DNA from: a virus
Length of the DNA stretch: 37,828 nt
Direction: 5' to 3' (one strand)
Virus record (IMG/VR): IMGVR_UViG_3300006853_000035
Location: 1-37,828 of that record
Position 1 is the stretch's first letter. Each line of letters opens with the position of its first letter. The notes under the pieces were generated by a model, which was not told where the DNA came from, ran no database searches, and saw only the letters and a list, made by a program, of their open reading frames with translations. Position numbers and translations under genes: made by a program. This document shows positions 1 through 37,828 of this stretch, piece after piece.

Positions 1-177
1 GTTCGCGGTGATCGCCGCCGAGTTGATGATCCGGTTGGCGCACGCGAGGCGATCGGACCATGCGTCGCCGTTCACCCACGACAGCGCGGTCATCGTGCAT
101 GCGGTCTGTTCGCCGTCGCCTGTCCCGGCGATGAGGTCGAACTTCGCGAGTGCTTCGTCGATGGTGTGAGCGGTCAT
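1..177 (-). CDS. Small hypothetical phage protein, cut by window edge
   Basis: The ATG at 177 opens a frame that stays open to base 1, giving 59 residues with no stop, so the 3' end is missing. The start overlaps the stop of the gene before it (TGATG). It contains the stretch MTALSWVNGDAWSD and the pair of cysteines in TACTMTALSW and LACANRI. I do not recognise a function; short proteins of this look occur in early regions of actinophages. If the right window edge is joined to base 1, the frame continues eight codons and stops at 37802-37804, just before the next gene start (GTG 37798). Confidence 0.7.
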   Translation of the reverse strand, partial: MTAHTIDEALAKFDLIAGTGDGEQTACTMTALSWVNGDAWSDRLACANRIINSAAITAN

Positions 178-383
178 CAGTTCGTCTCCTGGTGGTTCGG
201 GGAGGTGAAGGACACACACATCGACGCGGTCACGGGCGCGTACCAATAGGGGCGCCCGCGGCAGTCGAAGCGAAGTCGGTAAGCAAACGCGACCGTCTGA
301 CCTTCTGCACCGGACGTCTGCCCCAACCAGCGCCGCGACGCGGTCACATGAGCGGTCTTCGCCTCGTCGAAGCGCGCGCTCAC
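177..383 (-). CDS. Small hypothetical protein (68 aa)
   Basis: The open frame reaches back to 533, but the GTG at 383 overlaps the stop of the upstream gene as GTGA, the pattern used throughout this operon, so I place the start there. The product begins MSARFDEAKTAHVTASRR and contains an aromatic stretch, RGRPYWYAPVTASM. No domain is recognised. It is translationally coupled to both neighbours in the early leftward operon. Confidence 0.6.
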   Translation of the reverse strand: MSARFDEAKTAHVTASRRWLGQTSGAEGQTVAFAYRLRFDCRGRPYWYAPVTASMCVSFTSPNHQETN

Positions 384-892
384 GATTCCCCTCCCATCGA
401 ATTCCCTGTGTTTGTGTCCGCACTTCCCCGAACAGCCACAAACACAGGGAGACCCCATTCCTCCTGCAACGAACCACCGACCGACGCGCGCTTCTTGCCG
501 GTGCGCGCGAGGTGACGCTTCGCTCGCGTCCACGCGCTCGAGACGGTGTCGGAGCGGTAGCCGCGGGGCGCGAGCACCGCGACGACTTCGGCGAGGATGC
601 GCGCCCGACCGTCGGCCATCAGCTCCCGGATCGCTGCTTCCGCACCGCCACGCAGGGCACGTTCACCCGCGGCGCGTGACGTCTCCGGGTCGTGGAGGTG
701 GTAGGGCGCGTCGGGAAGTCCGGAGAGGGGCGCAGGAACTTCGTGCGCGGGCATCGGGACCCGAGCCGGGTATCGGGGAGTCTCCGGGTAGCACGACTCA
801 CAGAGAGACCGTGGGCGTCCGTGACCGCGGTACTCGACCGGGTTGCCGCACTCCCGGCAGGTCGTCGTCAACGCGAGCTCGGCCTGGCTCAT
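380..892 (-). CDS. Zinc-ribbon protein, possible DNA binding (170 aa)
   Basis: The N-terminus carries a four-cysteine ribbon, CRECG near residue 13 and CESCY near residue 32, separated by a basic loop (RGHGRPRS). The middle, from about residue 66, is helical (ETSRAAGERALRGG followed by IRELMADGRARILAEV) and then reads like a winged-helix segment (RSDTVSSAWTRAKRHL), so nucleic-acid binding is plausible but not proven. The ATG start overlaps the stop of the HNH gene (ATGA). Early leftward operon; no specific family is named. Confidence 0.65.
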   Translation of the reverse strand: MSQAELALTTTCRECGNPVEYRGHGRPRSLCESCYPETPRYPARVPMPAHEVPAPLSGLPDAPYHLHDPETSRAAGERALRGGAEAAIRELMADGRARILAEVVAVLAPRGYRSDTVSSAWTRAKRHLARTGKKRASVGGSLQEEWGLPVFVAVRGSADTNTGNSMGGES

Positions 893-1254
893 GCCGCGTC
901 GTCCGTCTCGGGAAGCGACGATCGCAACAGGCCGCGCTCACGGGCAGCGGCGGGGGCGACGTGGTGAATCCAGTCGTGACACGCACCACAGACCGCGATC
1001 AGGTTCTCGAGTACGTCGGGTCCACCGCGCCCTGACGGCCAGACGTGGTGAGCGTGGTGGGCAGTGCCGACACACACGCCTTCCACGCGGGCTTCGCACC
1101 GCCACGTTGCGCGAGCCATGACTACCGGACGCAGTTCGTCCATCCGGTCGCGGTGGGTACGGCCCTTCGATCCGACGACGCGGAGACGCTTGCGACGCTT
1201 CGGCTTCCAGTTGCCGACATCCTTGAACCGGGTGACGACCTCGCGCGACGTCAT
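889..1254 (-). CDS. HNH endonuclease-like protein (121 aa)
   Basis: A basic N-terminus (KPKRRKRLRVVGSKGR) is followed by an HNH fold: CEARVEGVC, then AHHAHHVWPSGRGG, then DVLENLIAVCGACHDWIH. The two cysteine pairs fit the structural zinc and the HH plus the later N and H fit the beta-beta-alpha metal site. HNH nucleases of this size are common free-standing genes in actinophages, where they may nick DNA during replication, packaging or recombination. It sits between the WhiB-like gene and the zinc-ribbon gene, with ATGA overlap on its 3' side and its start next to the WhiB stop at 1251. Confidence 0.85.
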   Translation of the reverse strand: MTSREVVTRFKDVGNWKPKRRKRLRVVGSKGRTHRDRMDELRPVVMARATWRCEARVEGVCVGTAHHAHHVWPSGRGGPDVLENLIAVCGACHDWIHHVAPAAARERGLLRSSLPETDDAA

Positions 1255-1745
1255 GCCGCACCTCGCGCCTTGGCCTTGAGGCGTTCACGCTTGCGGTGCG
1301 CTGATTCTTTGCGGCGCTTCGCGGTGCCGCCGAGCCGCGCGGTGCGGCGGTACTGGCGCGGGCGCCGTTCGTTGTGCTCGCGCTGCTGCTGTAGGCGGCG
1401 GTCGTAGGCGCACAGATCGGAGCACGTCACCGGCACGGCGCCAGCGCGGCGAGGGGCCACGAACGTCGCAGCGCACACGACGCACGTCAGCTCTCGCCAT
1501 CCGACGTCGAACTGCGCCCGTTCCGTCGGAGTCATCCCGCCGCGGAACCCGTGCCTGTAGGAGAACCCGCGAGCGAACATCTCGCGTTCCTCGTCAAGCG
1601 CAGCGGCAAGACACGCCGCAACGACTGGACACCCGGCGCACGCTGCACGCGCGGCCGTGTACGGGCGACACCCGGAGCGCGATCCCTCCGGGTAGAAGTC
1701 GGTCACGGGCATGGACCGACACGCGGCCAGCTCACGCCAGCTCAC
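1251..1745 (-). CDS. WhiB-like iron-sulfur transcription factor with extra C-terminal metal knuckle
   Basis: WhiB-like proteins are actinobacterial redox-responsive regulators that carry a 4Fe-4S cluster and bind sigma factor. The four ligands are visible as C9, C36, C39 and C45 (ACAGC then five residues then C), followed by a variant of the G-[VI]-W-G-G turn, here GFRGG at 66-70, and the usual TPTER. The start is the GTG at 1745, overlapping the upstream stop (GTGA); the long upstream extension is a GC-rich shadow. Beyond residue 86 there is a second cysteine set, CVVC and CSDLC (88, 91, 108, 112), then a strongly basic tail of about 50 residues. In phages such proteins (for example in TM4) can repress host whiB genes and affect superinfection; that role here is inference. 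Confidence 0.85.
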   Translation of the reverse strand: MSWRELAACRSMPVTDFYPEGSRSGCRPYTAARAACAGCPVVAACLAAALDEEREMFARGFSYRHGFRGGMTPTERAQFDVGWRELTCVVCAATFVAPRRAGAVPVTCSDLCAYDRRLQQQREHNERRPRQYRRTARLGGTAKRRKESAHRKRERLKAKARGAA

Positions 1746-2026
1746 GCCGGCACCCCGCGTGCTGCTGCGGCGAGAGCGGACAGCGCGGGATGCGTAGCGT
1801 CCTTGCGGTTCGCCACGAGCGCGCCGAGCACCACGTCGTCGATCACGGCCTCGTCGTCTCGGTCCGCGAGGCGCACGGAGACCACCGCTCCGCCTGGGTG
1901 GAAGCGGACCGAACGCGTCAGGTCGCGCCTCCGCGGTGGGACGCGGAACGCCGGAACGTGCAGGCCGTTCGCGAGGCAGGCCGCGCCAACTCGGCGCGCT
2001 ACGGCAGAGAACTCGAGCGGCGTCAC
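1742..2026 (-). CDS. Hypothetical protein (94 aa)
   Basis: I place the start at the GTG at 2026, which overlaps the recT stop as GTGA; an ATG at 2056 would overlap recT by 34 bases. The product begins MTPLEFSAVARRVGAACLA and has a predicted beta-rich centre (GGAVVSVRLADRDDEAVIDD). It fits a small soluble protein made with the recombination pair. No family is recognised. Confidence 0.6.
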   Translation of the reverse strand: MTPLEFSAVARRVGAACLANGLHVPAFRVPPRRRDLTRSVRFHPGGAVVSVRLADRDDEAVIDDVVLGALVANRKDATHPALSALAAAARGVPA

Positions 2027-2973
2027 GTCGAGCCGATCGGGTGAGCGTCCAACCACACGGCGAGGCCGGCCGTCTGCTCGTCGGTGATGCCGACGAGGTC
2101 CATCGCGATGCCCGAGTCATTCAGGAACTCGTCGAGCTCGCGGTGCGCCTTCGTCGCCCCGGAGACCTTCGTGGCGCGGTACTCGGCGATGCGCTCCGGG
2201 ACGGACAACTCGTCGGGCTCCGGCTCGACGTCGATGACGTTGGGGTCGTCGGTACGGGCGATCGGATCGTCGGTGTCATCGGGCCGGAAGTCGAAGACCC
2301 CTTCGTCGGCGGCGAGGGCCGCGGCGAACTCGGGCGACATGGGCAGGTAGGGGGACATGGCGCGGATCACCGTCTTGCGCGACATCGGTCCGGGGTCCGT
2401 CACCCACGGCCCGGACGACTTCGCCTTGGATCGGTTCCGCCGCTCTGCGATCTCGGCCAAGTCCATGACGTGCAGCAGTTGGCCCCCACCGGGGAACTTG
2501 GCGATGCCGTAGTACGCAATCGTCTCGCCGCGGTCGTTGAGCTTGGGGACGTGGCGCAGGAACTCGGCCGACCCGTACTCGAACGCGAAGTCGTCCTTGG
2601 TCCTGACTTCGCGCGCCACGATGTCGAGCAGTTGGCCCGACCGGCGAGCGAGGTCGATGTAGCCGCGATAGCCGATGATGAGCGAGACTTCGCCGTTGTA
2701 GGGAACGAGATACGCCTGGCCGAGCGGTCCCGGTTCGAGGCCGAGCTGTGCGGCCTGCATCATCGAGCCGAGCAGCGACGACGGCGTGCAGGTGAGCAGC
2801 TTCTTGGTGCGCTTGCACTCGGTGAGGACGATCCGGGCGAACCGCTCGGTCGTGAGGTGGCGCGGGAGGGCGCGAGCGATCTCGTGCTTCTGCACGTCGA
2901 TCAGTTGAGCGACGGTGGGCTTGGGCTTCTCGACCTCGGTCGAGCTGGCGGCGACAGACTCCGCGAGGGTCAT
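2023..2973 (-). CDS. recT: RecT-family single-strand annealing protein
   Basis: RecT proteins bind single-stranded DNA and anneal complementary strands in phage recombination, working on ends made by a partner exonuclease. The 316-residue product shows the family core: LLTCTPSSLLGSMMQAAQ, then the LGLEPGPLGQAYLVPY segment, then EVSLIIGYRGYIDLARRSG, and later a VMDLAEIAERRNRSKA helix followed by GPWVTDPGPMSRKTV. The C-terminal 80 residues are acidic and then helical, as usual. The start ATG at 2973 overlaps the exonuclease stop (ATGA); the frame runs open a further 980 bases upstream without meaning. Its pairing with the YqaJ gene supports the call strongly. Confidence 0.95.
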   Translation of the reverse strand: MTLAESVAASSTEVEKPKPTVAQLIDVQKHEIARALPRHLTTERFARIVLTECKRTKKLLTCTPSSLLGSMMQAAQLGLEPGPLGQAYLVPYNGEVSLIIGYRGYIDLARRSGQLLDIVAREVRTKDDFAFEYGSAEFLRHVPKLNDRGETIAYYGIAKFPGGGQLLHVMDLAEIAERRNRSKAKSSGPWVTDPGPMSRKTVIRAMSPYLPMSPEFAAALAADEGVFDFRPDDTDDPIARTDDPNVIDVEPEPDELSVPERIAEYRATKVSGATKAHRELDEFLNDSGIAMDLVGITDEQTAGLAVWLDAHPIGST

Positions 2974-3872
2974 CGCGCCCCCTTCAAGAGGAAGGCGCGA
3001 GACGGCGGGCCGGCGGGGTGCTCGCAGTCCGGGCAGTTGTGGAGGTGGTCTCGCTGCTTCCCCGCCTTCCAGGTGACGACCTGCTCGCCGTCGAGCAGAC
3101 CGATCTCGGCGTTGCCAAGCAGCGCCTTCAACTCGTTCTGCACGAGATCCACGTCCGCCTTCGCGTCCGTCGCCATCTGCTTGGCGAGACGCAGTTCCTC
3201 CACGAGTCGACGCGCGTCGTCGGGCAGGTCGACTTCCAGGTCGCGTTCGGAGAACGCGTAGAGCTGCGCGAGTGCCGTGGTGGTCGACTGGTGTCCGTCT
3301 ACGGGGGGCGGGTCGCCGTCGAGCACGCGCTGCCAGAACCGTGTCTCGATCTCGACGAGGAGCGCGATGGTGTCCTCGTCGCGCTCGAACGTCCAGGTGT
3401 CGTAGTAGCGCCCGTCGAGCAGGCAGGCGAAGTGGACGCGCTCGCGGCCGGTGACGAGGAGTTGATGCTGACCCTGCACGAGCACGCGTTCGGGCGGGCC
3501 GTCGCGCCAGTCGTGACGCAAAGCGGAGGTCTTGATCTCCAGCAAAGCGACATCGCCGACGAGCCGGTCCGGCGAGCACAGCATGAACGGGTGCTCCGGG
3601 TGGCGGTACATGACGGTCGGCTTGGCTACCTCGAGGCCGGTGTCGTCGGCGAACTTCGCGGCGATCGGGTCCTCCAGGCGACGGCCCCACTCCATCGCCG
3701 GGTTCTCGGGCTCCTCGTCGAGCTCGCCGCGCTTGTCGAGGTAGACGACGAACGGGGAACGGAAGCGGTCCAGGCCGCAGATGGCAGGCGCGTCCGAGGA
3801 GCCGATGCCTTGGCGGCGCACATCGAGCCACTCGTCGCGGCTCATGCCGTCGATGTCGATGGTGGCGGTCAC
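2970..3872 (-). CDS. YqaJ-type (RecB-like) exonuclease, RecT partner
   Basis: This family resects double-stranded ends 5' to 3' and hands the single strand to RecT. The 300-residue product, started at the GTG at 3872 (GTGA with the upstream small gene), shows RRQGIGSSDAPAICGL near residue 20, the AMEWGRRLEDPIAAKF motif near 60, CSPDRLV with an acidic residue at 102, and the E-x-K nuclease pair in LLEIKTS (112-114), followed by the QGQHQLLVTG segment typical of YqaJ. The C-terminal part from about 220 is helical, with a possible metal-binding HNCPDCEH near 281. It forms a two-gene unit with recT. Confidence 0.93.
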   Translation of the reverse strand: MTATIDIDGMSRDEWLDVRRQGIGSSDAPAICGLDRFRSPFVVYLDKRGELDEEPENPAMEWGRRLEDPIAAKFADDTGLEVAKPTVMYRHPEHPFMLCSPDRLVGDVALLEIKTSALRHDWRDGPPERVLVQGQHQLLVTGRERVHFACLLDGRYYDTWTFERDEDTIALLVEIETRFWQRVLDGDPPPVDGHQSTTTALAQLYAFSERDLEVDLPDDARRLVEELRLAKQMATDAKADVDLVQNELKALLGNAEIGLLDGEQVVTWKAGKQRDHLHNCPDCEHPAGPPSRAFLLKGAR

Positions 3873-4033
3873 AGCATCTCTCCTTGGCCCGTGCACGCGG
3901 CGACCTCTGAGGCGAGGTACGAGTAGGCGTCGTGGACCTCCGGGGGGTCCGCATCGTCGAGCGTCGACGCGATGTAGTTCGCGAGCGCGTCGGCCAGCGC
4001 GAGCGGGAGGTCGACCGAGGTCGGATAGGCCAT
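3869..4033 (-). CDS. Small acidic hypothetical protein (54 aa)
   Basis: The ATG at 4033 has a good ribosome site (AAGGAG, seven bases away) and the stop overlaps the exonuclease start as GTGA, so the frame is very likely real. The product begins MAYPTSVDLPLALADALANY and is acidic and helical, ending GQGEML. Function unknown. It is the first gene after a strong hairpin (4057-4096), so it may head a separately controlled block with the exonuclease and recT. Confidence 0.7.
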   Translation of the reverse strand: MAYPTSVDLPLALADALANYIASTLDDADPPEVHDAYSYLASEVAACTGQGEML

Positions 4034-4056
4034 GCGTTACGCTCCTTGGTGTCGGG

Positions 4057-4096
4057 CGCTCCGACCGCTCTGCTTCCAAGGGCAGCGGTCGGAGCG
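4057..4096 (-). terminator. Strong 13-bp hairpin between early genes (attenuator-like)
   Basis: CGCTCCGACCGCT at 4057-4069 is perfectly complementary to 4084-4096, with a 14-base loop. It lies in one of the few gaps of the early operon, 71 bases between the 56-aa gene and the 54-aa gene. No T-run follows on either strand, so it may attenuate, stabilise or process the leftward message rather than end it fully. Confidence 0.5.
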
Positions 4097-4104
4097 TTCT
4101 CGCG

Positions 4105-4275
4105 TCAGGACTGGTCGTTCCGGAATCGGTGCGGGTACTTCTCGAGGTTCAACACCTGACCGGAGTCCGCGAGGAACCCGGCTCCGATCGCGACGCCGAA
4201 CAGGAACCGGCCGCGGTACTCGACCCGCACGCGCGGCAGAGGCTCCGGGGTGACGGGCCGACCGAGGGCGTTCAC
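4105..4275 (-). CDS. Small hypothetical protein (56 aa)
   Basis: The GTG at 4275 overlaps the stop of the preceding gene as GTGA. The product begins MNALGRPVTPEPLPRVRVEY, has a hydrophobic centre (GRFLFGVAIGAGFLADSG) too short and polar for a sure membrane helix, and ends KYPHRFRNDQS. No family is recognised. Confidence 0.6.
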   Translation of the reverse strand: MNALGRPVTPEPLPRVRVEYRGRFLFGVAIGAGFLADSGQVLNLEKYPHRFRNDQS

Positions 4276-4415
4276 GCGTCACCTTCGATGCGGACGTAGG
4301 CCGGTGCGGGCTTGCCGTGTTGACGGTTCGGACAGGACCCGTGGATCGCGGATGATCCGGGAAGAAGGCCGATGCGGTGACCGCACGCGGAGCAGGCGAA
4401 CTCTTGGAGGCTCAC
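4272..4415 (-). CDS. Small zinc-ribbon protein (47 aa)
   Basis: The GTG at 4415 overlaps the stop of the preceding gene (GTGA). The product contains FACSACGHRIGLLPG and then SCPNRQHGK, a CxxC plus further Cys and His that suit one zinc. Single zinc-ribbon peptides of this kind are common in phage early operons, mostly of unknown role. Confidence 0.6.
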   Translation of the reverse strand: MSLQEFACSACGHRIGLLPGSSAIHGSCPNRQHGKPAPAYVRIEGDA

Positions 4416-4594
4416 GCGAGCGGCGCGATCGTCTGTCCGGATGGGAGGCCCGAGAGACGCCACATGAAGTGCGCGTCGTCTGCGTGGGCGCGGAGGGCGG
4501 CGAGCTTGCGTTCGTCGAGCTGGCTGAACTTCGCCTCCAACGCGACTCTCAGGTTCGCGACTCCACGCAGGAACGCGTCGCGGTCGCCTCTCAC
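4412..4594 (-). CDS. Small hypothetical protein (60 aa)
   Basis: The ATG at 4594 overlaps the stop of the upstream membrane protein gene (ATGA). The product begins MRGDRDAFLRGVANLRVALE and reads as an amphipathic helical protein, with ALRAHADDAHFMWRLSG in the second half. No family is recognised. Confidence 0.6.
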   Translation of the reverse strand: MRGDRDAFLRGVANLRVALEAKFSQLDERKLAALRAHADDAHFMWRLSGLPSGQTIAPLA

Positions 4595-4929
4595 GACTGG
4601 TCCCTCGCGGCTTCTTCACGCGCGGCTTGGAGAGACCAGCGAGCGAGACGTGACCCCGGACGCATCGAGCGGAGCGGAACAGGAACGCTTCCGGTCGTAC
4701 CGTCCGGGGCCACATCGAGACCAGCCGTCCCCGACACGGCGGAAGGAGCCGTCGGGGGTTCGCTGGTCTCCACGGGGGCCAGCGGCGACGCACTCGCCTG
4801 CACCCCCGCGTTCTTGTCGCGGTGCAGCCACAGGAACCCGGCCGCGATGGCGAGCAGCGCGAGAACACCGAGTGCCGCGACGAGGAAGTCGCCCGACGTG
4901 TACTGCTCGGCGGTCACCGGCCACGCCAT
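4591..4929 (-). CDS. Small single-span membrane protein (112 aa)
   Basis: Residues about 13-34 (GDFLVAALGVLALLAIAAGF) form one clear membrane helix, followed by a Pro/Ser/Thr/Ala-rich linker and a basic helical end (RSMRPGSRLARWSLQAARE). It is the third of three tiny membrane proteins transcribed right after the HTH gene. Early phage membrane proteins sometimes act in superinfection exclusion or lysogen maintenance; nothing in the sequence proves that here. Confidence 0.65.
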   Translation of the reverse strand: MAWPVTAEQYTSGDFLVAALGVLALLAIAAGFLWLHRDKNAGVQASASPLAPVETSEPPTAPSAVSGTAGLDVAPDGTTGSVPVPLRSMRPGSRLARWSLQAAREEAARDQS

Positions 4930-5099
4930 TCGCGTCGAAGCTGCGCGCCCCGCTGCTCGCGTTCCACATCACGCCACCGACGCGAACGCCGGACCATCAA
5001 CGCGAAGTCGATCGCCGCGACAAGCACGATCCCCGCGAAGATCACCCACGCGAGCGCGCGTCCGAAGCCGGTACCGGGAGCAGTCGCCAGGAAGATCAC
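4914..5099 (-). CDS. Small membrane protein (61 aa)
   Basis: One membrane helix at about residues 14-35 (ALAWVIFAGIVLVAAIDFAL) is followed by a very basic cytoplasmic-type tail (RRSRRWRDVEREQRG). The start overlaps the stop of the upstream membrane gene (ATGA) and the 3' end overlaps the next membrane gene by 16 bases. Function unknown. Confidence 0.6.
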   Translation of the reverse strand: MIFLATAPGTGFGRALAWVIFAGIVLVAAIDFALMVRRSRRWRDVEREQRGAQLRREWRGR

Positions 5100-5278
5100 G
5101 ACTGCCTCGACCGCAACTCGGAGAGCACGTCGTGGGCGCCGTCACGAACACCACGGTCGTAGAAGGTCATCGCGCCGGCAGCGAACCCGAGGCCGATGAG
5201 GAGGAGCAGGAAGGCGTACCCGTACAGGAACGAGAACGCGCAGACGAGGGTCAGGGCGAGGAACCCGAGCACCTTCAC
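5096..5278 (-). CDS. Small membrane protein with two hydrophobic segments (60 aa)
   Basis: The first 40 residues are almost entirely hydrophobic (VLGFLALTLVCAFSFLYG, then FLLLLIGLGFAAGAM), suggesting a two-helix hairpin, followed by a short charged tail. The ATG at 5278 overlaps the stop of the HTH gene (ATGA), so it is the second gene of the early leftward transcript. Function unknown. Confidence 0.6.
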   Translation of the reverse strand: MKVLGFLALTLVCAFSFLYGYAFLLLLIGLGFAAGAMTFYDRGVRDGAHDVLSELRSRQS

Positions 5279-5469
5279 GACGCGGCCTCGGTGGGCTCAG
5301 GAGCCAGCAGCCGCTCGACCTCGACGCGGCGAACACGGATACCGCGACCCGGCGTCCGGACTGCGGTGACCATCTCGTCGCGCACCCAGCGGCGCACCGT
5401 TCCGGGATGGACCCGGTAGAGATCGGCGACTTCCTGCACCGTCAGGAGCTCGGGAGAGGCGTTGGTCAC
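5275..5469 (-). CDS. Excisionase/Cro-like helix-turn-helix protein (64 aa), leaderless start
   Basis: The product carries a MerR/excisionase-type HTH: LLTVQEVADLYRVHPGTV (residues 8-24), then RRWVRDEMVTAVRTPGRG and a basic wing. Such proteins direct integrase toward excision or act as the early antirepressor of the switch. I start it at the GTG at 5469, not the TTG at 5505: a promoter with its -10 at 5482-5477 lies inside that extension and would begin transcription at about 5470, so the message is probably leaderless, as is common in Actinobacteria. It is the first gene of the leftward early operon and divergent from the repressor. Confidence 0.8.
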   Translation of the reverse strand: MTNASPELLTVQEVADLYRVHPGTVRRWVRDEMVTAVRTPGRGIRVRRVEVERLLAPEPTEAAS

Positions 5470-5476
5470 GAGCGAG

Positions 5477-5505
5477 AGCGTAGAACATTCAACGCTCGGT
5501 TGCAA
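5477..5505 (-). promoter_or_regulatory. Early leftward promoter
   Basis: On the minus strand TTGCAA (5505-5500), a 17-base spacer and TACGCT (5482-5477) form a sigma70-type promoter. Its predicted start point falls on or next to the GTG of the HTH gene, giving a leaderless message. Hexamers and spacer length are identical to those of the rightward promoter. Confidence 0.7.
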
Positions 5506-5553
5506 GACCCTTCATCACCGACTTTCAGTGTTCATCCGGCCACGCCTTGCAAC
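5499..5553. promoter_or_regulatory. Candidate operator pair: inverted GTTGCAAG boxes
   Basis: GTTGCAAG at 5499-5506 and its exact reverse complement CTTGCAAC at 5546-5553 cover both -35 hexamers. TTGCAA is itself palindromic, so each box could be a half-site or a small operator for the repressor or the HTH protein. The 39 bases between contain a TTCATC direct repeat (5511 and 5531). Binding is inferred, not shown. Confidence 0.45.
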
Positions 5554-5575
5554 AGGAGCGCACAATCTGTACGCT
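5547..5575 (+). promoter_or_regulatory. Repressor promoter
   Basis: TTGCAA (5547-5552), a 17-base spacer and TACGCT (5570-5575) form a sigma70-type promoter with a start point near 5582. The leader of about 33 bases carries a purine-rich ribosome site (GGAGAGAGG) before the ATG at 5615. Confidence 0.7.
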
Positions 5576-5614
5576 CTCCGGAACAGAACCCCCCGCACGG
5601 TGGAGAGAGGAACG

Positions 5615-6022
5615 ATGACGACAGCACAGGTCCTCCGAGTTGAGTGGACGATGGCCGACCGAATCAGCAAGGTTCGGCGCACCCTGGATCTCGAGCAGGA
5701 GGAGTTCGGCCAGAAGGTCGCAGGCGTGGGCTCGGCAGCGGTCTCGAAGTGGGAGCGCGACCGCGGCAAGCCGTCAGACCCGATCGGCACAGCGCGTCGC
5801 ATCGAAGACCTCGCCATCGCCAGCGGGCACCCGGAGTTCACCGCAGCATGGGTGCTCGGACTCGACTCGTACGACGAACCACGAACCGGAGGCACAATGG
5901 GCATGTTCGACAAGATCAACGTCGAACGCCCGCAACGCTCGCGAGGCCAGAACCGCACCGGCGCAGGGCGCAACCGCGCTGGCGGAACCCGGCCCGCAGA
6001 ACGCGGCCAACGCGCTGCCTGA
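5615..6022 (+). CDS. XRE-family immunity repressor (135 aa)
   Basis: Residues about 14-65 form an HTH_XRE domain: ADRISKVRRTLDLEQEEFGQ, then the recognition segment VGSAAVSKWERDRGKPSD. Residues 66-90 are a short helical part, and from about 91 the protein turns into a basic, Arg/Gly-rich tail ending GQRAA. The start at 5615 has a ribosome site and the promoter upstream. The gene is directly followed by the integrase on the same strand and divergent from the HTH gene, the order seen in phages with integration-dependent immunity, where attP lies in the 3' part of the repressor gene and the longer viral form ends in an ssrA-like tag. Whether that holds here is inference. A second ATG (5897) has its own GGAGG site. 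Confidence 0.8.
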   Translation: MTTAQVLRVEWTMADRISKVRRTLDLEQEEFGQKVAGVGSAAVSKWERDRGKPSDPIGTARRIEDLAIASGHPEFTAAWVLGLDSYDEPRTGGTMGMFDKINVERPQRSRGQNRTGAGRNRAGGTRPAERGQRAA

Positions 6023-6061
6023 CCCGTCAGATCCAATCGACCCCTTGCACCCATCCCCACG

Positions 6062-6961
6062 GTGAGTGAACATTCGCCCACTCGGCACCGCACGCGAACA
6101 GGGCCGGGTGGGCGAGGCCCGATGGACGGAGCCGAGATCATTCGGCGGCACGTCGCGCACATGACAAGACGCGGCTTACGACCGACCACCGTCACCTACC
6201 GCATCCGCGCGCTACGACGGCTCGAGATCCACGCAAGTCGCTCCCTGCTCCACATCCACCTCGACGACCTCCGCGCCTACCTCGACGCGCTCCCCGACGC
6301 GGGCTACCGCTCCGCAGAGACCAGCCACTTCCGCGGGTTCTTCAAGTGGGCAACGATCGAGGGCTACGTCCACGAGGACCCGACATACCGGCTGGAACGC
6401 ACCCGGCGGCGGAAGTACCTGCCGAACCCGATGCCCGTCGATGACGTCGCTCGCGCGCTCCAGAACCCGCCCGCTCGGATCGCGAATGCGATGTGGCTCG
6501 CAGCGTACGCGGGTCTACGCGCCTGCGACCTCGCGCCGCTCCGGCGTGAACACCTGATGATCGACGCTCGGGTCCCGACCGTGTTCGTCGAGGAATCCAA
6601 GGGCGGGAAACCTCGCACCGTGCCGCTCGCGCCGCTGCTCGTCGAGGCCCTGCGACTCCCCCGCTCCGGGTGGCTGTTCCCCTACCACGACGGGCGCAGC
6701 GGACACATCACCGCCCACTACATGTCGATGCTCTGCAACGCCTACCTTCACGATCTCGGCATCGACCACACGCTCCACACGCTGCGACACCGGTTCATCA
6801 CGGACTGCTACGCCGTCGACAGGGATCTCGTCGTCACCCAGGAACTCGCCGGGCATGAGTCGATCGAGATGACCCGCCGCTACACCTGGACCGACCCTGG
6901 CGCCGCGGCGAACACTGTCGCTCAGCTCCCCGACCCACGGCGCGTGCTCACGTTCGCCTGA
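6062..6961 (+). CDS. int: Tyrosine integrase
   Basis: Tyrosine recombinases cut and rejoin attP and attB through a covalent Tyr link. The catalytic set is complete: R153 (GLRACDL), K180 or K183 (ESKGGKPRTVPL), H239 and R242 (HTLRHRF), H265 (AGHES) and Y274 (RRYTW). Residues about 22-118 form the core-binding SAM-like domain. At 299 residues it resembles XerC/D in size and shows no obvious separate arm-binding domain; the first 20 residues are merely basic. The GTG at 6062 is weakly supported, and the ATG at 6122 with GGGCGAGG upstream is an alternative start. It follows the repressor with a 39-base gap, so both are likely on one message. Confidence 0.93.
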   Translation: MSEHSPTRHRTRTGPGGRGPMDGAEIIRRHVAHMTRRGLRPTTVTYRIRALRRLEIHASRSLLHIHLDDLRAYLDALPDAGYRSAETSHFRGFFKWATIEGYVHEDPTYRLERTRRRKYLPNPMPVDDVARALQNPPARIANAMWLAAYAGLRACDLAPLRREHLMIDARVPTVFVEESKGGKPRTVPLAPLLVEALRLPRSGWLFPYHDGRSGHITAHYMSMLCNAYLHDLGIDHTLHTLRHRFITDCYAVDRDLVVTQELAGHESIEMTRRYTWTDPGAAANTVAQLPDPRRVLTFA

Positions 6962-6982
6962 TTCGGTGTACCCTCCGCGTCC

Positions 6983-7240
6983 ATGCAGAAGGGAGCGCTC
7001 ACCGAGACCGGCGCCCGGTTCTCGGACCGGAATCTCATCGCAGCCAACCTGTTCTCCGTCGCCCGCGTCACATGCAACATGCACGACGCACTTCTGATCG
7101 AACAGCGACGGACGAACCAGCTTCTCGAAACCCTGATCGAGCTCGGCGGGGGCGACGTGCCCGATGTTGAGCCAGCAGTTCTGGTGGAGCACCACTCGTT
7201 AGACCCGATGACCGGCGAACCCGTCCGGGATCGGGCCTGA
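6983..7240 (+). CDS. Hypothetical helical protein (85 aa)
   Basis: The product reads MQKGALTETGARFSDRNLIA at the start and has a coiled segment, LLIEQRRTNQLLETLIELGG, in the middle, a pattern often seen in small phage proteins. There is no ribosome site before the ATG at 6983, but TACCCT at 6969-6974 could be a -10 element giving a leaderless message; the later ATG at 7079 is another possible start. It follows int by 21 bases on the same strand. Function unknown. Confidence 0.5.
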   Translation: MQKGALTETGARFSDRNLIAANLFSVARVTCNMHDALLIEQRRTNQLLETLIELGGGDVPDVEPAVLVEHHSLDPMTGEPVRDRA

Positions 7241-7253
7241 GCAATCTCATCCG

Positions 7254-7349
7254 GTGAACGTTACGGTCCGTGATGCACTGCGCGACTCACACGGGAAGAC
7301 AACCCGGCTCCAGTACGCAGCCGCAGCGAAGAAGTGCCGAGCCACCTAA
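7254..7349 (+). CDS. Possible small basic peptide (31 aa)
   Basis: A GTG at 7254 opens a 31-codon frame (MNVTVRDALRDSHGKTTRLQ at the start) ending in TAA, with an even, coding-like composition and a basic end (AAAAKKCRAT). It lies between two other rightward frames and fills most of the 7241-7367 gap. No good ribosome site is seen, so support is weak. Confidence 0.3.
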   Translation: MNVTVRDALRDSHGKTTRLQYAAAAKKCRAT

Positions 7350-7367
7350 GACAATTCGAGGCTCGAA

Positions 7368-7508
7368 GTGCAAGCACTCTGGAACGGTTTCTGGTACTAC
7401 GGGATGTGGTTATTCCTGATCCCGTTCGGGGCAGGCGCAGGAGTGTGGATCGTTCGTCGAACGCGAAGAAGCCCCCGACCGAAGTCGGGGGCGCAACGCG
7501 TGAAGTGA
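7368..7508 (+). CDS. Possible small membrane protein (46 aa)
   Basis: A GTG at 7368 opens a frame beginning MQALWNGFWYYGMWLFLIPF, one convincing membrane helix that continues into GAGAGVWIVRRTRR, a positive-inside end. The last third of the frame runs through the hairpin that terminates the opposite operon. The clear membrane segment favours a real gene; the weak ribosome site does not. Confidence 0.4.
   Translation: MQALWNGFWYYGMWLFLIPFGAGAGVWIVRRTRRSPRPKSGAQRVK
7471..7492 (-). terminator. Terminator of the late leftward operon
   Basis: Read on the minus strand this is a perfect 9-bp GC stem, GCCCCCGAC and GTCGGGGGC, closed by a UUCG tetraloop and followed by TTCTTCG. It lies 25 bases beyond the last structural gene, between the converging transcription units. 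The plus strand forms the same stem with a CGAA loop but without a T-run. Confidence 0.85.
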
Positions 7509-7517
7509 CGGGCTAGG

Positions 7518-7883
7518 TCAGGACGCGGCGAGCACGACCCTGCGTACCTCGAACATACCCTCGAACACGCGGTCCAGAGACCCGGTCGCGCGGGCGGTGA
7601 GCTCGAACACGTAGCTCTGCCCGGCGACCACGCTGGACGCGGCAATCTCACCCGCGCTCCACGTCACCGTGACGTTCGGGACGCCGGTCGGTTCCTTCCC
7701 GGAACCTGCCGCGCCCGTGATGCCCGAGGCCTTCGTGAGCTTCGCGGCGGAACCCTTGTCGCCGATCAGGAGCGTGAACGTGTAGCCCGTCGAGAAGTCG
7801 ATGAGGGTGCCGTCGTCGTCTTCGAGCCAGAGCTTCGCGGCAGGACGATCCGCCGTGATGTGGTAGGCGAGCTTCTGGCTCAT
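7518..7883 (-). CDS. Phage structural protein, BppU-like beta domain (121 aa)
   Basis: Last gene of the late operon. The sequence is beta-rich: LAYHITADRPAAKLWLEDDD, then GYTFTLLIGDKGSAAKL, then a VTVTWSAGEIAASSVVAG turn and a C-terminal FELTARATGSLDRVFEG strand set. This layout resembles the N-terminal domains of baseplate-upper or fibre-associated proteins that describe a limited value range in tail-tip proteins. Position after the repeat-rich fibre protein supports a tail role. The ATG at 7883 overlaps the upstream stop (ATGA). Confidence 0.65.
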   Translation of the reverse strand: MSQKLAYHITADRPAAKLWLEDDDGTLIDFSTGYTFTLLIGDKGSAAKLTKASGITGAAGSGKEPTGVPNVTVTWSAGEIAASSVVAGQSYVFELTARATGSLDRVFEGMFEVRRVVLAAS

Positions 7884-8626
7884 CGGCGCTGCTCCCGGAG
7901 GGTGGCGGTGTGGCCGCGGTCGCGGACCGTCACGGTGTGGCCGTCGTCGTCGATCGTGGCGGTGTGGGTTCGATCTCGCAGTGTCGCGGTGTGACCGTTG
8001 CCGTCGAGGGTTGCGGTGTGGCCGCGGTCGCGGAGGGTGAGCGTGATCGGGTTGGGGTCCGCGGTGGCGCCGAACGTGCCGTCCGCGTTGATGGTGCAGC
8101 CCGCGAGCAGCGCCGCGAGGGTGCCGACCACCGACGAACCCGACGCGGCACAGAGCGCATCCGCGAGGGTCGCAGCGAGGCTTCCCGCCGCGCCCACCCC
8201 ACCAGACACGGAGCCCGTTGCGTCATCGAGCGTGGCGGCGCAGGACCCGGCGACACCATGCCCACCGGAGGCCGCGCCTGTGCAGTCCGAGAGGGTTGAG
8301 CCGAGAGCCCCGGTGACCGACGACCCGGAAGCTGCGCCGGTCGCGTCGTCGAGCGTGACGGCCAGGGTCCCAGCAGGGCCGGTGCCACCTGTCGCGGTGG
8401 AAGTCGCGTCGGCCAACGTCTGCGCGAGGGACCCGGACGGGCCATGCCCACCGGACGCGACGACGGTCGCTCCGGCGAGGGTCTGAGCAACCGTGCCGGT
8501 GACGCTCGAACCTGAGGCCGCGCACGTCGCGTCCGCCAGTGTGACCGCGACGGTGCCGGTGACGGTCGTTCCTTCGGAGTGGGTTTGGCCTGGCGCAACC
8601 CATCCGAACGCGTCGCCACCGAACAT
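7880..8626 (-). CDS. Repeat-built tail fibre-like protein (248 aa)
   Basis: After 21 leader residues, eight tandem units of 20-21 residues fill positions 22-186 (consensus near GTLAxTLADATxAASGSS, alternating with endings GGHG or GGTG). A short link follows and then five nine-residue units from 196 to 240 (consensus xTLRDRGHT), then a basic end. Such glycine/alanine/threonine-rich repeats are usual for phage fibres and likely form beta-solenoid or stacked-strand shafts; regular HT pairs every nine residues could bind metal, by analogy with His-rich fibre tips. Both functions are inference. It is the penultimate gene of the late operon. Confidence 0.75.
   Translation of the reverse strand: MFGGDAFGWVAPGQTHSEGTTVTGTVAVTLADATCAASGSSVTGTVAQTLAGATVVASGGHGPSGSLAQTLADATSTATGGTGPAGTLAVTLDDATGAASGSSVTGALGSTLSDCTGAASGGHGVAGSCAATLDDATGSVSGGVGAAGSLAATLADALCAASGSSVVGTLAALLAGCTINADGTFGATADPNPITLTLRDRGHTATLDGNGHTATLRDRTHTATIDDDGHTVTVRDRGHTATLREQRR
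7907..8041 (-). repeat. Five coding 27-base repeats (nonapeptide units)
   Basis: Five in-frame units encode LTLRDRGHT, ATLDGNGHT, ATLRDRTHT, ATIDDDGHT and VTVRDRGHT, and a partial sixth follows. The DNA copies have diverged but keep the HT codons and the frame, so selection acts on the protein. Confidence 0.85.
8069..8563 (-). repeat. Eight coding repeats of 60-63 bases
   Basis: Eight in-frame units of 20 or 21 codons encode variants of GTLAxTLADATxAASG. Units ending GSS (20 codons) and units ending GG-x-G (21 codons) are mixed, implying duplication of a longer block. Spacing is coding, not CRISPR-like. Confidence 0.85.
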
Positions 8627-8629
8627 GCG

Positions 8630-8956
8630 TCAGGACCCGTTTCGTCCGGATGCCTCGATCAGATCGGCCATGCCGTCGAAGAACGTCCCGAGCCGGTTCA
8701 CGACGACTTGAAGCGTCGCTACCGCGTTTCCCGCGGTGACGGTGGTACCTCGCGCGTCGCTCGCCCACTGACGCAACGTCGGCACGGAGGCTTTGATCCT
8801 AGCGTCGCGGAGGGCGGCGAGTCCGGCGTTGGAGCCGACTTTGGGGCGATGTTCGACGGTGCCGCCATTCGCGGTGCGAGTCGCCCACGTCTCATGGTCG
8901 GCGGTCTCGGAGACCTTGGTCGGCGTGTTGAGAGGCAGGCCGTCGTACTCCGCCAT
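8630..8956 (-). CDS. Probable virion-associated hypothetical protein (108 aa)
   Basis: The product begins MAEYDGLPLNTPTKVSETAD and ends with a helical region, TLQVVVNRLGTFFDGMADLI. It lies in the tail/fibre gene block directly before the repeat protein, three bases apart. No domain is recognised; a structural or fibre-assembly role is inferred from position only. Confidence 0.6.
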   Translation of the reverse strand: MAEYDGLPLNTPTKVSETADHETWATRTANGGTVEHRPKVGSNAGLAALRDARIKASVPTLRQWASDARGTTVTAGNAVATLQVVVNRLGTFFDGMADLIEASGRNGS

Positions 8957-8957
8957 A

Positions 8958-9800
8958 TCACGACACCTCCGCGTACACGATGCGGGTCGAGTTGGCGAAC
9001 GTGAACGGGTTGGGACACGACGCCGGATTCGTCAGGCTGGTGTCGGCACTGCCCCCAACCTTCGGGTTCTGACCTCCCGCGTTGCCGAACAACACCAGAC
9101 CTTCCAACGTTGGGACCGTCGTGGCTTTCACCATGATCCCCACGTAGTACAACCCTGCGTACGTCGTGACGAACGTCGACGACAAGTTGAGGGTCTTGGC
9201 CGAGTTCGCCGCCCACGCCGTTGACGTGTCATCTGCGGTGACTCGCAACATCGCGCCTGCGGAGTCGAACAGGGCGAACCACTGATTCGTGCCGACGCTG
9301 AGCGCGGTGGTCGCGGAACGGAACGTGATCGACGTGCAGGTCAAGCCCTTCGGCAAGAAGATCCGGTAGACGCTGAGCCGCCCGGTGGAGAGCTCCGCGG
9401 CGTTCGCTCCAGCGAACAGACCGCGGTCGTAGGTGGAGGCGATGGAACCCGTCGTGCCGCGTGTCGCGGCTTCGCCCGTGAGATAGCTCTCGATGTCGGT
9501 GAGGGTCTTCGCGGTGATCGTCGCTGCGATCTGATCCCCAACGACGACGGTGCGTGCGCTCGTCGATTCCTGTGTGCGGGTGATCGTGAGGGTGTCGGTG
9601 GAGATGTTCGTGACCCGGACGATCTCCGCGTTCGCGGGGGTTGGGATCGTGCCGGTCGGCCAGATCGTCGCGTTGAACGGCACCGCCGGGAACCGGGCAC
9701 CTTCACCGGATGCGACGACGAGTGACGTCCCCGACGTCGCGGGGGACGGCGCGGTCGCGACGGTGGAGTACGCGAGGTTCGCGTGAGCGTCAACCGCCAC
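8958..9800 (-). CDS. Minor tail/fibre protein (280 aa)
   Basis: I use the GTG at 9800, directly behind the upstream stop; the frame extends to 9953 but that part overlaps the neighbour. The N-terminus (ANLAYSTVATAPSPATSG, then TSLVVASGEGARFP and VRVTNISTDTLTITRTQE) matches a short beta module often found at the start of actinophage tail fibres and minor tail proteins. The C-terminal half is a beta sandwich-like region (YRIFLPKGLTCTSITFRSAT, VGIMVKATTVPTLEG). Likely host-contact part of the tail. Confidence 0.75.
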   Translation of the reverse strand: MAVDAHANLAYSTVATAPSPATSGTSLVVASGEGARFPAVPFNATIWPTGTIPTPANAEIVRVTNISTDTLTITRTQESTSARTVVVGDQIAATITAKTLTDIESYLTGEAATRGTTGSIASTYDRGLFAGANAAELSTGRLSVYRIFLPKGLTCTSITFRSATTALSVGTNQWFALFDSAGAMLRVTADDTSTAWAANSAKTLNLSSTFVTTYAGLYYVGIMVKATTVPTLEGLVLFGNAGGQNPKVGGSADTSLTNPASCPNPFTFANSTRIVYAEVS

Positions 9801-9802
9801 AG

Positions 9803-10195
9803 CTACGCGTTGCCCGCGGTGATGACGAACGAACTCACCGCGACCGGGCCACCTGCGACGAGCGACGTGGTGTTGAGGTTCAGATCCGAGCCCGAGGTTC
9901 CCACGTTGCCGTCGATGACGAACGTCCCACCGGAGGTGACGACACGGAACCACGTCGCGGTGCCGGTCGCGTTGGCACTGGAGTCGTTCGTGATCGCGGA
10001 GAGCGTGAGGACACCCGACGACGCGCCAGGCGCAGCGGTGGCGGACAACGCCAGCTCCGCGAGGAGTGTCGTCGCCGAACCACCCGACGCGGGCCGCGAC
10101 CCGTCGTAGATCCGCAGCAGACCATTCGATCCGATCGCAGTAGTGATCGCGTCCATCTGCGCGTTGCGGACGGTCGTCGAAAGTGCGAGGGCCAT
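9803..10195 (-). CDS. Tail-associated structural protein (130 aa)
   Basis: The product begins MALALSTTVRNAQMDAITTA followed by GSNGLLRIYDGSRPASGG and LLAELALSATAAPGAS. This pattern is widespread among small phage proteins near tail fibre genes and suggests a beta-rich virion component. The ATG at 10195 overlaps the stop of a possible 19-aa frame (TGATG). Exact role unknown. Confidence 0.7.
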   Translation of the reverse strand: MALALSTTVRNAQMDAITTAIGSNGLLRIYDGSRPASGGSATTLLAELALSATAAPGASSGVLTLSAITNDSSANATGTATWFRVVTSGGTFVIDGNVGTSGSDLNLNTTSLVAGGPVAVSSFVITAGNA

Positions 10196-10254
10196 CAGGT
10201 CTCCCGTGTCACTTGTTCTCGGCGTTGGGGTGGTCGGTTGCCGCCGCGCGACAT
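10195..10254 (-). CDS. Possible 19-aa basic peptide
   Basis: The ATG at 10254 opens MSRGGNRPPQRREQVTRET and stops as TGATG with the next gene. It fills most of the 72-base gap after the 82-aa membrane protein. The ribosome site is poor; it may serve only to couple translation. Confidence 0.3.
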   Translation of the reverse strand: MSRGGNRPPQRREQVTRET

Positions 10255-10267
10255 CCCGACCGCGGGG

Positions 10268-10516
10268 TCACAGCCGACCGGTAAGAAGGTTCGCGACGAA
10301 CAACACCATCGCGATGACCAGCCCACACAGCTGCACGATCTGCCGCGTCCGGTTCGCGTCCATCTTCGCGTCAAGGCTGTCGAAGCGATCCTTGGTGTCC
10401 GTGCGGAAGTCGGCGACGTCGCTGCGGATCTGCACTTGATCGTTGCGGATGTGCTCCACGCGTTCAGCGAGGACCGCAACCCGGACAGTCTCCGGCTCAT
10501 CACGCTTAGAGCCCAC
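10268..10516 (-). CDS. Coiled-coil membrane protein (82 aa)
   Basis: Residues about 10-60 form an amphipathic coil (AERVEHIRNDQVQIRSDVAD, then FRTDTKDRFDSLDAKMDANR) and residues 62-80 one membrane helix (LCGLVIAMVLFVANLL). The start is a GTG at 10516, overlapping the PAS gene by 11 bases. Proteins of this build often sit near phage lysis genes; the role is not known. Confidence 0.6.
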   Translation of the reverse strand: MGSKRDEPETVRVAVLAERVEHIRNDQVQIRSDVADFRTDTKDRFDSLDAKMDANRTRQIVQLCGLVIAMVLFVANLLTGRL

Positions 10517-10841
10517 GACGCTCGATCACAGCGATGAACAAGCGTGGGGTGGCGTCCAAGGCACACAGCGTCAAGTTGATCGGCCGTTCCATACCGTCTC
10601 GACCCATCGCCGACAGCGCACGACGTTGACCTGCCGCGGGTGACACGCCCGTCGCCACCGTCCGCTCGAACGATTCTTCGTGGGTTGCCCGGTACTTGTC
10701 GGGAACGAATGCGAGGATTGGTTGACCGATCAACTGTGCCGGGGTCCACCCGATCACGTCTTCGGCGCCTGGTGTCACGTACAGCACTTGCCCTTGGCTG
10801 GTCGCCCACACCAGACATGCCCGTGTATCCGCTCTGGTCAT
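10506..10841 (-). CDS. PAS-domain protein (111 aa)
   Basis: The whole protein is one PAS domain: VWATSQGQVLYVTPGAEDVI, then GWTPAQLIGQPILAFVPDKY, then RATHEESFERTVATG, then RRALSAMGRDGMERPINLTL and a final FIAVIERRGL strand. PAS domains sense small ligands, redox state or partners. Counted from the ATG at 10841 (ATGA with the upstream stop, CGGAG before it), H54, R60 and R74 have the same spacing as the heme ligand His and two Arg of the oxygen sensor FixL, but similar residues also occur in PAS domains without heme. There is no kinase or output domain, so it would have to act through a partner, perhaps one of the flanking membrane proteins. Confidence 0.85.
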   Translation of the reverse strand: MTRADTRACLVWATSQGQVLYVTPGAEDVIGWTPAQLIGQPILAFVPDKYRATHEESFERTVATGVSPAAGQRRALSAMGRDGMERPINLTLCALDATPRLFIAVIERRGL

Positions 10842-11020
10842 CTGCACTCCGGAAGGTCGCGAAGCAAGCGGGGATCGAACGACAGGGAGTAGTCGTGAAG
10901 ACGGGCGGAGAGAACGCGGTAGGCGTGCTCACACGACGGGGGTGCATCGCTGGAGAGAATCGCAACGATGACGATCACCGCGACCGCGAGGACAGCAAGG
11001 ACCGGACTCCACCGGTGCAT
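10838..11020 (-). CDS. Small membrane-anchored protein (60 aa)
   Basis: Residues 6-23 (PVLAVLAVAVIVIVAILS) form an N-terminal membrane anchor, with about 37 residues beyond it containing two cysteines (PSCEHAY and LPECR), which could pair outside the membrane. Its position between a coiled membrane protein and the PAS gene in the lysis neighbourhood recalls spanin-like or holin-accessory genes, but similarity is only in build. Confidence 0.6.
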   Translation of the reverse strand: MHRWSPVLAVLAVAVIVIVAILSSDAPPSCEHAYRVLSARLHDYSLSFDPRLLRDLPECR

Positions 11021-11021
11021 G

Positions 11022-11339
11022 TCATCGCCCCTGCATCAACGCGGTGAGCAGGATTCCCAACCCGAGCGCCATCAGCCCACCGACGCCGGCCGTGAGACGA
11101 TCCAGTTTCCGGTTGACTTTCTCATCTCGACCAGTGGACTTCGCGTCGAGCTCCGCGAGACGTTCACCCACCCTGGTCTCGAACCGAGAGCGCCAGTCAT
11201 CCATCTCGTCAGCGTGCTCACGCTGATACCGCTCCAGACGATCCAGGTCACTGACAGCAAGACTCACGCGCAGTGCATCCGTCCACGTTGAGTCCCGGTA
11301 CCACGCTTCGATCCGCGGCGCTTCTCTGCGTTCAGACAT
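11022..11339 (-). CDS. Coiled-coil protein with C-terminal membrane helix (105 aa)
   Basis: I use the ATG at 11339, four bases after the upstream stop, instead of the far upstream starts that overlap it. Residues about 28-80 are charged and helical (SDLDRLERYQREHADEMDDW and later DAKSTGRDEKVNRKLDRL), and residues 84-102 form a membrane helix (GGLMALGLGILLTALM). Build resembles accessory membrane proteins of phage lysis modules. Function unproven. Confidence 0.6.
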   Translation of the reverse strand: MSERREAPRIEAWYRDSTWTDALRVSLAVSDLDRLERYQREHADEMDDWRSRFETRVGERLAELDAKSTGRDEKVNRKLDRLTAGVGGLMALGLGILLTALMQGR

Positions 11340-11343
11340 CGCG

Positions 11344-11529
11344 TCACGCTGGCGGGATGCTGTCGAACCAACCGGCGGGCAACTTCCAGATCGGGTTCTG
11401 GAACGGCCAGTTCGTCCACCACGACAGCTCGTCCCATGACGTGACAGCGCGCCGCGTCTGCCACGAGTCCTGGTCGATGATCCACACCTGACCGTTGCCA
11501 GGGTCTCGCTGGTACAGCCCGATCGCCAT
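11344..11529 (-). CDS. Small Trp-rich hypothetical protein (61 aa)
   Basis: The product begins MAIGLYQRDPGNGQVWIIDQ and contains seven tryptophans (WWTNWPFQNPIWKLPAGW). The aromatic, beta-like composition is reminiscent of small proteins that bind glycans or other proteins, but no family is recognised. It follows a 12-aa mini-ORF with only one base between. Confidence 0.55.
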   Translation of the reverse strand: MAIGLYQRDPGNGQVWIIDQDSWQTRRAVTSWDELSWWTNWPFQNPIWKLPAGWFDSIPPA

Positions 11530-11530
11530 G

Positions 11531-11569
11531 TCAGCTCTCTTTCGCTGGTTGCGACGCGTCGGGCCTCAT
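11531..11569 (-). CDS. Mini-ORF of 12 codons, coupled
   Basis: The ATG at 11569 overlaps the stop of the preceding 15-codon ORF as ATGA and encodes MRPDASQPAKES. Its stop is one base before the ATG of the 61-aa gene. It may be a coupling or leader peptide rather than a functional protein. Confidence 0.4.
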   Translation of the reverse strand: MRPDASQPAKES

Positions 11570-11613
11570 CGCGCCACCTGCACGGGTTCGTCATCACGGT
11601 TACATTCCCTCAC
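11566..11613 (-). CDS. Leader mini-ORF of 15 codons with strong ribosome site
   Basis: The GTG at 11613 is preceded at seven bases by AGGAGGT (11627-11621), one of the best ribosome sites in the window. It encodes MRECNRDDEPVQVAR and stops as ATGA with the 12-codon ORF. Part of the ribosome site lies in a small hairpin, so it could control entry into the following membrane and PAS genes. Confidence 0.45.
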   Translation of the reverse strand: MRECNRDDEPVQVAR

Positions 11614-11619
11614 CGTCGG

Positions 11620-11635
11620 CACCTCCTGTTAGGTG
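11620..11635 (-). promoter_or_regulatory. Small hairpin masking a ribosome site
   Basis: On the minus strand CACCT and AGGTG pair around a six-base loop, with the AGGAGGT ribosome site of the 15-codon leader spanning loop and stem. GTCGGCAC is also repeated directly on either side (11615 and 11635). A translational switch is possible but only inferred. Confidence 0.35.
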
Positions 11636-11643
11636 TCGGCACA

Positions 11644-11680
11644 GGCCCCGCGGTCGGCCCTTGAAGTTGGCCGCGGGGCC
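11644..11680 (-). terminator. GC-rich hairpin after the endolysin gene
   Basis: GGCCCCGCGG at 11644-11653 pairs perfectly with 11671-11680, with a 17-base loop that can pair further. It lies ten bases after the endolysin stop. There is no T-run on the minus strand, so it may attenuate or protect the message end. Confidence 0.6.
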
Positions 11681-11689
11681 GCTCCCTGC

Positions 11690-12409
11690 TCAGGCCGGTG
11701 CGCCTGCCCCAACGAGGGCGCGGTACTGCTCGACCGACAGAAACGCGGTCGGGATCGGACACGGCACCGACGGGTGCGTGTACTGCAACACCTCACTCGG
11801 CACGCCGAACTGTCCGTCGATCGCCCCGGCGAGCGCCCGGAGTGGACGGTCGTTCGGCGAGATCAAGTACGCCTTGCCCGACGCGACAGGCTGCGACTTC
11901 TCGTTCCAGATCATCTCGACAGCGCAGTACATGGTCTTCCCCTTCGGGGTCGGTGCGGGAGCGTCGACACTCGGGCGCGCCCCGGAGTTGAATCGGTCGA
12001 TGAAGTCGCGCAGCCCGTCACCAGGACACGCGGTCGCGACGTAGGACGAGTGCGGACGGAGCGGCCAGTCGAGGCCGTGCTGCTCGACGGCTTCCGTCGC
12101 GAAGTCCGCGATGGCCCGCTCGAGCTCGGGTGTGATCGCATCGTCGGTGCCGACCAGCGCGCAGATCGCACGCGAGCCGGGGTTGTAGTTGATGCCGTCC
12201 TGCACGCCGTTCGCGGCGGAGTCGCGGTCCCAGCCGCGGCCGATGAACCGTTCGCCGTGGATGCACGCCCCGAAGTTGTACGCACCGTCAGGGCCGTACT
12301 CGTTGGAGCGTTCCGACTTGATCCGTTCCCACTGCGCGGCGCAGCGCGCGTGGTCCGCGTTGCCCGCGGTCCCGACGACACCGAGGTAGTGGACCGACGG
12401 GTTCGCCAT
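11690..12409 (-). CDS. Endolysin, N-acetylmuramoyl-L-alanine amidase
   Basis: The 239-residue product carries an Amidase_2/PGRP-type zinc domain over residues about 5-140, which cuts the bond between muramic acid and the stem peptide. Visible zinc ligands are H7 (VHYLG), H120 (RPHSSYVAT) and C128 (ACPGDG); AYNFGACIHGERFIGRGW is the central family motif. A Pro-rich linker follows, and residues 155-239 form a separate C-terminal domain without a known match, perhaps wall binding. The ATG at 12409 overlaps the holin stop (TGATG). No LysB-type esterase gene is seen, which argues against a host with a mycolate layer. Confidence 0.9.
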   Translation of the reverse strand: MANPSVHYLGVVGTAGNADHARCAAQWERIKSERSNEYGPDGAYNFGACIHGERFIGRGWDRDSAANGVQDGINYNPGSRAICALVGTDDAITPELERAIADFATEAVEQHGLDWPLRPHSSYVATACPGDGLRDFIDRFNSGARPSVDAPAPTPKGKTMYCAVEMIWNEKSQPVASGKAYLISPNDRPLRALAGAIDGQFGVPSEVLQYTHPSVPCPIPTAFLSVEQYRALVGAGAPA

Positions 12410-12585
12410 CAGGTCTGGTTCGGGACCGTGTAGACGCCGAGCGCGATAGCGAGCGCGGTCGCGCCAGCGATCCACTCGGGACCCGTGATCGCCGACGGGT
12501 CCGACGCGACGACGAGCGTCGCCCAACCGATCGCGCCGACGACGATCGCGGTCACTGTCTTGCGGTACTTGGCAAGGACGGTCAT
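12409..12585 (-). CDS. Holin (58 aa)
   Basis: A short protein with two membrane helices, VTAIVVGAIGWATLVVAS and GPEWIAGATALAIALGVYTV, joined by a short DPSAIT turn and ending PNQT. This matches a small actinophage holin type that sits directly upstream of the endolysin. Holins time lysis by opening the cytoplasmic membrane. The ATG at 12585 has GGAG upstream and the stop overlaps the endolysin start. Confidence 0.82.
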   Translation of the reverse strand: MTVLAKYRKTVTAIVVGAIGWATLVVASDPSAITGPEWIAGATALAIALGVYTVPNQT

Positions 12586-12607
12586 GGTGGTGCTCCTCTC
12601 GGAGAGG

Positions 12608-13141
12608 TCAGGTGCGGTACCAGAAGGCGAACATGGACGGCGAACCTTCGGTGTCGATGATGTTCAAGGCGCCGCCGCTGTTCTGAAACGCCAACATCTC
12701 GAAGTAGTCCGCCGCGCTCATCGCCCGAACCGTCGACAACGTGTTCGTCAACGCAGCACCGGCGTACGCGACGAACGCTTGCACCGCGATGTACGGGGTG
12801 GTTCCGTTCAACTGGAACGTGAGCGCGCGGTGCCCGGAACCGTTGGCTGCGAAGCCGATGGTGGAGCCGCAGAGGTACTTGCCGCCACCGCCGGTCGGGA
12901 CGGTGACACGCGACGGGTTGCTCGATGTCGAGTGCATCGCGGCGTTGTCGAAGCGTTCCGAGTTGAACGTGACCGCCTGGTTCGATCCGCTCGACGTGTG
13001 GGAGATCGGCGCGTTGTTGTAGATGCTGCACGATGGCGAGTCGGTCGCGATCCACGCGATGTTGTCGCGGCCGTAGGTGTTCCAGTCCGCGGCTTTCCAG
13101 GCGGTCCCCGCGACTGCGGTGAACGGCGTCCCGAACCCCAT
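12608..13141 (-). CDS. Minor tail/fibre protein with C1q-like sandwich (177 aa)
   Basis: The N-terminus (GFGTPFTAVAGTAWKAADWN) is a tail-fibre head module, followed from about residue 55 by a jelly-roll of the C1q/TNF type: VTFNSERFDNAAMHSTSS, RVTVPTGGGGKYLCGSTIGF, ALTFQLNGTTPYIAVQAF and a final FEMLAFQNSGG strand. Such trimeric heads at fibre ends contact host surfaces. The ATG at 13141 overlaps the upstream stop; the long upstream frame is a shadow. Confidence 0.75.
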   Translation of the reverse strand: MGFGTPFTAVAGTAWKAADWNTYGRDNIAWIATDSPSCSIYNNAPISHTSSGSNQAVTFNSERFDNAAMHSTSSNPSRVTVPTGGGGKYLCGSTIGFAANGSGHRALTFQLNGTTPYIAVQAFVAYAGAALTNTLSTVRAMSAADYFEMLAFQNSGGALNIIDTEGSPSMFAFWYRT

Positions 13142-13773
13142 CAGGCAGCGTCCTTCGCTGCCTTCACCCTGCTGGTCACCATCCGGTCCAGGTACTCCTG
13201 CGGTGAGATCAGATCGTCCGGCATATCCACCCCTGCCGCGACGAGAAGGCCGTTGCGCAGCTCTGGGGCGACGCCTTGCATCAGCACGGCTTGCACCTTG
13301 AGCTCGTCGATCGTTTCGCCTTTGTGGGCATCCCACGACTGGTTGCTCGTCGGCCAGTCCGCGAGGACACGGATGACCGCGGCACGTTCTTTCGGGGGTT
13401 GCCATGAGACCTCGAACACGCGGCCACACGCGAGGCACACCATGTCCGGGTTGCGGTCCCACACTGCGTTCGCCGCGGCGCACTCCAGGCACTCCGCGAT
13501 CCAACGTCCCGCGTTGATGTGCGGCACGACTTGGCGTTCGTCGCGGACCGGTTCGATCGCCGGGCGAGGGAAGGGGTGCGGCGGGCATTCCCCGGCGAGG
13601 AACGCGGCTTGCCAGGCGACCACCTCGTCGAACGTCGTGCAGTGGTAGGCGTGGCGTTGGTCTTCGATGATCGCCGGGTAGGCGTCGTCGGAGTAGGTGC
13701 GCGGGTTGTCCGGGTCTGGCGGTGAGGCGTCGAGGCGCGTCGAGAGGCCAGGGACTTCCACGAAGTGCGACAC
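13141..13773 (-). CDS. Zinc-ribbon protein within tail gene block (210 aa)
   Basis: The centre carries a four-cysteine ribbon, CLECAAANAV and CLACGRVFEV (near residues 95 and 113). The N-terminal half is acidic and polar, the C-terminal third helical (ISPQEYLDRMVTSRVKA). It lies between a large minor tail protein and a fibre protein, so it may be a tail-assembly or virion protein, but a non-structural role is equally open. Start ATG at 13773. Confidence 0.6.
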   Translation of the reverse strand: MSHFVEVPGLSTRLDASPPDPDNPRTYSDDAYPAIIEDQRHAYHCTTFDEVVAWQAAFLAGECPPHPFPRPAIEPVRDERQVVPHINAGRWIAECLECAAANAVWDRNPDMVCLACGRVFEVSWQPPKERAAVIRVLADWPTSNQSWDAHKGETIDELKVQAVLMQGVAPELRNGLLVAAGVDMPDDLISPQEYLDRMVTSRVKAAKDAA

Positions 13774-13791
13774 GTTGCAGCCTCCGTGGAG

Positions 13792-15858
13792 CTAGTACGC
13801 CAGCAGCCCAGAATCGAGCAGCCCGTAGGTGTCGTCGTCGAGGATCAGGTACGACCCGACGTTCGGATCGACGGGCGAGCAGCGGAAGGTCGTCTGCCAC
13901 GACATCGGTGAGAAGCGGTGCTCGATGCCTTCGATGATCTGGTCCAGCACGATCTCGGCGTCGAGGCCGGCGGGGGTGCGTTGGATCGTGATGCGTTCGC
14001 CGATCTCGCGGTCGAGGGCTTGGGGCCAGAGCCGGTCGGGGTCTTTGCGGGGCTTGAACGCGAGGGTCTTGACGCGGGTCTGTTCGCGCTTGAAGCGGGC
14101 AAGGAGCCACATGCCGCGGTCGCGCACGGTGGCGTCGTCGCGGTCTTCGGAGTTCGGTGCGGACCAGGAGCGGTCGCCGTAGGTGTTCTGGATCAGGTCG
14201 TCGTCGCGGACGGTGACGGTGACGCCGTTCTCGCGGGACGTGATGACCGGGTTGCGGATCAGGGTCTCGGCACGTTCGTAGTCGAGGCCGTTGTTGTCGT
14301 ACTTCAACTCTGCGGACGAATGCCCGTCGCCGAACGTCGCCTGCGAACGCGTGCTCGCGAGGTTGAGGAGCGGGTAGTGCCGGTTCCGCCAGACGACCTT
14401 GCCGTCTTTGCCCATGAAGAACTGGCCGAGTTCGGTGTCAGCCCAAGCTTGGAGGACGGAGAGGGCCGAGTTGCCCGTCGACCATTTCGCGGGACCGAGG
14501 ATCGAGATACCCGTCTCGATGTCGCGCAGCTCCGCGGGCCAGTCGATCGCGTCGAGGAACCTGTCGACGCGGGTGCCGGTGTCGTCGTCAGCCCAGCCCG
14601 TCAACGCCGCGAGGGCGTGAGCCGCAGCACGGGCCGCGGGGACGACAGTGCCATTCCAGACGCACACCTCGTCGATCGTTCCGCGTTCGTCGATCTCGTA
14701 CCATTCGCCGTCCGCGAACGGAGGCTGCGGCAACTGCCTATTCGTTCCGAAGCCGTAGTCGCCCACCGCGATGTCAGTGACATTCCCGATCGTCCACCCC
14801 GACGGCACAGAGGGCGGGAAGGACGGCAACCCCGTGCCGTTGGTCGCGACCGGACCGGACGAAATCGCGCCGTCCAGGTAAACCAGGAACGAGGACGCCG
14901 ACTCCCACACACCAACGAAGTGATGCGGCGCGTCGTCATCGACCGGCACGGCGGTGAACGCGAACCGAGAGTTCGACGCCGCATCGCCCACGGCAACTCC
15001 GAGGCGACCCGAGCGCGAAGGGCTGACGTAGATTGTCACGCCCGGATCGTTGAAGTTCTCCGGGGAGTCCGAATAGCAGTTGAACACAATCGGAATGGAC
15101 AGCGGATCCGATCGGATCTTGAACATCCCCGACACGGTGAACGGGTAGCCGGTGATGAGGTCCGGGTTCTGGATCGTGACGCGTTCTTCTTGCGAATGCG
15201 CGAACGCGACCCCACCATCGGCGTCGTTCACAACCAGGCCGGGGACTCCCTGCTGGCAGTTGTCGTAGACGCCGTAGTTCCCGCCCGGTGACGAGTCCGT
15301 GAGCCGAGGCGTGTCGGACTCCCCGAGGCGGAACCACGCGTCGGGGTTGTCCTTCTGGATCTCCAACGCCCACGCGGAGGACGGGAGCTTGATCTGGTTC
15401 AGTCGCTCGAAGCCGTCCTTGACGGTGATCGTCGTCACGAACATCACGTCGTCGGGGACGGTGTGACCCCACGACGTGATGTACCCGAAGAACACCGGGT
15501 AGGTGACGCCTGCCCACTTCGCGCGGATGCGGACCTGGCGCATCGGAGTGAGCTTCCCGAAGTACGGGCCTGCCGTGTTCTCCGGGTCGTACCGGCGGTC
15601 CTCCGTGCGGATCGTGAGGGTGGCGGTCCCGGCCTCGAAGCGGTCCTGTTCGATCTGCCTGCCGCGTTTCGTGGTCCCTTCCCACGTCACCGACGTGAGT
15701 GGGACCCATTCGCCGTTCGCGGAGTTCGGACCGGAGTCTGGCATCCAGTCGATGTACAGCTCCGGGTAGTCCTCCGACGCGGTGACCGTGATGTCCGGCG
15801 CGGGCGGGGCATCCGAGCCGCGTTGCGGGCGATGGAACCGCGGGTGACGCGGGGCCAT
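13792..15858 (-). CDS. Large minor tail protein with LamG-type insertion (688 aa)
   Basis: Residues about 20-165 resemble distal-tail/tail-tip proteins (DITVTASEDYPELYIDWMPD, then TATLTIRTEDRRYDPENTAG and RIRAKWAGVTYPVFFGYITS). Residues about 170-430 form a concanavalin/LamG-like sandwich (DAWFRLGESDTPRLTDSSPG, FTVSGMFKI, APHHFVGVWESASSFLVYLD, GTIDEVCVWNG), likely sugar-binding. The remainder (WADTELGQFFMGKDGKVVWR, AELKYDNNGLDYERAE, GERITIQRTPAGLDAEIVLD) returns to a tail-tip fold. It follows the tape measure by two genes, in the usual place for tail-tip and receptor-contact proteins. Confidence 0.85.
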   Translation of the reverse strand: MAPRHPRFHRPQRGSDAPPAPDITVTASEDYPELYIDWMPDSGPNSANGEWVPLTSVTWEGTTKRGRQIEQDRFEAGTATLTIRTEDRRYDPENTAGPYFGKLTPMRQVRIRAKWAGVTYPVFFGYITSWGHTVPDDVMFVTTITVKDGFERLNQIKLPSSAWALEIQKDNPDAWFRLGESDTPRLTDSSPGGNYGVYDNCQQGVPGLVVNDADGGVAFAHSQEERVTIQNPDLITGYPFTVSGMFKIRSDPLSIPIVFNCYSDSPENFNDPGVTIYVSPSRSGRLGVAVGDAASNSRFAFTAVPVDDDAPHHFVGVWESASSFLVYLDGAISSGPVATNGTGLPSFPPSVPSGWTIGNVTDIAVGDYGFGTNRQLPQPPFADGEWYEIDERGTIDEVCVWNGTVVPAARAAAHALAALTGWADDDTGTRVDRFLDAIDWPAELRDIETGISILGPAKWSTGNSALSVLQAWADTELGQFFMGKDGKVVWRNRHYPLLNLASTRSQATFGDGHSSAELKYDNNGLDYERAETLIRNPVITSRENGVTVTVRDDDLIQNTYGDRSWSAPNSEDRDDATVRDRGMWLLARFKREQTRVKTLAFKPRKDPDRLWPQALDREIGERITIQRTPAGLDAEIVLDQIIEGIEHRFSPMSWQTTFRCSPVDPNVGSYLILDDDTYGLLDSGLLAY

Positions 15859-16409
15859 CAGCCTGCAACGTCAGCGTTGAGGCCCTGCACCACCCACAGA
15901 TGGTTCGTGATCGTGTTCGACGCGGACGACGCCGACCATGTCGCGGTGAGATCGAGCGACATCGCGGCGACGGTCGAGACCGTCACCGCGGCAGGAGACG
16001 ACGCGGGGATGCTGAACGCGCCGACACCGCCGAGCGTCACGGAACCTTCGACGATGAGCGCACCAGACGAACCGATCGTGTCGCAGCGGACGAGCACGTC
16101 GATGAAGTAGGCGAGGTTCGCCGCGTTGTTCGAGCACGTCAACGCTGCGGACGACGCGAGCAACGTCCCGCCGGAGCCGTTCGCGAACAGACCGAACGTG
16201 AGCGTCGGGGTACCTGTCGTCGAGTGCCGACCTGCCGCGGTGACGCGCAGCACAGCGCCACGGAACAGGGCGCCGGCGCGGATCGTCAGCGGCGGGTTCG
16301 TCGTCGCGTTCGGGGAGATCGTCGCGATGGACGCCGACGACGCGAGTGGCGTGCCGTCCGTTGTGGATGCGACGCCGCCCGCGAGTGACGCCCAGGTCTG
16401 CAATGCCAC
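15858..16409 (-). CDS. Minor tail protein (183 aa)
   Basis: The product starts MALQTWASLAGGVASTTDGT and is beta-rich and low in charge (AALTCSNNAANLAYFIDVLV; then LIVEGSVTLGGVGAFSIPAS). Similar Ser/Thr/Ala-rich single-domain proteins sit in actinophage tail blocks and likely form a jelly-roll on the tail tip. Its stop overlaps the start of the large minor tail gene (TGATG). Confidence 0.65.
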   Translation of the reverse strand: MALQTWASLAGGVASTTDGTPLASSASIATISPNATTNPPLTIRAGALFRGAVLRVTAAGRHSTTGTPTLTFGLFANGSGGTLLASSAALTCSNNAANLAYFIDVLVRCDTIGSSGALIVEGSVTLGGVGAFSIPASSPAAVTVSTVAAMSLDLTATWSASSASNTITNHLWVVQGLNADVAG

Positions 16410-16419
16410 GGTCGCGCTC

Positions 16420-16605
16420 CTAGTCGTTGAGTCCGAGAGACCCGGACCGTTGCTTCTTCAACAGGCCCTCATGGACCGCGTCGACGGTCTCTTGTGAGAC
16501 CTTCGTCATCGCGCCTGTCACTTCGACCGTGCTGCCGTTCAGGGCTTCCAGCGTGGAGACCAGCTCGGCCAGATGCGGCCAGTGCTTCGCGACCAGATCA
16601 GTCAT
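16420..16605 (-). CDS. Small hypothetical tail-block protein (61 aa)
   Basis: A helical protein (MTDLVAKHWPHLAELVSTLE, then VSQETVDAVHEGLLKKQRS) whose start overlaps the tape measure stop by eight bases. Its place directly after the tape measure suggests a tail-assembly or tail-tip role. No domain is recognised. Confidence 0.6.
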   Translation of the reverse strand: MTDLVAKHWPHLAELVSTLEALNGSTVEVTGAMTKVSQETVDAVHEGLLKKQRSGSLGLND

Positions 16606-18601
16606 CGAACATCCCTCCCGCGACCTTCACCACCGCGTTCCAGGTCCGGCTCGTCACCCGGTTCAGGGCTTCTTCCACACCGTTGATCGCCTCCTGCGCT
16701 GACGCGGTGATGACATCCACTTCGATGCCCTTGTGTGTCGGGATCTGCGACGCGGTGAAGATGAGCCAGTTGATCTTGTCGATCTGCTCCTGCACCGCGC
16801 CCGTCGCGTCGCCGTACTTGTCCTTCGTCGCTTGCAAGTTGTTCCGCATGTCGACGAGCGCACCGACGCCCTCGTTCTTGAGCTTGTTCGCCAGCTCGGC
16901 TTCGTCGATCGTCAACTGGTTCGCCGCCGCAGAGGCTGCGATGCGCGCCTGCTCCACGTTCAGTTCAGCGGCGCGCACCTCCTCGGCGGTCGCGTTGCCA
17001 TCTGCACGCTTCTCGGCCAGTGCCTGTTCAGCTTCGATGACGTTGAGTTGCGACTGCTGGTAGCCGACCGCTCCGCCCTGCGCGGCGAGGTACGCGTTCT
17101 GGAGTTGCTGGATGGACTGCTTCGCTTCGTCCGTCGCGGCTGCAACGTCGAGGGTGCCTGCCGCGATGGCGTCGAGGTCGGCCTTGCGGGCCTTCTCCGC
17201 GGCAGCCGCTTCCTGGACCTGGCGGCGCAGTTCCGCAATGCGCGGGTTCAGCTCGTCGTGGCGGGTACGAAGACCCAGGAGCTGCTTGTTGTTTTCCTCA
17301 ACGGCAGCAGACCACTGCTGAGCAGTGGTCTTCGTGTTGTCGTTACCGCGACTGAGCCTCTCCTGCACCTCGACGAGTTCGGCGATCTTCGCCTTGAGGA
17401 CATCCTGCGACCCGCGCAACGCGTCGATCTGTGCGCGTGCGTCGCCTGCCGCCTTCGCGCCCAGGATCTGCGAGTCGGCCCACCTGTGTGCGGCTTCCTT
17501 GATGCGGTCGTACTGACTCTCGCCCGCCTGGAACGCGAGCCACAGGGCTGCGAGCGCGCCAACGCCCACTGCGAGCGCGCCGCCGACGAGCACCGTGGAG
17601 AGCGACATGGCCTTGAGGGCTTCGACCGCGTACATGACCTTGAGCGCAAGGGTCTGCGCGCCACTGGCACCAGCGGCGAACCAGTCGGCAAGGCTGTTCC
17701 CGGCCTTCATCAGTTGGCCCACAACCGTGATGACCGGACCTACCGCCGCGGCAAAGAGGAGCGTCCCCCCGACGGCCTGCTTCGCGCCGGGGCCGAGTTC
17801 GTCGAGCCAACGCGCGAAGCCCTGCAACGCAGACGCACCTGAGCGGAGCGCGGGGGCAAACACGCCGATGATCGTCGCCCCCGCGTTCATGAGCGATTCC
17901 TTCGCTCGGCTGACCTGGCCCGCGAGGGTCTTGCCGTACGCTTCCGCGCTCCCGCCGACCTGAGTTTCGAGCTCCTTCAAGATGAGCTTCTGCGCGGAGA
18001 GGACATCGCCGCTCTCCACGAAGGACTGGATCTGTGCCTTCTGCTGATCGGTGAGCTGAACGCCAGCCTTCCCGAGGGCAGTGACACCAGCGATCGGGTC
18101 GTTGAGCGCCTTGCCGAGCATGATCGACGCGGCGTTCATGTCGGAGCCGAGAGCGACGGACAAGTCCAGGGCGATCTCAGTCGCCTGGGTGAAGATGTCG
18201 TTTCCCTTGCCCGCTTCGTTGCGAATCCGAGTGAAGGTCAACAGGAGGTTGGACCCCGACGCGATCGCTTCGTCGTCAATGCCGGACTTGGTCATCAGCG
18301 CCGACGACAGGTTCGCAACCTGCCCGGCCGTCACGTTCGCGGCGGAACCAGTCGAGCGGATCGCAGCCTCGGTCTGTGCAGCGACCTTGCCGGACTCGGC
18401 AAGCTCCCGGAACGCCAGGAACCCGAGGGCAGCGATGGGCAGCGTGACAGCCTTCGTGAGCGTCGAGCCCACCTGCGTCATCTTCTGAGCCGTGGATTCC
18501 CACTTCGATGAGAAGCTGTCCGCCGCAGCGGCGGACTGGCTGAGTGCGCGTTGTGCGCTGGTCGCGTCGCCGACGATCGTGATGGTGACGTTCTTCGCCA
18601 T
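16598..18601 (-). CDS. Tail tape measure protein (667 aa)
   Basis: Tape measure proteins set tail length and pass into the host membrane at infection. The N-terminus is typical (TITIVGDATSAQRALSQSAA, then WESTAQKMTQVGSTLTKAVT), followed by long helical stretches, a hydrophobic centre near residues 285-360 (GGTLLFAAAVGPVITVVGQL, GGALAVGVGALAALWLAFQA) and coiled-coil up to about 620 (QEAAAAEKARKADLDAIAAG). It follows the tail chaperone pair directly. I use the ATG at 18601 (TGATG with the chaperone stop); a GTG at 18604 is the alternative. At roughly 1.5 angstrom per residue the tail would be about 100 nm. Confidence 0.93.
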   Translation of the reverse strand: MAKNVTITIVGDATSAQRALSQSAAAADSFSSKWESTAQKMTQVGSTLTKAVTLPIAALGFLAFRELAESGKVAAQTEAAIRSTGSAANVTAGQVANLSSALMTKSGIDDEAIASGSNLLLTFTRIRNEAGKGNDIFTQATEIALDLSVALGSDMNAASIMLGKALNDPIAGVTALGKAGVQLTDQQKAQIQSFVESGDVLSAQKLILKELETQVGGSAEAYGKTLAGQVSRAKESLMNAGATIIGVFAPALRSGASALQGFARWLDELGPGAKQAVGGTLLFAAAVGPVITVVGQLMKAGNSLADWFAAGASGAQTLALKVMYAVEALKAMSLSTVLVGGALAVGVGALAALWLAFQAGESQYDRIKEAAHRWADSQILGAKAAGDARAQIDALRGSQDVLKAKIAELVEVQERLSRGNDNTKTTAQQWSAAVEENNKQLLGLRTRHDELNPRIAELRRQVQEAAAAEKARKADLDAIAAGTLDVAAATDEAKQSIQQLQNAYLAAQGGAVGYQQSQLNVIEAEQALAEKRADGNATAEEVRAAELNVEQARIAASAAANQLTIDEAELANKLKNEGVGALVDMRNNLQATKDKYGDATGAVQEQIDKINWLIFTASQIPTHKGIEVDVITASAQEAINGVEEALNRVTSRTWNAVVKVAGGMFDD

Positions 18602-19028
18602 CACTCACCGCCCATCTTGTTTGCCGCTTCGATATAGCCATCGAGCTCGCGGCGCGACAGGCGATGAACATCCCAGGGCAGCAGCCCGAAGTGATACGAG
18701 AGCTTGGGCCAGTACGCCGCGCACCTGGCCCTCAGGATTCCGGGAGGTCGTCGTCCTCCCCGCCGAAGTCGACGGCGATCGTGTCGAGCTTCTCGAACTC
18801 CGGTTCCGCAATGAGGTACGGCAGGCGCGGTTCGCCGTTCGCTCGACGAGCGAGCCACCAGAGCACGCACACGGTGACGTCGGAAACGTCAGCCATCCAG
18901 GCCTCGAGCGACAACCCGGTCTCGATCTTGCACGCTCGCTTCTCGCCGAGCGACAAGTTGCCGTACACAAGCACCATCTCGTTGCCGTTAGCGGTAACGG
19001 TGAGCGCGGTCGGTTCCTCGCCTGCCAT
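18601..19028 (-). CDS. Tail assembly chaperone GT fusion by -1 frameshift
   Basis: Behind the short chaperone frame (ending 18732) a second frame, in the -1 register, carries PGILRARCAAYWPKLSYHFG and LLPWDVHRLSRRELDGYIEA and ends at the tape measure start. The FGLxPWDxxRLsxxEl motif is typical of the T part of siphovirus GT fusions. No start codon serves that frame well, so ribosomes probably slip back one base. The best local slip is CTC-CCG-GA at about 18746-18739, where the Pro codon CCG can re-pair with CCC. No classic X-XXY-YYZ heptamer is seen, so the exact site is uncertain. Confidence 0.75.
18732..19028 (-). CDS. Tail assembly chaperone G (98 aa)
   Basis: The unshifted product begins MAGEEPTALTVTANGNEMVL, has the ETGLSLEAWMADVSDVTV segment and the VCVLWWLARRANGEPRLPY core, and ends with an acidic tail (DDDLPES). 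This is the usual G protein that binds the tape measure before tube assembly. Its place between tail tube and tape measure genes fits. Confidence 0.85.
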   Translation of the reverse strand: MAGEEPTALTVTANGNEMVLVYGNLSLGEKRACKIETGLSLEAWMADVSDVTVCVLWWLARRANGEPRLPYLIAEPEFEKLDTIAVDFGGEDDDLPES

Positions 19029-19037
19029 GGTGCTCCC

Positions 19038-19505
19038 TCAGTTGATGACGTGCAGACCGCGACGCGCTTGGACGCGGCCGCCCCCTGCGTTCTCGATGAT
19101 GCGGACGAGGTCGCCGAGCATCTCGTCGTACTGCTCGGCCACCTCGGACTCGTGACGACGCGCTGCGTCCCACAGGAAGGGGCGGGCGCGGATCGGGTTG
19201 CGCCCCATTCGGTTCCCTGGCGGCGAACCGACATTCCCCGTCGTGCGACCCCAATGGATCGCGCCCGCGTAACCGACTCGCGCTTGACCGGCTACGGCGC
19301 GACCGGAACGCTGCGAGCCGAGAGCGCGAAGCGACCGGCTCAGCGCGCCGGAGCGCACAGGGACGGCGGGGAGCGCTCGATCGACGACGATCTGAGCCGC
19401 GCTCTTGTTCGCGCCCCCAAGCAGGGAGGGCAAGCCGTCGCCGGCAGAACGCAGTGCCGAGCGCAGTTCCTTGCCGCCCTCGACGCGAACCCCAAGGGAG
19501 GCCAC
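19038..19505 (-). CDS. HK97 gp10-like tail/connector protein (155 aa)
   Basis: The product shows the gp10-type pattern: VEGGKELRSALRSAGDGL at the N-terminus, VRSGALSRSLRALGSQRSG in the middle, YAGAIHWGRTTGN and IRARPFLWDAARRHESEV near the end. Such proteins help join head and tail or assemble the tail terminator. Here the gene lies between the tail tube and the chaperones, rather later than in most phages. Start ATG at 19505, two bases after the tube gene stop. Confidence 0.75.
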   Translation of the reverse strand: MASLGVRVEGGKELRSALRSAGDGLPSLLGGANKSAAQIVVDRALPAVPVRSGALSRSLRALGSQRSGRAVAGQARVGYAGAIHWGRTTGNVGSPPGNRMGRNPIRARPFLWDAARRHESEVAEQYDEMLGDLVRIIENAGGGRVQARRGLHVIN

Positions 19506-19507
19506 GG

Positions 19508-19942
19508 TCAGGCCGTGGTGGTCGTCACGTCACCCGTGACGGTGAGCTCCACCGTGACCGCGTTCGGGTTGCCGACATCCGAGTCGACGTTCAGGCCGGA
19601 CAGGAAGCACTCTCCGGTCATCTTCGGGTACGTCGAGGTCGTGCCCGCCGGGTAGTACTCGAACGAGAGCGACCCATTGCCGGACGTGAGTCCGCCGCCG
19701 TTGCCCCAGATCGTCGCGAAGTGGGCGTACAGCGCGCCGTCGAAGGGGCCAGCGAGGGGAATCTTGTCGCCGTCCTTCAAGCCGGGGATGCGGGTCTTGG
19801 CCGCAGCACCGAACGTCGTGGTGTCGAGCATGTCGACCTTGAGTCCGACACCACCCTTGTTGAGGTACGCGGACAGGTCGACGAGCGAACCTGCGCCGCT
19901 GTCGACCTTGATGACCGCGTTCTTGCCGGCGGAGAAAGCCAC
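19508..19942 (-). CDS. Tail tube-like protein, short paralog (144 aa)
   Basis: The product begins MAFSAGKNAVIKVDSGAGSL and carries VDMLDTTTFGAAAKTRIPGL, then GDKIPLAGPFDGALYAHF and a final VTVELTVTGDVTTTT strand. The fold signature (beta strands around a KTRIPG turn) is that of siphovirus major tail proteins. The GTG at 19942 has AAGGAG seven bases upstream. It shares clear motifs with the longer upstream protein at 20012-20731, so the phage has two tandem tail-tube-type proteins; which one builds the main tube is not decidable here. Confidence 0.8.
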   Translation of the reverse strand: MAFSAGKNAVIKVDSGAGSLVDLSAYLNKGGVGLKVDMLDTTTFGAAAKTRIPGLKDGDKIPLAGPFDGALYAHFATIWGNGGGLTSGNGSLSFEYYPAGTTSTYPKMTGECFLSGLNVDSDVGNPNAVTVELTVTGDVTTTTA

Positions 19943-20011
19943 AGGGGACTCCTTGGATCAGCCCGCGAGCGGGCAAGGGTGAAGGGCCGAACGAGGGGGT
20001 AACGGGGGATG

Positions 20012-20731
20012 TCAGCGACGAGCGAAGGACATCTGGAACGTCACAGACCCGGAGCCCGTGACATCCGCGAACGCACGCAGGTACCGGTTGACGGTGCCTG
20101 TCGCGGTCTTGCGTTCCGAGCCGACCGCGGTGACGGACGCGAAGCTCACCAGGTCGCTCCACGACGAGTTGTCCGTCGAGTGCTGCACCTTGAACGCCAC
20201 GCTCGTCAGGCCCGAATAGGCGGTGACGTGCAACGCGCCGGCGCCGCCGCGTGCGGAGCTGCCCGCGTTGTCGACACCGGTACCGTTCGTGTCGGTGGTG
20301 ATCGCAGCAAGATCGGCGAGGGACACCCCGGTGAGGTCGAGCACGTCATCGGCTTGGAGGTCGAGGGTCCAGCCAACGACCCCGCCCACATCGGCGTCGA
20401 TCGGGTAGGACTCCTCGCGGGGCGTGCCGAGAATCACCGGGTTCCCGCGGGCGAAGCCGGTCGGCGCGTAGGAGAACACGTCCGCGGTCGCGACGCCGAG
20501 CATGTCGAACATCTGCCGGTGTTGCGCTGTCGCGTCGGTGTCGGTGTCGAGGTAGCCAGCGACGGACACCTTGCCATCGGAATGTCCAGGAATCCGCGTG
20601 CGCGACGAGTTGACCATCGTTGTCGTCTCGAGCATGTCGATCGTGCCGGCGACACCGACCTTCGTCGCGTAGCCAGAGAGAGCGAAGTCGCCGAGGATCA
20701 CCCGCGCGGCCTGAGCCGATGAAGCCGACAT
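20012..20731 (-). CDS. Tail tube-like protein, long paralog with extra C-terminal domain (239 aa)
   Basis: Residues 1-160 parallel the short paralog: IDMLETTTMVNSSRTRIPGH, then DGKVSVAGYLDTDTDAT and a YPIDADVGGVVGWTLDLQAD strand pair. Residues about 165-239 (GALHVTAYSGLTSVAFKVQH, then STDNSSWSDLVSFASVTAVG and VNRYLRAFADVTGSGSVTFQ) form an added beta sandwich like the Ig-like or carbohydrate-type domains displayed on some tail tubes. The ATG at 20731 overlaps the upstream stop (TGATG). Confidence 0.8.
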   Translation of the reverse strand: MSASSAQAARVILGDFALSGYATKVGVAGTIDMLETTTMVNSSRTRIPGHSDGKVSVAGYLDTDTDATAQHRQMFDMLGVATADVFSYAPTGFARGNPVILGTPREESYPIDADVGGVVGWTLDLQADDVLDLTGVSLADLAAITTDTNGTGVDNAGSSARGGAGALHVTAYSGLTSVAFKVQHSTDNSSWSDLVSFASVTAVGSERKTATGTVNRYLRAFADVTGSGSVTFQMSFARR

Positions 20732-20883
20732 CAGCCCTCCACTTCTTCGAGCACGCCGTCAGCGAGCCACTGCTTCGCGACCTTCACGGGAACATCGGTG
20801 ACGATCTCGCCAGGCTCGCCGCGCACTTCGGCGCCCTTGACGAGATAGTTGACCCCGACGAGTACGCGGTACGAGTCAGCCAT
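20731..20883 (-). CDS. Small connector-block protein (50 aa)
   Basis: The ATG at 20883 opens MADSYRVLVGVNYLVKGAEV; the product continues with GEPGEIVTDVPVKVAKQWLA and an acidic end. This strand-turn-helix pattern (a short sequence that ends with a helix packing KQWLADGVLEE) is common in tiny proteins next to phage tail tube genes. Role unknown. It overlaps the upstream gene by eight bases. Confidence 0.65.
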   Translation of the reverse strand: MADSYRVLVGVNYLVKGAEVRGEPGEIVTDVPVKVAKQWLADGVLEEVEG

Positions 20884-21313
20884 TCGCCATCATCTCCAAC
20901 TCGAAACGCGCGCCGAGGTAGGTGACGCCAGTGATCTCCAGCCAGCCGTAATCCACGATGCGCTTCACGGTCAGCCAATCGAGCACGGCTGCGATCGGGT
21001 TCTCGGTCGGGTTTGCAGGGTCGAACCGTTCGAGCGTCGCCTTCACCGACAAACTTCCAGACGACGCGCAGTAGGCGTCGAGGTTCTCCTGCGAGGTGCG
21101 ATCCATCGCGGTCGACACGCAGACGGTGAGTCCGAGCGTGTAGTAGTCCGCTCCGCGCGCCATCGTGGTGTCGAAGTCGATCGCGAGTGGATGAACGAAC
21201 CCGGTCGGTGGCGTGATCTTGTTCGGGACGTACGCACGTGCGCGCGTACCCAGCACGGGGATCGGTGCAAGGCTCGCTGCGATCGCTGTGCGGATCTCTG
21301 CGAGCTCGGCCAT
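20876..21313 (-). CDS. Probable tail terminator/completion protein (145 aa)
   Basis: The product begins MAELAEIRTAIAASLAPIPV and has strand segments FVHPLAIDFDTTMARGADYY and TLGLTVCVSTAMDRTSQE, followed by LDAYCASSGSLSVKATLER. Helix-then-sheet proteins of about this length between head-tail connectors and the tail tube are usually tail terminators. Assignment rests on position and composition. TGATG overlap with the upstream gene. Confidence 0.65.
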   Translation of the reverse strand: MAELAEIRTAIAASLAPIPVLGTRARAYVPNKITPPTGFVHPLAIDFDTTMARGADYYTLGLTVCVSTAMDRTSQENLDAYCASSGSLSVKATLERFDPANPTENPIAAVLDWLTVKRIVDYGWLEITGVTYLGARFELEMMANG

Positions 21314-21933
21314 CAGCCGATCGCCACTGACCGCGCGACGCGCCGGTACCCACTCAAGGGGCGGACGAAGTCGGGATCATCGAAGTGCGAGACGCGCACC
21401 GGACCGAACGCCTCGAACCCCCCAAGGATGCCTTCGGGTGAGTCCTTGCGGCGGAACAGACGCGCACCTTCGATCAACGTCGCGGTACGGATCGGGGCCG
21501 GGATGCTCGACCATCCCCACGCCGCGGTGACTTGCACCGCGGCACGGTTCGTCATCGTCGGGAACCGACGAAGCCCGACCGCGATGATCTCCTCGTACGG
21601 CCACGGACGTCCGCGCTTGAGGCCGTTCGATGGCCGCAACGCGAAGTCGGTGCCGTACGTCCAGGTCGTCTCGTACGTGCCGTCGTCGTTGTCGTCGGTC
21701 TTCACGACGAGACCGGTCGTCGACCAGAAGTCGTGGACCATCAGGTAGCCCGACGTGTCCGCGTGGTACGTCCGTGCGGACGCGTCGACGATCTCGGTCT
21801 TGTCGAAGCTCCGACCGGCCCATCCGACCGCGACGTCGCATGCGGTGTCGGCGGCAAGGTCGAACTCGGTGGAGTCCTCCGTGTCGTTGACGCCCATGTA
21901 CGCGGCGAGGTCGTTCCCGGTGATGATCGGCAA
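21313..21933 (-). CDS. Head-tail connector (gp6-like adaptor) protein (206 aa)
   Basis: The N-terminus (ITGNDLAAYMGVNDTEDSTE, then FDLAADTACDVAVGWAGRSF) is the helical start of gp6/gp15-type adaptors. The middle is a small sheet (ARTYHADTSGYLMVHDFWST, WTYGTDFALRPSNGL), and the C-terminus has VTAAWGWSSIPAPIRTATLI and the long helix IEGARLFRRKDSPEG, all typical of these rings, which sit below the portal. Position after the capsid block fits. Confidence 0.8.
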   Translation of the reverse strand: MPIITGNDLAAYMGVNDTEDSTEFDLAADTACDVAVGWAGRSFDKTEIVDASARTYHADTSGYLMVHDFWSTTGLVVKTDDNDDGTYETTWTYGTDFALRPSNGLKRGRPWPYEEIIAVGLRRFPTMTNRAAVQVTAAWGWSSIPAPIRTATLIEGARLFRRKDSPEGILGGFEAFGPVRVSHFDDPDFVRPLSGYRRVARSVAIG

Positions 21934-21936
21934 GGG

Positions 21937-22353
21937 TCAGCCTTCGACGTCGGGGTCTTCGTCAGGGTCCGGGTCGTCGCCGGTCGCGGTCAGGGGGGTG
22001 AGCCTCTCGACGATCGCGGCGCGGGACTTCGCGGTATCGAGGTCGATGCCGCGTTCCTCCGCGAGTGCTCGCAGCGCCTTGACGTTCAGCCCCGCGAACG
22101 GGTCGCCACCTTCCGGTTCGGACTCGACCGCCTTGCGTACCCAGCGGGTCGTCTCGACCGTCTCGAACCCGCCGCCGGGCACGGCGACACGATCGGTCGC
22201 GGTGACGACCTGCTCGCAGGAGTCGGGGTCGATCGGCTGGATGTCGCCCTTGGAGAGCTGCTCCTGGAACCGTTCGGCGGCGAACCCCGAGTCTGGGATG
22301 TCCAGCTCGAGGATGTCGCCGCCGACGGTCAGGAACAGGCCAGTTGCGGGCAT
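21937..22353 (-). CDS. Head-block protein with HeH/SAP-like helix pair (138 aa)
   Basis: The C-terminal part carries LNVKALRALAEERGIDLDTA and KSRAAIVERLTP, a HeH/SAP-type helix-extended-helix motif often seen at the end of small phage head proteins, after an N-terminal sheet (GLFLTVGGDILELDIPDSGF). The end is very acidic (DDPDPDEDPDVEG). Likely a head-completion or connector accessory protein. TGATG overlap with the gene before. Confidence 0.65.
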   Translation of the reverse strand: MPATGLFLTVGGDILELDIPDSGFAAERFQEQLSKGDIQPIDPDSCEQVVTATDRVAVPGGGFETVETTRWVRKAVESEPEGGDPFAGLNVKALRALAEERGIDLDTAKSRAAIVERLTPLTATGDDPDPDEDPDVEG

Positions 22354-22718
22354 CAGCGGGGCACCCGCACCGCGGAGACGGTGCCGGCGAACGACGCGGC
22401 CAGGTCGATCAGCAGCGTGCCGTCGTTCTGGGCGAACCGTGCCGACTCCAAGCCGGCGACGGTGATGTCGCCCGTGGTGGCGGGGACGGTGATGTCGAGG
22501 TTGCCTTGTCCGGCAGAGAGCGCCGGGGGGTTGTCGCCTGCGACGATCGTCGCGACCCGGTCGGAGCCGTTCGTGTTCGTGAAGCGGAACACGTACTCCT
22601 CCAGCGGGTAGCCGGCGAGGTCGACGATGTGGTCGTTGGTGGTGTCGGCAGTGACACCCGCGTTGGTGGTGGCACCGGTGCGGGAGAGAACGCCGACGGT
22701 GACTGCGGTACGAGCCAT
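22353..22718 (-). CDS. Head decoration-like protein (121 aa)
   Basis: I use the ATG at 22718 (AAGGAG upstream) rather than the in-frame start 39 bases earlier. The product begins MARTAVTVGVLSRTGATTNA and is a beta-rich single domain with YVFRFTNTNGSDRVATIVAG and LDITVPATTGDITVAGLESA. A small beta protein coded directly after the capsid protein is often a decoration protein that cements the shell. The role is inferred from place and build. Confidence 0.65.
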   Translation of the reverse strand: MARTAVTVGVLSRTGATTNAGVTADTTNDHIVDLAGYPLEEYVFRFTNTNGSDRVATIVAGDNPPALSAGQGNLDITVPATTGDITVAGLESARFAQNDGTLLIDLAASFAGTVSAVRVPR

Positions 22719-22760
22719 GAGGGTTGCTCCTTGACTGGAACGGAACGTGGACGACAAGCA

Positions 22761-22787
22761 GCCCCGCCCGCGGGGAACGGGCGGGGC
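22761..22787 (-). terminator. Strong hairpin after the capsid gene
   Basis: GCCCCGCCCG at 22761-22770 is perfectly paired with 22778-22787, loop seven bases, seven bases beyond the capsid stop. On the minus strand TGCTTGTCG follows. It likely ends part of the transcripts or protects the capsid message, which would help raise capsid level over downstream genes. Confidence 0.7.
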
Positions 22788-22794
22788 CTACTGG

Positions 22795-23631
22795 TCAGGT
22801 GATGCTCGCGACGACCGTGGCGATCGCGTCGGGACGGACGAGCTTGGCGCCGTAGACGTGCAGCCCACGGACACCGGTGCCGAAGGTCGTCTGGAGGCGC
22901 AGGTTCTCCACCTCGACGATCTGCTCGGCGTAGCTGATCGCCATCGGATGACCGGCGATGACGGCGTAGTCGTCGCCGGTGACGAGCGGCGCGTTGTTCG
23001 ACATCAGCACGTCGAAACCGAGACCTCGACCGATGATGCCGTTGCGCAGCGCCTGGTCGGTGCCGGACGCGTCGACTCGCACGAACCGGTCGTCTTCGAG
23101 CAGCAGGCCCTCGTACCAGGACGGCACGACGGCGTAGCGGCCTTCGAGCGGCACGTTCGCCTCGTCGAGCTTCGTCTTGAGCTTGCGGAGCTGCGTGTAC
23201 GCCAGCGCTGCGGTCGTCACGGAGACGGTGCCGATCGCGTTGGCCGACTGCGCGCCGGTGTAGAGCGACGCGACGTACTGGTCTGCGAGGTCACGCAGCC
23301 CGTAGGTCGCCTCCGACAGCGCGCCGTCGAGTTCACCGCCAGGGCTCTGTGCCGTGTCGATGTCGTCGACCACGAACGAGAAGCTCTTGGCCTGGTCGAT
23401 CCGCAGCACACGGTCGGCGTCGGTCAGGGTCTCGTAGGTGAGCGTGCCGTTCTTCGCGTACGTCGAGATCGTCGGACGCGAGATCGACCGGATGTGGACG
23501 GTGTCGCCCTGGTTGGCGATGTCTCCCTCGTAGTTGCGGTTCACCACGGTGGGCTGGCCGTACACGAGGTTCTTCTTGAGGGACTCCAGGATCTGGGCGG
23601 CCCAGATTTCCGGGATGAACGTGAGTGGCAT
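22795..23631 (-). CDS. Major capsid protein (278 aa)
   Basis: The product begins MPLTFIPEIWAAQILESLKK and carries NRNYEGDIANQGDTVHIRSI, then FSFVVDDIDTAQSPGGELDG and YGLRDLADQYVASLYTG, then VPLEGRYAVVPSWYEGLLLE and GFDVLMSNNAPLVTGDDYAV. These are the marks of the P22-coat-like/HK97-fold capsid family of many actinophages. No N-terminal delta domain or protease gene is seen; a separate scaffold gene lies upstream. The ATG at 23631 has AAGGAG seven bases away. Confidence 0.92.
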   Translation of the reverse strand: MPLTFIPEIWAAQILESLKKNLVYGQPTVVNRNYEGDIANQGDTVHIRSISRPTISTYAKNGTLTYETLTDADRVLRIDQAKSFSFVVDDIDTAQSPGGELDGALSEATYGLRDLADQYVASLYTGAQSANAIGTVSVTTAALAYTQLRKLKTKLDEANVPLEGRYAVVPSWYEGLLLEDDRFVRVDASGTDQALRNGIIGRGLGFDVLMSNNAPLVTGDDYAVIAGHPMAISYAEQIVEVENLRLQTTFGTGVRGLHVYGAKLVRPDAIATVVASIT

Positions 23632-23655
23632 CGGGTTCTCCTTGACGTGAGCCGG

Positions 23656-24303
23656 CTACGTGATGCCCTGCATCTCGTCGAGTTGGCCCTTCGAGCGGGC
23701 CTCGACGATCTGCTCGGGCGTCATGGTCTTGAGGTCGTCCCGGCGGAGCTGCGCGGGGCGGTCGCCGCGTGCGCCTCCATCGGGGCTACCGGGGCCAGTC
23801 GGCTTCGCGCCTGCGGCCAGGTAGGGCTTGTGCTTCACCAGGTCCGCGATCGCCGCGTCGATGGTCTTGTCGTCCACCGATCCGTCGTCACCCTTCGCGA
23901 GTGCAGACGCGTCGATGAGCTTGGTGGCATCGCTCGGGTCCGCGAGTTTCCCGGCGGCTCGGGCGAGGAGTTGCGCGTCGAGCAGTCGCTGCTCGTACGC
24001 GGTGGTGACTTCGGACCGTGCAGCGTCCGCGGCTTCCTTACGGGCCGCTGCGATCGCGCGTTCGGTCTCGGACTTGTTCGCGTTCTCGAACTCGTCGAGG
24101 CGCGTCTTCAACGCATCGCGCTCAGAGGCTGCGTCGCGTGCGGCACGTTCGGCGCTCGACCGTGCGGCACGTTCGGCGTCGAGGGCACGCTTGCCTGCGT
24201 CGCCGAGCACGTCCGGCGGCGGGTCGGCCGGGGGTGCGGGGGGTGGTGCAGGCAGAGCGGGCGGCTCGTCGGGCGCGTAGAGGTACAGGGGGTTGCGGAG
24301 CAT
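23656..24303 (-). CDS. Capsid scaffolding protein (215 aa)
   Basis: The N-terminus is Pro-rich (LYAPDEPPALPAPPPAPPAD), followed by a long Ala/Arg/Glu coiled coil over residues about 38-115 (LDAERAARSSAERAARDAAS, then TRLDEFENANKSETERAIAA) and a basic-polar C-terminal part (GSPDGGARGDRPAQLRRDDL). This is the typical build of a scaffold that directs capsid assembly and leaves. The ATG at 24303 has GGAGGA upstream; the frame open to 25515 overlaps the portal and is a shadow. Confidence 0.85.
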   Translation of the reverse strand: MLRNPLYLYAPDEPPALPAPPPAPPADPPPDVLGDAGKRALDAERAARSSAERAARDAASERDALKTRLDEFENANKSETERAIAAARKEAADAARSEVTTAYEQRLLDAQLLARAAGKLADPSDATKLIDASALAKGDDGSVDDKTIDAAIADLVKHKPYLAAGAKPTGPGSPDGGARGDRPAQLRRDDLKTMTPEQIVEARSKGQLDEMQGIT

Positions 24304-24350
24304 CGCGCTCCTCCTTGATGACAGGCCGAGGCGTCGCGCCCCGACGAGGG

Positions 24351-24722
24351 TCAGTCGGCGTCGTCGAATGCGGTCCAGGCCGGTTGGGCCTTGGTCCCGC
24401 TGTTGCGATGCCACACGCCGGTGTCGAGTCGAACGACGAGGCTTCCCTTGCCGTAGACGCCTTCGCCCGTCGCGGGCGGTGAGCCGTCCGTGTAGTCGAC
24501 GGGCGCGCCTGCGGTGGTCGCGACGTACAGGTCGTTGCCGAGGTACAGCGGCGTGGACAGCGCGCCACTCACACCGGAAGCGACCGCGGCTGCCACGGTG
24601 GACGCGGACACCCACGACACGACACCGTCGACGACCGAGAGGTACTTCGCCTCGCCGTCCACGGCTGGCGTCGGGATGGATGCGAGTGCCGCGACGGTTG
24701 CCGCGTTGCGAGGTTCGGCCAT
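24351..24722 (-). CDS. Small head-block protein (123 aa)
   Basis: The product begins MAEPRNAATVAALASIPTPA and has DGVVSWVSASTVAAAVASGV in the middle and KGSLVVRLDTGVWHRNSGTK near the end, resembling short fibre-head or decoration modules. It lies between portal and scaffold genes. No certain family; a minor virion protein is the best guess. Confidence 0.6.
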   Translation of the reverse strand: MAEPRNAATVAALASIPTPAVDGEAKYLSVVDGVVSWVSASTVAAAVASGVSGALSTPLYLGNDLYVATTAGAPVDYTDGSPPATGEGVYGKGSLVVRLDTGVWHRNSGTKAQPAWTAFDDAD

Positions 24723-24731
24723 CGGGCGCTC

Positions 24732-26183
24732 CTACTCGGTTGGTGCGGGTCGCGCGTCTTGGGATTGCGTGGCGTACGCGGTCGGGTCGATGCCGAGCTC
24801 GCGCATCTCGGCCATCTGCGCCTTGAACCGTTCGATCTCCGTCGGCGAGTAGCCGGCGCGTTCCCACAGCGCGGGAAGCGGAACCCCGAGAGAGCGCTGC
24901 TTCACGATGGCGTCGATGTGTTCGGCCTCGGACCGCGATTCGGGGTCGCGCCAGATCGTCTCGATGTGCGCGCCCGCGGCGCGCTTCTTGTCGCCCGCGG
25001 CGAGGAACGCGAGTCGTACGGTCGCTTCGTGTGCTTCGCCGAAGTGGCGCATCTTGCGGCGGGCCTTCGCGACCAGTCCGGTCTCGGCGCTCTTGATGCT
25101 CTCGCCGGAGGGGAACTGGCCGGACAGGTAGAAGTAGTGCGGCGGGGTGCGGGTCTGTGACGCGATGTGCTGGACGATCAACTCGATCGCGGTCGTGTAG
25201 TTGCCCAGCTCGGTGACGTCGAAGTTGCCGAACTGCGTGTCCTTGTCGGGCGACGTCCACAGCCGGTTGATCGCATGCTGGAACGACTCTGACGGCCCCT
25301 TCTCGTCGGGGTCCTCGGGGATCTCCAGGCCGGTTGCCCACCGTTGACGGAACGCCGCGAACTCCGAGGCGACCATCATGTCGGCGAGGAGCTTGTTGGT
25401 GGCGTCCTGCATCGGGATCACGTTCTTGATCTCCGACACGCCTGTCCCGCGGATGCGGGGCTTGTTGTACAGCGGCACGACGGGGACGACACCGAGCGGG
25501 TTCGGCAACGGCCACGGCTCATCGGCGACGAGACGGGCGGTCCATCCCCCGAACGCGGTCGACGTCCAGCCCGACACGCCACCCTGCGACGCCATCGCGC
25601 CGAGGCGACGTTCGTACTTCCACACCGCGCCCGGCAGGTACAGCGTCGCGTACAGCATCGCGGCGTCCGAATCCCGCCACACCTTCAACGCCGCGAGTCG
25701 TTCACGTCGCGCGCCGGCGGCGTGCTGGACGATCATCTCCTGCGGGTCCTCGACGCAGATCAGCGGCGTCTTCTCACCCGGCCACACCAACGTGTAGGCC
25801 ATGCCGTTGACGAGCGCCTCGGTGTGGACGAGCTGCGAATCGGCGTCGAGCTGGTTCGCCTGCCAGAACTCCCACGCGCGCTTCTCGCCGGTCTTGTCGT
25901 TCGGGAGTCGGAATCCTTCGACATCCAGGCGTTCCTCGACCGCGTCGACGACGAGCTCGGTCCAGTTGTCGGCGAACTCGGTGAACAGCCCGGCGAACGC
26001 TTCACGGAACTTCCCGGTGGCGAACAGCAACGGGTGGTCCCCGGTGTAGTACCGGTCGTACTTAGCGATGGTCCGGTTGCGATCCGCAAGGGCTCGTTCG
26101 AGCTTCACGACCCACGCGAGCGCCACCCTCGCATCGCTCGCCATCGAGACGTTCGAGTACTCGGCGAGGGAGGTCACGGTCAC
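24732..26183 (-). CDS. Portal protein (483 aa)
   Basis: The SPP1 gp6-like portal forms the twelve-fold DNA gate of the head. Family marks are ALADRNRTIAKYDRYYTGDH near the start, FADNWTELVVDAVEERLDVE, then GMAYTLVWPGEKTPLICVED, VVPLYNKPRIRGTGVSEIKN followed by IPMQDATNKLLADMMVASE, and TRTPPHYFYLSGQFPSGESI with SAETGLVAKARRKMRHFG. The start is the GTG at 26183 with GGAGG upstream. It follows the large terminase by 17 bases, the classic order. Confidence 0.93.
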   Translation of the reverse strand: MTVTSLAEYSNVSMASDARVALAWVVKLERALADRNRTIAKYDRYYTGDHPLLFATGKFREAFAGLFTEFADNWTELVVDAVEERLDVEGFRLPNDKTGEKRAWEFWQANQLDADSQLVHTEALVNGMAYTLVWPGEKTPLICVEDPQEMIVQHAAGARRERLAALKVWRDSDAAMLYATLYLPGAVWKYERRLGAMASQGGVSGWTSTAFGGWTARLVADEPWPLPNPLGVVPVVPLYNKPRIRGTGVSEIKNVIPMQDATNKLLADMMVASEFAAFRQRWATGLEIPEDPDEKGPSESFQHAINRLWTSPDKDTQFGNFDVTELGNYTTAIELIVQHIASQTRTPPHYFYLSGQFPSGESIKSAETGLVAKARRKMRHFGEAHEATVRLAFLAAGDKKRAAGAHIETIWRDPESRSEAEHIDAIVKQRSLGVPLPALWERAGYSPTEIERFKAQMAEMRELGIDPTAYATQSQDARPAPTE

Positions 26184-26200
26184 CGTTGCCTCCAGGCCGT

Positions 26201-27670
26201 TCAGAACGAGACGAGACGCGCCGGCTTCTTCGCTTCACGCGTCGTTGCCCACAAGTGCCGGGCGACGGTCGCCGCGACGAGCGGGCTGATGTCCACCGCC
26301 GAATCGCGCCGTGACCACTTCCACGAGTCGCCAACCTGACGGCGACCCGCACCCTCCACCGCGGCGTTCAACGCGAGCTCGCCACGATGCACGAGGGTGT
26401 GACCTACCGCGTCACGCAGGAACGCCTCGCATGCCTGCGCCGACTCACGACCGTCGAGCAGCACGAGCTTCCCGTTCGGGGTCTTCGGTCCCCGGATGAC
26501 GAACCCGGCCTTCTCGAGGTCGGGAATCAACGCGCCCGCCGGGCCTGTCGGGTCCATCCCGATCGCGGAGACGTCGTGTTCGGCGTCCAGTTCAACGAGA
26601 CGCGGGACGATCCACCCGGTGCCCGGCTGATGCGCGGTGACGTGCAACGCGCCACCACAGGTGACGATCCCGCCCGACATGTGACCAGGCGCGACATCGA
26701 AGCCGAGGGTGCAGGGCTCGTCGATCGTCGCTGTCGCGTTGGTGCATGCGGCCCACGCGTCCGCCGGGATTCCACCGCCGCCGAGGGCAGGTTCGTCCCA
26801 CCATCCGAGGAACTCGCGGGCGAACTCCTCCGGTGGGAGGGAGCGGCGCATCGCGGCGACGAACTCGATCGAGATACGCCGGCCGAGCGCAAGGTTGGCC
26901 TCTTGCCACAGGGCACGGTCGTCGAGGACACAGCCGACTGAGCCGAAACGGTGGTCACAGTTCGGCGCATCACATGGTCGTTCCGTCGCGCACCATTCGA
27001 TCCAGACGAGACCAGGGTCACCGCCTGGCCGACCCCGATCACGGAGGCGTCGCAGCATCTCGGAGTAGATCAGCCCGGCCGACGAGCCGTACCGGACTTG
27101 CGGGTCGCCGGTCATCGACATCGCCGCCATGGTCGGCAGCAACGAACCGAGGTGGGTGGCTTGCCCGGCGAACCACTCGTCCATGAACAACCGTGGCGCA
27201 GTGAGTCCTCGACCGCCGCCCTTCGTGCGGGCCTTGAACCGGAGGCGCTGGCCGGACATGAACTCGATGCCTTCGTCGCCGTTCGCGTGGTTGATCTTCT
27301 TCACCCGACGGGAGATCAACGGCGAACCCTCGACGAGGTGCTCCATGTCGAGGAACGCTTCCATCGCGGTGTTGAACTCGTGCGCCGACCACACGACGAG
27401 CGGCTGATCGAACAGCAGCAGGTCGCCCCAGGCTTGCGCCTTGAAAACGTGGGTCTTGATGTTCTGGCGAGGTGCGACGATCGCAGCTTCCAACGCGGCG
27501 AGCTTGCCGTCCGCGCCGATAGCGTTGATGGCGTCGAGGGCCAGTTCCTGCTCCGGGTCGAGAGGCAACCCGATCTCGTGGGCGAGGCCAACCACTTCCG
27601 GCCCGTACGTCGAGACGTGCTCCGGCACCCACAGATGGGCGGGACGGACGAGCGTGTCAGCGGACGACAC
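26201..27670 (-). CDS. terL: Large terminase subunit
   Basis: The packaging motor: an ATPase domain (residues about 55-260) and a nuclease domain (about 310-489). The Walker A region reads APRQNIKTHV (66-75), with Ile where most P-loops have Gly, a form known in phage terminases; Walker B is LFMDEW (161-166). TKGGGRGLTAPRL precedes it as the coupling region. In the nuclease half, LGFDVAPGHMSGGIV and IGMDPTGPAGALIP carry acidic metal ligands. A possible metal site, CDAPNCDHRFGSVGC, lies between. The start overlaps the end of the small subunit gene by 14 bases. Confidence 0.95.
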   Translation of the reverse strand: MSSADTLVRPAHLWVPEHVSTYGPEVVGLAHEIGLPLDPEQELALDAINAIGADGKLAALEAAIVAPRQNIKTHVFKAQAWGDLLLFDQPLVVWSAHEFNTAMEAFLDMEHLVEGSPLISRRVKKINHANGDEGIEFMSGQRLRFKARTKGGGRGLTAPRLFMDEWFAGQATHLGSLLPTMAAMSMTGDPQVRYGSSAGLIYSEMLRRLRDRGRPGGDPGLVWIEWCATERPCDAPNCDHRFGSVGCVLDDRALWQEANLALGRRISIEFVAAMRRSLPPEEFAREFLGWWDEPALGGGGIPADAWAACTNATATIDEPCTLGFDVAPGHMSGGIVTCGGALHVTAHQPGTGWIVPRLVELDAEHDVSAIGMDPTGPAGALIPDLEKAGFVIRGPKTPNGKLVLLDGRESAQACEAFLRDAVGHTLVHRGELALNAAVEGAGRRQVGDSWKWSRRDSAVDISPLVAATVARHLWATTREAKKPARLVSF

Positions 27671-28076
27671 TGAGCCGACGTTCGCCAGTCTTCATGCGGA
27701 GCTGGTCGATCGGATCAGCAGCACGTTCCGCGTCCTTCAACGCGAGCTCCATCGCCGCTCGGTACTCCCTGTGCAGCGCGGCAACACTCGACCCGGAATC
27801 GCGAGCTCCGCGCATCAGACGCTCAGCGAGGAACATCGCGCTGTGCCCTTCCGGGGAACCGAGACGCCCAGCATCCTCGAGACGCTTGCGGGTCGCGGCA
27901 GCCAGATCATCCGTCTCGCCATCAGGCGCCGGTAGCGGCAACACGACTCCGCCAGCGCGCCGTTCAGCGCGCCACACCCGATCGCGTTCACGCTTGCACT
28001 CGATCCGATCACAGAACCGCGACCGCTTCGTCTTCGCCTCGTACGGCTCGGCGCACGCATCGCACGGACGCTCCAT
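27657..28076 (-). CDS. Probable small terminase subunit with N-terminal zinc ribbon (139 aa)
   Basis: The gene lies directly before the large terminase. The N-terminus has a four-cysteine knuckle, CDACAEPYEA and SRFCDRIECKRE, and the rest is helical (TRKRLEDAGRLGSPEGHSAM, then LHREYRAAMELALKDAERAA), fitting a DNA-recognising, ring-forming small subunit. I choose the ATG at 28076 with GGGAGG seven bases upstream; a GTG at 28097 overlapping the HNH stop (GTGA) is the alternative. Confidence 0.75.
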   Translation of the reverse strand: MERPCDACAEPYEAKTKRSRFCDRIECKRERDRVWRAERRAGGVVLPLPAPDGETDDLAAATRKRLEDAGRLGSPEGHSAMFLAERLMRGARDSGSSVAALHREYRAAMELALKDAERAADPIDQLRMKTGERRLSVVR

Positions 28077-28093
28077 CGCGCGGCCTCCCGCGG

Positions 28094-28369
28094 TCACCAC
28101 CCAGGCGGTGGCGGTGGGTCGAATCGGTCAGCACGACGACGGTTCGTCACCCGCGCACCAGCAGCCCGGTTGCACGACGCGTGCTCCGGTCCCGTCCACG
28201 ACTTCCGATCATCGGAATGCCCGAGGTCCCACGGATCGTCCGGCTGAATCCGATCACCACACCGCGCGCACGACGCCTGCCCTGAACGGACCAGCGGCTC
28301 GATCGACTCCCGCATCCGGCGGTGATCCGGCCCGTAACCCCTCGCAGCCGGAGACAGCTTCCGCTTCAC
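28094..28369 (-). CDS. HNH endonuclease next to terminase (91 aa)
   Basis: A compact HNH protein: CARCGDRIQPDDPWDLGH, then SDDRKSWTGPEHASCNRA and a basic, Pro-rich end. HNH proteins coded beside terminase genes are required for cos cleavage in several phages such as HK97, so this gene suggests cohesive-end packaging. It is the first protein gene after the late promoter and tRNA-like element. Confidence 0.88.
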   Translation of the reverse strand: MKRKLSPAARGYGPDHRRMRESIEPLVRSGQASCARCGDRIQPDDPWDLGHSDDRKSWTGPEHASCNRAAGARVTNRRRADRFDPPPPPGW

Positions 28370-28543
28370 GAACGACCGACCCCAACACCTCGGGGAGGGA
28401 GACGAAAAGAGCGGGGTGCTGCGTTCGCGCGCTCGGCTTGTGGTTGTACCCCCCTTCCCGTTGAGGGGTCGTGCGCGTTTCGCGTTCGCGTTTCGATCGC
28501 GATGTGCGAGTGACGGTGCATCGCGTCACCGCCTGAGCTGCGA
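28370..28543. other. Non-coding stretch; candidate packaging-site region
   Basis: These 174 bases between the HNH gene and the tRNA-like element hold no credible frame. Visible structure: an inverted repeat GTGACG/CGTCAC (28510-28515 and 28524-28529, eight-base loop), a CCCC..GGGG inverted pair around 28450-28471, and a TTTCGCG/TTCGCG-rich stretch (28479-28502). A cos or pac site next to HNH and terminase genes is plausible; no site is recognised. Confidence 0.35.
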
Positions 28544-28615
28544 TGGAGGCAGGGCGCAGAGTCGAACTGCGCTGTGCTCGGGGTATGAACCCGGCCGGTT
28601 CCCGGACACCCTGCA
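28544..28615 (-). tRNA. tRNA-Met(CAT)-like gene, initiator-like, with shortened D arm
   Basis: On the minus strand 72 bases fold as most of a tRNA: acceptor GCAGGG pairs with CCCTGC, T arm CGCAG-TTCGACT-CTGCG is perfect, the anticodon loop is TTCATAC (anticodon CAT), and CCA is encoded at 28546-28544. The anticodon stem contains GGG paired with CCC, and the first acceptor pair is a mismatch (T and C), both features of bacterial initiator tRNA. But the D arm is only CCGG-GAA-CCGG, about five bases too short, and pair 27-43 is C and A. It could be a degenerate or specialised phage tRNA. It sits behind a promoter at the head of the late operon. Confidence 0.5.
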
Positions 28616-28667
28616 CGGGCTGGTGTTCTGACCTTGCGGTGGGCGCAGGTCTCAGAACTAGAACGGG

Positions 28668-28696
28668 AGATTACACGACTGTCATTCGACACGCAA
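28668..28696 (-). promoter_or_regulatory. Likely late-operon promoter
   Basis: On the minus strand TTGCGT (28696-28691), a 17-base spacer and TAATCT (28673-28668) match a sigma70-type promoter, in one of the few non-coding gaps and directly before the tRNA-like gene, HNH and terminase. A transcript would start near 28661. Confidence 0.5.
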
Positions 28697-28717
28697 GGAT
28701 GGTCAATGGGAGTAGGG

Positions 28718-28906
28718 CTAGGTGTCTGTCCCCGTGTCCCCAAGCACTGCTGGACCCGTCGGACTCGTGCTGGACATGAACGGATCGCCTGCAACCAGAT
28801 CCAGCAGGTCTGCGGCGGCCCTGTCCCATGCCCGGGCGAACTGATCGAGCTGACCGACGAGGTCACGCCAGCCGCCGGTGGCGCGGACCTCGTGGGGGAG
28901 GTTCAT
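28718..28906 (-). CDS. Small hypothetical protein (62 aa)
   Basis: The ATG at 28906 overlaps the upstream stop (ATGA). The product begins MNLPHEVRATGGWRDLVGQL and is helical with ARAWDRAAADLLDLVAGD, then a polar tail. It is the last gene of the early region before the late promoter. No family is recognised. Confidence 0.6.
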   Translation of the reverse strand: MNLPHEVRATGGWRDLVGQLDQFARAWDRAAADLLDLVAGDPFMSSTSPTGPAVLGDTGTDT

Positions 28907-29433
28907 GCTGCCTTCCACAGTTCTTGGGGTCGTTCCTGCCCGTCGTTGCGTTCACGGTACTTGCGGCATGGGTCACACCTCGGGCCGGTCGGGGTGCCTC
29001 GCAGCCTGTCGTCTCCGACACCAGTGCAGTAGTCGTTGCAGTTCCCGCAGTGGCCTTCACCCGCAGCACGCTGGGATTGGGCCGCGATGGAGGCTTGCTC
29101 ACGGCGGGCTTCGTCTCGGAGGTCGTGAAGGAAGTTCTCCTGCGCCCTGCGTGCCGCGACTGCTGCCTCGTTGAGATCCTTCACGGCTCGGAGATACCGC
29201 GCCCACTGGACGTCGATCTCGTCGCTACCGGCGAGGGCGCGTTCCATCCGCTGCTCGGGACCCGTGAGCTCTTGACCGCCGCGTCCGTCGCCTTCGTAGT
29301 TCCTTCCCTTCCTGCCGTCATCGACCCAGGCTTGATGGGTTGCTGACGCGCGGGCCGCGTTCGCTTCCAGGGTCGCGGCGTCACCTTGGATCGCCCGACA
29401 CACCGCCTCGATCTGACGGACAGACCTGCTCAT
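28903..29433 (-). CDS. Helical protein with C-terminal zinc knuckle (176 aa)
   Basis: Residues about 5-115 are mainly helical and charged (QIEAVCRAIQGDAATLEANA, then YLRAVKDLNEAAVAARRAQE), followed from about 128 by CGNCNDYC and RCDPCRKYRE, a four-cysteine zinc knuckle. Such helix plus zinc proteins are common conserved unknowns in actinophages and may bind nucleic acid. It is coupled to both neighbours by ATGA overlaps. Confidence 0.65.
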   Translation of the reverse strand: MSRSVRQIEAVCRAIQGDAATLEANAARASATHQAWVDDGRKGRNYEGDGRGGQELTGPEQRMERALAGSDEIDVQWARYLRAVKDLNEAAVAARRAQENFLHDLRDEARREQASIAAQSQRAAGEGHCGNCNDYCTGVGDDRLRGTPTGPRCDPCRKYRERNDGQERPQELWKAA

Positions 29434-29609
29434 GTTGATGTCTCCTCGGTATCGGGATCACAGGGCCGCCAGGTCACCTCGCAGTTGCGGGACACACGGG
29501 TTTGCCGACCCTTCGGTCTCGGCTCACCAGATGCGTAGAAGAACTGCGCAAGGAGCGCATCGCCAACAGGGCGATACCGCGCGATGACGTCGGTCGGTCG
29601 ATCGCTCAC
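29430..29609 (-). CDS. Small hypothetical protein (59 aa)
   Basis: The GTG at 29609 and the stop at 29430 are both locked into overlaps with neighbours (GTGA and ATGA), which makes the frame convincing although short. The product begins MSDRPTDVIARYRPVGDALL and contains SGEPRPKGRQTRVSRNC. No family is recognised. Confidence 0.6.
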   Translation of the reverse strand: MSDRPTDVIARYRPVGDALLAQFFYASGEPRPKGRQTRVSRNCEVTWRPCDPDTEETST

Positions 29610-29893
29610 AGCTCGACTCCTTCGGGGCTCAGATGGTCATCGGGGAAGGCAGTGCCAAGTACACGCTCGAGCTCGGCGGGCGAGTCAAGGACGAGTACCT
29701 GTCGGTCATCACCGAGCCCGACGACCGAGGGCAGGCGCCCGTGTCCGCAGCACGACCACCGCGTGAGGAGCCCACCCGCGTTGAGCGCAGCGACAAGCGG
29801 CACCAAGCACGGGTCGCACCAGACCAACGGTCTGCCCGCGTCGTCGCGTTCGACGATGACCATCGCTGCTTCACGGTTGGCGTGGTCACACAT
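29606..29893 (-). CDS. Small Cys/His-rich protein (95 aa)
   Basis: The ATG at 29893 overlaps the end of the upstream gene. Metal-binding residues are plentiful: MCDHANRE at the start, CDPCLVPL near residue 26 and SCCGHGRL near 47. The rest is a small sheet (VVGLGDDRQVLVLDSPAEL). The CCGHG form recurs in short phage proteins of unknown role. Confidence 0.6.
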   Translation of the reverse strand: MCDHANREAAMVIVERDDAGRPLVWCDPCLVPLVAALNAGGLLTRWSCCGHGRLPSVVGLGDDRQVLVLDSPAELERVLGTAFPDDHLSPEGVEL

Positions 29894-30725
29894 CAGCGTC
29901 AGCCCCTTGGTGGTCACACACAGCCATGCCGGTCTCAGTGAGATACCAGCCGTTGTCTTCGATGCAACGCGGGCAGCGTTTCCCGTTCGGTGTTGATGGC
30001 ACGGGATCGAAGTCGATTGTGGCGGGCTTGAGATCGAGATACTCCGACCAGGACCCGTCCGGTCCGCTCAGGAACGTGGCGCCGTACTTGAGGTAGCCAG
30101 GCTCGATCCCAGCCGCAGCTTGGGCGGCGAGGTACGCGTCGCGTGCTTCGATCAGGCGTTCGTGAGGAATGCCTTGTCGGCGCCGAGCCTGGTAGTGCTT
30201 CCGTGCGTCGGCTTTGTCGGTCTTGCGTGGATACCCCGACCACCATGCTTCGAAGTCGGACGTGTACGGCTCAGCCGCCGGCTGAGGACTTCCTACTCCC
30301 TCTCCTACACCAACTCCGCCGTCCCCCTCCGGCGTCTCGTCGCGTTCCGCCGTACCGTTACGGCGATCCGCCGTAGAGCTACCGCGAGGCTCCGGCGGAT
30401 CGGGGATCTTCGACGGCGACGGGTGACGCGGCTTCTGCTTCTCCGTGAACGCGACGACCTCCAAGAACGAACGGCCCTCAACCTCGTAGCGGACGATCAA
30501 CCCGACCTTGTCGAGTTCCGCGAGCCACTCGTCCACGTCGCGGGGCAACACGTCGTCATGGAGCGGGAACAGCGCCGCCCAGATCAGCCTCGGGTGGTCC
30601 TCGCAGCGGCCCGCGTCGTCGCAGTGGGTTTGGAGACGCCAGTAGCACCGTTCGGCGTTGCCAGACGTGTGGGCGAGCTTCTCTGAGGTGCATGCCTCGG
30701 GGTGGATGGAGCGAATACGGGGCAT
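29886..30725 (-). CDS. Replication-type helix-turn-helix protein (279 aa)
   Basis: The N-terminus matches phage replisome-organiser-like HTH proteins: MPRIRSIHPEACTSEKLA, then RCYWRLQTHCDDAGRCEDHP and LWAALFPLHDDVLPRDVDEW-like winged-helix elements with an IVRYEVEGRSFLEVVAF strand pair. A polar linker follows, then a second helical domain (FEAWWSGYPRKTDKADARKH, typical of DnaD/DnaT-like ends) and a C-terminal zinc pair (CPRCIEDNGWYLTETGM, CDHQG). Likely binds the phage origin and brings in the host helicase. No polymerase or helicase gene is seen in the window. Confidence 0.75.
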   Translation of the reverse strand: MPRIRSIHPEACTSEKLAHTSGNAERCYWRLQTHCDDAGRCEDHPRLIWAALFPLHDDVLPRDVDEWLAELDKVGLIVRYEVEGRSFLEVVAFTEKQKPRHPSPSKIPDPPEPRGSSTADRRNGTAERDETPEGDGGVGVGEGVGSPQPAAEPYTSDFEAWWSGYPRKTDKADARKHYQARRRQGIPHERLIEARDAYLAAQAAAGIEPGYLKYGATFLSGPDGSWSEYLDLKPATIDFDPVPSTPNGKRCPRCIEDNGWYLTETGMAVCDHQGADADV

Positions 30726-31507
30726 CAGACGTTCGCCATTCCACGCATGGCATCGGTCCAGAACTCGAGCAGTTCGTCTTCAGCGGAGGCCCTAGCCCAA
30801 CGGTCGACCTCGAGACCGCGATCGAACCCGAGCCGACGACCCTGGTCGAACGCACATGGCGAACAGACGGCAGGCGGATCCGGAGCACCGCATTCCGCAC
30901 ATCGCCACATCGGAGAGGGAGACGCTTCGACAACATCACCAAGAGCCGCGAGCTCGCGCGCATGCTCCTGGAGCTCGGACAACATGTTCCAACCGATGCC
31001 GCAGAAGTACCGCCATTCGTTGCCGCCCTTGATCTTGTCGTTCATCGCGGCGGGGATGTTGTAGACGAGCTCGTCGATCGTCAGACCACCTACCAGCCAT
31101 CGCTCAACGGTCTGCCGCCAGTCGTTTGCACGCTCGACCTCGACGCGCTGCTCGCCCGCGCCGTAACCCCAGCGCGCCCACGCCGCGCCGAACCGGTCGA
31201 TCTCTCCGACAAGATCGGAGAACTTCTCGGAACGTTCCTCCATGGCGCGGCGAAGCGCACTCGAGTAGCGCAAGGCGTCGGCCGCGACGTCGTCAACCAG
31301 GGCCGAGTCGGGAGCGATGCTCGCCTTCCCGGCGTTGCACGACGTGCAAGCCGCTACGAGGTTCGACGGGGCGTCGCTGCCACCGAGTGACTCTGGGACG
31401 ACATGGTCGACCGTGAGTTTGACGTCAGGCGCCGCTGCACCGCAGTAGCGGCACTGATGGTTGTCGCGACGCAGGATCTCGAACCGAAGCCGACCCTTGA
31501 CTGCCAT
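30725..31507 (-). CDS. HNH protein with extra helical and zinc-ribbon domains (260 aa)
   Basis: The N-terminal 60 residues form a standard HNH nuclease: RRDNHQCRYCGAAAPDVKL, then TVDHVVPESLGGSDAPSNLV and AACTSCNAGK. A long helical middle follows (VERANDWRQTVERWLVGGLT), then near residue 200 a zinc ribbon (WRCAECGAPDPPAVCSPCA). The helical part resembles extensions of restriction-like phage HNH proteins near replication genes. The stop overlaps the replication HTH gene. Confidence 0.85.
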   Translation of the reverse strand: MAVKGRLRFEILRRDNHQCRYCGAAAPDVKLTVDHVVPESLGGSDAPSNLVAACTSCNAGKASIAPDSALVDDVAADALRYSSALRRAMEERSEKFSDLVGEIDRFGAAWARWGYGAGEQRVEVERANDWRQTVERWLVGGLTIDELVYNIPAAMNDKIKGGNEWRYFCGIGWNMLSELQEHARELAALGDVVEASPSPMWRCAECGAPDPPAVCSPCAFDQGRRLGFDRGLEVDRWARASAEDELLEFWTDAMRGMANV

Positions 31508-31705
31508 CTAGCTCCCTCCTTGGGAAACCGGGACAGGCGCCCAGAAGTCACGGTGGTAGGTGCCGACAGTGCGGTTCCCCGACGGGATCACCCAGACGCG
31601 CAAACCCTCGGCGTGGACGAGAATCCCGGTCCTACCGGGAGTCAACGCCCCGGAGCGAACGGCAAGCTCCGTTGCGACAACACGCTCACCCCACCGCGCG
31701 CTCAT
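31508..31705 (-). CDS. Small hypothetical protein (65 aa)
   Basis: The ATG at 31705 overlaps the exonuclease stop (ATGA). The product begins MSARWGERVVATELAVRSGA and reads as a small beta barrel (GRTGILVHAEGLRVWVIP, then GTYHRDFWAPVPVS). The composition suggests a nucleic-acid or protein adaptor, but no family is recognised. Confidence 0.6.
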   Translation of the reverse strand: MSARWGERVVATELAVRSGALTPGRTGILVHAEGLRVWVIPSGNRTVGTYHRDFWAPVPVSQGGS

Positions 31706-32247
31706 GGGGTGTGCTCCCCACCAGAACCACAGATCGCCTCGTAGAGACGCTTCGCCCAACGCGCATCACCAAGCGCGGTGTGTCGATCATCGTCAGAGGG
31801 AGGCATCGCGCCACACTCGACGGAGAGATCGTCCGAACGCCACGGCAGAGGCGGCGTGTAGGCGGACGCCATGCCGCGCAGGTAGCCGACAGCGAGGGCT
31901 TCCACGTCGATCAGGTGGTAGTGCCACTCCGGGCAGGCGCCATTCGCTCGGAGCAACTTCCGCAGGCGTTCCTCATCGAACGACGGGACCGCACCAACAA
32001 GGTGCCGACCACGCGTCAACCGTGCGAACGCCTCGGCGTATGTGGGCAACGACACCAGTTGAGTGGCGTCGACACGCCGCTCGTGGTACCCACTGATCCG
32101 CAACGCGACAGGGTCAGCGCGTCCGAGATCGACCGGCAACTGCCAGACATGCTCGCGCTCATCGACGATCAGCGCCACCTCCCAAACCTCGTGCCGATCC
32201 GGGTCGAGCCCCGTCGTCTCCGTGTCGACGAACGCAAGTCCGCTCAT
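31702..32247 (-). CDS. DnaQ-like 3'-5' exonuclease (181 aa)
   Basis: The DEDD fold is clear: motif I FVDTETTGLD with D8 and E10, motif II region GAVPSFDEERLRKLL, and motif III DRHTALGDARWAKRL, the DEDDh form. Such nucleases proofread or trim DNA or RNA; with no polymerase in sight it may process recombination or replication ends, or RNA. It lies amid early genes; start ATG at 32247. Confidence 0.88.
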   Translation of the reverse strand: MSGLAFVDTETTGLDPDRHEVWEVALIVDEREHVWQLPVDLGRADPVALRISGYHERRVDATQLVSLPTYAEAFARLTRGRHLVGAVPSFDEERLRKLLRANGACPEWHYHLIDVEALAVGYLRGMASAYTPPLPWRSDDLSVECGAMPPSDDDRHTALGDARWAKRLYEAICGSGGEHTP

Positions 32248-32250
32248 CTT

Positions 32251-32550
32251 TCATTGCTCCTGTTCTTCGGTTGGGTTGAGAACCCCACCAGACGCGGGCG
32301 CGGCAAGGACTTCGACGCGACGGAGCAGCGCGGCCTGCATCTCCGAGTCATGCAGCAACGCGACACCCCACGCGTCGCGTTCTTCGGTGAGGGTGGCTAC
32401 ACGACCAAGGAGGTACGGGATGTCAGCACGCGCGTGTGCGGCGAACTCGACATCGTCAGCCAACGACAAGTGCAGGACGCAGCGCGGGTCCCACGGGCCA
32501 GGCGATGCGGCTTGATGGCGCGCCTGAATCTCTGTTTCGCGGTCAGTCAT
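32251..32550 (-). CDS. Hypothetical helical protein (99 aa)
   Basis: The product begins MTDRETEIQARHQAASPGPW, a start found in many phage early proteins, and continues HARADIPYLLGRVATLTEER and SEMQAALLRRVEVLAAP. The first part (about 55 residues) matches a recurrent small domain that ends in an I-P-Y/F-L-L helix. Function unknown. The ATG at 32550 overlaps the upstream gene by eight bases. Confidence 0.65.
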   Translation of the reverse strand: MTDRETEIQARHQAASPGPWDPRCVLHLSLADDVEFAAHARADIPYLLGRVATLTEERDAWGVALLHDSEMQAALLRRVEVLAAPASGGVLNPTEEQEQ

Positions 32551-32830
32551 GGGACACCTCAGGGAACACGAACAGAGGACGACCACGCTCGAAGGGTCCG
32601 CGGTCGAGCTGCTCACCGACCCGCTCCCCGCCCATTGCGGCTATCAACGTCTCAGGATGGGCAAGCAACGCATCCACCACCGTTCGAGCGTCGTCACGGA
32701 ACTCGACGTGAGGTTGTCCCTCTGGCCCGAGAGCGGGCATGCCATCTGACGCCACAGTGCGGTCGCTGGCGATGGCCTTCGCCACCACTACTTCCAGTTC
32801 TGCTCTTGCTGTTTCGCGGCTGTCACCCAC
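32543..32830 (-). CDS. Hypothetical protein (95 aa)
   Basis: I use the GTG at 32830, overlapping the end of the gene before. The product begins MGDSRETARAELEVVVAKAI, then VEFRDDARTVVDALLAHPET and a polar end. It looks like a small alpha/beta protein. No family is recognised. Confidence 0.6.
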   Translation of the reverse strand: MGDSRETARAELEVVVAKAIASDRTVASDGMPALGPEGQPHVEFRDDARTVVDALLAHPETLIAAMGGERVGEQLDRGPFERGRPLFVFPEVSHD

Positions 32831-33023
32831 GGTCAGACTCCGCGACGGGCTCCCAGCCCCACTCGAACATGCCGCTGTCGAACACTTCGGCCTGGGCGTA
32901 CTCGTTGACGAGCTGCGCGCGTTCGGCATCCGTCAGGCCATCCAGGTCCTCGTCGGGAACGTCGATGACCTCCTCGACCTTGGAACCGATGCGGTTGGTA
33001 GCGACGTACACCTTGACCTTCAT
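32823..33023 (-). CDS. Small conserved phage protein (66 aa)
   Basis: The ATG at 33023 has AAGGAGG upstream and overlaps the preceding stop (ATGA). The product, MKVKVYVATNRIGSKVEEVI at the start, then an acidic segment and GMFEWGWEPV at the end, fits a common short phage family with a VYV/STNRVGS start and a GW end. Role unknown. Confidence 0.7.
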   Translation of the reverse strand: MKVKVYVATNRIGSKVEEVIDVPDEDLDGLTDAERAQLVNEYAQAEVFDSGMFEWGWEPVAESDRG

Positions 33024-33304
33024 TGGTTGGTTCCTCCTTCCTGACGTACAGGGAGCGCGCCCCACGACGCGTCCCAATCCGCTTGGGTGTCGAGTGGGAC
33101 GCCGCGGTCGCAGAACCCGCACGCGCCACCCGCTGAGCTGTTGCCCTTGCCGTCGCAGTAGCGGCACTCCTTCACGCGCTCGGACACCTCGTCCAACTCG
33201 CGGGCTATCGCCCGCAGATGCTCGACGTAATCCACACGGTTCGAGTCATTGGCGAAGTCATCGGCCATCTCGCGCAGTTCGCGAATCGTTGATTCCAAAC
33301 TCAC
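33020..33304 (-). CDS. DnaJ-type zinc-finger small protein (94 aa)
   Basis: The first half is a helix (TIRELREMADDFANDSNRVD, then EHLRAIARELDEVSERV), the second carries CRYCDGKGNSSAGGACGFCD, which matches the CxxCxGxG repeats of DnaJ zinc domains. Such proteins may bind unfolded partners or nucleic acid. It starts with a GTG at 33304 (GTGA). Confidence 0.65.
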   Translation of the reverse strand: MSLESTIRELREMADDFANDSNRVDYVEHLRAIARELDEVSERVKECRYCDGKGNSSAGGACGFCDRGVPLDTQADWDASWGALPVRQEGGTNQ

Positions 33305-33675
33305 GGCGCCTCCCCCGTTTCGTTCTTCAAGCGAAAGACGCTGACGCCATGCCGAGCGTCAAGCTCTTGGCCAACGTGCCCCGACTGCGTGACCAAACCG
33401 TCCTTGACGCGCACACCAACGACGCGCTCCATCGTTTCTGTGATGTGGAGTGGCAGGGTGCTCTCACCAGAACCACCACGGACATCGCACGGTGCGTCGC
33501 TGATCCCACAGGCGTCGGTGCCGCTTCCTTCGCACGTTTCGCATTTGGCTTTGACCGCGAACACGGCACGAAGCACGGCCTCGCCTTCCTCCATCGCCAA
33601 CTCGTGCAACTCTTCATGGTCGAAGTCGTACAACGCTTTTGCGGCTGCTTCGATGAGTGCAGGGTGAATGTCCAT
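33301..33675 (-). CDS. Small zinc-knuckle protein (124 aa)
   Basis: The product begins MDIHPALIEAAAKALYDFDH, a helical start common in phage early proteins, then CETCEGSGTDACGISDAPC, a four-cysteine cluster of the DnaJ-like type, and a C-terminal sheet (LPLHITETMERVVGVRVKDG). The ATG at 33675 has AGGAG eight bases upstream; a GTG at 33696 overlapping the methyltransferase stop is the alternative. Confidence 0.65.
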   Translation of the reverse strand: MDIHPALIEAAAKALYDFDHEELHELAMEEGEAVLRAVFAVKAKCETCEGSGTDACGISDAPCDVRGGSGESTLPLHITETMERVVGVRVKDGLVTQSGHVGQELDARHGVSVFRLKNETGEAP

Positions 33676-33692
33676 CACGCGATCTCCTGTGC

Positions 33693-34346
33693 TCACCTGG
33701 ACTCCTCAAGACAAAGAGACGCGAGAAGCTGCGCGCCGATGAACTCCGTGTACGCCGGAGGGATCGCCTCCTGGAGTTCGACCAGGGTCATCCAGTCGAT
33801 GCCCATCGCCTCGTCTTGCAACTTCTTGGGGATTCGCCACTCACCAATCACGGGCACTCGGCGGCGCTGCCTGCCCGTCGCGTGCTTGTACGCCGGGTTC
33901 CACGGGTTGCGGGCGTGTTGACACGCGACTCCCCAAAGGGCGACGCTCGACTCGAACCAGCGGTGTCGCTGCACTCCCGTATCGAGGCCCGTCCCGCACA
34001 CCTGCACGGCTCCCGGCATCGGCGCACCGGGGACGTTCTCGATCACCCACACCCGGCCGCGGTCGCGCAGAAGCTCACGGGTCGGTCCGATGAGATCCGG
34101 CTGACCGTCCTTCGACCCAGGCCGACAGTCACGCATCTTCGACCAGAGGTAACAGACCGGCGACGCGTGGATCGCGTCGTACTCGTGGCCGTGCGCGGCG
34201 ATGAACTCGAGCGCGTCTCCCTGATGGAACGCGTCGCCGACGTACCGCGGTTGCGGGTTGATGTCGACCCCGGTGACGTGGAAGCCGGCTCGCTGGTAGC
34301 CGCGGGTTGCGCCCCCGGCGCCACAGAACGCGTCGAGGAGCTTCAT
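33693..34346 (-). CDS. Dcm-like C5-cytosine DNA methyltransferase, short form (217 aa)
   Basis: Motif I is LLDAFCGAGGATRGYQRAGF with VDIN as motif II, the catalytic loop is ASPVCYLWS with Cys65, and motif VI is ENVPGAP. The enzyme would move a methyl group from SAM to cytosine C5. It differs from the usual family in length (about 217 against 330 or more residues, so the target recognition domain is small) and in having Val, not Pro, directly before the catalytic Cys. Short forms of this type occur in many actinophages and may protect phage DNA. The ATG at 34346 overlaps the mini-ORF stop (ATGA) and has AGAGGA upstream. Confidence 0.82.
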   Translation of the reverse strand: MKLLDAFCGAGGATRGYQRAGFHVTGVDINPQPRYVGDAFHQGDALEFIAAHGHEYDAIHASPVCYLWSKMRDCRPGSKDGQPDLIGPTRELLRDRGRVWVIENVPGAPMPGAVQVCGTGLDTGVQRHRWFESSVALWGVACQHARNPWNPAYKHATGRQRRRVPVIGEWRIPKKLQDEAMGIDWMTLVELQEAIPPAYTEFIGAQLLASLCLEESR

Positions 34347-34393
34347 GTCGCGTCCTCTGGCGTCCAGTCCTTCTCGGTGGGATACCAGATCAC
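34343..34393 (-). CDS. Mini-ORF of 16 codons
   Basis: The GTG at 34393 overlaps the upstream stop (GTGA) and the stop at 34343 overlaps the methyltransferase start (ATGA). It encodes MIWYPTEKDWTPEDAT. Both junctions follow the coupling rule of real genes here, so it may be a real microprotein or a coupling device. Confidence 0.45.
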   Translation of the reverse strand: MIWYPTEKDWTPEDAT

Positions 34394-34821
34394 GACCCGT
34401 CTCCTGACGGGGAGAGAGCCGCGAGGGCGGCGTCATGAGCGACACCGATGGGGACCGTCACGTCGTCCTGGTTGATGCCTTCGAGGCCCGCGACGATTCC
34501 AGGCCACGCCAACTTCAACGCGTGACGCAGCGCGTCTCGCTCTTCGCGGAGTCGGGTGACCTCGGCCTCCGCGGCGACGGCGCTCTCGTTCGCTGCGATA
34601 GCACGGTCAGCCATCTCATCGGCGTGAGAGGACTGCAACGCCGCTGCCTCGCGTGCGCCGTCTCTCTCGGCCTCCGCGGCTTCCAACGCGTCGAGAACCC
34701 ACAGGATGCGGCGCGGAGGCAAGCGACGATTCCCCACCCAGAAGTCCAAGTCCACGCGCTCCGCGCGCTCGGCGAGGTCGCGCAGTTCATCCGCCGCTTC
34801 TCTGTCGGGGTGCTCAGGCAT
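34390..34821 (-). CDS. Coiled-coil protein (143 aa)
   Basis: The product begins MPEHPDREAADELRDLAERA and has a DLDFWVGNRRLPPRRIL segment, then a long coiled coil (DALEAAEAERDGAREAAALQ; EAEVTRLREERDALRHAL) and a final helix. The ATG at 34821 lies in a 17-base sequence repeated at the start of the next upstream gene. Build suggests an oligomeric scaffold or DNA-handling factor; function unknown. Confidence 0.65.
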   Translation of the reverse strand: MPEHPDREAADELRDLAERAERVDLDFWVGNRRLPPRRILWVLDALEAAEAERDGAREAAALQSSHADEMADRAIAANESAVAAEAEVTRLREERDALRHALKLAWPGIVAGLEGINQDDVTVPIGVAHDAALAALSPSGDGS

Positions 34822-34974
34822 TGGAAACCTCCTCCACGTGCTCGGCGTGGATAGACCGCATCGCTCGCGGCTCGTCGCGCTGCTCGGCGGTCGGGTTCCA
34901 ACCACAGGAACACACCGACTCATCACCCTTGGGCCAGCCGTTGTAGACATGCTCGGTGTCGGGGTGCTCAGGCA
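34804..34974. repeat. 17-base direct repeat at the starts of two adjacent genes
   Basis: GTCGGGGTGCTCAGGCA occurs at 34804-34820 and again at 34958-34974. In both copies it covers the first codons (MPEHPD) of a leftward gene, at 34821 and 34975. The second-position start codon differs (ATG and GTG). Confidence 0.9.
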
Positions 34975-34975
34975 C
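34814..34975 (-). CDS. Small Cys-containing protein (53 aa)
   Basis: The GTG at 34975 has GGGAGG six bases upstream. The product begins MPEHPDTEHVYNGWPKGDES and has VCSCGWNPTAEQ and EHVEEVSNA. The H, CxC and later H residues could bind one zinc, and the CxCGW form recurs in short phage proteins. Function unknown. Confidence 0.6.
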   Translation of the reverse strand: MPEHPDTEHVYNGWPKGDESVCSCGWNPTAEQRDEPRAMRSIHAEHVEEVSNA

Positions 34976-35648
34976 GGTCGTCCTCCCACTTCGGATACCA
35001 GAGACCGGAGTGGCCTCGCATCGGGATCGGCGGGCATGTGCCACGCCCGTCGCACGTCGGGCAGGCCATCCATGAGTGCAGATGCCCGTGCAGCCCTCGC
35101 GGCGATCCGGGACGATCATCGGGCTGTCGCTTGCCGCCCCAGCAGTGGGGGCATCGATGAGACGTCGGCTCCACATCCGACAGAATCCAGGCGAAGTTCC
35201 CCGGCGAGAAGTCCCCGAACGGAAGCTGGTCGTCGATGTTGACGTTCTCGCGTGCATAGCTGCGTTGCAGGAGCAGCAGCGGTGAAGTTGTGTACCGCCG
35301 AATCCATCGTCCAGTACGTGCTCGCTGTACCCCATCCAGGATCGGGATGCAGTCCTCTACGACGCAGGACGCCACCACCGCACCAAGCGAGAGGCGCACG
35401 TAGTCCTCCAGCGGACGGTCGGGCCATCCCGGCTCGCCATCGCGCATCCACCACGCCGCGGCACTCGCGGTGCAGACCCACGTGCCAACCCGATCGTGCT
35501 CGCGCGGAGGGCGCTGCGCCGCGTGGAGGATGAGTCGTCCCCCGATCAACTCCGCAGGACACGCCGACGACCGAGTGAGCATCGAGACGACACCCGCCTC
35601 GACGAGCGCCGGGGTCGGCTGCGTGAGAGTGAGCGCAGGAACGGTCAC
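34968..35648 (-). CDS. ASCH-domain protein with C-terminal zinc fingers (226 aa)
   Basis: The N-terminal 150 residues fit an ASCH domain, a PUA-related fold that binds RNA or modified nucleotides: PALTLTQPTPALVEAGVVSM, ELIGGRLILHAAQRPP, LGAVVASCVVEDCIPI and GDFSPGNFAWILSDVEPT. A zinc-finger pair follows (RCPHCWGGKRQPDD and MACPTCDGRGTC). It overlaps the adenine methyltransferase (GTGA) and may work with DNA or RNA modification. The target is unknown. Confidence 0.78.
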   Translation of the reverse strand: MTVPALTLTQPTPALVEAGVVSMLTRSSACPAELIGGRLILHAAQRPPREHDRVGTWVCTASAAAWWMRDGEPGWPDRPLEDYVRLSLGAVVASCVVEDCIPILDGVQRARTGRWIRRYTTSPLLLLQRSYARENVNIDDQLPFGDFSPGNFAWILSDVEPTSHRCPHCWGGKRQPDDRPGSPRGLHGHLHSWMACPTCDGRGTCPPIPMRGHSGLWYPKWEDDRA

Positions 35649-36236
35649 GACGGTCCCCCGACCTGCTCGTAGCCGTAGCCCCAGGAGTCCCAACCGAGAC
35701 GATCGCGACGAGCGAACAGCTCGACACGGGGTGCAGGAGCGACCTCTTCGATGATGTCGAGGAACACTTCGGGCTTGCGTGAGTGCTCGTACGGCTTCGG
35801 CGCAGCGATCACAGATCCGGCCTTGTGGCGTCCCTCGACCTTCGGGCGGCCGTGCGCGCCGACCAGCAGGAACTCTGCGTGATTCGGCGCGACCGAACCG
35901 CCGAACGGCGATGGGTTCCCGGTCTTGTGCCAGACCAGCGTCTGCCGGTAGTGGAAGCCCCACGCCTCCATCACCGTGAATGCGTCCGGCAGGTAGGCGT
36001 TCGTCGTCCACAGGAACAGCCACGCGTCGGGAGCGGCCAACTCTTCGACCGGGACCGACCGGATTTCGGTCAAGCTCATCGTCGAGTACGGCAACGCTTC
36101 GCGCTTGACCGCGTGGCCCTTCTTGTTCGCGCTCCCCGGCATCGTGGCGTGGCTGTCGTAGTGCCACGGCGGGTCTGCGACGATCGTCGAGTACGGCGGC
36201 GTCAGCCCCGTCCACGTCTCAGTGAGCGCAGGAACG
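35628..36236. repeat. 16-base direct repeat at two gene starts
   Basis: AGTGAGCGCAGGAACG occurs at 35628-35643 and at 36221-36236. In both it encodes the VPALT start region, in the ASCH gene (start 35648) and in the methyltransferase gene (start 36244). Confidence 0.9.
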
Positions 36237-36244
36237 AGGGTCAT
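35645..36244 (-). CDS. MT-A70-type adenine-N6 methyltransferase (199 aa)
   Basis: The catalytic DPPW is at residues 24-27 (IVADPPWHYDS); the rest shows the MT-A70 order: LPYSTMSLTEIRSVPVEELA, AWLFLWTTNAYLPDAFTVME, AWGFHYRQTLVWHKTGNPSP, HAEFLLVGAHGRP, and SRKPEVFLDIIEEVAPAPRV with ELFARRDRLGWDSWG. It would methylate adenine in DNA (or RNA). Phages often use such enzymes against restriction. The ATG at 36244 overlaps the upstream stop (ATGA). Confidence 0.92.
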   Translation of the reverse strand: MTLVPALTETWTGLTPPYSTIVADPPWHYDSHATMPGSANKKGHAVKREALPYSTMSLTEIRSVPVEELAAPDAWLFLWTTNAYLPDAFTVMEAWGFHYRQTLVWHKTGNPSPFGGSVAPNHAEFLLVGAHGRPKVEGRHKAGSVIAAPKPYEHSRKPEVFLDIIEEVAPAPRVELFARRDRLGWDSWGYGYEQVGGPS

Positions 36245-36522
36245 CGGTCCTCGTCCTTCAAGTCGCTCGGCCACTCCGGGCGAACTTCATCCCACGAGTA
36301 GCGATAGCGACGCTCGCCCGGTCCCGGCCGCACGCCGACGACCATGAGCCACGGCACCACGAGCCACGCCGCCACGTACAGGACGAGACGACGCGCAGGC
36401 GGGGCGACCGTGTACTGCTCCGGCGGCTCGTCGTAGGAGCGGTAGTCGTCCCGGTCGTCGAAGCCCCATCGGAGCCACCCCTGACCAGGCTCGAACAGCA
36501 GCGTGCGGAGTCGCTCACCCAT
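36241..36522 (-). CDS. Membrane protein (93 aa)
   Basis: The start is the ATG at 36522, eight bases inside the upstream gene. The product has an aromatic N-terminal part (LLFEPGQGWLRWGFDDRDDY), one membrane helix near residues 47-65 (LVLYVAAWLVVPWLMVVGV) and a polar end. Function unknown. Confidence 0.6.
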   Translation of the reverse strand: MGERLRTLLFEPGQGWLRWGFDDRDDYRSYDEPPEQYTVAPPARRLVLYVAAWLVVPWLMVVGVRPGPGERRYRYSWDEVRPEWPSDLKDEDR

Positions 36523-36802
36523 TGGTGGGTTCCCCACCAGAATGCGCGGCGGCGCGGGTCCGCTCGATCTCGGCGCGAATCTCGTCTCGATGGTCGCCCC
36601 ACAGCACCACCACTGCGTTAGCGAACTCGTCGCCCCACCGCTTCCAATCGTCCGCCTCGCGACGCACCTGAACGAGTCGTTCGCGTACCGTGAGTGGGTC
36701 GAACCCGAGACGCCACAGCAGGCGCTTCCACTTCCCCCGCAGACCACGGACGTGCTCCGGGTACGCATAGAACGCACCGGGCTGCTTCCTTCGGTACCTC
36801 AC
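36515..36802 (-). CDS. Hypothetical basic helical protein (95 aa)
   Basis: The GTG at 36802 overlaps the upstream stop (GTGA). The product begins MRYRRKQPGAFYAYPEHVRG and is basic and helical (KWKRLLWRLGFDPLTVRERL, then DEFANAVVVLWGDHRDEIRA). No domain is recognised. Confidence 0.6.
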   Translation of the reverse strand: MRYRRKQPGAFYAYPEHVRGLRGKWKRLLWRLGFDPLTVRERLVQVRREADDWKRWGDEFANAVVVLWGDHRDEIRAEIERTRAAAHSGGEPTNG

Positions 36803-36906
36803 TGTTCCTCCTCTGTGTCGTACCGATCCCCGAACGCGTACGCGACTGCCACACCTACCGCCGCGCCGAACACGAGGACCGCAACCGCGACCACCACACG
36901 ACGCAT
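36799..36906 (-). CDS. Tiny membrane protein (35 aa)
   Basis: The ATG at 36906 overlaps the preceding stop (TGATG) and the gene ends as GTGA with the next. Residues 3-24 form one membrane helix (VVVAVAVLVFGAAVGVAVAY), then a short acidic tail. Its size and build resemble phage microproteins that modulate host membrane proteins; role unknown. Confidence 0.55.
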   Translation of the reverse strand: MRRVVVAVAVLVFGAAVGVAVAYAFGDRYDTEEEQ

Positions 36907-37286
36907 CACGACGCCGCCCGCAGAGCGCGACGACGGCCAGTGCGCGTGAACCGATCCGGGAACAACACGCGCTCGTGCTCCTCGTACAGGCCCGACTCGC
37001 GCAGGAGACCAACGACGAACTCGCCCGCAGCGGTCAGCTCGTAGTACCAACCGAGTGGCCTGTTCTCGCGCTCGTGCCGCAGCAGCGAGGCACGGTCAGC
37101 GCGGTGAACGACGAGACCGCGCCGCATCGCCCCATGAATCGAGCTCACGTAATGCGAAGGTCCCCGCCCTCCATACCGCAAGGACTCGCGCATCTCGCAC
37201 AACCACACCAACGACTCGACCTGCCGCTTCGACAACGAGAGATCGAACCCGGTGCGAGTGACGTGCTCGCGCAGCAAATCGTTCAC
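36906..37286 (-). CDS. Hypothetical protein, possible winged helix (126 aa)
   Basis: I use the GTG at 37286 (GTGA with the upstream stop); an ATG at 37295 is the alternative. The product runs LSKRQVESLVWLCEMRESLR, then YVSSIHGAMRRGLVVHRADR and LGWYYELTAAGEFVVGLLRE, the layout of a small winged-helix domain. A DNA-binding role is plausible, not shown. Confidence 0.6.
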   Translation of the reverse strand: MNDLLREHVTRTGFDLSLSKRQVESLVWLCEMRESLRYGGRGPSHYVSSIHGAMRRGLVVHRADRASLLRHERENRPLGWYYELTAAGEFVVGLLRESGLYEEHERVLFPDRFTRTGRRRALRAAS

Positions 37287-37798
37287 TGTCCCCATGCTCC
37301 TGGTCCGAGACGCGATGCACACTCCGTCTGGCCCTCACGCGTTGACGGGTCCAACCCGAGGCACGAACCCGAGACGTTGCCGTTCCAGGGCGACACCTCC
37401 GCGAAGTGACCAGCGTCAAGCTGGTAGAAGCCGAGGCACCCACGGCCACCACACCCCGTCGGGTTGTACGCGTCCCACCGGCAGCCCGACTCGCCCCGCG
37501 CGACGGACTCCGGGATGATCGGATTCGCGCACTCACCATCACCCGCGGCAGGAAGAGCCGGCGCGCTCGGTACCACAACCGGCGGGGCTGGTGTCTCGAT
37601 CTCTGGTGGGGCTACAGGCATGGGTTCCGGTTCCGGCGCAAGCGTCGTTGTTGTTGAACTTGACGTGGTGGTCGAACTCGACGTGGTGGGAGTCGCGACA
37701 GTCCGTTCAGACGACGGCTCGTGAACGGACACGACCGCGATGACAGCCACGCACACCACGCAACCGATGACGATGGACTTCCAAGGTGAAAAGGACAC
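37283..37798 (-). CDS. Membrane-anchored Rpf/transglycosylase-like enzyme (171 aa)
   Basis: Residues 8-25 are a membrane anchor or signal (SIVIGCVVCVAVIAVVSV). A Ser/Thr-rich stretch (36-52) and a Pro-rich linker lead to a C-terminal domain: ESVARGESGCRWDAYNPTGC, CLGFYQLDAGHFAEVSPW and ECASRLGPGAWGQ. The ARGESG glutamate (E103) and the GFYQ and GPGAWG segments fit lytic transglycosylases and resuscitation-promoting factor-like domains, which cut the glycan strand. Six or more cysteines suggest disulfides outside the cell. It lies in the early region, far from the holin-endolysin pair, so a role other than final lysis is possible. Confidence 0.8.
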   Translation of the reverse strand: MSFSPWKSIVIGCVVCVAVIAVVSVHEPSSERTVATPTTSSSTTTSSSTTTTLAPEPEPMPVAPPEIETPAPPVVVPSAPALPAAGDGECANPIIPESVARGESGCRWDAYNPTGCGGRGCLGFYQLDAGHFAEVSPWNGNVSGSCLGLDPSTREGQTECASRLGPGAWGQ

Positions 37799-37828
37799 GG
37801 GTCACGGCGACTCCTGAGAGACGATGGG

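Follow-up and report, generated by a model that had tools for sequence, protein, structure and literature searches.

Heme-PAS sensors and phage lysis proteins

The closest described relatives of the protein analysed here are heme-binding PAS proteins. FixL of S. meliloti and B. japonicum, its best match in both sequence and fold, carries the PAS domain together with a histidine kinase and a DxT linker. DosP, the oxygen sensor phosphodiesterase of E. coli, is a PAS-GGDEF-EAL enzyme, and FG214 is a one-component switch with an HTH and a distal His, in which heme redox can drive a monomer-dimer switch of the PAS domain (PDB 10jx; PMC13060918). According to a survey of 369,910 PAS domains, heme binding in the FixL/DosP cluster is determined mainly by a His on the F-alpha helix; this His is found in 60% of that cluster (>9,700 sequences), and in the 40% of sequences lacking it other ligands are possible (PMC10468136).

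Phage holin/antiholin pairs and XhlA-like accessory lysis proteins resemble, in topology and place, the membrane and coiled-coil neighbours of the gene described below. In the usual picture, holin build-up and membrane potential set the clock of lysis, and we know of no holin partner that is a cytosolic heme-type PAS protein. A phage-borne PAS protein linking a host-derived small molecule to lysis is VqmA of vibriophage VP882, but it is a PAS-HTH transcription factor that binds DPO rather than heme and acts on the lysogen via Qtip transcription (PMC8284805). Since small PAS-annotated proteins of uncultured Caudovirales are present in structure libraries, phage PAS proteins as such are not new. 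In the open-access literature we found no paper joining a PAS domain with a holin, endolysin or lysis cassette in such a role, and a FixL-type PAS in a lysis cassette appears to be undescribed so far in the literature searched.

The protein considered here shares with FixL the PAS fold, the F-alpha His, the equivalents of two pocket arginines, a glycine (G71) and the RDG turn; unlike FixL, it has neither the kinase nor the DxT linker, carries Ala in place of the Ile pair of the FG loop and is encoded in a phage late operon. DosP, a second-line match, has the same His but, in contrast to this protein, an enzyme domain. FG214 belongs to the same PAS group and shares the His as well, whereas its HTH and distal His have no counterpart here.

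A single-domain PAS protein in a phage late operon

The window is the whole stretch of DNA analysed, 37,828 nucleotides of the IMG/VR record IMGVR_UViG_3300006853_000035. Its terminase is 39% identical to that of Gordonia phage Eyre and an integrase is encoded at 6062-6961; the window phage is most likely a temperate actinophage. The original prediction had placed a stand-alone PAS domain among small membrane proteins downstream of the endolysin, and this arrangement was recovered with Pfam, PHROG, transmembrane (TM) segments and gene overlaps (Table 1). The product matches the Pfam PAS family (PF00989, E = 3.1e-8, 34.1 bits against a cut-off of 22.6) and the sensory box TIGR00229 (39 bits against 22.9), and no PHROG family matched it. 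Translation and Pfam agree on a single PAS domain without any other part: the protein stops after the PAS, with no kinase, cyclase or DNA-binding domain. With the NCBIfam FixL model it reaches 24.5 bits against a cut-off of 850, through the PAS part only, and thus falls outside the FixL protein family proper. The TGA stop of the preceding 60-aa membrane gene overlaps the PAS ATG (ATGA at 10841-10838) and the GTG start of the following 82-aa gene overlaps the PAS stop; that the PAS frame is overlapped at either end argues for a real gene.

Table 1. Coordinates of the PAS gene, its neighbours and two comparable loci in other phages
Feature	Position	Strand	Basis or remark
Virion structural protein downstream of lysis genes	9803..10195	(-)	phrog_3758, E 2.9e-33
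82-aa charged, probably coiled-coil protein, C-terminal TM	10268..10516	(-)	XhlA/holin-like by topology only
Stand-alone FixL-type PAS protein, 111 aa	10506..10841	(-)	ATG at 10841
R74 codon	10620-10622	(-)	in PAS gene
R60 codon	10662-10664	(-)	in PAS gene
H54 codon	10680-10682	(-)	in PAS gene
60-aa membrane protein, N-terminal TM	10838..11020	(-)	hydrophobic segment
105-aa charged, probably coiled-coil protein, C-terminal TM	11022..11339	(-)	holin-like by topology only
61-aa small ORF between endolysin and TM genes	11344..11529	(-)	ORF only
Endolysin	11690..12409	(-)	phrog_1493 lysis, E 4e-13
58-aa holin-like membrane protein directly before endolysin	12409..12585	(-)	one clear TM; phrog_17495 membrane protein, E 0.005
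184-aa protein, one TM segment + FixL-type PAS	L178:4779-5333	(+)	TM-anchored
TM/coiled-coil gene, PAS, endolysin in a row	L187:4513-5877	(+)	4-nt overlap, 11-nt gap

The late genes run in the order terminase, portal, capsid, tape measure, tail, 58-aa holin-like protein and endolysin, followed by the 61-aa ORF, the 105-aa and 60-aa TM proteins, the PAS, the 82-aa protein, the virion protein and the tail fibre. Endolysin and holin-like TM genes are adjacent and on the same strand, as in a lysis cassette; the holin roles of these membrane proteins are putative and follow from topology and place. The 82-aa protein had no family match in Pfam, PHROG or NCBIfam/TIGRFAM searches, and the other candidate membrane partners of the PAS are likewise without a family assignment. 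Because a virion protein gene lies downstream of the lysis genes, the cluster is part of the late operon. Because the PAS gene belongs to the late operon of tail and lysis genes and has neither the integrase nor a repressor beside it, the lysis-lysogeny choice, proposed earlier as one of two possible roles of the PAS protein, is unlikely to be the main one, and a role in lysis timing fits better.

Elsewhere in the window, a frame at 1251-2120 (-) carries a WhiB-type domain (PF02467, 45 bits) with CxxCx5C cysteines and is a second candidate redox/NO sensor of this phage; actinophages are known to carry WhiB genes (PMC8612146). A tRNA-Ser (CGA) gene lies at 24413-24507 (-), within the structural gene region.

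Relationship to FixL, DosP and FG214

Using phmmer against the PDB, we found FixL to be the best single-domain match of the window PAS (S. meliloti FixL, E = 2.7e-6). FG214 and DosP likewise rank high, and Drosophila PER entries outrank these heme PAS proteins only through the summing of two PAS domains. The alignment with S. meliloti FixL places H54 on the heme His, R60 on the propionate Arg (SmFixL R200/BjFixL R206) and R74 on the distal Arg (BjFixL R220). G71 aligns with BjFixL G217, and the RDG turn is also kept. All of these correspondences had been suggested in the original prediction and are reproduced here. The alignment was described there as gapless, which is correct for residues 54-83; over the full length one 1-residue gap is needed near residue 11. 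On the distal side, FixL Ile215, Leu236 and Ile238 correspond to A69, L90 and L92, that is, one small and two hydrophobic residues, and the adjacent Ile216 corresponds to A70.

When H54, R60 and R74 were masked as X, FixL kept its place as the top single-domain match in the PDB (E = 0.0013), so the kinship, which then holds weakly, does not depend on these three residues alone. The triad contributes about 8 bits of the FixL match, the remainder being general kinship. Profiles built from bacterial relatives matched 14 distinct FixL, DosP and 10jx sequences in the PDB at 60-90 bits, and all other chains stayed at or below 32 bits. As 10jx is the heme-binding PAS of FG214 (PMC13060918), every strong profile match is a proven heme PAS.

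The AlphaFold2 (AF2) model, a check proposed with the original prediction, has a pLDDT of 81.5 and puts H54 on the F-alpha helix; H54 and R60 both lie in a long helix (48-64), and strands 7-13, 18-22, 73-79, 85-95 and 101-108 form the five-stranded PAS sheet. By VIA-align, FixL chains take the first 13 places among its PDB matches (Z 14.9-16.3), and FG214 and DosP come next. The model was built with His-bearing relatives; a single-sequence AlphaFold2 model intended as an independent control was poor (pLDDT 42) and unusable. Judged by sequence profile and predicted fold, the window domain is a member of the FixL/DosP/FG214 heme-PAS group.

Membership in this group does not by itself prove heme binding, because 40% of the FixL cluster lacks the His. 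Of the two arginines, R60 is not needed for heme binding, since SmFixL R200 variants retain FixL-like heme spectra (PMC10765370). The pair R60/R74 is not kept in the other phage PAS proteins described below, being absent from most copies, and an oxygen-specific FixL pocket is consequently not established. One reading of a small late protein with the FixL heme-ligand His and no effector domain is a heme sink or redox protector, which would bind heme for buffering or for halting host respiration without signalling to a holin. We consider this the least probable of the explanations weighed here: signalling accounts better for both the PAS architecture and the coupling to membrane proteins, and no other heme-metabolism gene was noticed among the family matches of the window, the annotation of which is partial.

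Distribution of the window gene

The PAS gene of the window was found in one phage species only, as identical copies, with an identical stretch in IMGVR_UViG_3300050509_000221. No PAS counterpart was found in 49 sister records carrying the neighbouring phrog_3758 gene, many of which are fragments, implying that the protein is not needed for lysis as such. A tblastn search of 50,697 phage records with the window PAS and five other PAS queries gave zero matches. A made-up generic PAS consensus matched seven records in the same set. One is Sinorhizobium phage Phosso, whose 434-aa PAS protein is not encoded in an annotated lysis region; the remaining records hold a protein annotated for signal transduction or are short contigs lacking annotation. 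The best bacterial relatives are PAS domains of Burkholderiales at about 40% identity; no close donor was found among the bacterial genomes searched, where no actinobacterial genome served as a search centre.

With a copy carried by one phage species only and a third-position GC of 0.69, below that of most late genes of the window, the gene might be a recently acquired bystander that is functionless in this phage. This is very unlikely, as the reading frame is intact and tightly overlapped on both sides, the core fold residues are kept and a similar protein is under purifying selection in another phage lineage (see below).

In the record IMGVR_UViG_3300050509_000221 (82.7 kb), window bases 1-28409 occur at 100% identity next to 54 kb of different, partly related phage sequence; at 95-97% identity this record also matches both ends of the window, 1-203 and 37557-37828. 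This arrangement reflects either tandem prophages or a chimeric assembly.

PAS proteins near lysis genes in other phages

Scans of IMG/VR with FixL-type PAS profiles yielded seven contigs with a confirmed PAS relative besides the window phage. Two of these, the viral contigs L179 and L185, were excluded because they encode ordinary histidine kinases; L181 was rejected as not encoding a PAS protein. The other five of the seven, representing four lineages (L187; L183/L184; L178; L186), encode effector-less, His-bearing PAS domains near lysis-type genes. In all four, the PAS lies beside small membrane (holin-like) genes, with which it is start-stop overlapped, or is fused to TM segments, and in three of the four an endolysin is encoded within 3 kb. 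What constantly accompanies the phage PAS is a small membrane protein, translation-coupled or fused to it, whose cytosolic part is often charged and coiled-coil-like.

The clearest case for testing is L187, a 47-kb phage with certain terminase, portal and capsid genes. Its 134-aa PAS has an ATGA overlap with the gene of a 130-aa TM plus coiled-coil protein, and the endolysin (phrog_465, E = 4.6e-14) starts 11 bases past the PAS stop. The low-GC phages L183 and L184 (terminase phrog_2, E = 2e-31 or better) encode a 136-aa PAS that overlaps a TM protein gene by 11 nt, with an endolysin within 2 kb, GH19 in one phage and GH108 in the other. Their PAS genes differ by 28 synonymous changes and 1 non-synonymous change, and the PAS is under purifying selection in this lineage. 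In L178, a 68-kb phage with certain portal and terminase, the TM-anchored PAS gene has an ATGA overlap with a 112-aa gene weakly matching holin families in two libraries; no endolysin was identified near the PAS, and a CAP-domain protein is encoded about 4 kb upstream. L186, a 204-kb contig with a terminase, encodes a 277-aa protein in which the PAS is fused to three TM segments. Other TM genes lie alongside, and an amidase gene (phrog_1794, E = 1e-4) is found about 2.8 kb upstream. In L183 and L184 the block of TM protein and PAS (3996-7530) is conserved while the endolysin type switches between GH19 and GH108.

The His is kept in all five phage lineages, the window phage included. A profile of the six phage PAS sequences alone matched 14 heme-PAS sequences in the PDB at 47-76 bits, the next chain being at 29, and L183 PAS as sole query matched only heme PAS. 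The closest PDB match of the L183 and L187 PAS is FG214. In a tree of phage and bacterial PAS domains, one common phage origin was neither shown nor rejected (p-AU 0.18).

Whether such a recurrence could be expected from the way the contigs were found may be assessed by considering the searches. The contigs were picked by their PAS sequence, whatever its genomic surroundings. The motif that retrieved L183/L184 and L187 was a generic PAS pattern lacking the His, which means that their His was not forced by the search pattern; the confirmation step used a His-bearing query, favouring the same, FixL-type, cluster. In a rough gene call, 15 of 184 genes (8%) directly followed a small TM gene, which puts four independent cases by chance at about 4e-5, a rough estimate with no formal test.

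These results bear on two further explanations. The PAS might be a heme-free lysis modulator that binds membrane proteins and senses another small molecule or none, as a dimerisation or antiholin-like adaptor. The genomic evidence for this is identical to that for a heme-PAS, the distal pocket residues differ from those of FixL, and the His is lost in 40% of the FixL cluster (PMC10468136). We nevertheless regard it as rather unlikely, because the His is kept in five of five phage lineages and, in L183/L184 and L187, was not imposed by a search pattern lacking it. Alternatively, the protein could be a host-signalling decoy (moron), a free PAS that, late in infection, blocks or biases host sensor kinases or cyclases by pairing with their PAS domains, its lysis position being incidental. 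PAS domains form both homodimers and heterodimers, the protein has no effector domain, and it is absent from sister phages. The decoy is improbable all the same, since unrelated phages recurrently couple or fuse the PAS to small membrane proteins beside endolysins and late expression leaves little time for rewiring the host.

A possible role in lysis timing

The explanation that we favour, at a little under even chances, is a stand-alone heme-PAS sensor of the FixL/DosP type that is built into the phage lysis cassette and modulates lysis via a membrane partner. From the fold, the His, the location and the recurrence we infer heme binding, a gas or other ligand, the partner and the effect on lysis. 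The PAS protein would be produced at the same late stage as the tail and lysis proteins and would bind one heme b through its F-alpha residue H54. Binding of O2, NO or CO at the heme, or a change in its redox state, may then alter PAS dimerisation or an exposed surface. Without a kinase, cyclase or DNA-binding part, signalling like that of FixL, DosP or FG214 is impossible, and our working model is therefore that the signal passes by contact with a co-translated small membrane protein, either the 82-aa or 105-aa coiled-coil-plus-TM protein or the 60-aa one. Such contact would advance or delay holin triggering and, with it, the time of lysis. The simplest model is that a heme-PAS switch binds a holin-side protein and sets its triggering.

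More broadly, and more tentatively, unrelated phages of different hosts may have repeatedly built a heme gas/redox sensor, wired to the holin, into the lysis cassette, so that lysis timing follows O2, NO or respiration. If true, this would be a previously undescribed sensory input to the holin clock, with a dedicated sensor feeding environmental or metabolic state into it, and a minimal natural heme-PAS switch working without an effector domain. The idea is directly testable, as the proteins are small and soluble and the lysis cassette can be plasmid-borne.

The PAS proteins of L183 (4878-5288) and L187 (4902-5306) share a Met (MG-x-x-GM) near the position of the FixL distal Arg; this Met could conceivably be a distal ligand like that of DosP.
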